Shown: positions 1 through 45,361 of the stretch, piece by piece
Position numbering within the stretch: the first letter of the stretch is position 1
Layout: the number at the start of each line of letters is the position of its first letter
NCBI GenBank assembly: GCA_024698805.1
Contig: JAILQT010000111.1
Coordinates: 1-45,361, forward strand
Source of the DNA: Solobacterium sp.
Lineage (GTDB): Bacteria; Bacillota_I; Bacilli_A; Erysipelotrichales; Erysipelotrichaceae
Direction of reading: 5' to 3'
Length of the DNA: 45,361 nt
The notes under the pieces: generated by a model
Told to the model about the DNA's origin: nothing
What the model saw: only the letters and a program-made list of their open reading frames with translations
Database searches by the model: none
Made by a program: the position numbers and the translations under genes

Positions 1-1346
1 GCAGCGCATGCCTGGATGCCTGTGAGATGCTTCAGAAATACAGGAAAGATCCGATCCGCATCACAACGGAGATCTATCAGGATGCAGTGGCTGTAGCCGG
101 GGCTTCGATGCGCACCATCGGCAGGCAGGTGTCATCCTGCAGCCTGTGCGGGCTGTGCCGGAGGGTATGTCCGGAAAGTGCGGATGTCGGCGCGGCGATG
201 CTCTACTCCCGCCGGGACCGTGTCAGGATGGGGATCTACCCTCCTGCATTCCATGACCACTGGCTTCGTGAAATGACATTCGCGCTTGGGGACGCTTCCC
301 TTATCTTGACGCCGGCGGACAGCACCGTATGTGAATATGTATTCTTCCCGGGCTGCCAGCTGGGGGCTTCCGACCCGCGGTATGTGGAAAAAGCCTATGC
401 TTCCCTGATCGGGGAGTGCGGATTATCGTGCGGGCTTCTGCTTGAATGCTGCGGCATACCGGCAAGATGGGCAGGCATGGAAGACCTGGAGATCGCTGTC
501 GCCGACAGGCTCAGGGAACAGCTTCATTCCCTCGGCGATCCGGCAGTGATATGTGCCTGTACTTCCTGTGAACGCTCTCTCAGGGAAAAACTCCCGGGAG
601 TAAAGATCGTTTCCCTGTACAGTATCCTGGCTGAACTGCCGTCAGCGGGAAGCCCGCTGACGGAAGACGCGGCTGTGTTTGATCCGTGCGCTTCTTCCGA
701 AGACGCCAAAGCCGGGGAAGGGGTCCGCACGCTTATGAAGAAAGCGGGCATCCGTGCCCATGAGCTCTCATGGCATGGGGAGCGTGCACGCTGCTGCGGT
801 TTCGGAGGCCATATCCAGGCAGCCAATCCCGCACTGTTTGAGGAGATCGCGGAGAACCGCGCGTTCGAGAGTGATCTGCCGTACGTGACTTACTGCGCCA
901 ACTGCAGGGAGACATTCGCTGCCAGGGGCAAACAGGCAATGCATATACTCGATGCGGTCTACGGCCTGGACAACGGGCTGCGCGGCGCCGTATCGATCAG
1001 CCGGCGGAGGCAGAACATGCTCCGGCTGAAAAAAGACCTGATGGAGAAATATATGAATCGTACGTTTGAGATCCCCGGGGAGCCCTGGGAGGATATGGAA
1101 CTGGACATCCCTGAAGAACTGCAGAAGAAAATGGAACGTGTCCTGATCTCTGCGGACACGGTACGCCGCGCTGTATATATGGCAGAAAACGGCGGGGTCC
1201 GTTTTGAAAAGCAGGGCGTGTATATCGCCAGCGCCAGGGAAGGAGTCGTCACCGTCTGGGTACACTATAAAAATGACGGGGGAAAATATACGGTATGCAG
1301 GATCTATTCCCACCGCATGGAGATCACAGGAGGGCAAAATGGCTGA
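1..1346 (+). CDS. CCG-domain (HdrB/HdrD-like) Fe-S protein, 5' partial
   Basis: Probable electron-transfer subunit of the heterodisulfide-reductase-related Fe-S family. The reading frame is open to the left window edge: codons before the first ATG (27) encode SACLDACE, which looks like the end of a ferredoxin-type cysteine cluster, so the true start lies outside the window. Counting from the ATG at 27, a second 4Fe-4S motif (CSLCGLCRRVCP) lies near residues 38-49. Two CCG-type cysteine clusters follow: CQLG...ECCG plus CTSCE around residues 110-185, and DPCA...RCCGFGG plus YCANC around 220-295. About 110 C-terminal residues after these are unassigned. The family uses such clusters for thiol/disulfide or electron-bifurcating chemistry. 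It overlaps the next gene by 8 nt, so it belongs to the same operon. The partner redox protein and substrate are not visible. Confidence 0.85.
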   Translation, partial: SACLDACEMLQKYRKDPIRITTEIYQDAVAVAGASMRTIGRQVSSCSLCGLCRRVCPESADVGAAMLYSRRDRVRMGIYPPAFHDHWLREMTFALGDASLILTPADSTVCEYVFFPGCQLGASDPRYVEKAYASLIGECGLSCGLLLECCGIPARWAGMEDLEIAVADRLREQLHSLGDPAVICACTSCERSLREKLPGVKIVSLYSILAELPSAGSPLTEDAAVFDPCASSEDAKAGEGVRTLMKKAGIRAHELSWHGERARCCGFGGHIQAANPALFEEIAENRAFESDLPYVTYCANCRETFAARGKQAMHILDAVYGLDNGLRGAVSISRRRQNMLRLKKDLMEKYMNRTFEIPGEPWEDMELDIPEELQKKMERVLISADTVRRAVYMAENGGVRFEKQGVYIASAREGVVTVWVHYKNDGGKYTVCRIYSHRMEITGGQNG

Positions 1347-1542
1347 ATCCGCTGTATTTGAAGAGATCATCTGTTCCGGCTGCGGGGTAAAAATGAAACT
1401 CGCCCGTGCGGATTTTACATATCTCGGCCACAACTTTCACACAGAAGTGATGCGCTGTCCGAAATGCGGCGCTGTATACATTCCCCAGGAACTCGCCGAG
1501 GGAAAGATCGCCGATGCGGAGACTGCCCTGGAGGATAAATAA
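1339..1542 (+). CDS. small four-cysteine redox/zinc-ribbon protein (DVU_1557-like)
   Basis: A 67-residue protein with two CxxC pairs, CSGCGVKMKLA near the N-terminus and MRCPKCGAVYIP in the middle, followed by an acidic tail. The start at 1339 is preceded by AGGAGGG and overlaps the end of the Fe-S gene. The pattern matches the small protein that, from memory, is called the DVU_1557 family redox protein and sits beside the same radical SAM, ligase and methyltransferase genes in other anaerobes. The cysteines could hold zinc or iron (rubredoxin-like) or act as thiols. The sequence alone does not decide which. A role as carrier or partner for the neighbouring enzymes is inferred from position only. 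Confidence 0.7.
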   Translation: MAESAVFEEIICSGCGVKMKLARADFTYLGHNFHTEVMRCPKCGAVYIPQELAEGKIADAETALEDK

Positions 1543-1560
1543 CGCAAGGAGAACAGCCGT

Positions 1561-2619
1561 ATGAGGAAATTCGGCATAATCAGCGGTTTCCTGGGGGCAG
1601 GGAAGACCACTGCGATGATCGCACTGAAAAAGTATTACGCGCAAAAGGGGCTCCGCTGTGACCTGATCGTCAATGACCTGGGTGACTGCGATATGGTAGA
1701 TGCTGCATACAGTGAAACGTGCGGCGTTTCCGTGCATTCCATGCCCGGCGGCTGCATCTGTCACAGGACACGTGAACTGAAAGACGTGCTGGACGGCTGT
1801 TTCGCTGCCGGTACAGACCTGGTGCTCAGCGATATCCCCGGCTGCGGGATCGGGGGCCTGGACGGTGTTTACCGCAGATTTTCCCGGAACGATACAGAAC
1901 TGGCCCCGTATACGGTGATCGTGTCACCGCAGGATATGGCCCTGCTTTATGATGATGAAACATTTAACCGCATCCACCTGCCCCGTGATATGGCAGAGAT
2001 CCTGAAGGCCCATCTGGAGGAGGCAGATATTGCCGTACTCAACAAGACCGATACCATTGCCCCCGGGGAAACTGAAAAACTGATCGATATGATCCGCAGC
2101 TTCCGCCCTGATATCCCCGTATTCCCGGTCAGCGCGAAATACGGCACAGGGATAAGCACGCTGGCAGACCATATCCTTTCCGCAGTCGCATGCATGGACC
2201 AGCCGGAAGGGCTTGCGGATAAAGAGGAGATCATCGCTCCGCTTGAGAGGCTCTCCTGGTATGACTGCCGGTATTATGTAAAGGTATGCTGTGACGATTT
2301 CAGTCCCGATGATTATCTGCGTGACCTGATGGAGACCGCAAGGTTCTCCTTTGCGGCCATGAACGCCAATATCCCGCATCTGAAGGTCTTCGCTTCCGGG
2401 CAGGGGGGAGATCATGCGAAATACTCCCTTACGGGTATCGATTATCCGCTGCAGAAAGACTGCCTGTTCGCAAAACGTGCGGCTGAGCTGGCTGTGGTGA
2501 TCAACGCCCGCCTTCTCTGTCCTCCTGTCCTGGCAGCACAGATCATGAAGGCCTGTATCGACGGTGCGGGGAAAAAACACGATCTGGATACCATGATATT
2601 CTCTTCCTCATGTCAGTAA
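1561..2619 (+). CDS. G3E-type (CobW/HypB-like) P-loop GTPase
   Basis: A 352-residue nucleotide-binding protein. Walker A is SGFLGAGKTT at residues 8-17, and the guanine-specificity motif NKTD is at 161-164. A metal-binding-like GGCICH segment at 63-68 takes the place of the GxCC motif of the CobW family. G3E GTPases insert metals or maturate metalloenzymes (HypB, UreG, MeaB, CobW). The likely job here is chaperoning a metal or cofactor into an enzyme of this cassette. The C-terminal third resembles no known domain. It lies 18 nt after the small redox protein, with an AAGGAG site, and 13 nt before the radical SAM gene. The exact subfamily is uncertain. Confidence 0.8.
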   Translation: MRKFGIISGFLGAGKTTAMIALKKYYAQKGLRCDLIVNDLGDCDMVDAAYSETCGVSVHSMPGGCICHRTRELKDVLDGCFAAGTDLVLSDIPGCGIGGLDGVYRRFSRNDTELAPYTVIVSPQDMALLYDDETFNRIHLPRDMAEILKAHLEEADIAVLNKTDTIAPGETEKLIDMIRSFRPDIPVFPVSAKYGTGISTLADHILSAVACMDQPEGLADKEEIIAPLERLSWYDCRYYVKVCCDDFSPDDYLRDLMETARFSFAAMNANIPHLKVFASGQGGDHAKYSLTGIDYPLQKDCLFAKRAAELAVVINARLLCPPVLAAQIMKACIDGAGKKHDLDTMIFSSSCQ

Positions 2620-2632
2620 GGAGGGTGATCCC

Positions 2633-4006
2633 TTGATCATCAGAAATACAAGATCGGTATGTCCTGAATGTTTAGCCAGCATTCCCGCCTGTCTGGACCG
2701 GCAGCCGGACGGGAGTGTTTTCATGGTGAAGACATGCCCGCATCACGGGACATACAGGTCTGTTGTCTGGCGGGGACAGGTGCCGTTTTCAGACTGGACG
2801 GCAGGTGTTCCCCCAATGAATGAAGCGGAAGGGCTGCACTGTCCTGAAAACTGCGGTCTTTGCCCGGAACATATACAGGGAAGCTGCTGCGTCGTGCTCG
2901 AAGTGACGAAACGCTGCAACCTGCACTGCCGTTTTTGTTTCGCTGATGCCGGGGAAGATACAGAGCCGTCATATGATTCCCTCCTGGAAGCAGTCCGGCA
3001 GATCGCAGACAGGGGATCCCGCCCGATGCTTCAGCTGTCCGGGGGCGAACCTACCCTGCGAAGGGACCTGCCTGAGCTGGTCCGCGCAGCGAAGGATTCA
3101 GGCATCCCTTATGTCCAGGTAAATACCAACGGAATCCGTCTGGCAGAAGATACCGGCCTGGCACAGCGTTTAGCAGAAGCAGGGCTGGATTTCGTTTTCC
3201 TCCAGTTTGACGGTATGGATGACCGGGTCTACCGTACGCTGCGCGCAAAAGACCTGCTGAAGATCAAGAAACAGGCTGTCGCTAACTGCGGGGCAGCGGG
3301 TCTTGCGGTAACACTGGTGCCTGCGGTAGCGCCGGATATCAACCTCAGCTCGCTTGGGGATATCGTGAAATTCGCTGCAGACTGCTCACCGGTGGTCCGG
3401 GGCGTTCATTTCCAGCCTGTCTCCTATTTCGGAAGGATACCGGGCGGGATCCCGGCTGACGAAGGACGGTGTACCCTGGATGAACTGCTCACAGCACTGT
3501 GCGATCAGACCGGGCTTAAGGTCAGCGATTTCGCACCGTCACGGTGCGACCATCCGCTGTGCGGTTTTCACGGATCCTTTATCGCTGAGCAGGGCAGGCT
3601 GATACCCCTGACACACGGCAGTACAGTCCCGCGCAGGATGATCACAGCGGAAGAAAACAGGGACTTCACAGCCCGCCGCTGGCTCCGCAGCAGAAAAAAC
3701 GGTCCGGTTTCCGGAAATGCGGACGCGGATATCCTTCAGGAAAAAACTGTCCTTCCGGTGAGCGGGCAGAAGCATAAACTGAGGCTCGATATGAAAGACA
3801 GCAGTGTTGCGGATATGGATGTCTTTTTACAGAAGGTACGTTCGCAGTCTTTTACGCTGTCATCCATGCCTTTCCAGGACGCCATGAACCTGGATGCCGA
3901 AAGGCTGCGCAGATGCAGCCTGCATGTCTTCCGCGGCGGGGATCTCATCCCCCTGTGTGCGGAATATCTGACTCCCGCGGGTCAGGGCAGGTCACAGGAG
4001 GAATAA
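2633..4006 (+). CDS. radical SAM protein, TrsS / MJ0619-like, TTG start
   Basis: A 457-residue radical SAM enzyme. The 4Fe-4S/SAM motif CNLHCRFC has cysteines at 95, 99 and 102, and SGGEPTLR follows as the glycine-rich SAM-binding motif. The N-terminus has CPEC (10-13) and a second cluster TCPHHG, then CPENCGLC. That arrangement is typical of the MJ0619/tetraether-synthase-like branch and of the family I recall as TrsS. The start is TTG at 2633, behind a perfect AAGGAGGGTGAT site. No ATG fits both the spacing and the N-terminal cysteine motif. The C-terminal 150 residues are poor in recognisable motifs. The reaction is unknown. Co-occurrence with a CoA ligase and a methyltransferase suggests modification of an acyl or small-molecule substrate. 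Confidence 0.85.
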   Translation: MIIRNTRSVCPECLASIPACLDRQPDGSVFMVKTCPHHGTYRSVVWRGQVPFSDWTAGVPPMNEAEGLHCPENCGLCPEHIQGSCCVVLEVTKRCNLHCRFCFADAGEDTEPSYDSLLEAVRQIADRGSRPMLQLSGGEPTLRRDLPELVRAAKDSGIPYVQVNTNGIRLAEDTGLAQRLAEAGLDFVFLQFDGMDDRVYRTLRAKDLLKIKKQAVANCGAAGLAVTLVPAVAPDINLSSLGDIVKFAADCSPVVRGVHFQPVSYFGRIPGGIPADEGRCTLDELLTALCDQTGLKVSDFAPSRCDHPLCGFHGSFIAEQGRLIPLTHGSTVPRRMITAEENRDFTARRWLRSRKNGPVSGNADADILQEKTVLPVSGQKHKLRLDMKDSSVADMDVFLQKVRSQSFTLSSMPFQDAMNLDAERLRRCSLHVFRGGDLIPLCAEYLTPAGQGRSQEE

Positions 4007-4008
4007 CG

Positions 4009-5277
4009 ATGAGAACACCTACAGATGCGTGGATCGCTTCAAGGCTGGGTATTTCCGAAGAGGAGCTCTCTGCGGAAGTGCTTCGTGCCTATCAGATAAG
4101 GCGGTTTCAGGAGACCGTTCGCTATGCGGCGGGACACAGCCGTTTTTACGCCGGTATGTTTGCGGGGACCGATCCGGATTCCATATGTACGGCTGAGGAT
4201 ATTAAAAAACTTGGCGTGACTTCGGAAAACGACCTGGCAGGCCGGGAAAACCTGTTCCTGTGCATTCCCCCGGGCAGCGTGGACCGGATCTTTACGGTTC
4301 CGACTACGGGTACCAACGGGAATCAGAAACGGATCTTTTTTACCGCAGGCGACCTGGCGCCTTCTGTGGAATTTTACTATCATGCATTCCTTACCTTCAT
4401 CCGGCCCGAAGACAGGCTGCTGGTGATGATGGGAGGTACCGCGGAAGGAAGTGTCGGGGATACGATCGACCGTTCCCTTTCCCCGATCGGTGTGACCACC
4501 AGGGTGTTTGGGCAGGTGACGGACCTGGAAACGGCATGGAACGCTGTTATGGAATTCCGTCCGGATGTCATTGTCGGGATACCGTATCAGATCGGCGCTC
4601 TCGCTGCGTGGTCGCGTTCCCATGGACTGCCCCATGGTGTGAGATGTGTGCTTCTGAGTGCCGATGATGTTCCGAATGCCGTACGGCAGAGGATATCCGG
4701 GATCTGGGGTGCGGAAGTGTATTCCCATTACGGCCTTACGGAGACCGGGCTTGCCGGCGGTGTGGACTGCTGCGCGCACAGGGGATATCATCTGCGTTCC
4801 TGCGATATGTATGCCGAGATACTTGATCCGGACGCTGACGGGTTCGGGGAACTGGCTGTCACTCCTTTCGGGCGCAGGGCTATGCCGCTGATCCGCTACC
4901 GCACAGGCGATATTGCCAGGATCAGTACGGAAAGATGTCCCTGCGGCGGGGTGCTTCCCCGGCTGGAAACGATCCGCGGCAGGCTTTCCAACAGCTGTAT
5001 GATCTCTGGACAGCGTGTATTTCTGTCCCAGATCGAAGAGGAAGTATTCCGTGATGACGCTGCAGTTGATCTGGAATGCACCGTCACAGGGAATGAACTG
5101 GTCCTCCTGGTCCGCACACTCCCGCAGGAAGAAACGGATCAGGAGGCATTGAAAGAGCGGCTTATGCGCGCCGTCCTTCCGGCAGGTACAAAGGTCCGCA
5201 TCAGTGAGGAGACTGTCTGCGGCTTCCTGCCCCGGCGCAGCCCGAAAAAACGTATGGTCGTAAACGAAGAGGTCTGA
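4009..5277 (+). CDS. PaaK-like AMP-dependent CoA ligase (DVU_1553-like)
   Basis: A 422-residue adenylate-forming enzyme of the phenylacetate-CoA ligase branch. The phosphate-binding loop TTGTNG is at residues 99-104. YSHYGLTETG is the adenine/acyl-binding motif, RYRTGD binds ribose and marks the hinge, and a C-terminal domain carries lysine-rich catalytic candidates. It would activate a carboxylic acid to an acyl-AMP and then a thioester. The ATG at 4009 was chosen because CACAGGAGGAATAACG directly precedes it. An in-frame ATG at 3913 lies inside the radical SAM gene and lacks a ribosome site. It starts 2 nt after the radical SAM stop and ends 1 nt before the methyltransferase, so it is translationally coupled. 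The substrate is unknown and phenylacetate is not implied. Confidence 0.85.
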   Translation: MRTPTDAWIASRLGISEEELSAEVLRAYQIRRFQETVRYAAGHSRFYAGMFAGTDPDSICTAEDIKKLGVTSENDLAGRENLFLCIPPGSVDRIFTVPTTGTNGNQKRIFFTAGDLAPSVEFYYHAFLTFIRPEDRLLVMMGGTAEGSVGDTIDRSLSPIGVTTRVFGQVTDLETAWNAVMEFRPDVIVGIPYQIGALAAWSRSHGLPHGVRCVLLSADDVPNAVRQRISGIWGAEVYSHYGLTETGLAGGVDCCAHRGYHLRSCDMYAEILDPDADGFGELAVTPFGRRAMPLIRYRTGDIARISTERCPCGGVLPRLETIRGRLSNSCMISGQRVFLSQIEEEVFRDDAAVDLECTVTGNELVLLVRTLPQEETDQEALKERLMRAVLPAGTKVRISEETVCGFLPRRSPKKRMVVNEEV

Positions 5278-5278
5278 G

Positions 5279-5935
5279 ATGGGATATCCGGATGGTTATA
5301 AACCCCTTCGTCCGGGAGGGCTGTCTTTGAGCAGGCGGCTCCTGTCACTGGGAGGGGAATTAAAAGATCGCCGGGTGCTGGATCTCGGCTGCGGCAGGGG
5401 GGAAACAGCCCGGCTGCTCAGGGATGAATACGATGCTGCGGTGACCGGCGTTGATCTTTCGGAAGAGTTCATAAATGAATGCCGCGGGAAATGGCCGGAT
5501 ATGACATTTATATGCGCGGATGCACAGGATCTTCCTTTCCGCGGCGGTTCTTTTGACATCATTGTGTCGGAGTGCTGTTTTTCCGTTTTTGCGGATCCGG
5601 AAAAGGCATTCCGTGAGGCGGAACGTGTGCTCTCTGACGGCGGGATACTGCTGCTGAGTGATCTGTGGACGGAAGGCCGTGACTCTTCCGGCAGCGGGAT
5701 GGTGCGGTGCCTCTATTCCCGGCAGCGGTGGCTGGATATGGTGACCGGTGCCGGATTCACCGTGACCGGCTTTCATGATGTTCGCAGCGTCCTGACCGGG
5801 ATGTATGTACAGATGATCCTTGATCTGGGCAGGGAAGGAGCACAGAAACAGATGGGTCTGTGCATGACTCATGAAGAAATGAAAGCCCTGTCTTATATGA
5901 TGCTGTCTGCTGTAAAGAACAGGGGGACGCTGTAA
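5279..5935 (+). CDS. class I SAM-dependent methyltransferase (DVU_1556/TrsM-like)
   Basis: A 218-residue Rossmann methyltransferase. Motif I is VLDLGCGRG at residues 33-41. The acidic ribose-binding residue is in VTGVDLSEEF and the adenine-binding segment is ICADAQDLPF. Post-motif strands contain the ILLLSDLW segment typical of UbiE-like enzymes. The N-terminal GYKPLRPGG segment is a feature I recall in the DVU_1556 family. It is the last gene of the cassette: one base separates it from the ligase, and a terminator overlaps its final codons. The target is probably the ligase or radical SAM product, which is inference from the operon. Confidence 0.82.
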   Translation: MGYPDGYKPLRPGGLSLSRRLLSLGGELKDRRVLDLGCGRGETARLLRDEYDAAVTGVDLSEEFINECRGKWPDMTFICADAQDLPFRGGSFDIIVSECCFSVFADPEKAFREAERVLSDGGILLLSDLWTEGRDSSGSGMVRCLYSRQRWLDMVTGAGFTVTGFHDVRSVLTGMYVQMILDLGREGAQKQMGLCMTHEEMKALSYMMLSAVKNRGTL

Positions 5936-5953
5936 CAGGGCGCCCCCTTTTTA
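5921..5953 (+). terminator. rho-independent terminator after the Fe-S/radical SAM cassette
   Basis: GGGGGACGC, a short loop containing the TAA stop codon, then GCGCCCCC followed by TTTTT. The stem has one bulged A. It overlaps the end of the methyltransferase gene. Confidence 0.7.
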
Positions 5954-6323
5954 CTCTGCGTGCTGTGTCTGTATCGTACCCGAAGTCATATATAGATGCT
6001 GTCATTCCGAAAACGCCGGCATCTTTGAAGGACCGATACAGGCAGTAATTGTCCCTGCCGTGTCTCAGTTTGTTTTCTTCCGCATTACCTCGTTTCCCTT
6101 CTGTATATCTTTTCATTCGTGATCCTGCATATGGTATTTCCGCCAGCTGCGAACAGAAGATCCAGGACAGTGCGGTCTCTGCGGAAGAACAGCCTGTATT
6201 CTTCCGGTATCTGATACCGCAGGAAGTGCAGAGCCGCCAATGACATTTCCGGTTGAAGATCATGAAGTTACCTTATTCTATGGAAAAATCTACTATAATG
6301 AAAAATGATCAAAGGAGCTTCAT
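5954..6323. other. about 370 bp between genes, mostly unexplained
   Basis: No gene is convincing here. The last 30 bases hold a promoter -10 for the downstream gene. The minus strand is open from 6263 back to 5757 but gives a low-complexity, unrecognisable product that runs into the methyltransferase gene. A 64-codon plus-strand frame at 6049-6243 has no ribosome site. The region may be decayed coding sequence. Confidence 0.4.
6294..6299 (+). promoter_or_regulatory. -10 box upstream of the DUF4241-like gene
   Basis: Perfect TATAAT, 24 bases before the ATG and followed by AAAGGAG. No good -35 lies at 17 bp, so the promoter may be extended or weak. Confidence 0.5.
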
Positions 6324-7355
6324 ATGTCAGAAAATCATGAAAGATGGGAACAGGCTTTCAAAGCTTCCCCCAAAGCATATAAATCGCCGGAAGGCCCGCT
6401 GATGATGAGTTTTACGCTGACGGAAAACACGGATACGATCCTGCCGATGTTCCCGTCGACGATGTACAGGGTGCAGGGACAAACAGTCCGGGATATCCGC
6501 ATCGGCTTTTTCAGCCTGAGCGAAGACAAAGTGCTGGGCCAGCTGCCTTATGGGGACGCAGCTGCAGTCCTCGGTGCATATGCGGTCGAAGCACGGAACC
6601 CGTATGTCCTGATCCGCGGTCTCTCAAATGACGAACTGCATGAGGTGATCGAAAAAGGGAAAGCGGAAGCTGTCCGCAGGGACAGGGCTGCGCAGATCGG
6701 TGCCGCCTGCAGACAGTTCGCTGAGCTGGATCATACGGATCCCGAGACAGTCAGCCGTGTATTCGCAGCAAGTACGGTAAAAACAGTCCGGTTTGAAGAT
6801 ATCCCGTTTCCTTCCGGCATCGTGACGGCAGGGGATCCGTTCGTCAGTCTCCGCGACCTTCCTTCGGTCGGTTATCTGAATGAAGAGATCCATGCAGGGA
6901 ACTGCCCGCTGGAGCTTGCCATCGCCGGATCGGAGGTCACAGGTCAGAAGGCTGCAGGCATGCGCCTGAAGATCAGCGGCAGAAACGCACATACGTACAG
7001 ACCGGTGCAGTTTGCGGAAAAGAAAGACGGCATCCTCATTGACCTGAAGGACAGCTTCTTTGCCATGACCGGATACATATGCTTCATGGACCGTGAAGCC
7101 GTGCAGGCATGGAATGCATTCGCCGGCGCATGGTCAGAGGAACATCCGTACCAGGATATCATTTCAGGATATTTCCAGCCCCTGTTCACGCAGGAGGGGT
7201 TCATCCGCTTCCGCATCCCCGGTACGGGATATGATATCGTGATCGCTTACGCCGGTTTCGGCAAAGGCTGGTACCGGGTATTCGGCGGCTATGACGAAAA
7301 CGATACCCTTTGTGAATTCGTATCGCTGTTTGCGGATCCCGCGCTGATGCAGTAA
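6324..7355 (+). CDS. DUF4241-like protein of unknown function
   Basis: A 343-residue soluble protein without signal peptide or membrane segments. The start has AAAGGAG eight bases upstream. The C-terminal two thirds resemble DUF4241: a PSGIVTAGDPF opening, a hydrophobic segment around CPLELAIAGS, AAGMRLKIS, and the closing WYRVFGGYDEND...C.FVSLF, which corresponds to the DUF4241 ending G.YPVYWGYDE. The N-terminal 150 residues form an unassigned domain. DUF4241 proteins often occur as immunity-like or accessory proteins, but no toxin gene is adjacent here. It is the first gene of a plus-strand run, 4 nt ahead of the hydrolase, and probably co-transcribed with it. Confidence 0.6.
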   Translation: MSENHERWEQAFKASPKAYKSPEGPLMMSFTLTENTDTILPMFPSTMYRVQGQTVRDIRIGFFSLSEDKVLGQLPYGDAAAVLGAYAVEARNPYVLIRGLSNDELHEVIEKGKAEAVRRDRAAQIGAACRQFAELDHTDPETVSRVFAASTVKTVRFEDIPFPSGIVTAGDPFVSLRDLPSVGYLNEEIHAGNCPLELAIAGSEVTGQKAAGMRLKISGRNAHTYRPVQFAEKKDGILIDLKDSFFAMTGYICFMDREAVQAWNAFAGAWSEEHPYQDIISGYFQPLFTQEGFIRFRIPGTGYDIVIAYAGFGKGWYRVFGGYDENDTLCEFVSLFADPALMQ

Positions 7356-7359
7356 GACT

Positions 7360-8124
7360 ATGCGTGAATGGTTCGATATAAAACAGATCGATGACGATAC
7401 GTATGTCATCAGTGAATACGGACATACGGAAGAGACGCACTGTTATCTCCTGCAGGGAAGTGAAAGGTCGGTGCTGATCGACACGGGTATCGGGATATCC
7501 GATATCCGGAAGATCACGGACCGGATCTGCACACTGCCTGTTACTGTCCTGACAACGCATGCGCACTGGGACCATATCGGCTCGCACGCTTCTTTTGAAG
7601 ACATATATGTCCATGCGGATGATATCGGCTGGCTGAGGGGGCATTTCCCGCTTCCCCTGGAAGCAGTCCGAAACATGATCGTTACCGGCCTGACTGCAGA
7701 GCCGGAAGGCTTTGACAGAAATGCGTATCACATACCCGTTATCCCGTATGCACAGACTATGCGTGACGGCGATGTGTTCGATCTTGGAAACCGGAAGGTC
7801 AGGGTCATCCATACACCCGGCCACTCTCCCGGCCACTGCTGCTTTTACGAAGAGGACAGGGGATACCTGTATACAGGGGACCTGGTCTACAAAGGCAGGC
7901 TTGACGCAAACTATCCGTCAACGGACCCGGTGCAGTTCTGTGCGTCTGTAAAGAAGGTCTCTGAACTTAACGTTACAAAGGTATTCCCGGGACACCACGA
8001 TCTGGATGTCCCCGCATCGCTGATCCGGAAGATCAGGGACGCATTCGCTTCACTGGAGGACAGGGGGCTTCTGTATCAGGGAAGCGGACTGTATGATTAT
8101 GGGTGTTTCCAGATAAACATTTAG
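7360..8124 (+). CDS. metallo-beta-lactamase-fold hydrolase
   Basis: A 254-residue MBL-fold enzyme with a complete dinuclear metal site: HAHWDH at 67-72, H151 in HTPGHSPGH, D174 in YTGDLVY and H212 in FPGHHD. The compact domain with no extra module fits the glyoxalase II / quorum-quenching / phosphodiesterase-like group. It hydrolyses an ester, thioester or lactone whose identity cannot be read. It begins 4 nt after the preceding stop and lies 8 nt before the next start, inside an operon-like run that also includes a lactonase-type propeller. Confidence 0.9.
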   Translation: MREWFDIKQIDDDTYVISEYGHTEETHCYLLQGSERSVLIDTGIGISDIRKITDRICTLPVTVLTTHAHWDHIGSHASFEDIYVHADDIGWLRGHFPLPLEAVRNMIVTGLTAEPEGFDRNAYHIPVIPYAQTMRDGDVFDLGNRKVRVIHTPGHSPGHCCFYEEDRGYLYTGDLVYKGRLDANYPSTDPVQFCASVKKVSELNVTKVFPGHHDLDVPASLIRKIRDAFASLEDRGLLYQGSGLYDYGCFQINI

Positions 8125-8132
8125 GAGGTTTT

Positions 8133-8465
8133 ATGGGTGGAGGAAGGTATTTCACGCTCGGTGTATCCGTCGCGGTCGCATTGCTGCTGTGCATCATCGG
8201 CATCACACAGTGGCGGAGCATACATCCCGTTACATTCTATTCCGGTGAAGAACCGCCGAAAGATGAGGAGATCACGGATATCCGCGCTTACAACAGGAAG
8301 CACGGCCTGATGTGGATCACAGTCGGCCTTCTGATCGTCCTGGGCTGGTTCCTCGCAGATCTGGCGCAGAACGGGATCATCTGGATGGTCATGCTGATAG
8401 CGCCATTACTCGGGATGCCGCTGTATCATTCGCATCTCGACACGAAATACAGGAAGAGACCGTAA
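8133..8465 (+). CDS. small membrane protein, unknown function
   Basis: A 110-residue protein. The start at 8133 is preceded by TAGGAGGTTTT, a strong site that overlaps the upstream stop codon. An in-frame ATG at 8103 lacks a ribosome site. Three hydrophobic segments are visible, at about residues 7-26, 60-76 and 81-97, separated by a polar loop rich in charged residues. There is no signal for cleavage and no recognisable family. The stop is 1 nt before the next start, so co-translation is likely. Confidence 0.65.
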   Translation: MGGGRYFTLGVSVAVALLLCIIGITQWRSIHPVTFYSGEEPPKDEEITDIRAYNRKHGLMWITVGLLIVLGWFLADLAQNGIIWMVMLIAPLLGMPLYHSHLDTKYRKRP

Positions 8466-8466
8466 G

Positions 8467-9855
8467 ATGATCTTCAAAGTATTCCGGATGGAATATGCCG
8501 GCAGTAAGCCGGAAGTATCCCTGCGGCTGAGGAACTACAGAAGCACCGATTACGCTGCCTACAGACAGATGTATGAAGACTGTTTCAAACCCCTGCGGCG
8601 TTCCCTGCATCTGCAGCTGCACTGCTGTCCGGACCGCAGGGAGATGACAGCCCGGAGCAGCAACGTATGGATCTTCGAGGAGGACGGGACGGTCAAAGGG
8701 GCTGTCACCCTGTATGACAGACAGATCGATGACCTGATCGTTTCCGGGAACTGCAGGAAGCAGGGCATCGGCACACAGCTCCTGAAGTACGCGGCAGGCG
8801 TGCTGCTGGAAAGGGGGTTCGTGCCTTCGCTGAATGTCGCTGCCGTAAACGGGGATGCCGTGCATCTGTACGAGAAGAACGGGTTTGTGATCCGGGATAT
8901 CCGGACGATCACGCATGAGGAGACCGATGCTATGGAATATACAGACAGGAAGAAACTGCTCGTCACCGGCGGGACGGTATTCGTCAGCCGGTATACGGCG
9001 GAATACTTTGTTTCAAAAGGTTATGAAGTTTATGTCATGAACCGCAATACGAGGAAGCAGCCGGAAGGCGTGCACCTGATCGCATGCGACAGGCATGCGG
9101 CCGGTGAGAGGCTGAAGGACATTTACTTCGACGCCGTGATCGATGTGACTGCCTATGATGAAGAGGATATCAATGATCTGACGGATGCCCTCGGCGGGTT
9201 CGGCCAGTACATCATGATCAGCTCGAGTGCCGTTTATCCCGAGACTGCGCCGCAGCCGTTCCGTGAAGACGAAACGCAGGGGCCGAACATATACTGGGGG
9301 AAATACGGTACGGACAAATCCGCGGCGGAAGCGAAACTGCTTGAAAAAGTACCCGACGCCTATATCCTCCGTCCGCCGTATCTGTATGGGGAAATGGACA
9401 ATGTATACCGTGAGGCTTTTGTCTTTGAATGCGCGGAAAACGGCAGGGAGTTCTATATCCCGAAAGACGGTTCGATGGGCCTGCAGTTCTTCCATGTCGA
9501 TGACCTGTGCAGGTTCATGGCGATCCTGATCGATCAGAAGCCTTCCGTGCATATCTTCAATACCGGCAATGATGAGATGGTCAGCATCGAAGAATGGGTG
9601 AAGCTCTGTTACAGGGTAACCGGCAGGGATCCGGTGCTGAAGTATGTCACCGACGGCACGGAACAGCGGAAGTATTTCAGCTTCCATGACTATGAATACA
9701 TGCTGGATGTGACAGAAATGAAAAAGCTGATGCCGGATACCATGCCTCTGCAGGAAGGACTGGAAAGGGCATATGCCTGGTATGCGGGACATAAAGACGA
9801 GGTCGTGCGCAAACCGTTCATCGAATACATCGATTCACATTTCAGGGGGGACTGA
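8467..9855 (+). CDS. GNAT acetyltransferase / NAD-dependent epimerase fusion
   Basis: A 462-residue two-domain protein. Residues about 15-145 form a GNAT N-acetyltransferase, with RKQGIGTQLLKYA as the acetyl-CoA loop and LYEKNGF as the C-terminal GNAT motif. From about 158 an extended SDR fold begins: TGGTVFVSRYTAEYF is the NAD loop, SSSAVY the catalytic serine segment, YWGKYGTDK the YxxxK-type segment and ILRPPYLYG the sugar-nucleotide-type motif. A second possible start, ATG at 8932 (residue 156), has GAGGAG about ten bases upstream, so the epimerase might also be made separately. Substrates are unknown. The frame is continuous, with no sign of a frameshift. Confidence 0.8.
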   Translation: MIFKVFRMEYAGSKPEVSLRLRNYRSTDYAAYRQMYEDCFKPLRRSLHLQLHCCPDRREMTARSSNVWIFEEDGTVKGAVTLYDRQIDDLIVSGNCRKQGIGTQLLKYAAGVLLERGFVPSLNVAAVNGDAVHLYEKNGFVIRDIRTITHEETDAMEYTDRKKLLVTGGTVFVSRYTAEYFVSKGYEVYVMNRNTRKQPEGVHLIACDRHAAGERLKDIYFDAVIDVTAYDEEDINDLTDALGGFGQYIMISSSAVYPETAPQPFREDETQGPNIYWGKYGTDKSAAEAKLLEKVPDAYILRPPYLYGEMDNVYREAFVFECAENGREFYIPKDGSMGLQFFHVDDLCRFMAILIDQKPSVHIFNTGNDEMVSIEEWVKLCYRVTGRDPVLKYVTDGTEQRKYFSFHDYEYMLDVTEMKKLMPDTMPLQEGLERAYAWYAGHKDEVVRKPFIEYIDSHFRGD

Positions 9856-9856
9856 T

Positions 9857-10978
9857 ATGTTCAATACACACGATATCACAAGGGATGCGTGCCAGCTTTT
9901 CGGCGCACAGGCCAGAAAAGGTTATGACTGGTGGTGGCATTCCTTCACGGCGCATCACGCGAAAACAGGTGAAGAGAAGCAGTTCTTTATCGAATTCTTC
10001 CTGTGCAATCCCGCGTATGGGAAAGAATATCCTGTCTTCGGCCAGCTGCCGGGAAACAAAGAAAAAGGCATCCGTCCTTCGTACCTGATGGTCAAGGCAG
10101 GTGCCTGGGGCGGGGATGCGGCGCAGCTGCACCGCTTCTTCGGCTGGAAAGAGATCGATGTGGATTACGGCGTGCCGTTCTCCGTAAAGGCAGATGACTG
10201 TTTCCTGAGCGAAGACCATACTGCAGGCTGTGTCTCCGTCACTGCGGAAGAAGCCGCAGAACATCCGGAATGGATGTGTCAGTCCGGCGAGATGCAATGG
10301 GATCTGAAGATCGACAAGCAGGTCGCCTTCAATGTCGGCTACGGCGCTTCAAAACTGTTCCGGAAGATCCAGGCCTTTGAGATGTTCTGGCATGCGGAAG
10401 GGATGAAGGCAGCCTTTGAAGGCACTGTCCGGTGGAACGGCGAAAAGTACAATGTCATCCCGCAGTACAGCTGGGGTTATGCGGACAAGAACTGGGGAAA
10501 AGACTTTACCTCACCCTGGGTATGGCTGGCTTCCTCATGCCTGAAAAGCAAAGTTACGGGGAAACAGCTGAATGACAGCGCGTTCGATATCGGCGGCGGG
10601 AGGCCGAAGATCGGTCCCGTCGCGCTGAACAGGAAGCTGCTGTCTGCCTTCTGGTATGAAGGAAAACCGTATGAATTCAACTTCTCCAAATTCTGGACGA
10701 ATACACGCACGAAGTTCAATTGCATGGAAACAGACGGACAGATCATCTGGCATGTCGACCAGAGCACCTGGAACAGCCGGATGGTGACCGACATCACCTG
10801 TGAGAAGAAGAATATGCTGCTGGTGAACTACGAAGCCCCGGACGGTCAGAAGAGACACAACCGCCTGTGGAACGGCGGGAACGGCAAAGGTACCGTACGT
10901 CTCTATAAGCGCGGGAAGCTCATCGATGAAGTATACTGCGAGAACACCGGCTGCGAATACGGGGAATATGGAAACTGA
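9857..10978 (+). CDS. tocopherol cyclase-like protein
   Basis: A 373-residue protein. The start at 9857 follows a GGGGGG tract, 7 bases upstream. The pattern WGYADKNWGKDFTSPWVWL, near residues 205-223, is the hallmark of the tocopherol cyclase-like family (PF14249), as is the lipocalin-like alternation of strands rich in W, Y and F. Plant and cyanobacterial members cyclise prenylated quinols. Bacillota members are uncharacterised, and no prenylquinone genes are near, so a tocopherol role is improbable. It may bind a lipid or aromatic ligand. It sits 1 nt after the GNAT/epimerase gene and next to the AlkZ-like gene. Confidence 0.7.
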   Translation: MFNTHDITRDACQLFGAQARKGYDWWWHSFTAHHAKTGEEKQFFIEFFLCNPAYGKEYPVFGQLPGNKEKGIRPSYLMVKAGAWGGDAAQLHRFFGWKEIDVDYGVPFSVKADDCFLSEDHTAGCVSVTAEEAAEHPEWMCQSGEMQWDLKIDKQVAFNVGYGASKLFRKIQAFEMFWHAEGMKAAFEGTVRWNGEKYNVIPQYSWGYADKNWGKDFTSPWVWLASSCLKSKVTGKQLNDSAFDIGGGRPKIGPVALNRKLLSAFWYEGKPYEFNFSKFWTNTRTKFNCMETDGQIIWHVDQSTWNSRMVTDITCEKKNMLLVNYEAPDGQKRHNRLWNGGNGKGTVRLYKRGKLIDEVYCENTGCEYGEYGN

Positions 10979-10979
10979 T

Positions 10980-11675
10980 ATGGACAGGAAGATCAAAACG
11001 AAAGAGGACATGATCGAAATGGTCAGGGAATACGGGTTCCTGCCGTTCTTTTCCAATGAGATCGAAGGCTTCTCGATCGAGGAACACTGCGATCCTTCCG
11101 TGTACTTTTCGGAGAATCCCGGCGTGTGGGAGTGGAAAGGCCCGGTGATCCAGGAGACGAGGGCTGCCTACGGCAAATTCTTCAAACGCAAGGCAGGCTA
11201 TATCACAAAGGAATGGTTCTATGATTTTGCGAATTACAGAAGGGACGGCTATGACTACGAAGCCAGGTGCGAAGACGGCCTGGCATCTTATAACGAGCAG
11301 TATCTGTACAATATCATCGCTTCGAGGCACTCTGTGCTCTCCAAAGACGCCAAGGCGATCGGCGGCTACATAAAGCCGAGGGAGCGGGGCAGGGACAGCT
11401 GGGAGCCCCGGAAAGGCTTCGATACGACGATTGCGAAGCTGCAGATGCAGTGCTATGTGCTAATCTCCGATTTTGAATATGAAGTTGCGAAAGACGGCAG
11501 CTTCTACGGCTGGGGCGTCGCCAGATACGCAACGCCGGAAGAGTTCTACGGGAAGACTTTTGCGAAAAAAGTATACAAAAGGTCACCGGAGGAATCCCTG
11601 AAAAGGATCGTCCGGCATATGAAAAAGATCCTTCCGCAGTGCACAGAGGAAGAGATCCTGCATTTCCTGAAATGA
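10980..11675 (+). CDS. AlkZ-related protein of unknown function
   Basis: A 231-residue soluble protein. The start at 10980 lies one base after the preceding stop. An ATG at 10968 (four residues longer) is equally possible, and neither has a strong ribosome site. The segments WEWKGPVIQET, AYGKFFKRKAGYI and YGWGVARYATPEEF resemble proteins labelled AlkZ-related, which are distant from the YcaQ/AlkZ glycosylase fold, as I remember them. The catalytic QxQ/QxD motif of true AlkZ was not found, so glycosylase activity is doubtful. It is in an apparent operon with the cyclase-like gene and the lactonase. Confidence 0.55.
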   Translation: MDRKIKTKEDMIEMVREYGFLPFFSNEIEGFSIEEHCDPSVYFSENPGVWEWKGPVIQETRAAYGKFFKRKAGYITKEWFYDFANYRRDGYDYEARCEDGLASYNEQYLYNIIASRHSVLSKDAKAIGGYIKPRERGRDSWEPRKGFDTTIAKLQMQCYVLISDFEYEVAKDGSFYGWGVARYATPEEFYGKTFAKKVYKRSPEESLKRIVRHMKKILPQCTEEEILHFLK

Positions 11676-11682
11676 GGCGGTT

Positions 11683-12924
11683 ATGGAACGGATCCTGTAT
11701 GCCGGCACAGTCGGCTCAAAGAAGACAAAAGGAAGTATAAGCGGCAGCGGCGAAGGCGTTTATGCGGCTGTCCTGAATGATGATTTTTCCGTATGCAGGC
11801 TGGAATGTGTGCCGGCGGACAATGCCGGCATCATCTGCATGTCGAAAGACGGAAGGTATATCTACGCCGCAAATGAGTCAAAGGACTTCGGCGGTCTCAA
11901 CGGTTCGGGCGGAGGTGTATCCGCATACAGGACAGACGGCGAAGGCGGCCTGCAGAAGCTGAATGAAAGCATATCGTACGGTTCCAGGACTTCGTATGTC
12001 TGTCTCAGTGAAGATGAGCGGTTCCTTCTGGCGTCCAACCACGGCTCCCATACGACCGTCGTCTGCCGGTATGTGCCGGATGGAAACGGGGGCTATAAAC
12101 TGGAGAGGGGATTTGACGATTCCAGTGCAGCAGTGTTCCGAATCAATGATGACGGCAGTATCGGTGAACTCACCGATCTGAAAGTATTCAAAGGAAGCGG
12201 CTACTGGTGCCGCGGCGGCGGGCAGTCGACAGCGCACCTGCACTGCATCCGTGCGAAAGGGGACCTTGTCTTTGCATGCAACAGGGGCTGCGACGAGATC
12301 GAAGTCATGCGGCTGGATGCGGACGGGAAGCTGTCCGTCCTCGAGCAGTACAGGGCAGAGCCTGCCCTTGCGCCGCGGCATATGGATCTCCATCCGTCCA
12401 TGGACCTCCTCTATGTCTGCAATGAGAACTATCCGTGCATCTCTGTCTACGCAGTTGATCCCGTAAGCGGGAGGCTTACGCATCTGCAGACAGAGGGAAC
12501 GCAGCCGGCTTCCTATTATGCAGAAAAGCCCCTGCCGCATTTCACGAAACGGCACGCGGACAGAGATGAAAAGAACAGCTCTGCCATGGGTGGAGACCGC
12601 AGCCTGTTCATGCCTGCGGATATCCACGTCAGCCCGGACGGCAGGTTCGTCTATGTGTCCAACAGGAGGTTCGGCGGACAGGCAGATATCTCCGTCTTCG
12701 CAATAAAAGAAGACGGTACCGTCAGCCTGCAGGGGATCACGGAACTGGACGGCAGCGACCCGCGCGGCTTTAACCTGAACAGGGACGGCAGCCTGCTGTT
12801 CGCGGGCCTGCTGGATAAGAATACCGTCACGGTCTATGCGGTCGACCGGAAGACGGGCATGCCGGAAGGCATTAAGGCGGTCATCGCGATCCCGTCCCCC
12901 GCATCCTTCCGCATGGATCTCTGA
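11683..12924 (+). CDS. lactonase-family beta-propeller (6-phosphogluconolactonase-like)
   Basis: A 413-residue protein built of repeated beta-propeller blades, with the recurrent pattern S.DGR..Y.AN seen as SKDGRYIYAANES, SEDERFLLASNHGS, HPSMDLLYVCNEN, SPDGRFVYVSNRR and NRDGSLLFAGLL. This is the lactonase (PF10282) fold shared with Pgl/YbhE. Conserved H and R residues are visible in RHMDLHP and in the HVSPDGRFVY blade. It may open a sugar lactone such as 6-phosphogluconolactone, or act on another lactone. No oxidative pentose phosphate genes are adjacent. It has no signal peptide, so it acts in the cytoplasm. Confidence 0.8.
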   Translation: MERILYAGTVGSKKTKGSISGSGEGVYAAVLNDDFSVCRLECVPADNAGIICMSKDGRYIYAANESKDFGGLNGSGGGVSAYRTDGEGGLQKLNESISYGSRTSYVCLSEDERFLLASNHGSHTTVVCRYVPDGNGGYKLERGFDDSSAAVFRINDDGSIGELTDLKVFKGSGYWCRGGGQSTAHLHCIRAKGDLVFACNRGCDEIEVMRLDADGKLSVLEQYRAEPALAPRHMDLHPSMDLLYVCNENYPCISVYAVDPVSGRLTHLQTEGTQPASYYAEKPLPHFTKRHADRDEKNSSAMGGDRSLFMPADIHVSPDGRFVYVSNRRFGGQADISVFAIKEDGTVSLQGITELDGSDPRGFNLNRDGSLLFAGLLDKNTVTVYAVDRKTGMPEGIKAVIAIPSPASFRMDL

Positions 12925-12934
12925 GGAGGGCAAT

Positions 12935-13363
12935 ATGACGAAACAGAAGATCTATTTCGCCGCATCCATCCGCGGCGGCAGGAGCGACGCCGGGCTGTAC
13001 GAAGACCTGATCCGCTTCATGCAGGAAACGGATACGGTCCTGACCGAGCATATCGGCACGTCCCGCATCAGCCTCGAAGAACAGGAGCTGCCTGTCGAGC
13101 AGTATATCTACGAGAGGGATATCGCATGGCTCAAAGAATGCGACGTGCTGATCGCGGAATGCACATGCCCGTCGCTCGGCGTCGGCTATGAGCTGGCATT
13201 TGCGGAGAAACTGGGAAAGCCCTGTTATATATTCTACAGACCTGCAGAAACGCATCTTTCCGCGATGCTGAAAGGGGATCCGTATTTCACGGTGATCCCG
13301 TATGAAACAAAAGAGGAACTGTTCCTTAAAACAGGACAGATCCTCACGGCTTTGCGGAAATGA
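12935..13363 (+). CDS. nucleoside 2-deoxyribosyltransferase-like / DNPH1-like protein
   Basis: A 143-residue Rossmann-like enzyme. The opening KIYFAASIRGGR, the D70 segment ECDVLIAE and PSLGVGYE, with the candidate nucleophile Glu86, match the nucleoside 2-deoxyribosyltransferase / 2'-deoxynucleoside 5'-phosphate N-hydrolase superfamily. It would cleave or transfer the N-glycosidic bond of a deoxynucleoside or its monophosphate, in salvage or pool cleaning. The start at 12935 follows TGAGGAGGGCAAT. The gene overlaps the convergent MerR-type regulator by 20 bp, and no separate terminator was seen between them. Confidence 0.82.
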   Translation: MTKQKIYFAASIRGGRSDAGLYEDLIRFMQETDTVLTEHIGTSRISLEEQELPVEQYIYERDIAWLKECDVLIAECTCPSLGVGYELAFAEKLGKPCYIFYRPAETHLSAMLKGDPYFTVIPYETKEELFLKTGQILTALRK

Positions 13364-14162
13364 TATCGTTTGTCTCGATGCAGGCACGGATACGGAAGTG
13401 ATAGACAAGGTCATCACTTCTTTTTTCCACGTGCATCAGGTAACCCGTCGTATCACTGATGAAGGGCGTACCGTTCTTCTTCGCTTCATCCATCATCGGC
13501 TGCAGCTGTTTCAGGCTGATCTCGGACAGGTCCTTCAGAGTGATCATCTGGCTGATATGGATCCCGTTGGGTATGACGTTATGGCCTTCGGGCAGCGGGA
13601 TGCCTTTTTCACTGAGCACATACCTGTATGTGCCGACACCGGTCCTGATCGGTATGATCCTGTCCTCACAGCTGCCGTTAAGCACTTCCTTCGATATCCT
13701 GACCGTAGGTGTCATCATGTGTGAGATCTCCAGCAGGGACCTGAATCCGGGATCAGACACAAGATCTTCTGGGTAGATATCGATCTTGTCGTCCAGCGAC
13801 TGCACTGTCTGCACCATGAAGTCGCCTGTGCGCCAGCTTTCCCTGACATGGATCTTCTCCAGCTCAAGATAGCGGATCTCTTCTTCCATGCGCGCAAGCC
13901 TCGTTCGCAGGACCTGCTGTTCCGCTTCGATCAGTTCGATGATCTTCCCCGGCTCATCCGTGGAATAGATCTCGGAAATATTGTCCAGGCTTATCGAATA
14001 CCCTCTCATCTTGCGTATATACGCAAGGCTGATAAAGTCGCTGATCCCGTAGTTATAGTAGCCGTTCGCAAGTTTTTTCGGCTTCAGCAGGCCTTTATTT
14101 CGGTATGAGCGGATTGTTTCGATATGTGTGCCTGTGATCTTTGATAATTCATTGACTTTCAT
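13344..14162 (-). CDS. MerR-family regulator, divergent from the flavin reductase gene
   Basis: A 272-residue regulator. The N-terminal winged helix-turn-helix is MKVNELSKITGTHIETIRSY, followed by the wing GYYNYG, as in MerR proteins. A coiled-coil helix spans about 75-110, and a large C-terminal domain of about 150 residues presumably senses a ligand. The start at 14162 was chosen because the HTH begins there. In-frame codons further upstream would cross the promoter. It is transcribed away from the reductase gene at 14252, with a MerR-type promoter in between, so it most likely controls that gene. The inducer is unknown. It shares its architecture, but little visible sequence, with the second regulator at 16925. 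Confidence 0.82.
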   Translation of the reverse strand: MKVNELSKITGTHIETIRSYRNKGLLKPKKLANGYYNYGISDFISLAYIRKMRGYSISLDNISEIYSTDEPGKIIELIEAEQQVLRTRLARMEEEIRYLELEKIHVRESWRTGDFMVQTVQSLDDKIDIYPEDLVSDPGFRSLLEISHMMTPTVRISKEVLNGSCEDRIIPIRTGVGTYRYVLSEKGIPLPEGHNVIPNGIHISQMITLKDLSEISLKQLQPMMDEAKKNGTPFISDTTGYLMHVEKRSDDLVYHFRIRACIETNDIISAKP

Positions 14163-14173
14163 AGTTTGTTCTG

Positions 14174-14204
14174 TTGACCCTGTATCCAATACAGAGTTTA
14201 TAAT
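14174..14204 (+). promoter_or_regulatory. MerR-type promoter with central dyad, for the flavin reductase gene
   Basis: TTGACC (-35, 14174-14179) and TATAAT (-10, 14199-14204) are separated by 19 bp, the abnormally long spacing of MerR-activated promoters. The spacer contains CTGTAT-CCA-ATACAG (14180-14194), a perfect 6-bp inverted repeat. This is the expected layout of an operator that a MerR dimer twists to activate transcription. Confidence 0.8.
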
Positions 14205-14251
14205 ATTTTTACAAAACTTGCCACAAGGCAATTAGATCATGGAGGAAAGAT

Positions 14252-16819
14252 ATGAATAAGTACATGAGTAAGGCTGTCAGTGCTTTTATTGTGCTGGCTC
14301 TTGCAGGCTGCACGGGTGCTTCTTCATCTGCAGGCGGCTCATCCGCTGCAGGAAGTGAAGGCGGCATCTACACAGCCGGTACGTACACAGCTTCCGCAGA
14401 CGGCAAGAACGGTCCGGTCACAGTCGAAGTCGTATTCACGGCAGACAAGATCGAATCCGTAACCGTTACGGAACACGCTGAAACAGCAGGCATCGCTGAT
14501 CCCGCACTCGAGAACATCCCGAAGGCGATCGTTGATGCACAGAGCGTCAAGGTCGACGGCGAAAGCGGCGCAACGATCACATCCGATGCGATCAAGGCGG
14601 CAGTCGCTGATGCGATCAAACAGGCAGGCGGCGACCCTGAGGCCGGCGGCGAGCAGGGAAGCGAAGAAGGCGGCGAGACAGCTGCCCTCACATTCACACC
14701 CGGCACATACACAGGCACAGGCACAGGTTATAACGGACCTGTCGAGATCGACGTAACATTCTCTGAAGACGCAGTTACAGACATCCAGGTCAAGACATCC
14801 GCTGAAACAGACCATGTTGGCACACTGGCATATGACCTGATGATCCCGGATATGCTGGAAGCCAACGGCTCCGGCGTAGACGCGATCTCCGGCGCAACAT
14901 TCACATCTGCTGCACTCAGGGCTGCTGTCAATGACGCTGCAGAGCAGGCAGGTGCGTCTGATCTTTCTGCTTTCAAGAAGAACACGGTCGTTCACGAAGC
15001 AGGCGATCCGATCGATGAGACATATGACGTCGTCATTGTCGGTGCAGGCGGTGCCGGTATGGCTGCTGCAGCACAGGCTGCACAGGACGGCAACACTGTC
15101 CTCGTTATCGAAGAGAACGCTGAGATCGGCGGAAACACACTCGTATCCGGCGGCCAGTACCAGTCCGTAATGCCTTACCTCGTATGGGATCCCGCAGATC
15201 CGGAAGCGACAACAGGCGAATGGAGAGGCCAGACTTACAACAAGGTCGTTGAACCCAAGAACACACTGGATGAGCTCCGCATCATTGCCAACTGGTCCGA
15301 AGAGCCTTTTGATGAAGACTACTACAAGGATCATGAATTCGTCGCAGGTGATACAGTTGAACTCTCCAAGCACGGTGTCCATGAAGAATACCTGCAGACA
15401 CTGAAAGACCTGAAGGCAGAGATCAATGAATACCTGACATGGGCAGACGCAAAGATCGCTGCAGGCGCAAACGAAGTCACACTGTTCTCCACAGTCAACC
15501 TCCACATCTTCCAGACATACTACGGCGGACTCCGTCCGACAGCAGACATGTCCGAATGGATGTACGGCGACTATGACCTCGTAAGCCAGTTCATCAAAGA
15601 CGGCCAGGATCTCAAGCCGTGGCTTGAAGACCAGGGCGCGCTGTTCATCGAAGACACACAGCCTACACTGATCGGCGCCCTGTGGTACAGGGAAAATGAA
15701 TTTGCCGGTGCAGAGATCGACGGCGAGACGATTCCCGGCAGATGGGGCACATACTTCATGGCTCCGAGGAACACGCTGCTCAAGACATCCGAAACAGCTG
15801 ACCAGAACAGGATCCTGACAAGGACAAAGGCGGAATCCCTGATCGTTGAAGACGGCAGGGTAACAGGCGTCAAGGGAACGATGTTCGACGGCACGGAAGT
15901 CACAGCTCACGCAACAAAGGGCGTTATCCTGACAACGGGCGGCTTCGCTGCCAATATCGATATGGTCCTGGAAAACAACCAGTACTGGGACAGCGAATAT
16001 CTGACAAAGCAGACAAAGACAACGAACCGTTCCTCACTCGTAGGCGACGGTATCGCGATGGGTGAGGAAGCAGGCGCTGCAGTGACAGGTCTGAACTTCA
16101 CACAGCTGATGCCGATCTCCTGGGTCGACAACGGCAACCTCGCATTCGGCGCAGGCAACTATGCAGTATGGATCAACCCCGAGACCGGCAAGCGTTTCGT
16201 TGATGAGACATCCGAGCGTGACGTCCTGTCCCTGGCTGAATTCAGGAACGGCATGGAAGTCAACGGCACTAAGGGTGTCTTCGTTGAGATCTACAACAAG
16301 GAACAGCTGATGCCCGCCCCGATGCAGCTGGCTGAAGGCGACTACGAAGGCAGATACTACAGGATCAAGATCGACCAGCTGGGCGACCTCTTCGAGAAGA
16401 TCGGCGTAAGTGCGGATCCTGCAGTCGTCAGACAGACGATCGAAGAATATGACCAGGCTGTCATCGAAGGGAAAGCGATCGAAGAATTCCCTGATGTCAA
16501 GAAGACAAATGCGAACAGGACGATCGGCAACTGCGAGAAAGATGAGTCCGGCGCCTATATCGCTGACACATATGACCTCGACAATGCAGAGCTGACAGTC
16601 CGTCTGATGGCTCCGTCAACACACCACACGATGGGCGGCCTCAAGGTCGACGTCGACCGTCATGTCCTCGATACAGACGGCAATGTCATCCCGGGCCTCT
16701 ACGCTGCAGGTGAAGTCACAGGCGGGATCCACGGCGGCAACAGACTCGGCGGCAACGCGATCGTTGAGATCTTCGTATCCGGCCGTACAGCTGCCAAGGC
16801 AGTTACAGCGGACAACTGA
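14252..16819 (+). CDS. secreted lipoprotein flavin reductase (fumarate/urocanate reductase-like), two FMN domains
   Basis: An 855-residue extracellular lipoprotein. The signal peptide ends in the lipobox LAGC with the lipidated Cys at 20, followed by a Ser/Ala/Gly linker. Two tandem FMN-binding domains follow, each with an ApbE-type flavinylation motif: DGESGAT (Thr108) and DAISGAT (Thr216). The FAD domain starts with VIVGAGGAG near 261-269. Fumarate-reductase-type catalytic residues are present: Arg656 in ERDV, His791-His792 in HHTMGG and Arg831 in NRLGGNA. It probably reduces an unsaturated organic acid, taking electrons through the FMN domains from a membrane carrier. The gene is rich in ACA, GCA and GTC codons compared with its neighbours, suggesting high expression. 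The substrate cannot be read from sequence. Confidence 0.85.
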   Translation: MNKYMSKAVSAFIVLALAGCTGASSSAGGSSAAGSEGGIYTAGTYTASADGKNGPVTVEVVFTADKIESVTVTEHAETAGIADPALENIPKAIVDAQSVKVDGESGATITSDAIKAAVADAIKQAGGDPEAGGEQGSEEGGETAALTFTPGTYTGTGTGYNGPVEIDVTFSEDAVTDIQVKTSAETDHVGTLAYDLMIPDMLEANGSGVDAISGATFTSAALRAAVNDAAEQAGASDLSAFKKNTVVHEAGDPIDETYDVVIVGAGGAGMAAAAQAAQDGNTVLVIEENAEIGGNTLVSGGQYQSVMPYLVWDPADPEATTGEWRGQTYNKVVEPKNTLDELRIIANWSEEPFDEDYYKDHEFVAGDTVELSKHGVHEEYLQTLKDLKAEINEYLTWADAKIAAGANEVTLFSTVNLHIFQTYYGGLRPTADMSEWMYGDYDLVSQFIKDGQDLKPWLEDQGALFIEDTQPTLIGALWYRENEFAGAEIDGETIPGRWGTYFMAPRNTLLKTSETADQNRILTRTKAESLIVEDGRVTGVKGTMFDGTEVTAHATKGVILTTGGFAANIDMVLENNQYWDSEYLTKQTKTTNRSSLVGDGIAMGEEAGAAVTGLNFTQLMPISWVDNGNLAFGAGNYAVWINPETGKRFVDETSERDVLSLAEFRNGMEVNGTKGVFVEIYNKEQLMPAPMQLAEGDYEGRYYRIKIDQLGDLFEKIGVSADPAVVRQTIEEYDQAVIEGKAIEEFPDVKKTNANRTIGNCEKDESGAYIADTYDLDNAELTVRLMAPSTHHTMGGLKVDVDRHVLDTDGNVIPGLYAAGEVTGGIHGGNRLGGNAIVEIFVSGRTAAKAVTADN

Positions 16820-16830
16820 TACACATCCAT

Positions 16831-16868
16831 ACAGTCTCCGGCAGAAGCCGGGGGCTGTTTTTCTTTTT
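16831..16868 (+). terminator. rho-independent terminator after the first flavin reductase
   Basis: ACAGTCTCCGGC (16831-16842), loop AGAA, then GCCGGGGGCTGT (16847-16858). The stem is 12 bp including two G-U pairs and is followed by TTTTCTTTTT. Confidence 0.88.
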
Positions 16869-16890
16869 GGGCATGGTACATGCATATCCT

Positions 16891-16908
16891 GTATAGTGAT
16901 ACTACAAT
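16891..16908 (+). promoter_or_regulatory. putative promoter/operator of the second MerR-like regulator
   Basis: A GTAT-AGTG-ATAC inverted repeat (16891-16902) lies immediately before TACAAT (16903-16908), a good -10, 17 bp ahead of the start codon. No clear -35 was found. Autoregulation is inference. Confidence 0.35.
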
Positions 16909-16924
16909 GGGGGCAGAGGTTTTT

Positions 16925-17722
16925 ATGTTCCGTACCAGTGAACTTGCAGGGCTTCTCGGCGTTGACAGGAGCTTCCTGCATTATTATGACAAGGCAGGCA
17001 TCATCATCCCCGAGAAGGATGAGAATAATTTCCGCATGTACAGCGAGAACGACCTGATCGCGCTGGCTTCTTCCAAGTATTACCGGGCGATGGATATGGA
17101 CCTGGATTCCTTGAAAGGGATCATCCATGAATCCGGCTATCGGGAAAAGATGGACGAGATGACCGTGATCCAGGAAAAGATCCGGAACAGGATCGGCTAT
17201 CTGCAGGATGTTCTCGAAGTAACGGAATACGCAAAGCAGAGCTATACATTTGTCTATGAGACCAGGGGACCTGCCGAGATACAGATGGCAGAGTTCCATT
17301 TTGTGCCGCTGATCCATGCCGGCAATATCGACCGGGAACTGGTGAAGGATCCGGATGTGCAGAAGCTGCTGCAGAGTTTTCCTTTTGTGTCCTATGCCGT
17401 CTATTTTCCTGCCGGTGCGCTTATACAGGAAGACCGGTACACCAGTGTGATCGGTCTTTCCGTGATCTCTTCGATCGCCCGCAGGAGATCGCTTACGATA
17501 CCGGAAAAAGCCCTGCACAGGGTATCCGGCGCATGCATCGCAGGCTGCGTCGAAGCGGATATCCGGGGCGGGCTCCTCTATGCGGATTTTGAAGGGATAC
17601 GCGCATATGCGGCAGATAAAGGGATCCGGCTCAGCGGCGAGGCGATCGCGTACTGCGTATTCACCAATTATGCCAGTGATGCGGGCAGGATCCGTTTCAT
17701 CGTGCAGGCGCTGTGCGGATGA
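16925..17722 (+). CDS. MerR-like regulator upstream of the second flavoprotein
   Basis: A 265-residue regulator. The N-terminal HTH is MFRTSELAGLLGVDRSFLHY, followed by YDKAGIIIPEKDENNFRMYSENDL, the MerR-type recognition helix and wing with a Y-D-K-A-G signature. A coiled coil spans about 70-105, and a C-terminal sensing domain of about 150 residues follows. The start at 16925 has GGCAGAGG upstream. In-frame codons before it precede the HTH and lack a site. It is co-oriented with and directly upstream of the flavoprotein gene at 17786, so it is the probable local regulator. Effector unknown. Confidence 0.75.
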   Translation: MFRTSELAGLLGVDRSFLHYYDKAGIIIPEKDENNFRMYSENDLIALASSKYYRAMDMDLDSLKGIIHESGYREKMDEMTVIQEKIRNRIGYLQDVLEVTEYAKQSYTFVYETRGPAEIQMAEFHFVPLIHAGNIDRELVKDPDVQKLLQSFPFVSYAVYFPAGALIQEDRYTSVIGLSVISSIARRRSLTIPEKALHRVSGACIAGCVEADIRGGLLYADFEGIRAYAADKGIRLSGEAIAYCVFTNYASDAGRIRFIVQALCG

Positions 17723-17728
17723 TCCCCC

Positions 17729-17759
17729 TTGCGTGTAAAGCAGGTTGACACCTTATACT
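17729..17759 (+). promoter_or_regulatory. putative MerR-type promoter of the second flavoprotein
   Basis: TTGCGT (17729-17734) and TATACT (17754-17759) are 19 bp apart. The inverted repeat AGGT-TGAC-ACCT (17742-17753) falls in the spacer but off centre. A consensus TTGACA at 17745-17750 has no -10 at normal distance. This is weaker than the first such promoter but of the same type. Confidence 0.45.
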
Positions 17760-17785
17760 GCTCTTAAAGGGGGAATTTCCATATA

Positions 17786-19630
17786 ATGAAAAGAAAATTC
17801 GGTTTTCTGCTTGCGCTCGCTCTTTTTCTGAGCGCATGCAGCACACCTGCAGGCTCTGCAGGTTCTTCAGCAGCGCCGTCTTCAGCCGGTTCGGAAGAGA
17901 CTTCCGGAGAAACACCTGAAGAAACTCCCGAAGAGACATCGGAAGAAACGGCAGCTGCGCTGACACCCGGTACATATACCGGCACGGCAATGGGCTTCCA
18001 TGACAATGTGACTGTGGAAGTCGAAGTCGATGAGACATCGATCCTTTCCGTTACAGTCACAGACTCAAAGGAAACAAAGTATATCTCTGACAATGCGATC
18101 GAGAAGCTCCCGCAGGACATCGTCGATGCACAGTCGGTCAATGTTGACCTGTACACAGGCTGCACGGTCTCCAGCTTCGCCGTACGCGCTGCCGCAAAGG
18201 CAGCCCTTGAACAGGCAGGCGATATCTCCGCATTCAATGCGAAGCCGGAAAAACCTGCTGCGACAGACGAGGAGCTTGAGGCGGATATCGTCGTCATCGG
18301 CGGCGGCCAGGGCGGTCTTGTATCGGCGATCACAGCAGCGGAAGCAGGCAGAAAAGTCATTCTGCTTGAGAAGCTCGACAGGCTCGGCGGCAGCACCGTC
18401 GAAAGCGGCGGCATCTTCTATGCGACGAACTCCCCGGTCAACGGCGACCAGGACAATGATCCCGAAGATATGGTCAGATACTGGCAGGAAAGGGCGGAAG
18501 GAAACGCAGATGAGAATATGCTGAGGATCGCAGCGGAAGGCTCCGGCGAATCCGTTGCCAAACTGCAGGAATGGGGCGTTATCTTCGCAGATGAAGTCGG
18601 AACAGCAGGCACTTCACCGGCGCTCAGGGCACACTACGCATCCAATGCGGAAGCTGCAGGCGCTTCGACAGACGGCGTTGACTTCATCGTCCCGCTGAAG
18701 GATAAGGCAGCAGAGATCGGCATCGAGATCCTGCTCGGTACAGAAGCAACAGAACTGATCAGTGAAGACGGCGCAGTCACAGGCGTCAAAGCGGTCAGCG
18801 ACGAACACAACTACACGATCAAAGCGAAGGCAGTCATCATCGCGACAGGCGGTTATGACCTTTCCAAGGAGATGATGGAAGAGCATTCGCCTGACCTCGC
18901 AGGCACATTCGCGCTCTCATCCGCCGGCAACAAGGGCGACGGCATCAGGATGGCGGAAGCAGTCGGCGCAGCGACGAACTACACCGGCGGCGTCATCGGC
19001 TTCAAGATGATCGATGTCACAAAGCACTATCTTGAAGGCTCCAACATGCTCTGCTGGCTCGGCCCGCTGGCTGTCACAAGCAAGGGTGTCCGCTTCGGCA
19101 ATGAATCCGCAGACTATCCGATCATGTGCACGCAGCTCGTCGAAGCGAGAAGGGACGGATCGAAGACATACTTCATCATTGACTCCTCCGTCGAGATGTT
19201 CAGCGGTCTTGCCGAACTGGCAGTCGCTGCGAACTGCGGCGTCAAGGCAGAAACGATCGAAGAGCTTGCCGGACTCGCCGGGATCGACGCAGAGGCACTG
19301 CAGACAACGATCGACACATACAACGCGACGGTCGAATCCGGCGAACCGGATGAATACGGCAAAGTCAACACGGCACCTGTCGTGACCGGACCGTTCTATG
19401 CGGTAGAAGTCAAGCCTGCAACACTCGGTACGATCGGCGGCCTGCTGATCAGCGAAAAGGCTGAAGTCCTCGACACGGAAGGCAACCCGATCCCGAACCT
19501 GTACGCATGCGGCGAAGTGGCGAACAGCCAGTTCCTCTATAAGGAATATCCCGCAAGCGGATCCTCCATCTCGATCACAACGACATTCGGCCGCATCGCC
19601 GGCACGGAAGCAGCCCGGAAAGCTGAATAA
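17786..19630 (+). CDS. secreted flavoprotein reductase/dehydrogenase with altered active site
   Basis: A 614-residue lipoprotein. The lipobox is LSAC (Cys18), followed by an acidic Glu/Thr/Ser/Pro linker (about residues 36-55). A single FMN-binding domain has the flavinylation motif DLYTGCT (Thr127), where the usual Ala is Cys. The FAD domain begins VVIGGGQGG at about 169-177. Unlike the neighbour at 14252, the HHTMGG segment reads TLGTIGG without histidine, NRLGGNA is replaced by ASGSSIS, and the ERD arginine segment is absent. Dicarboxylate reduction of the fumarate type is therefore unlikely. It may act on another alkene or a ring compound. SD: AAGGGGG, 10 bases upstream. Confidence 0.8.
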   Translation: MKRKFGFLLALALFLSACSTPAGSAGSSAAPSSAGSEETSGETPEETPEETSEETAAALTPGTYTGTAMGFHDNVTVEVEVDETSILSVTVTDSKETKYISDNAIEKLPQDIVDAQSVNVDLYTGCTVSSFAVRAAAKAALEQAGDISAFNAKPEKPAATDEELEADIVVIGGGQGGLVSAITAAEAGRKVILLEKLDRLGGSTVESGGIFYATNSPVNGDQDNDPEDMVRYWQERAEGNADENMLRIAAEGSGESVAKLQEWGVIFADEVGTAGTSPALRAHYASNAEAAGASTDGVDFIVPLKDKAAEIGIEILLGTEATELISEDGAVTGVKAVSDEHNYTIKAKAVIIATGGYDLSKEMMEEHSPDLAGTFALSSAGNKGDGIRMAEAVGAATNYTGGVIGFKMIDVTKHYLEGSNMLCWLGPLAVTSKGVRFGNESADYPIMCTQLVEARRDGSKTYFIIDSSVEMFSGLAELAVAANCGVKAETIEELAGLAGIDAEALQTTIDTYNATVESGEPDEYGKVNTAPVVTGPFYAVEVKPATLGTIGGLLISEKAEVLDTEGNPIPNLYACGEVANSQFLYKEYPASGSSISITTTFGRIAGTEAARKAE

Positions 19631-19631
19631 C

Positions 19632-19661
19632 ACACAAAAAGGGAGATCCGGCGGATCTCCC
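19632..19661 (-). terminator. terminator of glnN, in the convergent gap
   Basis: A perfect 9-bp stem GGGAGATCC/GGATCTCCC with a 3-base loop (19641-19661). Read on the minus strand it is followed by TTTTTGTGTG. The T-run is on the minus side, so it chiefly stops glutamine synthetase transcription, and it may also hinder read-through from the flavoprotein gene. Confidence 0.85.
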
Positions 19662-21749
19662 TTAAATATTGAACAGCATCTGTTCATACGAAGGCAGCGT
19701 GCATACCCTGCGGCTGGCGATCGTTTCGAACCTGTCGGCGCTCTTGCGCAGGATGCGCATCCTTACCGTGACTTCGTCGCGGATCTTTTTGCCTGTGAGG
19801 AATTCCGTGGATTCTTCCCCGGCTTTCAGCCAGGCATCTTCCAGCAGGCTGATGTTCCGATCGGTCTCCTCCATCAGCTCGGCGACTTCCGCACAGTGCC
19901 TTGTGATGTAGGCAGGTGCTTTTTTTGTTTTGGAGAGGATATCCGCATAGACCCCGTATTCTTCGGTCATCGCGGGAAGGATATCGCGTCTTGCCATGTC
20001 AAGCATCGTCCTGACTTCGATATCCAGTGTCTTTGTATACTGCTCCTCAAGGATCCTCCGGTTGGCGATCAGTTCCTTCTTCGTGAAGATCTTCAGGGAA
20101 GTGAAGAGATCGATGACTTTCGGATCATTGAATACCGCAACGGATTCAATGAAGGAGGGCACATTGGGCAGTCCCCTTCGTTCGGCTTCCTTGACCCATT
20201 CATCGCTGTATCCGTCGCCGGAGAACAGGATGCGTTTGTGCTCGTGGATGATATTGCGGCAGATATCGAGTGCTTTCTCACGCACTTCCTGCAGGTATTT
20301 GATGCCTTCGAGCTGGTCGGCGATCTCATTGAGCGACTGCGCCATGATCGCGTTCAGCACGGTATTGACGAAAGAGGCGGACATCGAGGCGCCGGGCATC
20401 CTGAACTCGAATTTATTGCCGGTGAAGGCAACAGGGGAAGTCCTGTTGCGGTCCGTGTTGTCGTGCGGGATATAGGACAGCCCGCTGACGGGATTGAATT
20501 CTTTCTTTTCGGTTTTGCCTTTCTGCGATGAATGATCCTGATAGAGGCTGTAGAGGATATCCTCGATATAGCTTCCCATATACACGGAGATGATCGCAGG
20601 CGGCGCTTCGCTCGAACCGAGACGGTGGTCGTTGCCGGCGCAGGAAGCGCTCATGCGCAGCAGCACGGGATAGGTATCCACGGCTTTGAGGAAGGCGCAG
20701 ACGAATGTCAGGAAACGGATGTTCTCGGCAGGTTTGTCGCCGGGGGAGAACAGGTTCTGGCCGCTGTCGGTCATGATCGAATAGTTGTTATGCTTGCCGG
20801 ATCCGTTGATGCCCTGGAACGGTTTCTCATGAAGCAGGCATGCGAGTCCGTGCTTCGCAGCTGTCTTCCGCAGGATATCCATCGTCAGCTGGTTCTGGTC
20901 AACGGCGATGTTTCCTTCCGAGAATACAGGCGCAAGTTCAAACTGTCCGGGCGCTGCTTCGTTATGTTCTGTTTTCGCATAGATGCCGAGCTTCCACAGT
21001 TCACTGTTCACATCCTTCATGAACGCGGAAACGCGCGTGGGGATCGAGCCGAAATAATGGTCGTCCAGCTCCTGTCCTTTCGCAGCAGGTGCACCGAACA
21101 GCGTGCGGCCGCACATCCTGAGATCGGGACGCCTGTCAAAGTAAGACCTGTCGATCAGGAAGTACTCCTGTTCAAGACCGACAGAGATGCGGCAGGACTT
21201 CACGTCCTTGTCGCCGAACAGGTTGACGACCCTGGTAGCCGCCTCGCTCAGCGCGCGGATGGATTTCAGCAGCGGTTCCTTCTTGTCCAGCGCTTCACCG
21301 TTGTAGGATACGAAGACGGTCGGGATGCACAGGACATTGTCACGGATGAATACCGGGCTGCTTACGTCCCAGTATGTATAGCCCCTGGCCTCGAATGTTG
21401 CGCGCAGGCCGCCGCTCGGAAAACTGGACGCATCCGGTTCACCCTTGATCAGCATCTTTCCGGAGAATCTGGAGAGCGGTTCACCGTCGGCGTTCGGTTC
21501 GATGAACGAATCGTGCTTCTCCGCCGTACCGCCTGTCAGGGGCTGGAACCAGTGCGTGAAATGCGTCGCGCCTTTTTCCATCGCCCATCGTTTCATCGCA
21601 TGCGCGATCGCGTCGGCTGTGACCCTGTCGAGCGTGCTCTCATTTTCGATCGTTTTTTTCCAGGACTGGTAAACAGGGCGGGGAAGGCGGTCCGCCATCT
21701 CGCTTTCACTGAATACCATTGATCCGAAATCCGCAAACGGTTTTTCCAT
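19662..21749 (-). CDS. glnN: glutamine synthetase type III
   Basis: A 695-residue enzyme of the GSIII family, which is much longer than GSI or GSII. It assimilates ammonia by ATP-dependent amidation of glutamate in the cytoplasm. Family segments include the N-terminal [18 protein letters not shown] (substrate-binding Mg region), [33 protein letters not shown] and [10 protein letters not shown], followed by [11 protein letters not shown] near the active site. The ATG at 21749 has GGAGAAATCTT directly upstream. Such dodecameric enzymes are common in Bacteroidota and anaerobic Bacillota. It stands alone, divergent from the DUF937 gene, with a palindrome in the shared intergenic region. Confidence 0.95.
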
Positions 21750-21873
21750 AAGATTTCTCCTTTATTCCATAATTGTAGAAAAAAACGTATATTATTCAAT
21801 ATAAAAATCAGAAATACCGACAAAAACAGAAAAATAATTGCGAAAACCGGAGAAAAATCTGATGTTTCCGCAT

Positions 21874-21887
21874 AAATCTTAAGATTT
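21874..21887. promoter_or_regulatory. 14-bp palindrome between glnN and the DUF937 gene
   Basis: AAATCTTAAGATTT is a perfect palindrome in an AT-rich intergenic region, upstream of both divergent genes. It could be an operator. AT-richness makes chance occurrence possible. Confidence 0.35.
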
Positions 21888-21916
21888 CAAAGAAAAATAC
21901 ATGCATGATAATATTT

Positions 21917-21944
21917 TTGACCGATGAGAGGAAAAGTGTACAAT
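21917..21944 (+). promoter_or_regulatory. promoter of the DUF937 gene
   Basis: TTGACC (21917-21922), 16-bp spacer, TACAAT (21939-21944). The expected start site is near 21951, giving a leader of about 36 nt before the GGGAGG ribosome site. Confidence 0.65.
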
Positions 21945-21986
21945 ATAAACAGTAGATATGCCGCATTGCGGCAAGGGAGGAAAATA

Positions 21987-22637
21987 ATGAGCAACAGTTT
22001 ACTGGGCCTTCTTACCAGCTCACTTACACAGCAGTCTTCACTGAACGCTGCTTCAAAGAAATCCGGACTCAGCACGAGGCAGATCCTGACGATCATGTCC
22101 TATGCGCTTCCGCTGATCATGAAAGCAATGACAAAGAACGCTTCCTCACAGTCCGGCGCGACTTCGCTCCTCGGCGCCCTGACGCAGCACACAAGCAAGC
22201 GCTCTGTCGCGGAACAGATCGAGACAGCCGATACAGCTGACGGTGAAAAGATCGTTAAGCATATCTTCGGCGGCGATACATCCAATATGCTTTCGCAGAT
22301 CGCAGGCGCAACAGGCTCCGGCACACAGGAAGTATCCAGCGTCCTGAGTTCCTTCGCACCCGCACTGCTGAGCTCGCTCTCCGCTGCGACAACGACAGCG
22401 AATACGGCACAGCAGAACAAGAAGCAGGGCATCGACCTGAGCGACGGTCTCGATGTCGGCGAACTGATGACCCTGTTCGGCGGCGGCCAGCAGCAGGCAC
22501 AGCAGCAGGCTCCCGCATCCGGACTCAACAGCCTGCTCGGTGCGTTCCTCGGCGGCGGTGCACAGCCCCAGCAGCAGGCAGCCGCAGCGGATGACGGATC
22601 GGCACTGCTGTCCTCACTGCTCAGTTTCATGAAGTGA
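21987..22637 (+). CDS. DUF937 (YidB-like) protein
   Basis: A 216-residue protein with no signal peptide. The N-terminal half is alpha-helical (SLLGLLTSSLTQQ, ALPLIMKAM), matching DUF937, with the repeated element HIFGGDTSNMLSQIA and VSSVLSSFAPALLSSL. The C-terminal part is a low-complexity Gln/Ala/Gly tail (GGGQQQAQQQAP, GGGAQPQQQAAAA) around short GLNSLLGAFLGG and SALLSSLLS helices. Function of the family is unknown. The start at 21987 follows GGGAGGAAAATA. Codon choice is biased, like that of the flavin reductase, suggesting abundant expression. It is monocistronic, with its own promoter and terminator. Confidence 0.75.
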   Translation: MSNSLLGLLTSSLTQQSSLNAASKKSGLSTRQILTIMSYALPLIMKAMTKNASSQSGATSLLGALTQHTSKRSVAEQIETADTADGEKIVKHIFGGDTSNMLSQIAGATGSGTQEVSSVLSSFAPALLSSLSAATTTANTAQQNKKQGIDLSDGLDVGELMTLFGGGQQQAQQQAPASGLNSLLGAFLGGGAQPQQQAAAADDGSALLSSLLSFMK

Positions 22638-22663
22638 TCTTAAGAAAACTGCAGGCAGAAATT

Positions 22664-22694
22664 ACGGCCCCTGACCATGTCCGGGGCTGTTTTT
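22664..22694 (+). terminator. terminator after the DUF937 gene
   Basis: Stem of GCCCC (22667-22671) with GGGGC (22683-22687), extended by G-T, C-G and A-T pairs, 11-nt loop, then TTTTT. Confidence 0.75.
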
Positions 22695-22698
22695 CATA

Positions 22699-22704
22699 TA
22701 TAAT
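22699..22704 (+). promoter_or_regulatory. -10 box almost touching the helicase start
   Basis: TATAAT six bases before the ATG at 22711, with no Shine-Dalgarno sequence between. A transcript starting 6-8 bases downstream would begin at or beside the start codon, so it would be leaderless. No strong -35 is seen. Confidence 0.45.
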
Positions 22705-22710
22705 AAACAC

Positions 22711-25692
22711 ATGAACAGGGAGACGGCAGCCTCGATATTCCGCGCAGTTCATGAGGGGAAATGGCTCAGTATCGAATACCGCAATCTTCGCGGTGAACTG
22801 ACGAGATACTGGATCGCAGTGCTTGGCATCGATACCGTAAACAAACGGATCCGGTGCCGGGGTTTTCATATTGTCCGGCATCTGACTGCAGAGATGAACC
22901 TGCATCCCGGCGGCATCCTGTCCGCTTTTGTCATCGAGGGGACCATCGCCCCGGTCAATGAAGAACTGGTGAACGATATCCGGCTGGACCCGGGGAAATA
23001 TGCGGATTTCTTCCGCTTCGGCGCAAATCTCAGGATACTGGATTATTACGCTGCCTGCGCGAGGCTGGACGTCTCGCCGTATACGACGGATTATGCGCTT
23101 GTGCGGAAACTGGATGATTCCGTTTTTGAGAACGGCCGGATCCGGCTGTCCGATGAGCAGTTCGACGCGATCGTCCGGGATTTCCAGATGAAAGGCTCCC
23201 TGGAAACAGGCCGTCTGCGCATGCAGGAGCTCGGCATGAACCTGCTCAGCATCTATGACAGGAAAGGCATCTATGTGCTTGCCTACAGACCCCTCTATCT
23301 CAATGTCGAAGAACATACGCTCGCAGCCGGGACACAGACTGTCGTATGCAGGGAGTTCACTGTGAACGGCAGGAGGGAGAGCATCCGCAGGTTCCTCAGC
23401 GAGGAGGATATGGTCCTGACGGAAGATTTTGCCCGGAATGCCGAGATCATCAAAGACCTGATCATGGAAAGAAACCGCGCATGGATGATCGACGACATGC
23501 CGTATGTCATCGCCATCGGCAGGGATATGCCTGTCGACCTCAGAAAGGAATACGCCGGCATCATGCGGATGATGGAAAACGGTGAGCCGACGCAGGTCAT
23601 CCGCGCTTTCTTCGGCGACCTCTGCGACAGCACGGCCATGCATAAGGCTGTGCCGCTGATCTGTACGGATGACCGCATCAACATGGACCAGATGATCGCC
23701 GTCAACCACGCCCTGCGGCGCGATCTTTCCTATGTGCAGGGGCCGCCCGGGACAGGAAAGACGCAGACGATCGTCACGACGCTCATCAGCTGCCTGTTCG
23801 CAAACAGGACGGTCCTGCTGGCATCCAACAACAACCACCCGATCAATGCCGCATTCGCAAAGCTGAAGTCCCTGACGTGGAAGGGACAGGAGATCCTGAT
23901 GCCTGCCGCAAGACTCGGAAACCGGATCGAAACGGAAAAGATGCTGCAGGAGATCGGCCGCATGTACCGGATCGCCCGGAACATGAAAGATGTGAAGTAT
24001 CCGCCGCGGCCGAAGCAGGAGAATGCCGCAAAGCTTTCGCGCTACCTGCAGGAATACGAAAAGCTCGTGGAGATCCGGGAGAAGAAGGAGACGCTGGAGA
24101 CCCTGCTCGAAAGCAGCGACCAGATGAACTTCCAGATCCGGCTCCAGACAGACCAGCTGCCGGCCCTGAATGAGAAGCTTGCGCAGATGGACAGCTATAC
24201 GCCGGAAAATGCAAGGAAGCTGCTGAGCACGGATCCGGATGAACTGCTTCATTACCTGTATATGGACGGCATCCGCCGCATGCGCAGGCTGGCACAGCCG
24301 CAGTATAAGGAACTCCGGGATATCCTGGGCGCACAGACCGAAGACAGGACGGCCGTTTTCAACCGCTGGCTGTCCGTACAGGAGAATCTCGAACTCTTCC
24401 TGAATGTATTCCCGATCGTCGCAACGACGTCTGTCTCCGCCTTCCGGCTCGGCCAGCCGCAGCCATCTTTTGATCTTGCGATCATCGATGAGGCGAGCCA
24501 GTGCAGCACGGCGATGAGCCTGCTCCCGGTGATCCGGGGGAAAAGGCTGATGCTTGTCGGGGATCCCCAGCAGCTGAGCCCGGTCATCCTGCTGAGCGAA
24601 GAGGACAATGCCGTCCTGCGCACGAAATACGGCATCCGCGAAGAATATGACTACATAAAGAATTCGATATACAAGACGTTCCTCGCATGTGACGCCGTCA
24701 GCGATGAAGTGCTGCTGCGCTTCCATTACCGCTGCGATCCCGCGATCATCGGCTTCAATAACCACAAATACTACTGCGACAGGCTGCTGATCTCTTCCGA
24801 AGCGGGGGAGGACCCGCTCGTCTTCATCGACGTGGACAGGAACCCGGCCTATGAAAAGAATACGGCTCCTTCGGAAGTGCAGGAGGTCGTCGAATGCGTC
24901 CGCAGATACGGTCAGGATGACATCGGCATCATCACACCGTTCACGGCGCAGAGGAACATGATCCGGGACGTACTGAACGTAAACGGCTTCAGCCGTACGG
25001 AATGCGGCACGGTCCATGCGTTCCAGGGGGATGAGAAGGATACGGTCGTTTTCTCCCTCGCCCTCAGCGACAGGACGGCGCCGGCGACGTATGACTGGCT
25101 GAAAAACAACAGCGAACTGATCAATGTGGCTGTTTCCCGCGCGAAAAAAAGACTGATCCTGATCGGCAGCGCCAGACAGCTGGAACGGCTGCATACAGGA
25201 TGTACGGAGGATGACCTGTACGACCTTTATGCGTATATCCGCTCCAGGGGCACGGCAGCCGTCGCCTCAAAGAAAACTTCTTCCCGGGCACTGGGCATCC
25301 GTCCGTACAGCACGTCGGTCGAGGAAGCGTTCCTGACGACCCTGAATCATGCGCTGGAGAATGCCTTCCGCAGCAGGCGGGGATTCATCGTCCACAGGGA
25401 AGTGCCTGTCGCGCATGTCTTTGCGGACGATCCTGTCCGGGATGACTATTTTTACCGCGGAAGGTTTGATTTCGTGGTGTACGAAAAGAAGGGAAGCGTA
25501 CAGCTCCCCGTGCTCGCGATCGAACTGGACGGCATGGAACATATCGGTGATGAACATGTCCGCAAAAGGGACAGGAAGAAGGAATCCATATGCCATGAGC
25601 ACGGATTTGAATTGATTCGTGTCGAAAATACCTACGCAAGAAGGTATCATTATATCAGGGAGATACTGATCCGCTACTTCCGCGGAAAGTAA
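22711..25692 (+). CDS. WYL-like / SF1 helicase / nuclease-like fusion, defence or repair candidate
   Basis: A 993-residue multidomain protein. Residues about 5-60 (IFRAVHEGKWLSIEYRNLRG...) look like a WYL-type sensor fold. About 150 unassigned residues follow. An UPF1/DNA2-like SF1 helicase then begins with Walker A GPPGTGKT at 344-351, Walker B IIDEASQ at 591-597, GDPQQLSP, a late VHAFQGDEKDTVVFS motif and the motif VI segment VAVSRAKKRL. An internal insertion of about 150 residues of coiled coil lies after motif Ia. The last ~120 residues resemble DUF2726/VSR-like PD-(D/E)xK nucleases, with FDFVVYE and AIELDGMEH as candidate D and ExD metal ligands. No partner gene is adjacent. Confidence 0.75.
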   Translation: MNRETAASIFRAVHEGKWLSIEYRNLRGELTRYWIAVLGIDTVNKRIRCRGFHIVRHLTAEMNLHPGGILSAFVIEGTIAPVNEELVNDIRLDPGKYADFFRFGANLRILDYYAACARLDVSPYTTDYALVRKLDDSVFENGRIRLSDEQFDAIVRDFQMKGSLETGRLRMQELGMNLLSIYDRKGIYVLAYRPLYLNVEEHTLAAGTQTVVCREFTVNGRRESIRRFLSEEDMVLTEDFARNAEIIKDLIMERNRAWMIDDMPYVIAIGRDMPVDLRKEYAGIMRMMENGEPTQVIRAFFGDLCDSTAMHKAVPLICTDDRINMDQMIAVNHALRRDLSYVQGPPGTGKTQTIVTTLISCLFANRTVLLASNNNHPINAAFAKLKSLTWKGQEILMPAARLGNRIETEKMLQEIGRMYRIARNMKDVKYPPRPKQENAAKLSRYLQEYEKLVEIREKKETLETLLESSDQMNFQIRLQTDQLPALNEKLAQMDSYTPENARKLLSTDPDELLHYLYMDGIRRMRRLAQPQYKELRDILGAQTEDRTAVFNRWLSVQENLELFLNVFPIVATTSVSAFRLGQPQPSFDLAIIDEASQCSTAMSLLPVIRGKRLMLVGDPQQLSPVILLSEEDNAVLRTKYGIREEYDYIKNSIYKTFLACDAVSDEVLLRFHYRCDPAIIGFNNHKYYCDRLLISSEAGEDPLVFIDVDRNPAYEKNTAPSEVQEVVECVRRYGQDDIGIITPFTAQRNMIRDVLNVNGFSRTECGTVHAFQGDEKDTVVFSLALSDRTAPATYDWLKNNSELINVAVSRAKKRLILIGSARQLERLHTGCTEDDLYDLYAYIRSRGTAAVASKKTSSRALGIRPYSTSVEEAFLTTLNHALENAFRSRRGFIVHREVPVAHVFADDPVRDDYFYRGRFDFVVYEKKGSVQLPVLAIELDGMEHIGDEHVRKRDRKKESICHEHGFELIRVENTYARRYHYIREILIRYFRGK

Positions 25693-25703
25693 GAGGCATA
25701 TAT

Positions 25704-26405
25704 ATGTCCTATATAGAATTCAGAAACGTACGCAAGGAATACATTATGGGGGAAACAAGCATCCTTGCACTCAGGGATGCGTCCTTTCACGTGGAAAAAG
25801 GCGAGCTTGCGGTCATACTCGGCTCAAGCGGCGCCGGGAAAACAACAGCGCTGAATATCCTCGGCGGGATGGACAGGGCTACGTCCGGCTCCGTCATCGT
25901 CGACGGCAGGGATATCGTAAAGCTGAACAACAGGGACCTTGTCACATACAGACGGCATGACATCGGCTTTGTATTCCAGTTCTACAACCTGGTGCCGAAT
26001 CTGACAGCGCTTGAGAATGTGGAGTTCGCAACGCAGGTCAGTTCCAACGCGCTTGATCCGAAACAGACGCTCGTCAACGTCGGCCTCGGGGACAGGCTGG
26101 ACAATTTCCCTTCCCAGCTTTCCGGCGGCGAACAGCAGCGCGTCTCCATCGCCAGGGCAGTTGCGAAGAATCCGAAGCTCCTTCTCTGCGACGAGCCTAC
26201 CGGCGCGCTCGACTACGCGACCGGCAAGCAGGTCCTGAAGCTCCTGCAGGACACTTGCCGCAGGGACGGCATCACCGTCCTGATCATTACACACAATACC
26301 GCCCTTGCGCCGATGGCCGACAGGCTCATCCGGTTCCGGAGCGGCCAGGTGATCGAGGAGAAGACCAACCCGTCACCTGCAGATATTGAGGATATTGAAT
26401 GGTAA
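25704..26405 (+). CDS. ABC transporter ATP-binding protein (MacB/LolD type)
   Basis: A 233-residue ATPase. Walker A is GSSGAGKT (40-47), with a Q-loop in [20 protein letters not shown], the signature LSGGEQQR, Walker [10 protein letters not shown] and the H-loop ITHN. The [13 protein letters not shown] pattern is typical of MacB/LolD ATPases, which work with FtsX-like permeases and do not carry solutes through a conventional channel. It overlaps the permease gene by 7 nt. The start at 25704 has AAGAGG upstream. Confidence 0.92.
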
Positions 26406-29400
26406 GAAGGGCCGCTGACAAGGATATCCTGCGGACAGTCCGGGAACAGTTCAAGCGGTTTTTATCGATCGTGATGATCACGCTTCTCGGCGTCATGATG
26501 TTCTCCGGACTCAAAGCAGCCTGCGAAGATCTGCGTATATCCGCAGATGTCTTTTTCGATGCGCAGAATCTCCATGATATCTATATCCAGTCGACACTGG
26601 GCATCACGGAAGACGACATAAAGGTACTGCAGGACATGGAGGATACCGAACGGGCGGAAGGCATATTCGCCAAGGATGTCACATGCCGACTGAACGGGGA
26701 ACAGACGGATTTCCTCATCGAGACGCTGCCGCAGAAGATCGATATCCCGTATGTGACGAAGGGCAGGCTGCCGGAAAACAGGAATGAAGCGGCAGTGACC
26801 GAGAAGTTCATACACGATACCGGCGCAAAGATCACGGACGTGATCACTTTCAGCGACGAAGACTTCGCTGCGGTCTCGCTGCAGATCACAGGCATCGTGA
26901 CCGATGTGCGGGATATCAACAATCCCTACGGCGCCGTCTCGTACAGGACGGCTTTCAACGGCAACAATACGGTATATGTAGTCCGGGATGCGGTGTCCGC
27001 CGATATCTATACCGCGGCTGCAGTGACCGTAAAGGGCGCAGAAGAACTGCATACCTTCAGCGATGAATACAGAACGCATGTCCGTGAATACAAAGCAGAG
27101 CTGGAAAAGGTGATCAAGCCGGAACGCGAGCAGGCAAGGACAGACGAAGTCAAAGACGAGGCACAGCAGAAGATCGACGATGCCGAAGCGGAAGCGGAAG
27201 AGGAACTTGCGGATGCCGAAAAAGAACTGAACGATGCCGAAAAGGAATGGGAAGACGGCAGGCAGGAACTGGAAGACGCCGAAAAAGAATGGAAAGACGG
27301 GAAACAGGAACTGGACGATGCCGAAAAAGAACTGAATGATAAAAAAGAAGAGGCCGACCGTGAGATCCGCGATGCGCAGGAAACGATCGATGAGAACCGG
27401 CAGAAGCTGAAAGACGCGCAGGATGAGATCGACAAAGGCCGCAGGGAACTGGAAAACGGCAGGAAAGAACTGCAGGACGGACAGAAGAAGCTTGATCAGA
27501 AAAAGAAAGAGACAGAGAAGGAATTCGCCGATGCAAGGATCCGGCTCAACGAAGCCCTGAAACAGGCGGCGGAAGGGATCTCACAGGCGGAAGGTGCGAA
27601 GCTGCAGTTCCACGAAGCGCTCCAGCAGCTGCAGATGGGCCTTCCCGCATCGTTCGACGTCTATGAGTCCGCATACGAAGAAGCATATTACAAAGCCCTG
27701 ACGCAGTACGGGGAAGAAAAAGCGATCCCCGCAGAGACCGCCGCAAAAATGGGCGCGAAGGAAGCACTCGCACTGCAGCAGGATATCACCGGTATACAGA
27801 CAGGGATCGCCGGCATGTGCGCGCAGCTCGAGCAGGCTTATGAAGGTTATACGGCATACGGCATGCAGGAGGAAGCGGACGCAGCCCTGGCGCAGAAGAC
27901 GCAGCTTGAGACAATGTCCGCTTCGCTGGATATGGTCCCCGCAGCCGCGGCAGGCCTCGGCAAAGGCAAAGGCACGAAACGGTGGATCGACGACCAGGTC
28001 ACGCTTCTGGCGGAAAAGGAGAAAGAGGCGCTGCTGGCTTTTAAGGAAGCGCAGGATGAGATCGATGCGAATGCGGAAAAGCTGGAAAAAGCCGGTCAGG
28101 AGCTGCAGGATGCCGAACAGGAAGTAAAGGACGGCCAGCAGGAACTGGCTGACGGCCAGCAGGAGCTGGATGATAAGAAGAAGGAAGCCGAAGATAAGAT
28201 CGCCGAAGCCGAACAGGAGATCGCCGATGCCAAAGCGGAACTGGATGATGCCGAACAGGAGATCGCCGATGCCAGGGAAGAGCTGGATGACGCGAGACAG
28301 GAGATCGACGACGGCTGGGAAGAGTATTACGACGGCAAGGCGGAAGCGGAAGAAAAGATACAGGATGCCAGGGATGAACTGGCGGATATCAAGGATGCCG
28401 TATGGTATGTGCAGGACAGGACGAGCCTGGGCGGCTTTGCGAATGCCCAGAGCGACGCAGGTGCGATCGAGTCGATCGGCACTGTTTTCCCGGTCATCTT
28501 CTTCATCGTTGCGATCCTGATCTCGCTTACGGCGGTGACGCGAATGGTCGAAGAGGAAAGGGGCCTGATCGGCACCTATAAGTCCATCGGCTACAGGAAT
28601 ACGCAGATCATGAGGAAATACATCCTCTTCAGCCTGTCCGCCGCAGTGATCGGATCCGTTCTCGGCACGCTGATGGCATTCATCGCGCTGCCGATGTTCA
28701 TATGCACATTCTTCCGGATCATGTATCTGATACCGGACTATGACGTGTATTTCATTCCCGCGTACGGCGTGCTCGGACCGGCACTGTTCCTGCTGGGGAT
28801 CCTGGCAGCTGTCATCATGGCCTGCAGGAACGAACTGAAGCAGGTGCCTGCCGCTTTGATGCGCCCGAAAGCGCCGCGGGCAGGTTCCAAGACATTGCTG
28901 GAAAAGATCCCTTTCATCTGGACGAAGCTGTCCTTCCTGAACAAGGTCACTGCCAGGAACATCTTCCGCTACAAAAAGAGGATGTTCATGACGATATTCG
29001 GCATTGCCGGCTGTATGTCGCTGCTGTTGTTCGGATACGCGATCCGTGACTCCGTCCGTGACCTGATGCCGCGGCAGTATGAAATGACGACCGTATACGA
29101 TGTCATGGCTGCGGCGGATGCCGATGAGATGGATGAAGTGCGCACACTTCTCGAAAATGATGCCGAAGCGGAGGACATGACGGAGATCATGGTCACGAAC
29201 GTGCGCCTGGAGCACGGCGGCAGGGAAGAGGGCATCCAGATGATCGTCATCCGCGATCCGCAGCACTTCCCGGGATTCGTGCACCTGTATGATCTGGGTG
29301 ATGAAGAACTGCATGCGGAGGACGGGAAAGTATATATCACGCAGAACGCTGCCAATGTACTGCATTTTAAAGCCGGGGAAATTGTCCGTGTCCAGCAGCC

Positions 29401-30049
29401 GGATCTTTCCAAAGCGGATATCCGTGCAGACGTGCTTGTCCGGAACTATCTGGGCAACTATATATACATGACGGAAAAGACGTATCACGAATACTTTGAG
29501 GATCTTTCGTGGAACGGGTTCCTGATCCGTACGGCCGATGGGACAGATCCGATCGCTTTCGCGCAGAAGCTGAAAAAAGACAAAAACATCATCTCAACGA
29601 TGTGCACGAAGCAGATACAGGACCAGTTCTCCGATGCGTTCCGGATGATCAACGTCGTCGTGTATATAATCATCGCAATGTCCGCAGCACTGGCATTTGT
29701 GGTATTGTTTACTCTGTCAGCGACGAATATCTCGGAAAGGGAACGCGAGATCGCGACGATCAAGGTGCTCGGCCTCTACGACCGCGAGGTGCATTCCTAT
29801 ATCGACAGGGAGACGATGATCCTGACAGTGATCGGCATCGCGCTCGGCGTCCCGCTCGGATGGCTGTTCTCGCAGGCGCTGACTTCGATCCTGAACATCC
29901 CGTCCATGTATCTGGCTGTGTCCCTGCATACATTCAGTTATGTGCTCGGTGCCGGCCTGACGGTGCTGTTTGCGCTGCTGGTCAATATCGTGATGGATCT
30001 GACACTGGATCATATCGAGCCTGCAGTGGCTCTTAAGAGTATAGAGTGA
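26399..30049 (+). CDS. FtsX-like ABC permease with giant heptad-repeat coiled coil
   Basis: A 1216-residue permease. An N-terminal membrane segment is at about 18-38. A long extracytoplasmic region holds two charged coiled coils (about 250-385 and 541-667) joined by a globular hairpin. Two FtsX membrane domains follow: about 690-830, and four segments in the C-terminal third (FGIAGCMSLLLFGYAIR, IIIAMSAALAFVVLF, IGIALGVPLGWL, LGAGLTVLFALLVNIV). The first coil contains six consecutive seven-residue units, DAEKELN, DAEKEWE, DGRQELE, DAEKEWK, DGKQELD and DAEKELN (27212-27337), with Asp first and Leu/Trp sixth. Such mechanotransmitting permeases often extrude or expel molecules, or regulate the cell wall. 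Partner ATPase: 25704. Confidence 0.87.
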   Translation: MVRRAADKDILRTVREQFKRFLSIVMITLLGVMMFSGLKAACEDLRISADVFFDAQNLHDIYIQSTLGITEDDIKVLQDMEDTERAEGIFAKDVTCRLNGEQTDFLIETLPQKIDIPYVTKGRLPENRNEAAVTEKFIHDTGAKITDVITFSDEDFAAVSLQITGIVTDVRDINNPYGAVSYRTAFNGNNTVYVVRDAVSADIYTAAAVTVKGAEELHTFSDEYRTHVREYKAELEKVIKPEREQARTDEVKDEAQQKIDDAEAEAEEELADAEKELNDAEKEWEDGRQELEDAEKEWKDGKQELDDAEKELNDKKEEADREIRDAQETIDENRQKLKDAQDEIDKGRRELENGRKELQDGQKKLDQKKKETEKEFADARIRLNEALKQAAEGISQAEGAKLQFHEALQQLQMGLPASFDVYESAYEEAYYKALTQYGEEKAIPAETAAKMGAKEALALQQDITGIQTGIAGMCAQLEQAYEGYTAYGMQEEADAALAQKTQLETMSASLDMVPAAAAGLGKGKGTKRWIDDQVTLLAEKEKEALLAFKEAQDEIDANAEKLEKAGQELQDAEQEVKDGQQELADGQQELDDKKKEAEDKIAEAEQEIADAKAELDDAEQEIADAREELDDARQEIDDGWEEYYDGKAEAEEKIQDARDELADIKDAVWYVQDRTSLGGFANAQSDAGAIESIGTVFPVIFFIVAILISLTAVTRMVEEERGLIGTYKSIGYRNTQIMRKYILFSLSAAVIGSVLGTLMAFIALPMFICTFFRIMYLIPDYDVYFIPAYGVLGPALFLLGILAAVIMACRNELKQVPAALMRPKAPRAGSKTLLEKIPFIWTKLSFLNKVTARNIFRYKKRMFMTIFGIAGCMSLLLFGYAIRDSVRDLMPRQYEMTTVYDVMAAADADEMDEVRTLLENDAEAEDMTEIMVTNVRLEHGGREEGIQMIVIRDPQHFPGFVHLYDLGDEELHAEDGKVYITQNAANVLHFKAGEIVRVQQPDLSKADIRADVLVRNYLGNYIYMTEKTYHEYFEDLSWNGFLIRTADGTDPIAFAQKLKKDKNIISTMCTKQIQDQFSDAFRMINVVVYIIIAMSAALAFVVLFTLSATNISEREREIATIKVLGLYDREVHSYIDRETMILTVIGIALGVPLGWLFSQALTSILNIPSMYLAVSLHTFSYVLGAGLTVLFALLVNIVMDLTLDHIEPAVALKSIE

Positions 30050-30059
30050 GGTAACAGAA

Positions 30060-30299
30060 ATGAAAGAACTGAAGATCGATGCAACAACGAAACTGACAGA
30101 CCTTGCGGATGCATATCCGTGGCTTGTAGATGAAGCAGTCAAACTCAGCGACAAGCTGAAAGTGCTGAAGTCGCCCATGGGCCGCATGCTGGTAAAGGGC
30201 ATGACGATCAAAGATGCCAGCAAAAAGGCGAATATCGCCGAAGCTGACCTGATCGGAAAGATCAATGAGATGATCAGCGCCCATACAGGAAAGAAATGA
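30060..30299 (+). CDS. DUF1858-like small protein
   Basis: A 79-residue soluble protein without cysteines. The pattern DATTKLTDLADAYPWLVDEA followed by a second helix with SPMGRMLVKGMTIKDASKKANI is like the DUF1858 domain, a small helical domain found alone or joined to other sensors. It starts 10 nt after the permease stop, has a GAGG site, and overlaps the pyroglutamyl peptidase start by 4 nt, so it lies in the same transcript. Function unknown. Confidence 0.6.
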   Translation: MKELKIDATTKLTDLADAYPWLVDEAVKLSDKLKVLKSPMGRMLVKGMTIKDASKKANIAEADLIGKINEMISAHTGKK

Positions 30300-30904
30300 T
30301 GAAGACGATCCTTGTGACAGGATTCGAGCCTTTCGGGGAGGATACGGTCAACCCGTCATGGGAGGCAGTAAAGCTGCTGGATGATGAGTTCGAAGGCGTC
30401 CGGATCATTAAGAAACTGCTTCCCGTCGTGATGGGCAAAGCTTCCGACATGGTCCTCGAGGTCCTGGAATCGGAGCGGCCGGACGCTGTCGTTTCCGTCG
30501 GCCTTGCAGGGGGCAGGAAAGCAGTATCGATCGAAAGGATCGGAATCAACTGCGACGATTACCGCATCGCTGACAACGGCGGCAACACGCCGCAGGATCA
30601 GAAGATCGCAGCGGACGGACCCGACGGCATCTTCGCGACGATCCCCGTGCGGAAGATCAAAGAAGCGCTTGATGCGAAGGGTATACCTGCAGAGATCTCC
30701 AATACTGCCGGCACGTATCTATGCAACCATGTGCTCTATAAGACGCTGTATGCCTGCAGGCAGGGATACCCGCATGCGGTCAGCGGTTTTATCCATGTGC
30801 CCTGCACGCCGGAAATGGCAGGTTCCAGACCTTCTATGGAGCTTTCGATGATCAAAGACGCCCTGGAGGAAGCACTCCGGGTGATCATCCGGGAAAGCGC
30901 ATGA
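30296..30904 (+). CDS. pcp: pyroglutamyl-peptidase I
   Basis: A 202-residue cysteine peptidase that removes N-terminal pyroglutamate from peptides. The catalytic triad fits the family: Glu80 in SIERIGIN, Cys143 in NTAGTYLCNHVLY and His167 in GFIHVP. The N-terminal TGFEPFG is the family signature. The length is normal and no signal is present, so it is cytoplasmic. The start at 30296 overlaps the previous stop; ATG at 30299 is an alternative. The gene ends by overlapping the following ATG (ATGA), showing tight coupling to the TtcA-like gene. Confidence 0.93.
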   Translation: MMKTILVTGFEPFGEDTVNPSWEAVKLLDDEFEGVRIIKKLLPVVMGKASDMVLEVLESERPDAVVSVGLAGGRKAVSIERIGINCDDYRIADNGGNTPQDQKIAADGPDGIFATIPVRKIKEALDAKGIPAEISNTAGTYLCNHVLYKTLYACRQGYPHAVSGFIHVPCTPEMAGSRPSMELSMIKDALEEALRVIIRESA

Positions 30905-31767
30905 GCCGGGTACTGACACCGGCACAGGCTGCAGAAAGCAGTATTCAGAAACAGTTCCGCAAGTATATCTGGGCCCCTTTCCTGGAAGCGGTCAGGCAGT
31001 ATGAACTGATCGAAAACGGCGACAGGATCGCCGTATGCATATCCGGGGGAAAGGATTCTTTCCTTATGGCTAAGCTGTTCCAGCTTCACAGGAAAATGAG
31101 CGGGATCGAATACGAGCCCGTATACCTGTGCATGGATCCGGGATATACGGAAGAGACGAAGCAGCTGGTCCTGGACAACGCATCGCGTCTGGAGATCCCG
31201 ATACAGATGTTCCGTTCGGATATATTTGACATTATCGGCACAGCCGGAAACAAAAGATGCTTTCTGTGCTCCCGCATGCGCAGGGGATGCCTGTACGGTA
31301 AGGCGCAGGAGCTGTCCTGCAATAAGATCGCTTTAGGCCATCACCTCAATGACGCTGTCGAGACTGTGCTGATGTCCATGTTCTATTCCAGCAAGCTGGA
31401 GACGATGATCCCGAAATGCATCAGCGAGAACCATGAAGGCATGTCCCTGATCAGGCCGATGTACCGGATCAAAGAGGAAGCAGTCAATGACTGGTGCAGT
31501 CTGAACGATCTTTCGTTCATCCGGTGTGCATGCCCCGTGACTGCCGAAAAAGACGGGTCGGCGCGCACCCGTGTCAAGGAACTTGTCAGCGAACTGAAAA
31601 AAGAGAATCCGGAGATCGAAGACAATATCTTCCGGGCCCTTCATGCGGTGCAGCTCGATTCCTTCCCGGGCTATAAAACAAAGGGCACACTGCATTCCTT
31701 CACAGAGGAATACAACAGGGCAGATTTATCCTGTACGGACTGCGCCCGGACAGACAACAGGGAATGA
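30901..31767 (+). CDS. PP-loop ATPase, TtcA-like tRNA 2-thiolation protein
   Basis: A 288-residue N-type ATP pyrophosphatase. The PP-loop is SGGKDS (48-53). CFLC with Cys120/Cys123, GHHLNDAVET and a further CAC segment in the C-terminal half fit the TtcA/TtuA group that binds a 4Fe-4S cluster and thiolates tRNA. It differs from Escherichia coli TtcA in ending with an extra CTDC. It could instead thiolate another nucleotide or act on a small molecule. It starts inside the pcp stop (ATGA overlap). Anaerobic, Fe-S-dependent chemistry matches the rest of the window. Confidence 0.82.
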   Translation: MSRVLTPAQAAESSIQKQFRKYIWAPFLEAVRQYELIENGDRIAVCISGGKDSFLMAKLFQLHRKMSGIEYEPVYLCMDPGYTEETKQLVLDNASRLEIPIQMFRSDIFDIIGTAGNKRCFLCSRMRRGCLYGKAQELSCNKIALGHHLNDAVETVLMSMFYSSKLETMIPKCISENHEGMSLIRPMYRIKEEAVNDWCSLNDLSFIRCACPVTAEKDGSARTRVKELVSELKKENPEIEDNIFRALHAVQLDSFPGYKTKGTLHSFTEEYNRADLSCTDCARTDNRE

Positions 31768-31849
31768 ACATCTCGTAAAGCCGCACCGGGCTGTACGCGC
31801 ACGATTGACTTACACAGATCCACACCTTATACAATCTGATGACAATGCA

Positions 31850-31877
31850 AATGCCTGCGGATATTCCTGCAGGCATT
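31850..31877. terminator. bidirectional hairpin between convergent genes
   Basis: A perfect 9-bp stem AATGCCTGC/GCAGGCATT with a 10-nt loop, lying between the TtcA-like gene and the Rpn-type gene. Flanking T-rich sequence on both strands is short, so termination strength is uncertain. Confidence 0.5.
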
Positions 31878-31882
31878 TCTAT

Positions 31883-32797
31883 TTATGCATTTGGGATGTT
31901 TCCCAGCACCTGGTTCACATCACTGATTTGCAGTCCCAGCAGCTGTGCGGTCCTTGCGGCTGCAGCTGATGCAGGCATTCCCTCACTGGTGAACATACGG
32001 CAGATCCTGTGGATATACTTATTTCTTTCTTCACTCCTTCCTTCTTCTTTTCCCTCTGCTCTTCCTTCATTTCTTCCGTCTTCACGCACTGCTGCTATAT
32101 AAGCTTCGTCATCAAATTCTTCAAACAGGCTTAACATTTGTTCCTCCTTCAGCTTTTTCAAATACTCTTTTATTTCATATTCGTCCGGCATCTCTAGGAT
32201 TGCCTCCCTGACTGCTTCTTCCGAAGTCTTCCCGTCTTTCATCTTTACCCGCGTCCTTTCCACGAACCACGCATATCCCTTCAGTGCAGGACAGTCTTCC
32301 AGTATCCTGTATCCTTTCCCCCAGTTGATATTGAAATGCGTGACGACGATCTCTGCAGTCACATCCCCTGCACTTTCATAGGCTTCGCTCAGCCTGCTCT
32401 CCCATATCTCCGGCATATCCTGCTGCCCGTTATAGAATACGCAGTACTGCGGTCTGGGTATCCTCAGCAGTGCACTGCCGTATATCTGCCGCCTGTGCTT
32501 CTCTGCATACGGTCCGTATACATGTGAGCTATACAGCAGGTCCCTGAAAGGCATGTTCTGTGATACCGTGCTCTGGTGCTCATAGAGGTTCATCGTGGAC
32601 CCGAACAGAAAGGAGAGGTCATTGTGGAAGCCGTGATACAGGACGGTCCGGATCGTATTGATACGGATCTTCTTTTCATCTGTATATGTTGTATGGTTTA
32701 CAGCGTTGTACAGGGAAAGAAGATGCTTCCTGTTTGCGGGATCGCTGAAGTACTTGGAGAAGAGTCTGGATTTATATTCGCGGTTCGTTTTATTCAT
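31883..32797 (-). CDS. Rpn-type PD-(D/E)XK nuclease / recombination-promoting protein
   Basis: A 304-residue protein of the Rpn / PDDEXK transposase-like family. Candidate metal ligands are D in NDLSFLFG and E-x-Q in YEHQSTVS, and the PQYCVFYNG and EYEIKEYLKKLKEE segments are typical. The C-terminal tail has a charged coil with repeated EGR units. Such proteins increase horizontal DNA uptake or recombination, and many copies occur per genome. The ATG at 32797 has a perfect AGGAGGTAATC site; the longer frame upstream is not needed. No terminal inverted repeats were seen, so it is not a complete insertion sequence. Confidence 0.8.
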   Translation of the reverse strand: MNKTNREYKSRLFSKYFSDPANRKHLLSLYNAVNHTTYTDEKKIRINTIRTVLYHGFHNDLSFLFGSTMNLYEHQSTVSQNMPFRDLLYSSHVYGPYAEKHRRQIYGSALLRIPRPQYCVFYNGQQDMPEIWESRLSEAYESAGDVTAEIVVTHFNINWGKGYRILEDCPALKGYAWFVERTRVKMKDGKTSEEAVREAILEMPDEYEIKEYLKKLKEEQMLSLFEEFDDEAYIAAVREDGRNEGRAEGKEEGRSEERNKYIHRICRMFTSEGMPASAAAARTAQLLGLQISDVNQVLGNIPNA

Positions 32798-33021
32798 GAT
32801 TACCTCCTGAAACATGGAAAGATATAATCTGCAGGGAAGTGCACATTGTTTAAGGAGGCGTGCATAATATCCCGATGTCATATTTTATGGTCTCATTATC
32901 GCATAGAACCCGCGATTATGCCATACGCATTTTTTGACAATCCTATTTGGAACCGCATTTTCCTCTTGTCCTCCATGTACTTATATATTCACATGTTTGA
33001 GACAAAGTCCTGAAATTTCAT

Positions 33022-33057
33022 AAAAAAACAGCAGAGGAGGTTTTCCTTTCTGCTGCT
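33022..33057 (-). terminator. terminator of the ROK kinase
   Basis: Stem CAGCAGA/TCTGCTG (33029-33035 and 33049-33055), with GG/CC pairs inside, followed on the minus strand by seven T. Confidence 0.85.
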
Positions 33058-33082
33058 TCATGAATGCTTCTGTGCCGGTCTG

Positions 33083-33985
33083 TCAGATACCTTTTGATAC
33101 CGGTAACATGGCTGCACCGACGATACCGGGCTCATCGAGTCCTGCGATCACGAACGGTGTGTCGTGAACGGCTGTATGCGACATTGCCTTGTACTGCTCG
33201 ATCACGCCTGCGAGGAACTTGTCAGCGGATTTCATCATGCCGCCGCCGAGGATGAACATGTCAGGGTCGCATACGCATGCGATCGTTGCGAAGAGCTGGC
33301 CGAGATCCTTTTCCATTCCCTTGATGATGGCGATCGCTTTTTCATCGCCTGCATCCGCCAGATCGAATACATTGCCTGCGTGCTGGATGTTCTTGTCCGG
33401 GAAAGCTTCTCTTCCCTTCCTTGTGATCGCTGTGCCGCTTGCTTCATTTTCGATTGCACCGACGTTCAGGTAGTTTACCTGCTCGCGGTCCCTGTCGATG
33501 ATGATGTTCGCGATCTCGCCGCCGAAACCGTGCTTGCCGGAGACAGTCTTGCCGTCAACGACGAGGACGCCGCCGATGCCTGTTGAGATCGTTACATAGA
33601 ATACTGTTGTAAGGCCTTTGCCTGCACCGACGAGTGCTTCCGCAAGACCTGCTACATTTGCGTCGTTATCCAGGAAAGCGGGCATGCCGAATTCTTTGGA
33701 CAGTTCATCCGCAAACGGATATCCGGCAAAACCGGGGAGGTTCGTGGAAAGGACCATTGTGCCTGCAGCCGTGTTGACGGGGCCCGGGACGCCGACGCCC
33801 ATGCCTGAGCAGTCTTTCCATCCGGGGATCTCACGTACCATTGACTTGAGGTTTCCCATGACCTTTTCCGGTCCTTCTGTACCGTAGGAAGGTCCCTTGA
33901 CCTGTGCGAGGATCTCGCCGTCTTCAGAGATCTTGGCAACTCTTACGTTTGTTCCGCCGAGATCGATACCGATGTAAGTTTTCAT
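33083..33985 (-). CDS. ROK-family sugar kinase lacking the zinc motif
   Basis: A 300-residue ROK kinase. The ATP-binding IGIDLGGTNVRVA at the N-terminus, GMGVGVPGPV, LDNDANVAGLAEA with the catalytic Asp in NDAN, and ISTGIGGVLVVDG are clear. The usual zinc-binding CxCGxxGCxE element is replaced by a cysteine-free YLNVGAIENEASG, and the histidine of GEIGH is lost (GEIANIII). It should phosphorylate glucose or a related hexose at the end of the sugar locus. The ATG at 33985 has AGGAGAAT upstream. It has its own -10 (34030-34035) and terminator, so it can be made apart from the operon above it. Confidence 0.88.
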   Translation of the reverse strand: MKTYIGIDLGGTNVRVAKISEDGEILAQVKGPSYGTEGPEKVMGNLKSMVREIPGWKDCSGMGVGVPGPVNTAAGTMVLSTNLPGFAGYPFADELSKEFGMPAFLDNDANVAGLAEALVGAGKGLTTVFYVTISTGIGGVLVVDGKTVSGKHGFGGEIANIIIDRDREQVNYLNVGAIENEASGTAITRKGREAFPDKNIQHAGNVFDLADAGDEKAIAIIKGMEKDLGQLFATIACVCDPDMFILGGGMMKSADKFLAGVIEQYKAMSHTAVHDTPFVIAGLDEPGIVGAAMLPVSKGI

Positions 33986-34029
33986 GAATGATATTCTCCT
34001 TTTATACGCAGAGTTCTGCACCTGTGTTA

Positions 34030-34035
34030 ATTATA
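34030..34035 (-). promoter_or_regulatory. -10 box of the ROK kinase gene
   Basis: TATAAT on the minus strand, 44 bases before the start codon. The hexamer at -35 distance (TGCAAA) matches poorly. Confidence 0.45.
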
Positions 34036-34076
34036 TCATTACAACTGTCATTTTTGCATGGGATATAATAGCCGGA

Positions 34077-35678
34077 TCAGCGGAATCTCCTTGCGAACAG
34101 CCTCTTTCTGTAATGCTTTCCGTCAAGCATATATGTGACATGCAGACCATTGTCCCTGTCAAATACGACTTCGCGGGCATTTTCGGCGATATAACGGAAT
34201 TCCGCGTATTTCCTCTTCATCTCATCCGTATAGTTGTTCGGATCGTCCGACGTCAGGAACACGCCTTTATACAGCGCATCCAATAACGCAAGATCGTCTT
34301 TCTCTTCCGGCGTCAGGCTGATATTCTCACTGCGCAGGAAGAATACGTCCGGGTCGCTGATGAACGCCCTGCCGTTGACGCCGGCCCTGTTGATGATATT
34401 CGTGACCGCATTCCTTGTGGACGGGCGTTCCCTGTGCACGACGCTCATGTGCGGCCTGTCATTCCAGTCCAGGGAAACGTCGCAGGATATGCGGCAGTAT
34501 TCGACCAGGCCGAACGCGCTCATGAACGGGACGCCGCAGCCGAGGATCTTCATGTCCCCGCACCATTTGCGGATCATCTTCATCGCCCGGATCATCCTGC
34601 CGGAGCGGCTTTCCCTCTCGTTCCCGAAAGGGGCGGCTGCGTAGAGGAAATCCAGTTTGACAAGGTCGAAGCCCCATTCATCCTTTACCCTGGTGAATAC
34701 ATCCTCCAGATAAGCCAGCACTTCGGGATGATCGATATCCAGGGAATAGTAGCCCGACCAGTTGCAACCGTCCTTCCAGTTTTCGCCGTTCACCTTCAGG
34801 AACCAGTCCTGGTGATCGCGGTACAGGGCGGATCTTTCTTCAGCGACGAACGGAGCCAGCCACAGTCCCGCTTTGAATCCCTTTGCATGGATCTCATCGA
34901 CCATCGCCTTCATCCCGCCCGGGAACTTCACTGCATCCGGTTCCAGCCAGTCCCCTACATACGGTTCCCAGCCGTCGTCGATCTGGAAGAGATCGCCCTT
35001 TTTGAAGATCTTCGCGCATCCTTCCAGGTCGCTGCGTATGGCCGCTTCATCGATATTCTGATAGCGGTTGTACCAGGAGGAATAGCCGAACAGCTGCCTG
35101 TCCGTCAGGGGTGTGATCCCCATTGCCCGGAACCATGCATCAAACACCTGCTCTGCGGAGCCCTCGGTGTAAAACAGGTCGAAGGCATGGAAGCCTTCTG
35201 CCGCGCGCACGCCTGCCGCATCGCGTTCGAGTGTGAGCTGCGCTTTGGCGAAATCATAACGGAAGATCGTATAGCCGGGCTCCTCGTCCAGGGACGCAAA
35301 CAGCCTGTAATGATGCCCCCTGCGGAAATAACAGTAGCTGAAGCCGTGCGAGAATCCCCTGGTATACGGATATTCAACAAAATGGTAATCCCCGTACCGG
35401 TCGAGGCTGAAACGGTCGATGACAGCCCTGGGAAGCCCGTTCAGGCCCCTCTGCCTGTTGTTGCGGGCACGTTCCCTGCTGACTGTCCAGGTCTGGAAAC
35501 CGTTCATGAACAGCTTCTCATTGCCGGTGGTCCGCACCTGCAGAGATGCGGTCACGGACCGGATCCTCCCCTCGGGAAGATCATGTACGATATGAAGCGG
35601 TATATCTTTTTCCCATTCGCATTCGGAAGCGAACGGCATGTTGAGAGAACCGGTGTGGATCCTATACTTCAGCTTCAT
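34077..35678 (-). CDS. GH36-like alpha-galactosidase
   Basis: A 533-residue cytoplasmic glycoside hydrolase without signal peptide. The TIM barrel has the catalytic pair of clan D enzymes: nucleophile Asp343 in VKLDFLYAA and acid/base Asp400 in RISCDVSLDW. Substrate-site features WYNRYQNI, FQIDDGWEP and KAGLWLAPF are typical. It is shorter than many GH36 enzymes (700+), resembling the compact bacterial branch. It probably releases galactose from alpha-galactosides taken up by the symporter. Its ATG (35678) lies within the end of the symporter gene (17-nt overlap), so it is translationally coupled. Confidence 0.87.
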   Translation of the reverse strand: MKLKYRIHTGSLNMPFASECEWEKDIPLHIVHDLPEGRIRSVTASLQVRTTGNEKLFMNGFQTWTVSRERARNNRQRGLNGLPRAVIDRFSLDRYGDYHFVEYPYTRGFSHGFSYCYFRRGHHYRLFASLDEEPGYTIFRYDFAKAQLTLERDAAGVRAAEGFHAFDLFYTEGSAEQVFDAWFRAMGITPLTDRQLFGYSSWYNRYQNIDEAAIRSDLEGCAKIFKKGDLFQIDDGWEPYVGDWLEPDAVKFPGGMKAMVDEIHAKGFKAGLWLAPFVAEERSALYRDHQDWFLKVNGENWKDGCNWSGYYSLDIDHPEVLAYLEDVFTRVKDEWGFDLVKLDFLYAAAPFGNERESRSGRMIRAMKMIRKWCGDMKILGCGVPFMSAFGLVEYCRISCDVSLDWNDRPHMSVVHRERPSTRNAVTNIINRAGVNGRAFISDPDVFFLRSENISLTPEEKDDLALLDALYKGVFLTSDDPNNYTDEMKRKYAEFRYIAENAREVVFDRDNGLHVTYMLDGKHYRKRLFARRFR

Positions 35679-37077
35679 CGGCAGTACCCTTTCTCTGCTT
35701 CAGCTCGAGGGCGATCTCGTTGGCCTTCTCATCGGTCAGGATGAAATGGCGGATGAAGACAAAGAATGCGAGTATGAGTCCTGCGATCGGGATCAGCGTC
35801 ATCAGGAAGCGCAGGCCTGTCAGCGTGGAAGCGGACTGTTTGACGATCTCGCCTGTTGACTCGCTGTTGCCCTTGAGGCCGATCATATCCATGCCGATAC
35901 CCGTGAGGAATACGGCAACGCCGGAAGCTGCCTTGACGACGAATGTCTGCATTGAGAAGATGACAGACTCTTCCCTGTGTCCGCTCTTCAGTTCGCCGTA
36001 GTCGACGGACGACGTCAGGAAGACCGTTGTAAGGACTGTCAGGATACCGTTGGACAGGAAGACAAGGACGCCCGGGATCAGCAGGACGACAAGGCTGTTT
36101 GCCAGGCCGAACAGGCAGGCGCAGAGGAGGATCGCATAGCCTGCGATCGCGGAGCATACGCATAATTTAAAGATCTTATCGTTGCTGAGGAACTTCCTGA
36201 GCAGCGGGTACAGCAGCATCATGCCGAGGATCTGCGAAGCACCGCCGACACTTGTGAACAGCGTATAGGTCTCCTGCCATTTCGTCGGGTCGGCGAGCGA
36301 CTGGGAGAAGTCATATTTGAAGAAGTAGATGATCAGGTTGGATGTGATATACAGGGCCATGTTGATCAGGATGATCGTCGCGACCGTGACCATTGCCTGG
36401 TCATTGGCGAACAGGGAACGGAACATCTCTTTGACCGATGTCGTCTCCATCTTGTCCGTTGCGGGCTTTTCGTCGATCACCTTGCAGAGGACAGCCTCGG
36501 TGATGATGAAGAGCACGGAGATGATCAGGGCAAACCACATGAAGCCTGTCCTTTCGTTTCCGCCGCCGAGGAATTTGACTGCCAGCATCGTCCCGATCGT
36601 GATCAGGGCGTTGCCTACGCCGGCGCATGTACGGCCGACGACCGTGAGGCTCTCACGCTCTTTCGGCGTATCCGTAACTGCCGGGATCATGGACCAGTAC
36701 GGGATATCCATCATCGTATAGGTCACGCCCCAGAGGATATAGATAACGGCGAAGTAGGCCATCAGTCCCGTGGACTGCAGGTTCGGCGCCTTGAACAGCG
36801 CGAAGAGGACGAAGGCGTTCAGGACCGTGCCGGAGAGCAGCCAGGGTCTGAACCTTCCCCATTTGGTATTTGTTTTGGCAACGAGGACGCCCATGAACGG
36901 GTCGTTCGCTGCGTCGAAGATCCTTGCGATCATCAGGATCGAACCGACGAATGTCGCAGGCAGTCCGAGGATATCCTGATAAAAATACATGACGAATGAT
37001 GCGGAGAGCGCATAGACCATGTCCTTGCCGACGGCGCCGAGGCCGTATGCGGCTGTCTGTTTTCTGGTGAATTTCAT
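35662..37077 (-). CDS. GPH-family sugar:cation symporter
   Basis: A 471-residue membrane transporter with 12 predicted helices of the glycoside-pentoside-hexuronide family (MelB/LacS-like). The N-terminal GAVGKDMVYALSASFVMYFY, the DAANDPFMG segment with charged residues for cation coupling, and KWGRFRPWLLSG are family signatures. It lacks a C-terminal IIA domain. It sits between the GH2 and GH36 genes, so it likely imports a galactoside or related oligosaccharide. Cation (H+ or Na+) unknown. It ends overlapping the alpha-galactosidase start. Confidence 0.92.
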   Translation of the reverse strand: MKFTRKQTAAYGLGAVGKDMVYALSASFVMYFYQDILGLPATFVGSILMIARIFDAANDPFMGVLVAKTNTKWGRFRPWLLSGTVLNAFVLFALFKAPNLQSTGLMAYFAVIYILWGVTYTMMDIPYWSMIPAVTDTPKERESLTVVGRTCAGVGNALITIGTMLAVKFLGGGNERTGFMWFALIISVLFIITEAVLCKVIDEKPATDKMETTSVKEMFRSLFANDQAMVTVATIILINMALYITSNLIIYFFKYDFSQSLADPTKWQETYTLFTSVGGASQILGMMLLYPLLRKFLSNDKIFKLCVCSAIAGYAILLCACLFGLANSLVVLLIPGVLVFLSNGILTVLTTVFLTSSVDYGELKSGHREESVIFSMQTFVVKAASGVAVFLTGIGMDMIGLKGNSESTGEIVKQSASTLTGLRFLMTLIPIAGLILAFFVFIRHFILTDEKANEIALELKQRKGTADEAEV

Positions 37078-37080
37078 ATC

Positions 37081-39423
37081 TTACCCCTTATGTATCGTAA
37101 ATACGATCTCCTGATCCTCCATGCCCTGCGCACGGACAGTCAGAGTTCCTTCCTTTCCGTTTTCCTTTGTCCTGATATAGGTGCCGCACATGCCGCCTTC
37201 CGCAGTCACGGCAGCTGTTCCTGCAAGTTCGATGTCCCCTTCGGCCGCTAACAGGACCGGGACCTGAGCGTAGCTGGCGATATTGCCGAGCTCGTCGACG
37301 ATGCGGATGCGGACGGCTGCCATGTCATACGCATCGCTTTCCGCAAGCTGCGTACAGGACGGCTTCACTTCAAGATGAAGCTTCGTCCGCGGTGATTTCG
37401 TGACAGATTTGACCGGCACGCCGTCCTTGACAGCCTCAAAGCGCCATTCCGTGCTGCCGCCGCCCCAGCTGCCGACATATTTCCCGTACAGCTCGACGCC
37501 TTCTTCATATTTCATGCCGTAATGCGCCATGCACCAGGCGAGCTGCGCCATGTTTTTGACCGGCAGGTTCGTGATGCCGTATTTGCCTGCGGCAGCCAGC
37601 GCGTCATGCACGAGCTTTGCTTTCTTCGGTTCAAAACCTTCTTTCGTTTCGAGCAGGCAGCCGATCGTATCATCGATCAGCACCGGTCCGTGTTCCAGTC
37701 CCTTCCAGCCCTTCGCCGTGAAGGAAGCGACGTAATCTTCGTTCTTGTACAGCCGGATCTCATCCGCATTCGTGAATGCGTAGACCGCATCGACATGGCC
37801 GCCGGGATAGTCGCCGATATCCATCGGGGAACCGATCTCCAGCACCGGCTCGCCGTCTGTCTGCGATGCATACAGGGCTGCCGCAAGCTTGGGATTGCGG
37901 AACTGGTCCATGACGCCGTGATAACAGACCCTGTCTCCCGAGCCGAAGTCCTTGTGCGTCTGGTAATCAAACATGCACCACTGGAAACAGCCGATATGTT
38001 CGCCGTCCGCCATCGCGGCGTCCAGCACACGTGCATGCCGGAGCGCATGTTCCTGGCGCTTTTCCCAGTGGTCGAACGATTTCGTCGGGAACATATGCCC
38101 GTTCGCTTCGCTGATCAGCAGCGGCTTTTCCATATCCGGCGTAACGTCTTTCTTTTTCCTGCAGCCTGCGTTGGCGCCGGAGTGCGAGAAGTCATTGTAT
38201 GCATATACATCTTCCAGCAAAGACGATTTCTCCAGGTACCTTACGCCGCTCGTCGGTCTGGACGGATCCAGTTCATGCGCTGCGGCGTTCGTCTTTTCAT
38301 ACAGCTCATCGTCATCGATGGATTCATTGATCCTTACGCCCCAGAGGATGATCGACGGATGGTTCCGGTATTCCCTGACCATCTCCCTTGTATTAATGAC
38401 AGCCTGTTCTTTCCAGGCACTGTCACCCAGGTGCTGCCAGCCGGGTATCTCCGTAAATACGAGGAGCCCCCTCCTGTCGCATTCATCGAGGAAGTAATGG
38501 CTCTGCGGGTAATGCGAGGTGCGCACCGCATTCACATGCAGCTCCTCATCCAGGATGCGCGCGTCTTCCCGCTGCAGCGACTCCGGTGCCGCATAGCCGA
38601 TGTACGGGAAGCACTGGTGCCGGTTCAGTCCCCGCAGGAAGACTTCCTTTTCATTGATCAGCAGCCTGTTCTTTTCGATGCGAATCGTCCGGAAACCGAA
38701 CGTGACGCGCTTCACGTCATCCCCCATCCGGACTTCCAGCACATACAGTTTCCCGTTATGCACTTCCCAGGGCTGCACATCTTCCGCATCGAAGCGCAGG
38801 GACGTTGTCCCGGATGCGTCAGCTTTCGTATACCGGCGGCAGATCTCTTCCTCCCCGTCGAGGATGCGCATCTCCAGCATGCCGGACCCGCCTTCGGTCT
38901 CGATATCCGCTTCCACGGTCTGCAGCGACGGCGTCCTGACGAACACGTCGCGGATATACGACTGCGGCGCGCTCATCTGCCATACATCGCGGTAGATGCC
39001 GCCGTATGTCAGGTAGTCGATCACAAAGCCGAACGGGGGAACGCTGCTGTTCTCGGTCGTATCCAGCCGGACAGCGAGCACGTTTTCACCCTCCCAAGCG
39101 ACCAGGTCCGTAACCTCGAACGTGAACGCGGTATAGCCGTTCCTGTGTTCGCCGAGCCTCTCCCCGTTGAACCACACTTCGGCAATATGCGCGGCAGCGT
39201 CAAAGCGGACAAAATGCCTCCTGTCCTTTTCCGCCGGATCGAAGACCAGTTTCCTGCGGTAGCCGCAGACCATCTGGTAATCCTGCGGATCCGCATAATG
39301 CAGGGGCATATCCTTCACATTGTGCGGCAGCCGGACTGCTTCCCCCTTCACTTCGCCCTGCAGGAACCCTTCGCTCCAGGCGGGCACGAACTCCCAGCAG
39401 TCATTGATTCGAATCTCTTTCAT
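37081..39423 (-). CDS. GH2 glycosidase (beta-galactosidase/beta-glucuronidase family)
   Basis: A 780-residue cytoplasmic enzyme with the GH2 layout: sugar-binding domain, immunoglobulin-like domain and TIM barrel, followed by C-terminal beta domains. The acid/base is Glu367 in WGVRINES, preceded by Asn366, and the nucleophile candidate is Glu439 in LLISEANGH. The RGLNRHQCFPYIG and RTSHYPQSHYFLDECDRRG segments are classical. Substrate preference among beta-galactosides, beta-glucuronides and others cannot be read. Its start overlaps the TetR-like regulator stop (ATGA), so it is the first enzyme of the operon. Confidence 0.9.
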   Translation of the reverse strand: MKEIRINDCWEFVPAWSEGFLQGEVKGEAVRLPHNVKDMPLHYADPQDYQMVCGYRRKLVFDPAEKDRRHFVRFDAAAHIAEVWFNGERLGEHRNGYTAFTFEVTDLVAWEGENVLAVRLDTTENSSVPPFGFVIDYLTYGGIYRDVWQMSAPQSYIRDVFVRTPSLQTVEADIETEGGSGMLEMRILDGEEEICRRYTKADASGTTSLRFDAEDVQPWEVHNGKLYVLEVRMGDDVKRVTFGFRTIRIEKNRLLINEKEVFLRGLNRHQCFPYIGYAAPESLQREDARILDEELHVNAVRTSHYPQSHYFLDECDRRGLLVFTEIPGWQHLGDSAWKEQAVINTREMVREYRNHPSIILWGVRINESIDDDELYEKTNAAAHELDPSRPTSGVRYLEKSSLLEDVYAYNDFSHSGANAGCRKKKDVTPDMEKPLLISEANGHMFPTKSFDHWEKRQEHALRHARVLDAAMADGEHIGCFQWCMFDYQTHKDFGSGDRVCYHGVMDQFRNPKLAAALYASQTDGEPVLEIGSPMDIGDYPGGHVDAVYAFTNADEIRLYKNEDYVASFTAKGWKGLEHGPVLIDDTIGCLLETKEGFEPKKAKLVHDALAAAGKYGITNLPVKNMAQLAWCMAHYGMKYEEGVELYGKYVGSWGGGSTEWRFEAVKDGVPVKSVTKSPRTKLHLEVKPSCTQLAESDAYDMAAVRIRIVDELGNIASYAQVPVLLAAEGDIELAGTAAVTAEGGMCGTYIRTKENGKEGTLTVRAQGMEDQEIVFTIHKG

Positions 39424-39974
39424 TTCACAATTCCTTTCATGATAATGCCGATCAGTTCATCCAGCGCTTCGGAGTAACCGATCTTTTCTTCTGTCAGGGT
39501 ATCTGACGACAGGAACGCTTCCACGGATGCGGTGAACATCAGCCGGACGATCGGTATGGATATCTCCCGCAGCTGACCGGTGCGGATACCCTCCTCCATC
39601 AGTTCGATGACAGGCTCCCAGTCGCTTTCGAGATGCGCCTTCAGGTGTTCGCTGACTGTCGGATAGCTCTGCGGCAGGCCGCTCAGCTTCCGGAAGTCAA
39701 GAATGTCATACTGGTCCGGCATCGCGATCATGACCGCCGCGAGTTTTTCCGTCAGGGGAAGGTCCGAATCCAGGATCTCCCTCTTCCTTTCGTGGATCAC
39801 CTTAAATCCGGTGTCAAGCATCGCCATCATCAGTTCCTCTTTCGACGAAAAGGACTGATAGATCGTCTTTTTGGCGATATGCATCTCCTTTGCGATATCA
39901 TCCATTGTGAACTTCAGCCCTTTGACCTGGAACTGCCTGGTCGCTTCCTGTATGATCAGTCCGTAATTATCCAT
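39420..39974 (-). CDS. TetR-family regulator of the sugar operon
   Basis: A 184-residue repressor-type protein. The N-terminal HTH is FTMDDIAKEMHIAKKTIYQSF, the TetR signature, followed by an all-helical ligand domain without recognisable specificity. It is the first gene of the minus-strand operon, overlapping the GH2 start by 4 nt, which is unusual but points to feedback on its own operon. The ATG at 39974 lies inside an inverted repeat (39973-40004) that may be its operator or an mRNA hairpin over the start. The ligand is presumably a sugar or derivative. Confidence 0.87.
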   Translation of the reverse strand: MDNYGLIIQEATRQFQVKGLKFTMDDIAKEMHIAKKTIYQSFSSKEELMMAMLDTGFKVIHERKREILDSDLPLTEKLAAVMIAMPDQYDILDFRKLSGLPQSYPTVSEHLKAHLESDWEPVIELMEEGIRTGQLREISIPIVRLMFTASVEAFLSSDTLTEEKIGYSEALDELIGIIMKGIVK

Positions 39975-40004
39975 GGAAACTCATTTCCTCTTTTCAGTTT
40001 CCAT
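39973..40004. promoter_or_regulatory. 9-bp inverted repeat over the TetR start codon
   Basis: ATGGAAACT (39973-39981) and AGTTTCCAT (39996-40004) are perfect 9-bp arms with a 14-bp spacer. The repeat lies between the -10 and the start codon. As DNA it could be the TetR operator. As RNA it would place the ribosome site in a hairpin loop. Confidence 0.55.
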
Positions 40005-40031
40005 CATAGCAGAATGTAAGCGCTTAAGCAA
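40003..40031 (-). promoter_or_regulatory. promoter of the sugar operon with cre-like palindrome
   Basis: Minus-strand -35 TTGCTT (40026-40031), 17-bp spacer, -10 TATGAT (40003-40008). Inside lies TAAGCGCTTA (40017-40026), a perfect palindrome in TGTAAGCGCTTAAG (40015-40028), which fits 12 of 14 positions of the cre consensus bound by CcpA. It overlaps the -35 and spacer, so catabolite repression is likely. Confidence 0.7.
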
Positions 40032-40034
40032 TAC

Positions 40035-40064
40035 GCAATAAAAAGACGATGCATGGCATCGTCA
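40035..40064 (-). terminator. terminator of the YfbR-like gene
   Basis: GACGATGC-ATG-GCATCGTC (40045-40063), an 8-bp stem followed on the minus strand by TTTTTATTG. The stop codon of the gene is within the stem. Confidence 0.82.
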
Positions 40065-40652
40065 TTTTGTCAGCAGTTCGTCCAGGGTCTTCCCGTAACC
40101 GTCCAGGAAGTCCTTCATGAAGTCTTCGATCTCGGGTACATCCGCCTTCATCTTTTCCAGGGATGCGAGCGTGCTTTTGTACGCCTCCTTGAATTCCGTG
40201 CTCCCGGCGCTTCTTTCCTCGATGCATTTGATCAGGGCGGAAAGCTTGTCGGCGGCCTTGACATACCGGTAAAGCTGTTCGTCATCGTTCTTCAGGATCT
40301 CGTGATAATACGGCCTGAGATCATCCGGCAGATGGTCGAGAAGCCGGTTCTCCGCGATCGCTTCCACCTGTCTGTAGGCGCTGCGGATCTCATCGCTGTA
40401 ATACTTTACAGGCGTCGGCATATCACCGGTGATGATCTCCGAAGCGTCGTGGTACATGCCGATCAGGGCTGCTTTTTCACAGTCCAGGTCTTTCCCGTAG
40501 CGGACATTGCCGATCAGGCACAGGGCATGTGCGATCATCGCCGTCTCCAGGGAATGTTCGCTGAGGTTCTCCGGCCTGGAGCTGCGCATCAGGGCCCAGC
40601 GCTCGATATATTTCATGCGGGAAAGGACCGCAAAGAAGTGATAGTTCATCAT
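40062..40652 (-). CDS. YfbR-like 5'-deoxynucleotidase (HD domain)
   Basis: A 196-residue HD-domain phosphohydrolase. The opening WALMRSSRPENLSEHS (His33), the metal pair HD at 68-69 in MYHDASEIITGDMPTPVKY and the late AADKLSAL aspartate match the 5'-deoxynucleotidase YfbR, which dephosphorylates dAMP, dTMP and similar nucleotides. It adjusts deoxynucleotide pools and links to thymidylate synthesis. The ATG overlaps the transporter stop by 4 nt (a second ATG follows immediately), so the two are co-translated. The terminator overlaps the stop codon. Confidence 0.9.
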   Translation of the reverse strand: MMNYHFFAVLSRMKYIERWALMRSSRPENLSEHSLETAMIAHALCLIGNVRYGKDLDCEKAALIGMYHDASEIITGDMPTPVKYYSDEIRSAYRQVEAIAENRLLDHLPDDLRPYYHEILKNDDEQLYRYVKAADKLSALIKCIEERSAGSTEFKEAYKSTLASLEKMKADVPEIEDFMKDFLDGYGKTLDELLTK

Positions 40653-41893
40653 TCACCCTCGATACCGGTATGACGTTCTTTCCTTCGGATGGCAACAGCT
40701 GCCATGAGCGAAAGGAGGAGTACGATCTGGCATGCCAGCGCAAGCCAGAAATTGACTGTATATGTGCCTGTCATATCATACAGGGTGCCTACGAACGTTA
40801 CCGCCAGCGCATTGGCGATGCCTCCCACGAAGCTGATGACAGGGTATGCGGAAGCGTACAGTTCCATGCCGAACAGGTAGCCCGACAGCATTGCCATGCC
40901 GACAGCCGCGATCGAGAATGCGAAAGCGAGAAGTCCCGCGCCCGCGTACAGGCCGAAGATATTCGGCACGAACAGGAGCAGGAGGATGCCGGCGATATTG
41001 AGGAACGCCATCACATAGACCGTTTTGTATGCGCCGATCCGGTCATTCAGGACGCCGAACAGGAGCTTGGAGCCGATATTGCACGCCATCGAGACCGACA
41101 GCATCATCGCACCGACGGAAGCACTCTTCCCCAGGGATACCGCATAACCCGGCAGATGCTGGGGCACAGCCGCGATGATACTGATGCAGATGCAGATGAT
41201 CAGCGCCAGCAGGAACTTCGGATTGAAGTAATTGAAGCGTGCGGAGGAATCGCTGATGACCATCGTCAGGCCTTCTTTTCTCGCCGCCATGTATTCGTCA
41301 TAGCCGTAGGGTTTCAGGCCGGAAGCCTCCGGGCGGATGCTGAAAGGAAGCACGATCGCAGGAAGGCAGCACACGAGCGTGGCAACGGCAGCCCATACAA
41401 AGCCTGTCCTCCAGCCGGAAGTGCTGATCACATTCGAGAAGACCGGTGACAGCAGCACGCCGGGTACGCCGGAAAAGGCCATGACGACGCTTGTGAATAC
41501 GCCTCTTTTTGCGTAGAACCAGTAATTGACGATCATCGTGATCAGCACGAAGTTGATCATACCGTCGCCGATACCCCTGATCACGGACAGGATGTAGATC
41601 AGCGTCAGACTGCCGCACAGCGAGATCGCGTAGGTCGCGCCTGCCAGAAGCGCAACGGCGATAATAATGATCGGCTTCAGCGTCTTTTCCGTCAGAAGCT
41701 TCGGTATGCCCATAGCGACGATCGAAGCCATGATCGATGTGATCGTCACCATCATCGCGACATTGCCCCTGCCGACGCCGAGGTCTTCCGCGACCGGCGC
41801 GTAGAAGACGCCGCAGCAGTTGACCGTTACGCCGATGGAAGCAGCCGCAAGCCCGCACATCGCGATCAATACAAAAATATGTCTGTTTTTCAT
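40649..41893 (-). CDS. MFS transporter, OFA/monocarboxylate-like
   Basis: A 414-residue membrane protein with 12 predicted helices, two bundles of six, and a central cytoplasmic loop of about 40 residues. The N-terminal GVTVNCCGVFYAPVAEDLGVGRG and RGIGDGMINFVLITMIVNYWF are like OFA/MCT-type MFS members that move organic acids or related metabolites. There is no catalytic signature for a specific substrate. It is transcribed together with the YfbR-like gene. Upstream is a 500-bp intergenic region with several palindromes. Confidence 0.82.
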   Translation of the reverse strand: MKNRHIFVLIAMCGLAAASIGVTVNCCGVFYAPVAEDLGVGRGNVAMMVTITSIMASIVAMGIPKLLTEKTLKPIIIIAVALLAGATYAISLCGSLTLIYILSVIRGIGDGMINFVLITMIVNYWFYAKRGVFTSVVMAFSGVPGVLLSPVFSNVISTSGWRTGFVWAAVATLVCCLPAIVLPFSIRPEASGLKPYGYDEYMAARKEGLTMVISDSSARFNYFNPKFLLALIICICISIIAAVPQHLPGYAVSLGKSASVGAMMLSVSMACNIGSKLLFGVLNDRIGAYKTVYVMAFLNIAGILLLLFVPNIFGLYAGAGLLAFAFSIAAVGMAMLSGYLFGMELYASAYPVISFVGGIANALAVTFVGTLYDMTGTYTVNFWLALACQIVLLLSLMAAVAIRRKERHTGIEGE

Positions 41894-42417
41894 ACTGCAC
41901 CCCTGTTATTCGATATTTCCGTTATCCGTATTTACTTTGGTAAAAAGGTCTGTTGGGCTGTTCTGTGATCAGCCCGCTATCAACAGTTTAACAGAGCTTC
42001 CCGCAAAAGTGCGGAATAATCCGCATTCCCGCACCGAAATTACAGTTTCAGAGCTGTATGTATACATTTTGTATATACCTTTATATATTGCGCGGCACGC
42101 ATAAAGCATGGATATTGTTTTACAATGAAAACGATCAAAGCAGTTTCTTTTTTCCGTATAATTATGCACGAAAAGAATTAGGCCTGATCATCAACTCACA
42201 CTAAGCGGGCCGGCCTGAACAGAACAGCCTGGTTGTTTTGTCCCCCAGATACAGACTTCTTCATGCTCTGTTTCAGCCGGATCCCCGCACCAACCGCCGC
42301 AGGCAGTACTGCATGCGGATCAGCAGACGCATCTGCCGCATTTCCGGATCATCCCAGGGACTGCGGCAGTATGCGCATTTAACAGCATCATACCGGCTGC
42401 AGAAAGAAGGAAAGCAT
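41894..42417. other. 500-bp intergenic region with palindromes and a long leader
   Basis: This region separates divergent genes. It contains TGCGGA-ATAA-TCCGCA (42010-42025), the palindrome ATGTATACAT (42058-42067), and TTTAC-TTTG-GTAAA (41931-41944) near the transporter start. TATAAT at 42157-42162 could drive the plus-strand gene with a leader of about 250 nt. An in-frame ATG at 42238 would extend that gene N-terminally, but no ribosome site supports it and the extra residues are Arg-rich. No RNA gene was recognised. Confidence 0.5.
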
Positions 42418-44091
42418 ATGAAACCGTACAGTGAATTATTCTCCGACATCTACCAGTACAGGATCAAGGTCCTGCTGGACGTCAGCCTCAGCGACAAAGC
42501 GCTGAAGCAGGATATCATGTCCCGGATCTACGAAGAAGGACAGCAGATCTATGACAGAGACCCTTCCTCCCTCACGGCAGATGTACTCACAGACATCGCG
42601 CGTGAAAAGATCAGCGGTCTCATATCCGTCCCGACCGGGATGGACGCAGCCGTGATCATGAGGGGCATGAGCGAAGAAGAACAGAGGACGGCCGTCCTGG
42701 TCTATCAGGAAAACCGGAATGAAGAAGAGGTCGCGGAAGAACTCGGCATCTCAAAAGAAAAGGCCGCCGAGCTCATCGCGGCAGTCCGCGCAAAGATCGA
42801 AGAGAAACTGCGGATGACAGACCTGGGGGACGGCATCACGGCAGCCGGCTTCCTCGTCGGCATGTTGAAAGCGAATCCCGTGACCCCGGTACCTGCCGCG
42901 ATCGTCACGCCCGGTATCGCGCCGGCTGCGCCGCAGGCAGTCACCGCAGGCGGGAATACAGCAGCGTCCGCTTCGGCATCATCCGCCGCCGACGCCGCAT
43001 CCTCTTCCGCTGCGTCAGCTGTTTCTTCCGCATCGGGAAACATCGGCGGCATCGCGAATACCATCCAGTCCCCTGCTGCATATACCGCCGCGAATGCAGG
43101 CCCCGCAGTCACAGGCGCAGCGAAAACAGTCACCGCTGCCACAGGCATCAAAACTGCCGCGGCAGCCGGCGGCATGAGCGCTGCAAAGATCGCCGTTACG
43201 GCTGCAGTCGCCGTCGCTGCGATCGGCGGCGGAGGCTACGGCATCTACAGGATCATGTCTGACAAAGAGCCCGAGCCTGCACCGGAAGTCATCACCGAGC
43301 CGGAAGAGGAAACACCTGTCCCCGAAGAGATCGCAGCAGAGACACCGACGCCGGAGCCCACACCGGAGCCGACGCCCGAACCTACGCCGGAGCCCACGCC
43401 GGAACCGACACCCGAGCCGACACCCGACGTGCCGGAAGGTCTCGAGGACGTTGACATCGAATCCCTGCCCCAGTCGCTTACGGATTTCCTGGTGCAGTAC
43501 TACTCGTACTACGGTGCATTCAACGATTACGAGTGCAATGAAGATGTCTGGCAGGAGCGGATCACGAATACAAGCATGGGCGAGGACCTGCACAGCAACA
43601 ATATCCTCGGTGCGATCGTCAACGCCGATATGGGTTCGATCATGCAGTATGATGTTTATCCCGGAGCCAATTCGAATATGATCAGCGAACCGGATCCGAT
43701 GGGATGGGGATACGACTATTATTATACGTACGACGGTCCGTCCGTTGACTGGGTCGCCATGAATATCTTCAACCTCTCCGAAAGCGATATCCTGGAACTC
43801 GCCGCCCAGGGTGAAGCGGACCGGGAATTCAAGCGCGAGGAAACAGGGAACGGCAGCTATCAGTATATCGTCCCCCTGCGAGGCATGGGTATGTATACCC
43901 TTGACATCGAGATCACCAGGGCGCAGACAGACGGGACACTGTTATACATCACGTTCGACGGATATGATCATTACGGCGGGCTGTCCTTTGAAGAATATCT
44001 GAATACGTGCCTTGCGGTCGTGGAACAGAAGAATTTCAACGGCACCGATTACTGGGTGCTGTACAGATCCACCCGCAGCAGGCATGCCTGA
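42418..44091 (+). CDS. membrane-anchored sigma-region-4-like HTH protein with TPEP linker and external domain
   Basis: A 557-residue protein. The first 140 residues are cytoplasmic, with an HTH like sigma-70 region 4 (EEEVAEELGISKEKAAELIAAVRAKIEEKL) preceded by SEEEQRTAVLVYQEN. A long Ala/Ser/Gly-rich region follows, then one membrane helix at about 254-280, a linker of repeated PTPE units (about 311-336), and an extracellular domain of about 210 residues rich in Tyr and Asp. There is no region 2, so it is not a complete sigma factor. It probably senses an outside signal and controls genes from the membrane. Start at 42418 after AGAAAGAAGGAAAG. Confidence 0.72.
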   Translation: MKPYSELFSDIYQYRIKVLLDVSLSDKALKQDIMSRIYEEGQQIYDRDPSSLTADVLTDIAREKISGLISVPTGMDAAVIMRGMSEEEQRTAVLVYQENRNEEEVAEELGISKEKAAELIAAVRAKIEEKLRMTDLGDGITAAGFLVGMLKANPVTPVPAAIVTPGIAPAAPQAVTAGGNTAASASASSAADAASSSAASAVSSASGNIGGIANTIQSPAAYTAANAGPAVTGAAKTVTAATGIKTAAAAGGMSAAKIAVTAAVAVAAIGGGGYGIYRIMSDKEPEPAPEVITEPEEETPVPEEIAAETPTPEPTPEPTPEPTPEPTPEPTPEPTPDVPEGLEDVDIESLPQSLTDFLVQYYSYYGAFNDYECNEDVWQERITNTSMGEDLHSNNILGAIVNADMGSIMQYDVYPGANSNMISEPDPMGWGYDYYYTYDGPSVDWVAMNIFNLSESDILELAAQGEADREFKREETGNGSYQYIVPLRGMGMYTLDIEITRAQTDGTLLYITFDGYDHYGGLSFEEYLNTCLAVVEQKNFNGTDYWVLYRSTRSRHA

Positions 44092-44116
44092 TCCGTTTTC
44101 GGCAAAAGGAAAACAG

Positions 44117-44160
44117 GGATCCGGTACGGCATTATACAGCCATACCGGATCCTTTTCTTT
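44117..44160. terminator. bidirectional terminator between the membrane sensor and the nitroreductase
   Basis: A perfect 10-bp stem GGATCCGGTA/TACCGGATCC (44117-44126 and 44143-44152), followed by TTTTCTTT on the plus strand and by CCTGTTTTCC on the minus strand. Confidence 0.85.
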
Positions 44161-44195
44161 ACCGGCGATGATTATGTTATCCGGGGTGACAGGAC

Positions 44196-44786
44196 TCAGA
44201 TCCTCGTCACTTCATTCCCCTTCCGTTCCAGCGGCCTTCTTTCCGGCAGCCCGTTTTCACTCTCTGCATAGCCGACGGCCAGGGCGCCGCAGATGCGTTC
44301 GTCTTCGCGAAGACCGTATCCGCGGAATATCTCCAGCAGCGCCGGATCTTCATTCAGCCATTTCAGCTGGTTGATCCAGCAGGTGCCGAGATCCAGCTCA
44401 TTGCCCATGATCATCATGTTTTCCAGGGCACATGCGCAGTCGGCGATATTGTTGCCGTAATCCTTCCGGTTGGCCGTGACGATCAGTACGGGACAGCCGT
44501 AATGGAAGACATAACCGCCCTGCTTTGAACGGAGGATCGAAGACGCAAGGGAAGGATATGTCCCCTCACTTACTTCCATCTTTGCGAACGCCTGCTGTGC
44601 TTTGTCCGCCAGTTCTGCCAGGACATCCCGGTCGGTGATGACGAAGAAATGCGTCGTCTGGTTGTTGCCGCCGCTGGGTGCGTAGCGGCCGGCTTCGATC
44701 AGTTTCTCAAGGATCTCTTCCGGTACAGCCCTGCGCTGGAAACGGCGGGTGCTGCGGCGGGTAATGATCGCGTCATATACATTCAT
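44196..44786 (-). CDS. nitroreductase-family FMN oxidoreductase
   Basis: A 196-residue FMN enzyme. The N-terminal RRSTRRFQRRAVPEEILEKL and APSGGNNQTTHF are the FMN-binding motifs of the nitroreductase superfamily, and the YGNNIADCACALENMMI and GTCWINQLKWL helices shape the active site. It would use NAD(P)H or another donor for flavin-dependent reduction of nitro compounds, quinones or similar. Substrate unknown. Its start at 44786 is preceded by AGGAGGCAGCAG on the minus strand. It stands alone between the terminator and the hydrolase leader. Confidence 0.87.
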   Translation of the reverse strand: MNVYDAIITRRSTRRFQRRAVPEEILEKLIEAGRYAPSGGNNQTTHFFVITDRDVLAELADKAQQAFAKMEVSEGTYPSLASSILRSKQGGYVFHYGCPVLIVTANRKDYGNNIADCACALENMMIMGNELDLGTCWINQLKWLNEDPALLEIFRGYGLREDERICGALAVGYAESENGLPERRPLERKGNEVTRI

Positions 44787-44855
44787 GTCTGCTGCCTCCT
44801 GCTGTCTGCATTATCGCATATATGCAGTGCCGCATGTTCTGCATTGCCCGGCATT

Positions 44856-44882
44856 TTTACATCCCGTTCCCTCATGTATAAT
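44856..44882 (+). promoter_or_regulatory. promoter of the alpha/beta hydrolase, long leader
   Basis: TTTACA (44856-44861), a short 15-bp spacer, TATAAT (44877-44882). This predicts a leader of about 145 nt. Confidence 0.5.
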
Positions 44883-44888
44883 AGGCAG

Positions 44889-45034
44889 TGATCCCAATAC
44901 CGCCTTCCTTCATGCGGCTGTGTTTCCGGGTCGGTATAACCTTCAACCTGCGGTTGACAGACTGCAAGCCGCAGACGGTAGAGTTCCCCTCCCTTCTGAC
45001 GTATCATCAGCAGAAAGAAAAGGAGATCACGGTC
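44889..45034 (+). other. possibly structured 5' leader
   Basis: Three nested or serial hairpins are visible: ATACCG/CGGTAT (44897-44902 with 44932-44937), CTGCGG/CCGCAG (44948-44953 with 44969-44974), and TTCTG/CAGAA near 44995-45016. It does not match any riboswitch I know. There is no terminator T-run. A second promoter, TTGACA at 44954 with TAGAGT 19 bp later, is a weak alternative. Confidence 0.35.
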
Positions 45035-45361
45035 ATGAAGAAAAAAAAAGCACGCCGCATATGCGGCACAGCAGTCCTGGCTGCAGCGATCCTGGTCACT
45101 GCATTCACGGGCGGGCTCTGCATATATCATCAGGCAAAGCTCAGAAGCGAGAAACAGGTCATCCGCCATCTGGCAGGACAGTATGTAAAGGTCGGCGGCA
45201 GGAACATGAATGTGTATACTGCCGGTCACGGGGAAACGACACTGGTCTTCCTGCCCGGTGCCCTGACGCCCTCCCCGGTATTTGATTTCAAGCCCCTGTA
45301 CAGCCTGCTTTCCGGCAGGTACAGGATCGCCGTACCCGAGAAGTTCGGTTACGGTTACAGC
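45035..45361 (+). CDS. membrane-anchored alpha/beta hydrolase, 3' partial
   Basis: 109 codons are seen before the window ends. The start at 45035 follows AAAGGAGATCACGG. An N-terminal Lys/Arg-rich segment and one hydrophobic helix (CGTAVLAAAILVTAFTGGLC) look like a membrane anchor or uncleaved signal. The following YVKVGGRNMNVYTAG and TTLVFLPGA segments are the first strands and oxyanion region of an alpha/beta hydrolase, with the catalytic Ser and His beyond the window. A run of nine A at 45041-45049 lies right after the start and might allow slippage. Substrate unknown. Confidence 0.75.
   Translation, partial: MKKKKARRICGTAVLAAAILVTAFTGGLCIYHQAKLRSEKQVIRHLAGQYVKVGGRNMNVYTAGHGETTLVFLPGALTPSPVFDFKPLYSLLSGRYRIAVPEKFGYGYS

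Follow-up and report, generated by a model that had tools for sequence, protein, structure and literature searches.

Why would a molybdenum aldehyde oxidoreductase (AOR) need the radical SAM enzyme TrsS? The MOP-type AOR is a molybdenum enzyme known from textbooks; its crystal structures date back to the 1990s, and it has an active form that is unusual in lacking the Mo=S ligand. Yet the AOR considered here is nearly always accompanied by a radical SAM enzyme, a ligase and a methyltransferase. The question is raised by a six-gene locus at the start of contig JAILQT010000111.1 from a Solobacterium sp. MAG; the window, the whole stretch of DNA that was analysed, is 45,361 nucleotides long. The features of the locus are as follows.

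3..1346, + strand: C-terminal part of a PNDR/dicluster/CCG protein (NF045663, 454 bits; PF02754), truncated 5' where the contig begins
1339..1542, + strand: small DVU_1557-family protein with two CxxC pairs (NF045645, 80 bits, cut-off 60; PF24292; homologue alignment)
1528..1539, + strand: LEDK, the near-invariant C-terminus of the CxxC protein (homologue alignment)
1561..2619, + strand: G3E-type GTPase (PF02492, 66 bits, cut-off 20.7; invariant alignment columns; distribution)
2633..4006, + strand: TrsS-type radical SAM enzyme with a TTG start and Tes-like metal sites (NF045646, 482 bits; 7TOL by profile and fold)
3572..3679, + strand: TrsS loop, residues 314-349, without cysteine in the window TrsS; CC, CCC or CxC sits here in common AOR-linked TrsS
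3866..3868, + strand: Met412 codon of TrsS, aligned with the labile cluster ligand Met439 of tetraether synthase and invariant in the TrsS alignment
4009..5277, + strand: adenylate-forming (PaaK-like) ligase of the DVU_1553 family (NF045666, 353 bits, cut-off 300; motifs)
5279..5935, + strand: SAM methyltransferase of the DVU_1556 family (NF045667, 171 bits, cut-off 155)
5912..5954, + strand: intrinsic terminator with a T run, spanning the final stop codon (-20.8 kcal/mol, z -3.9)

The cluster described in the initial annotation is real and can be read directly from the sequence: six tightly packed genes, all on the plus strand, with spacings in order of -8, +18, +13, +2 and +1 nt (one 8-nt overlap and gaps of 1-18 nt), as coordinates, spacing, terminator and conservation confirm. 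The family calls made at that time were right by NCBIfam and Pfam profiles, and so was the likeness drawn to the DVU_1551-1558 neighbourhood, since five of the six genes each match a specific NCBIfam family defined for DVU_155x, leaving only the G3E GTPase. The six-gene set is kept in many unrelated genomes and lies far beyond chance; conserved synteny outside the source genome, which had been set as a check, is present as the same six-gene run in two other MAGs (L042 and L043). The view that the pathway is undescribed was overstated, because NCBIfam already curates the families, one of them under the name "XdhC family aldehyde oxidoreductase maturation factor", and TrsS is included in a published selenoprotein list (PMC13188914) that cites Haft and Tolstoy 2025 (mSystems) for it. 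Some TrsS members have selenocysteine, which is not required of all, and the window TrsS gene contains no in-frame TGA.

The first gene had been taken for a separate CCG Fe-S protein. Its match to NF045663 covers profile positions 313-758 of 759 at 454 bits (the full-length cut-off is 530, and the gene is cut 5' by the contig start), and judged from this coverage it represents the C-terminal portion of a larger PNDR flavoprotein fusion that begins beyond the contig. The complete homologue in L042 reaches 707 bits with the same model. A regular-expression search shows that the fragment retains one intact CxxCxxCxxxC motif and two intact CCG motifs of the HdrB-like kind. The earlier prediction that PNDR and NTP-transferase genes would be neighbours was correct.

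What lies upstream in the relatives bears directly on the question. In both L042 and L043, the six genes are preceded by genes for AOR, an XdhC maturation factor, CobC-HD and a C-GCAxxG-C-C protein. The L042 AOR scores 1145 bits (model NF045668, cut-off 1100 bits), and the family is that of 1VLB/1DGJ (the D. gigas MOP family). AOR is over the cut-off in 12 of the 13 genomes behind named TrsS loci. Among 391 Clostridia-class genomes, strong TrsS occurs in 15 and AOR in 15, and these are the same 15 genomes; in a second phylum (297 genomes), AOR is found in 26, TrsS in 34 and both in 25. The link from AOR to TrsS is thus near-obligate at the genome level, and anaerobic bacteria with this AOR nearly always have the operon as well. 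TrsS neighbourhoods of at least 12 kb contain AOR in 33 of 48 cases, XdhC in 23 and MocA in 21. TrsS distances track those of PNDR, CxxC protein, methyltransferase, ligase and AOR (Mantel r 0.55-0.79, higher than in any of 2000 permutations). In a Clostridium locus (L053), the operon order is MoeA-like, AOR, PNDR-dicluster, CxxC, methyltransferase, C-GCAxxG-C-C, TrsS, ligase, XdhC, MocA-HD and CobC. Given the AOR upstream in the relatives and the co-occurrence of AOR and TrsS across genomes, the gene set is an AOR module and not an isolated cassette. The suggestion that xanthine-type hydroxylases would co-occur was therefore borne out, the partner being a molybdopterin AOR.

The locus shares the PNDR/dicluster, CxxC, TrsS, ligase and methyltransferase families with DVU_1551-1559 of Desulfovibrio vulgaris (NF045645, NF045646, NF045663-NF045669), and relatives also have the AOR, XdhC, NTP transferase and C-GCAxxG-C-C genes. 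The clade of the window departs from that neighbourhood in three ways: a G3E GTPase separates CxxC from TrsS, the methyltransferase follows the ligase, and TrsS lacks the CC arm. The operon AORs belong to the same family as the MOP-type enzymes of D. gigas (1VLB) and D. desulfuricans (1DGJ), with 1305 bits for that of L053, whereas the branch of the window goes with a second AOR subtype (~1150 bits) and its AOR gene is outside window and assembly. A D. vulgaris RB-TnSeq paper says nothing about DVU_155x; what it calls "Aor" is DVU1179, an unrelated tungsten enzyme.

The window TrsS scores 482 bits with NF045646 (E 1e-144), just below the curated cut-off of 490, and the L042 TrsS scores 485. 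Its divergent clade falls within TrsS in the tree, and both its operon company and its metal motifs (CX2C..CX2H, CX3CX2C+H, radical SAM CX3CX2C, Cys310/428/442 and Met412) are as in TrsS. It aligns over its full length with the tetraether synthase Tes (GDGT-MAS, MJ0619, PDB 7TOL), by profile with E 1.9e-117 and by fold with E 1.6e-33 and TM 0.73. The rubredoxin-like, N-auxiliary, radical SAM and C-terminal cluster motifs are common to both, and in the alignment TrsS keeps the metal sites of tetraether synthase, including the methionine equivalent to Met439, a labile cluster ligand in that enzyme (PMC9433317). TrsS differs in scoring 288 bits with the Tes model NF045702, below its cut-off of 450, in having no lipid genes nearby, and in its CC or G3E feature and AOR company. 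An argument for pterin modification by TrsS from the "pterin methylase" label of MJ0619 was dropped, MJ0619 being a lipid synthase (PMC9433317).

The initial annotation had counted the GTPase as part of the set. It is indeed of the G3E family (PF02492, cobW), with no specific NCBIfam equivalog, but is not in the common operon and marks a variant. AOR-linked TrsS carries a CC arm (CC, CCC or CxC) in a flexible loop, and if the arm is missing, this G3E GTPase usually adjoins TrsS; conversely, the G3E subfamily of the window occurs only with CC-less TrsS. The case for the swap consists of two independent origins; L172 is its one exception, and in L044 the CCC is shifted. The CC status of L155 and L158-L160 was taken from the alignment, fallback labels being crude. 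A family-wide link of G3E to TrsS is ruled out, as it is confined to two branches. The protein carries Walker A, NKTD, CxC (65-67) and CC (243-244) motifs, with invariant columns in its alignment, and metal binding and delivery are predicted from the conserved CxC and CC. Its modelled fold is of low quality (pLDDT 60), and fold matches of the model were not relied upon. A metal-chaperone-like GTPase appears to stand in for the cysteine-rich arm of TrsS.

We put the probability at about one half that the six genes form the downstream end of an AOR-TrsS operon, in its G3E variant, and that the module matures and services a MOP-type molybdenum AOR. On the best reading, the operon was already known as families, and what is described here is its G3E variant, with a product that we infer. 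Against maturation of AOR stands that no AOR gene was found in the source MAG (~91% complete), although the left end of the contig falls within the very gene that comes next after AOR in the two nearest relatives. TrsS, ligase, methyltransferase and CxxC protein also occur in genomes without AOR over the cut-off (e.g. G1068, G981, G987, G1008 and G931), so the TrsS core has a second use too. In its crystals, D. gigas AOR functions with ordinary pyranopterin cytidine dinucleotide (PMC3877041), and hence no lasting modification is seen on that AOR, a point whose weight depends on D. gigas having TrsS.

How the module might act can be sketched. The ligase, whose adenylation motifs are intact (YGxTE, TGD and C-terminal KK/KR), would adenylate a carboxylate; the former statement that it implies a CoA-activated acid was too strong, as a CoA ester is not required. 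The CxxC protein would present an intermediate at its LEDK end, which is the C-terminus in 43 of 55 distinct homologues (close variants in 7 more) with no residues after it. TrsS would form a C-C or C-S bond via a cluster-bound intermediate, as tetraether synthase does, and the methyltransferase would finish the product. The G3E GTPase would do the job of the CC arm elsewhere, by GTP-gated delivery of a metal (or cofactor). PNDR, with its flavoprotein part, Fe-S and two CCG sites, may be the flavin/electron partner missing from AOR, the reductant of module disulfides, or both. AOR would need the operon product. That these steps make up a new pathway that provides molybdenum AORs with a cofactor or activates them, from a ligase-activated acid on the LEDK carrier through Tes-type radical joining and methylation to metal added by CC arm or GTPase, is a speculative and rather unlikely extension. 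The G3E/CC-arm exchange and the LEDK end are concrete handles on why AOR needs TrsS.

The strongest competitor, possible but not favoured, is a substrate pathway: an organic acid, as adenylate or CoA ester, would be converted by TrsS, methyltransferase and ligase, AOR would perform an aldehyde oxidation on the same route, PNDR would take the electrons and the Moco genes would serve only to make AOR. It would account for a PaaK-like ligase with intact adenylation motifs, for the listing of the DVU_1559 AOR with ethanol metabolism in a proteomic study of D. vulgaris (PMC10920352), and for the core being found without Moco genes beside other anaerobic enzymes. However, the neighbourhoods examined hold no conserved transporter or further catabolic enzyme, the recurrent neighbours being MocA, XdhC, CobC and MoeA-like genes instead, and the near absence of AOR without TrsS would be odd for a broad-range aldehyde enzyme.

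It is improbable that TrsS is a peptide-modifying enzyme acting on the C-terminus of the DVU_1557 protein, with a modified small redox or carrier protein as product. The near-invariant LEDK end with nothing beyond it, the small-protein gene adjoining radical SAM and methyltransferase genes, and the correlated distances of TrsS and CxxC protein (r 0.70) would fit, but TrsS most resembles a lipid-coupling enzyme and not peptide maturases, the ligase is left without explanation, and in AOR-less members the CxxC protein lacks the LEDK end although TrsS is kept. Equally doubtful is that the cluster, while real, came from another organism as contamination of the MAG: contamination is 5.7% and, within the phylum sample, no other genome has a ligase-family match above the cut-off, but when the contig is compared with 20 other contigs its tetranucleotide distance (0.087) is within their own spread (0.074-0.22), and that of the cluster (0.234) is within the spread of 6-kb pieces (95% 0.25). 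Composition thus gives no support to contamination. A genome of the same genus (G031, first 800 kb) has a GC of 0.36 and is too distant for synteny comparison. Least probable is direct action of TrsS and methyltransferase on the molybdopterin cofactor of AOR: MocA, XdhC and MoeA-like genes are constant companions, but the cofactor in the D. gigas crystals is ordinary (PMC3877041), a former claim that the relative MJ0619 acts as a pterin methylase could not be corroborated (PMC9433317), and the core exists without Moco genes.

Two further systems invite comparison with the AOR-TrsS module. The Se-dependent molybdenum hydroxylase cluster (Se_dep_XDH, YgfK, MocA) likewise combines a molybdenum hydroxylase, a GltD-like Fe-S flavoprotein, and MocA-like and XdhC-like genes; its hydroxylase is of a different family, and we know of no TrsS/ligase/methyltransferase core in it. 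FeGP cofactor biosynthesis (HcgA-G), as partly documented in PMC10100467, has a comparable set of activities, namely a radical SAM enzyme, a methyltransferase, a nucleotidyltransferase and an adenylating enzyme, a likeness that we draw by analogy only and not as homology to the window genes.

The window is contig C138 in its entirety, from a MAG of 2.8 Mb in 146 contigs, and its left end carries a run of six genes closed by an intrinsic terminator:

contig edge to 5935, plus strand: PNDR/dicluster protein (3' part), CxxC protein (DVU_1557 family), G3E GTPase, the radical SAM enzyme TrsS, ligase (DVU_1553) and methyltransferase (DVU_1556), spaced by -8, +18, +13, +2 and +1 nt

Five of the six fall in NCBIfam families named for or tied to D. 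vulgaris DVU_155x, which agrees with the neighborhood recognized in the initial annotation. Gene 3, the G3E GTPase, lacks a specific NCBIfam equivalog. Gene 1 had been read as a separate CCG Fe-S protein; its two CCG motifs are indeed intact, but it is only the C-terminal portion of the 759-position PNDR/dicluster family, as the contig starts within the gene.

A single genome scan with the window TrsS as query returned 15 relatives, the closest by TrsS being Solobacterium sp. RGIG5894 (67%) and Eubacterium sp. UBA3782 (60%). Both have the identical six-gene set in identical order. Upstream of it, both carry a molybdopterin aldehyde oxidoreductase (AOR), a C-GCAxxG-C-C protein, a CobC-HD fusion and an XdhC-type maturation factor; the AOR of L042, one of these two nearest loci, scores 1145 bits on NF045668 (cut-off 1100). 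The fusion joins a CobC-type phosphatase to a DVU_1551-family HD domain, which elsewhere is placed after the MocA-like domain of that family:

L042 1672-2760: CobC-HD fusion
L043 1334-2539: CobC-HD fusion

In these relatives, AOR directly precedes PNDR, the spot where the window contig breaks, and no AOR gene is present in this MAG assembly. No sign of contamination was found in contig composition. Among the 392 genomes of the phylum sample, the ligase family is over cut-off nowhere else, and horizontal gain is therefore likely. Remoter loci usually show the order AOR, PNDR, CxxC, methyltransferase, C-GCAxxG-C-C, TrsS, ligase, XdhC, MocA-HD, CobC, often preceded by a MoeA-like gene. The family names imply a run from DVU_1559, an aldehyde oxidoreductase (PMC10920352), to DVU_1551, and the order found here is consistent with it. 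The operon AOR belongs to the 1VLB/1DGJ family. At L162 (6607-7803), a gene that by eye is LarC-like (nickel insertion) adjoins the ligase of a TrsS operon.

The co-occurrence with molybdenum hydroxylases raised in the initial annotation is borne out by raw genome counts, uncorrected for relatedness, with TrsS thresholds set from the gap in the score lists. Across 391 genomes of the class that includes Oscillibacter valericigenes, a TrsS scoring above 480 bits and an AOR over cut-off both occur in one and the same set of 15, and four weaker TrsS matches (about 300-323 bits) are without AOR. In the phylum of the Syntrophobacterales locus, 34 of 297 genomes have TrsS at 416 bits or more, 26 have AOR and 25 have both; the AORs of the sole AOR-only genome are broken off at contig ends. 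From both counts, AOR almost always implies TrsS, and TrsS mostly implies AOR. An AOR match is present in all 13 genomes of named loci, over cut-off in 12. Among 48 TrsS neighborhoods of at least 12 kb, methyltransferase is found in 45, ligase in 42, PNDR and CxxC in 40 each, AOR in 33, XdhC in 23 and MocA in 21, and TrsS protein distances track those of its neighbors (Mantel r from 0.55 for AOR to 0.79 for ligase, exceeding all 2000 permutations). Two AOR genes accompany two or more TrsS genes in genomes G577, G623, G645 and G762, and a single TrsS in G556, G794 and G812.

We favor, at a probability of roughly 0.5, the reading that the operon is a dedicated maturation and partner module for AOR. 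The FAD domain known from its family is absent from the D. gigas AOR, for which flavodoxin served as partner in vitro (PMC10223205). A PNDR gene adjoins AOR in many of these operons, and as a candidate for the flavin partner that AOR lacks, PNDR comes naturally to mind. In crystals of the D. gigas enzyme, the cofactor is an ordinary pyranopterin cytidine dinucleotide and the active site needs no sulfido ligand (PMC3877041), which speaks against a lasting modification of AOR; the module product could serve AOR assembly instead of staying within the enzyme.

Alternatively, the core could be a substrate route, a reading we hold to be less likely. About eight genomes hold a core without AOR over cut-off, and most such loci inspected encode a PNDR-like Fe-S protein, CxxC, methyltransferase, TrsS and ligase, with zero Moco genes. 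By eye from sequence, the AOR-less cores of L155 and L160 adjoin genes resembling those for a 2-hydroxyacyl-CoA dehydratase/benzoyl-CoA reductase-type protein and its activator. Near their AOR-less cores, L156 (6291-8213) and L159 (5778-7745) encode a 2Fe-2S protein similar to the reductive activators of corrinoid proteins, and a shared membrane-like protein of 238 aa lies within both operons.

TrsS aligns full-length with tetraether synthase (Tes) in profile and fold searches. All four metal motifs described for Tes, together with its labile Met439 (PMC9433317), have counterparts in TrsS, where the aligned Met412 is invariant in our TrsS alignment. The window TrsS scores far below the Tes model cut-off, and 8 bits below that of the TrsS model. 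We infer that TrsS chemistry would be Tes-like, placing a substrate carbon on the C-terminal cluster en route to a C-C or C-S bond. TrsS-TrsS-ligase tandem runs occur in L116 (6885-10859) and L117 (2646-6601), the second TrsS having lost the N-terminal auxiliary cluster motif. Solo TrsS-like proteins of the same taxonomic family as the window (L012, L013) are without C-terminal cluster ligands, and the L012 gene adjoins Lgt-like and isoprenylcysteine-methyltransferase-like genes.

Between Cys310 and Trp350, nearly all AOR-linked TrsS carry CC, CCC or CxC in a variable loop (the CC arm). The motif is absent from the six TrsS adjoining G3E (window, L042, L043, L045, L048, L077), and also from the AOR-less genomes, the TrsS of the L116 and L117 tandems, and one AOR locus (L172); the L044 loop is without it too, with a CCC directly after the loop, and AOR-less L138 has a wider-spaced CSRC. 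In a set of 76 genomes, exactly the six with those TrsS have a G3E match above 400 bits, and genome G507 combines a weaker match (291 bits) with CC. The twelve Clostridia-class genomes without TrsS gave zero G3E matches at an E limit of 1e-30. The G3E state changes twice on the TrsS tree, on the window branch and at L077; L113, the sister of L077, carries CC and is without G3E. Two origins do not suffice for a test, so the G3E/CC-arm exchange is a lead, short of a result.

The small CxxC protein ends in LEDK in 43 of 55 distinct DVU_1557 homologues and in IEDK, LEEK, LEGK or VEDK in seven, with no residue beyond the final lysine in either set; the remaining five (AKME, AKMG, GKLQ and, twice, LSYK) all come from genomes without AOR over cut-off. 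The constancy of the last residue suggests a working role for the C-terminus, as in carrier proteins, and a weak LysW/ArgW match (E 0.0016, below cut-off) is taken as a hint in the same direction.

The neighborhood is already known to NCBIfam curators, and TrsS has been published as a selenoprotein family (listed in PMC13188914). Within the reach of our tools, the following are new: a G3E variant that exchanges with the CC arm, an LEDK end on the small protein, a core that occurs without AOR, and a co-occurrence of AOR and TrsS that is near-perfect. The substrate of the DVU_1556 methyltransferase is possibly a soft atom. Cys99 is conserved among these methyltransferases (window 5279-5935), whose matches include ArsM models.

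What the first reader, a model, noticed from the sequence alone, without database searches (positions are those of the whole stretch)
22711..25692. WYL-like, SF1 helicase and nuclease in one gene: candidate defence system
Single-gene helicase plus nuclease proteins are known in antiphage defence (for example Hhe, helicase with Vsr-like nuclease, from memory). Here a WYL-like sensor at the N-terminus and a DUF2726/VSR-like C-terminus flank an UPF1-type helicase with a long insertion. The gene stands alone, with its own promoter and a terminator before it. This arrangement may be undescribed.
Basis: partly seen in the sequence, partly recalled or inferred. Interest (0 to 1): 0.66.

Follow-up and report, generated by a model that had tools for sequence, protein, structure and literature searches.

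The report
Single-gene WYL-like helicase-nuclease, possible phage defence
A gut bacterium carries one gene for a protein that joins a probable nucleic-acid sensor, a UPF1-type helicase and a DNA/RNA-cutting domain; the same protein turns up sporadically across gut Firmicutes and behaves like an optional, self-contained module such as an antiphage system, though nothing yet proves that job.

Summary
One 993-aa ORF (22711-25692, +) encodes, in order, a WYL-fold barrel (residues 1-85; by predicted structure only), a UPF1/IGHMBP2-type SF1 helicase with its stalk and 1B barrel (103-849) and a helical insertion (405-566), and a DUF2726/Vsr-like PD-(D/E)xK nuclease (868-991) with its acidic residues kept. 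Full-length, colinear relatives occur in 83 of 84 loci examined (Clostridia, Erysipelotrichaceae), yet in only 10 of 70 genomes of the genus, 14 of 200 of another family and 35 of 392 of the phylum sample. No neighbour is conserved, and in five of 17 pairs compared DNA similarity stops about at the gene's ends. This is an accessory, self-sufficient, single-gene unit. Antiphage (or anti-element) defence is the best reading (about 0.5) but inferred: no defence-island enrichment was seen, and plasmid and phage collections hold no full-length copy. The R-x-x-R pair that PafBC's WYL domains need for ssDNA is not evident. WYL-SF1 and UPF1-like helicase-Vsr fusions are each in print; the three-part combination was not found. 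New variant of a known kind.

The parts
22711..25692 (+). whole gene: WYL-like / UPF1-type helicase / DUF2726-Vsr-like nuclease, 993 aa
   Evidence: full-length relatives in 83 of 84 loci
22711..22965 (+). WYL-like (Sm/SH3-type) barrel, residues 1-85: helix plus five strands
   Evidence: predicted fold; best 14 rows are WYL proteins, Z 7.3-9.8, rmsd 2.2-3.5, 77-84 aligned; no significant sequence match
23017..23670 (+). UPF1-type stalk and 1B-like barrel, about residues 103-320
   Evidence: model residues 103-849 align with UPF1 296-897 (Z 23.8) and 104-848 with IGHMBP2 (Z 23.9)
23668..23922 (+). RecA1, first part (residues 320-404)
   Evidence: AAA_11 323-627
23740..23763 (+). Walker A GPPGTGKT (344-351)
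   Evidence: translation; conserved
23923..24408 (+). helical insertion (residues 405-566) inside RecA1, at the place of a UPF1 1C-type insertion; long helices 405-423, 436-468, 472-492, 509-528
   Evidence: model secondary structure; less conserved than the core
24409..24630 (+). RecA1, second part (residues 567-640), motif II DEAS at 24487-24498
24658..25257 (+). RecA2 (residues 650-849), with VHAFQGDEKD and VSRAK motifs
   Evidence: AAA_12 652-821
25312..25683 (+). DUF2726/Vsr-like PD-(D/E)xK nuclease (residues 868-991); E897, D920, E938-x-D940, H944, D954, K957 conserved; ExD at 25522-25530
   Evidence: DUF2726 3.1e-8, 47 of 47 relatives, order helix-strand-strand-strand-helix-strand-helix, at least 97% conserved in 83 sequences
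22669..22686 (+). weak terminator-like hairpin between the DUF937 gene and this gene
   Evidence: 6 such sites found in the region, 3.1 expected

Best explanation
An accessory, single-gene helicase-nuclease of gut Firmicutes that most likely protects the cell against phage or other invading nucleic acid. Proposed working: the N-terminal WYL-like barrel and the 1B/stalk of the UPF1-type motor engage a single-stranded nucleic acid that appears during infection (ssDNA of replicating or damaged phage DNA, or RNA); ATP-driven movement along it brings the C-terminal Vsr-like nuclease to its target, which it cuts, destroying the invader or halting the host. Shown by sequence or prediction: the domain order, intact motor and nuclease residues, full-length conservation, patchy distribution, absence of a fixed partner. 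Inferred: that the WYL-like barrel is a sensor or gate, the nucleic acid recognised, the polarity, the cleavage, and the defence role itself.
For: Domains and motifs; WYL-fold N-terminus. WYL domains of PafBC, DriD and Pif1 bind ssDNA, and Pif1's is needed for helicase activity (passages of PMC11804915, PMC9964779, PMC9122601). Accessory distribution: 10 of 70 genomes of the genus, the window's own counted (3 of 41 well-assembled ones); 14 of 200 of the family of G468, a genome reached through a Lachnoclostridium locus; 35 of 392 of the phylum sample. Self-sufficiency: the largest neighbour cluster spans 23 of 83 loci with only 4 members within two genes. DNA similarity stops about at the gene's ends in five of 17 pairs compared (L066/L092 91%, downstream side only; L041/L094 85%; L026/L036 79%; L061/L096 75%; L034/L047 74%); in one of them the flanking gene (80% identical) sits elsewhere without the helicase. 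The best PADLOC relative is the helicase of Mokosh (MkoA 2e-52, helicase part only); PDC-S37 and ProA models match helicase and nuclease colinearly (residues 574-971).
Against: No defence-island signal: among 123 near neighbours (of 381 eligible) PADLOC hits were largely RecQ-like and ABC-like cross-matches, and 130 far neighbours (of 203 eligible) gave as many real-looking ones. No full-length copy on plasmids or phages; the one viral-collection locus is identical to a stretch of genome contig L047. Tree: 12 of 12 Erysipelotrichaceae rows form one clade, so transfer between families is limited. No experiment. The R-x-x-R pair needed for ssDNA binding in PafBC is not evident, so the sensing step is weak.
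Confidence: 0.5

Rival explanations
1. An accessory genome-maintenance enzyme: a Dna2/Pif1-like helicase-nuclease that processes ssDNA flaps, breaks or stalled forks under stress, carried by some lineages only.
For: WYL modules sense ssDNA in damage responses (PafBC, DriD); Dna2 is the first PDB match by sequence (5.7e-32); RecQ and OGG_N domains appear among near neighbours, 2 members each of 123; no defence-island signal; host-family-bound tree.
Against: Present in only about 7-14% of genomes searched, no fixed repair neighbour; the nuclease type and its place in the chain differ from Dna2's (recalled).
Confidence: 0.27
2. An RNA-directed helicase-nuclease: the UPF1-type motor scans RNA and the nuclease cuts RNA, as predicted for CoCoNuT systems, either for defence by host shutdown or for RNA quality control.
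For: The closest structural matches, IGHMBP2 and UPF1, are RNA-bound helicases; CnuH of CoCoNuT III-B is a UPF1-like helicase with a large helical insertion after Walker A and a fused Vsr-like nuclease, in systems predicted to target RNA (PMC11090510 passages); Sm and Hfq barrels follow the WYL rows in the fold list.
Against: No conserved McrBC-like neighbour; Vsr/DUF2726-type nucleases are usually DNases (recalled); UPF1-like helicases also act on ssDNA (PMC11090510 passage).
Confidence: 0.18
3. A gene without host benefit that merely persists and relocates.
For: Patchy; found in different surroundings.
Against: No internal stops in the matches listed, catalytic residues at least 97% conserved, no transposase or recombinase domain in it.
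Confidence: 0.05

Closest known systems
CoCoNuT type III-B CnuH (UPF1-like helicase with fused Vsr-like nuclease)
   Same: UPF1-like SF1 helicase with a UPF1-type barrel, large helical insertion after Walker A, fused Vsr-like nuclease (PMC11090510 passages)
   Different: CnuH III-B bears an N-terminal wHTH and is encoded with McrB/McrC-like CnuB/CnuC and a CnuA; here a WYL-like barrel and no conserved partner. No direct sequence comparison with CnuH was made.
Hhe (DUF4011-helicase-Vsr, single gene; description recalled)
   Same: single-gene helicase plus nuclease; matches the helicase part (NCBIfam 2.8e-16; PADLOC 3.1e-13)
   Different: Hhe model of 1,797 positions with a cut-off of 2000 bits against 58 bits here; no DUF4011 match, no WYL in its description
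ProA / PDC-S37 (large helicase-nuclease proteins)
   Same: residues 574-971 match colinearly across helicase and nuclease (1e-30 and 5.4e-32)
   Different: models of 1,903 and 1,550 positions; ProA cut-off 1500 bits against 106 here
Mokosh MkoA/MkoC
   Same: closest PADLOC helicase (MkoA 2e-52)
   Different: PLD-type nuclease in Mokosh (PMC10952713 Table 1), here Vsr/DUF2726
Pif1-WYL helicases of thermophiles (TePif1, DdPif1)
   Same: WYL barrel fused to an SF1 helicase, ssDNA-binding and needed for activity (PMC9964779 passages)
   Different: WYL at the C-terminus, Pif1 family, no nuclease
Dna2
   Same: one-chain helicase plus nuclease, UPF1-like motor
   Different: eukaryotic replication protein with another nuclease at the other end (recalled); no WYL

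Membership tests
WYL domain proteins | Sm/SH3-like barrel of WYL type | tested here: met
   predicted structure, best 14 rows WYL, Z 7.3-9.8
WYL domain proteins | sequence match to the WYL profile | tested here: not met
   none at E<1 for this protein, 4 of 64 relatives at best 0.047, hhalign Prob 3.9
WYL domain proteins | conserved basic ligand groove (R-x-x-R and neighbours) | tested here: inconclusive
   positions 7, 11, 17, 24, 32, 45 are 76-91% R/K, but none in 57-70 reaches 40% R/K (80 rows); equivalence of positions judged by eye
UPF1-like SF1 helicases | stalk + 1B barrel + two RecA domains with SF1 motifs | tested here: met
DUF2726/Vsr-like PD-(D/E)xK nucleases | profile match, core element order and acidic residues | tested here: met
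   DUF2726 over cut-off, order of elements, residues conserved
DUF2726/Vsr-like PD-(D/E)xK nucleases | nuclease activity | not testable with these tools
   needs biochemistry
Hhe | score over the curated Hhe cut-off; DUF4011 present | tested here: not met
   58 bits against 2000; no DUF4011 match
CoCoNuT | association with CnuB/McrB-type GTPase | tested here: not met
   no conserved neighbour in 83 loci
Mokosh | PLD nuclease | tested here: not met
   no PLD match in this protein's Pfam scan
antiphage defence systems | enrichment near known defence genes | tested here: inconclusive
   123 of 381 near and 130 of 203 far neighbours, no clear excess; crude gene calls
antiphage defence systems | protection against phage | not testable with these tools
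   needs plaque assays

The most novel reading that the evidence does not exclude
A self-contained, one-gene immune machine in which a diverged, Sm-like WYL barrel gates a UPF1-type motor that feeds a Vsr-like nuclease, spread as a single gene through gut Firmicutes and sitting outside defence islands, so that island-based searches would tend to miss it.
Probability: 0.35. Interest if true: 0.65.

Novelty: new variant of a known kind. Interest (0 to 1): 0.48.

Why it matters
If it is defence, it shows that a single protein can combine sensing, movement along nucleic acid and cutting, and that such genes can sit alone among ordinary genes in gut Firmicutes, out of reach of searches that rely on defence islands. 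It would also extend WYL regulation from transcription factors and Pif1 to UPF1-type helicase-nucleases. The domain boundaries given here make this directly testable by deleting or mutating one part at a time.

Tried and rejected
Housekeeping gene: rejected as a general statement, because most genomes searched lack it. Membership in Hhe, Mokosh or CoCoNuT: rejected on defining features (see Membership tests). Conserved operon partner: sought by all-against-all comparison of ORFs in 83 loci, none found. Empty site of the window's gene: the ABC ATPase-permease pair of this window occurs without the helicase before it in stretches of four same-genus genomes (G449, G444, G436, G014; two of these carry the helicase elsewhere), and DUF937 matches in five stretches are not followed by it, but the two flanks are not next to each other in any fetched stretch, so no clean empty site was shown. 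Frequent transfer between families: not supported by the tree (quick method, window row on a long branch). WYL by sequence profile: not significant. Own promoter: not found. PDB sequence search with the N-terminal alignment gave nothing better than E 0.58. The full-model fold lists show no separate nuclease row, as the helicase fills them; the nuclease was not folded alone. Papers holding DUF2726, helicase and defence: 0; DUF2726 alone: 5 listed, none read. No comparison with CnuH sequences was made. L023 was dropped because the crude caller found no whole ORF; L021, L030 and L101 were left out as duplicates in the tree and.

Full report
1. What is there. The ORF at 22711-25692 (+) encodes 993 aa. 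Pfam finds a UPF1-type SF1 helicase (AAA_11 6.8e-32, AAA_12 4.4e-22) and a C-terminal DUF2726 domain (3.1e-8, over the curated cut-off), with a weaker MTES_1575 REase match. All 47 relatives scanned have AAA_11, AAA_12 and DUF2726. Walker A (344-351), DEAS (593-596) and the nuclease residues E897, D920, E938-x-D940, H944, D954 and K957 are kept in at least 97% of 83 aligned sequences.

2. The N-terminus. No sequence method makes residues 1-85 a WYL domain: no Pfam hit at E<1 for this protein, 4 of 64 relatives at best E 0.047, and a profile comparison with eight WYL domains gave Prob 3.9, P 0.011, no better than the C-terminal control piece (P 0.012). The predicted fold does: AlphaFold2 with 64 sequences gave mean pLDDT 81.7, and the best 14 rows of the VIA list are WYL proteins (PafBC, DriD, CapW, BrxR; Z 7.3-9.8, 77-84 residues aligned, rmsd 2.2-3.5), ahead of Sm and Hfq proteins (Z up to 7.1; the lowest two WYL rows are thus tied with them). 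Foldseek ranks BrxR first, E 1.5e-3. So it is WYL-like by predicted fold. The basic groove is doubtful: no position from 57 to 70 has 40% R/K among 80 rows, while positions 7, 11, 17, 24, 32 and 45 have 76-91%. The R-x-x-R pair that PafBC needs (PMC11804915 passages) is thus not evident; the placing of positions is by eye.

3. The rest. The full model (47 sequences, mean pLDDT 81.8) aligns with IGHMBP2 (104-848, Z 23.9, rmsd 4.9, 449 aligned) and with UPF1 296-897 (103-849, Z 23.8, rmsd 4.0, 437 aligned). The long insertion (405-566) is helical and lies within RecA1; a large helical insertion after Walker A is also described for CoCoNuT CnuH helicases (PMC11090510 passages). The C-terminus (868-991) has the element order helix, three strands, helix, strand, helix.

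4. Who has it. In the window's genus 10 of 70 genomes, the window's own included, match at 1e-60; one of these (G028) is a contig-end fragment; among well-assembled genomes 3 of 41. In the family of G468 (the genome of L035, Lachnoclostridium sp. An14) 14 of 200, two being fragments. In the phylum sample 35 of 392, identity 28-54% besides the window itself. A scan of genome contigs returned the allowed 80 loci at 45-53% identity, and 83 of 84 loci examined (those 80, the window, two same-genus loci and one viral-collection locus) carry ORFs of 992-1078 aa colinear with it; L023 did not. Plasmids (72,556 records) and phages (50,697) hold no place covering 80% of it. One viral-collection contig carries it, but over 10,994 bases it is identical to a stretch of genome contig L047.

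5. How it moves. No neighbour is conserved: apart from the gene itself the largest cluster spans 23 of 83 loci with 4 members within two genes, its example resembling an ABC-type ATPase by eye. Seventeen pairs were compared. In five, DNA similarity stops about at the gene's ends (L041/L094 85%, L026/L036 79%, L061/L096 75%, L034/L047 74% on both sides; L066/L092 91%, where only the downstream side can be judged because L066's contig begins in the gene). In the other twelve similarity runs on into the flanks or resumes there. In L066's genome the Rieske-oxidoreductase gene that follows the helicase in L092 (80% DNA identity) lies on another contig with about 1.4 kb before it and no helicase there. 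The quick tree puts all 12 Erysipelotrichaceae rows in one clade (SH-aLRT 100) and needs 5 label changes for three host groups, where 2 are the least possible and shuffles average 25.1 (21 of 86 rows had no group). So the gene relocates alone but stays mostly within host families. The window row has a long branch, so its own place is unsure.

6. Defence or not. PADLOC on 123 near neighbours (within 3 kb, of 381 eligible) gave DpdF and PsyrT matches of RecQ-like helicases (2), AriA 4, mad3 3, OLD, GajA and PtuA 2 each; on 130 far neighbours (beyond 6.5 kb, of 203 eligible) mad3 7 and single matches to AbiEi, PDC-S05, PDC-S01, PDC-S23, PDC-M10B and TIR-TM (the tool shows 25 of 84 and 25 of 49 families). 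More families were matched near than far, but many are DpdF variants matched by the same two proteins. No clear excess is visible; the gene calls are crude, above all in G+C-rich contigs. Pfam among near neighbours: ordinary two-component, ABC and FMN-reductase genes, with RecQ-type and OGG_N domains in 2 each. This neither supports nor excludes defence.

7. Comparison. The best PADLOC relative is MkoA (2e-52, helicase part), then MkoC, PDC-S37 and Hhe; in NCBIfam, ProA (106 bits, cut-off 1500) and Hhe (58 bits, cut-off 2000). PDC-S37 and ProA match across helicase and nuclease. Related same-order proteins without a detected WYL exist: a 903-aa helicase-DUF2726 protein (L132) and a 1506-aa helicase-MTES_1575 protein (L134). 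In print: WYL domains combined with Superfamily-I helicase among other enzymes (PMC4012209 passage); Pif1-WYL (PMC9964779 passages); CoCoNuT III-B CnuH with fused Vsr-like nuclease and an N-terminal wHTH (PMC11090510 passages); a helicase as damage sensor for a nuclease in Hachiman (PMC12278908 passages). The three-part combination was not found by searches; I read only passages of eight papers, and supplements could not be read, so the list of WYL fusions in PMC4012209 is unchecked.

8. Verdict. A real, well conserved, accessory, single-gene helicase-nuclease with a WYL-like N-terminus. Defence is the likeliest role (0.5), repair next (0.27), RNA-directed action 0.18. New variant of a known kind.

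Noticed in passing
window 22627-25194 (-): 855-aa ORF antisense to the helicase gene, most likely a coding-bias artefact rather than a gene
   Followed up: partly
window 25704-30049: ABC ATPase plus a 1216-aa FtsX-like permease with a long coiled-coil-like middle, starting 11 nt after the helicase; the pair occurs in four same-genus genomes without the helicase before it
   Followed up: partly
window 14252-16819 and 17786-19630: two flavocytochrome-c-like FAD proteins (855 and 614 aa) around a MerR-type regulator
   Followed up: no
G026:C169:7185-7415 (L011): a second, contig-end match to the nuclease end (residues 916-992, 64% identity) in a genome that also holds a full-length copy: possibly a second copy
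   Followed up: no
L132:1438-4146 and L134:1476-5993: related helicase-DUF2726 (903 aa) and helicase-MTES_1575 (1506 aa) proteins in same-order genomes without a detected WYL domain
   Followed up: partly
L047:17458-18636: phage-type integrase-like ORF about 4.5 kb after a relative of this gene, next to a YchF-like GTPase gene (by eye)
   Followed up: no
L069, L072: records titled Bacteroidales/Bacteroides carry copies that fall among Lachnospiraceae in the tree: probably mis-binned contigs
   Followed up: no
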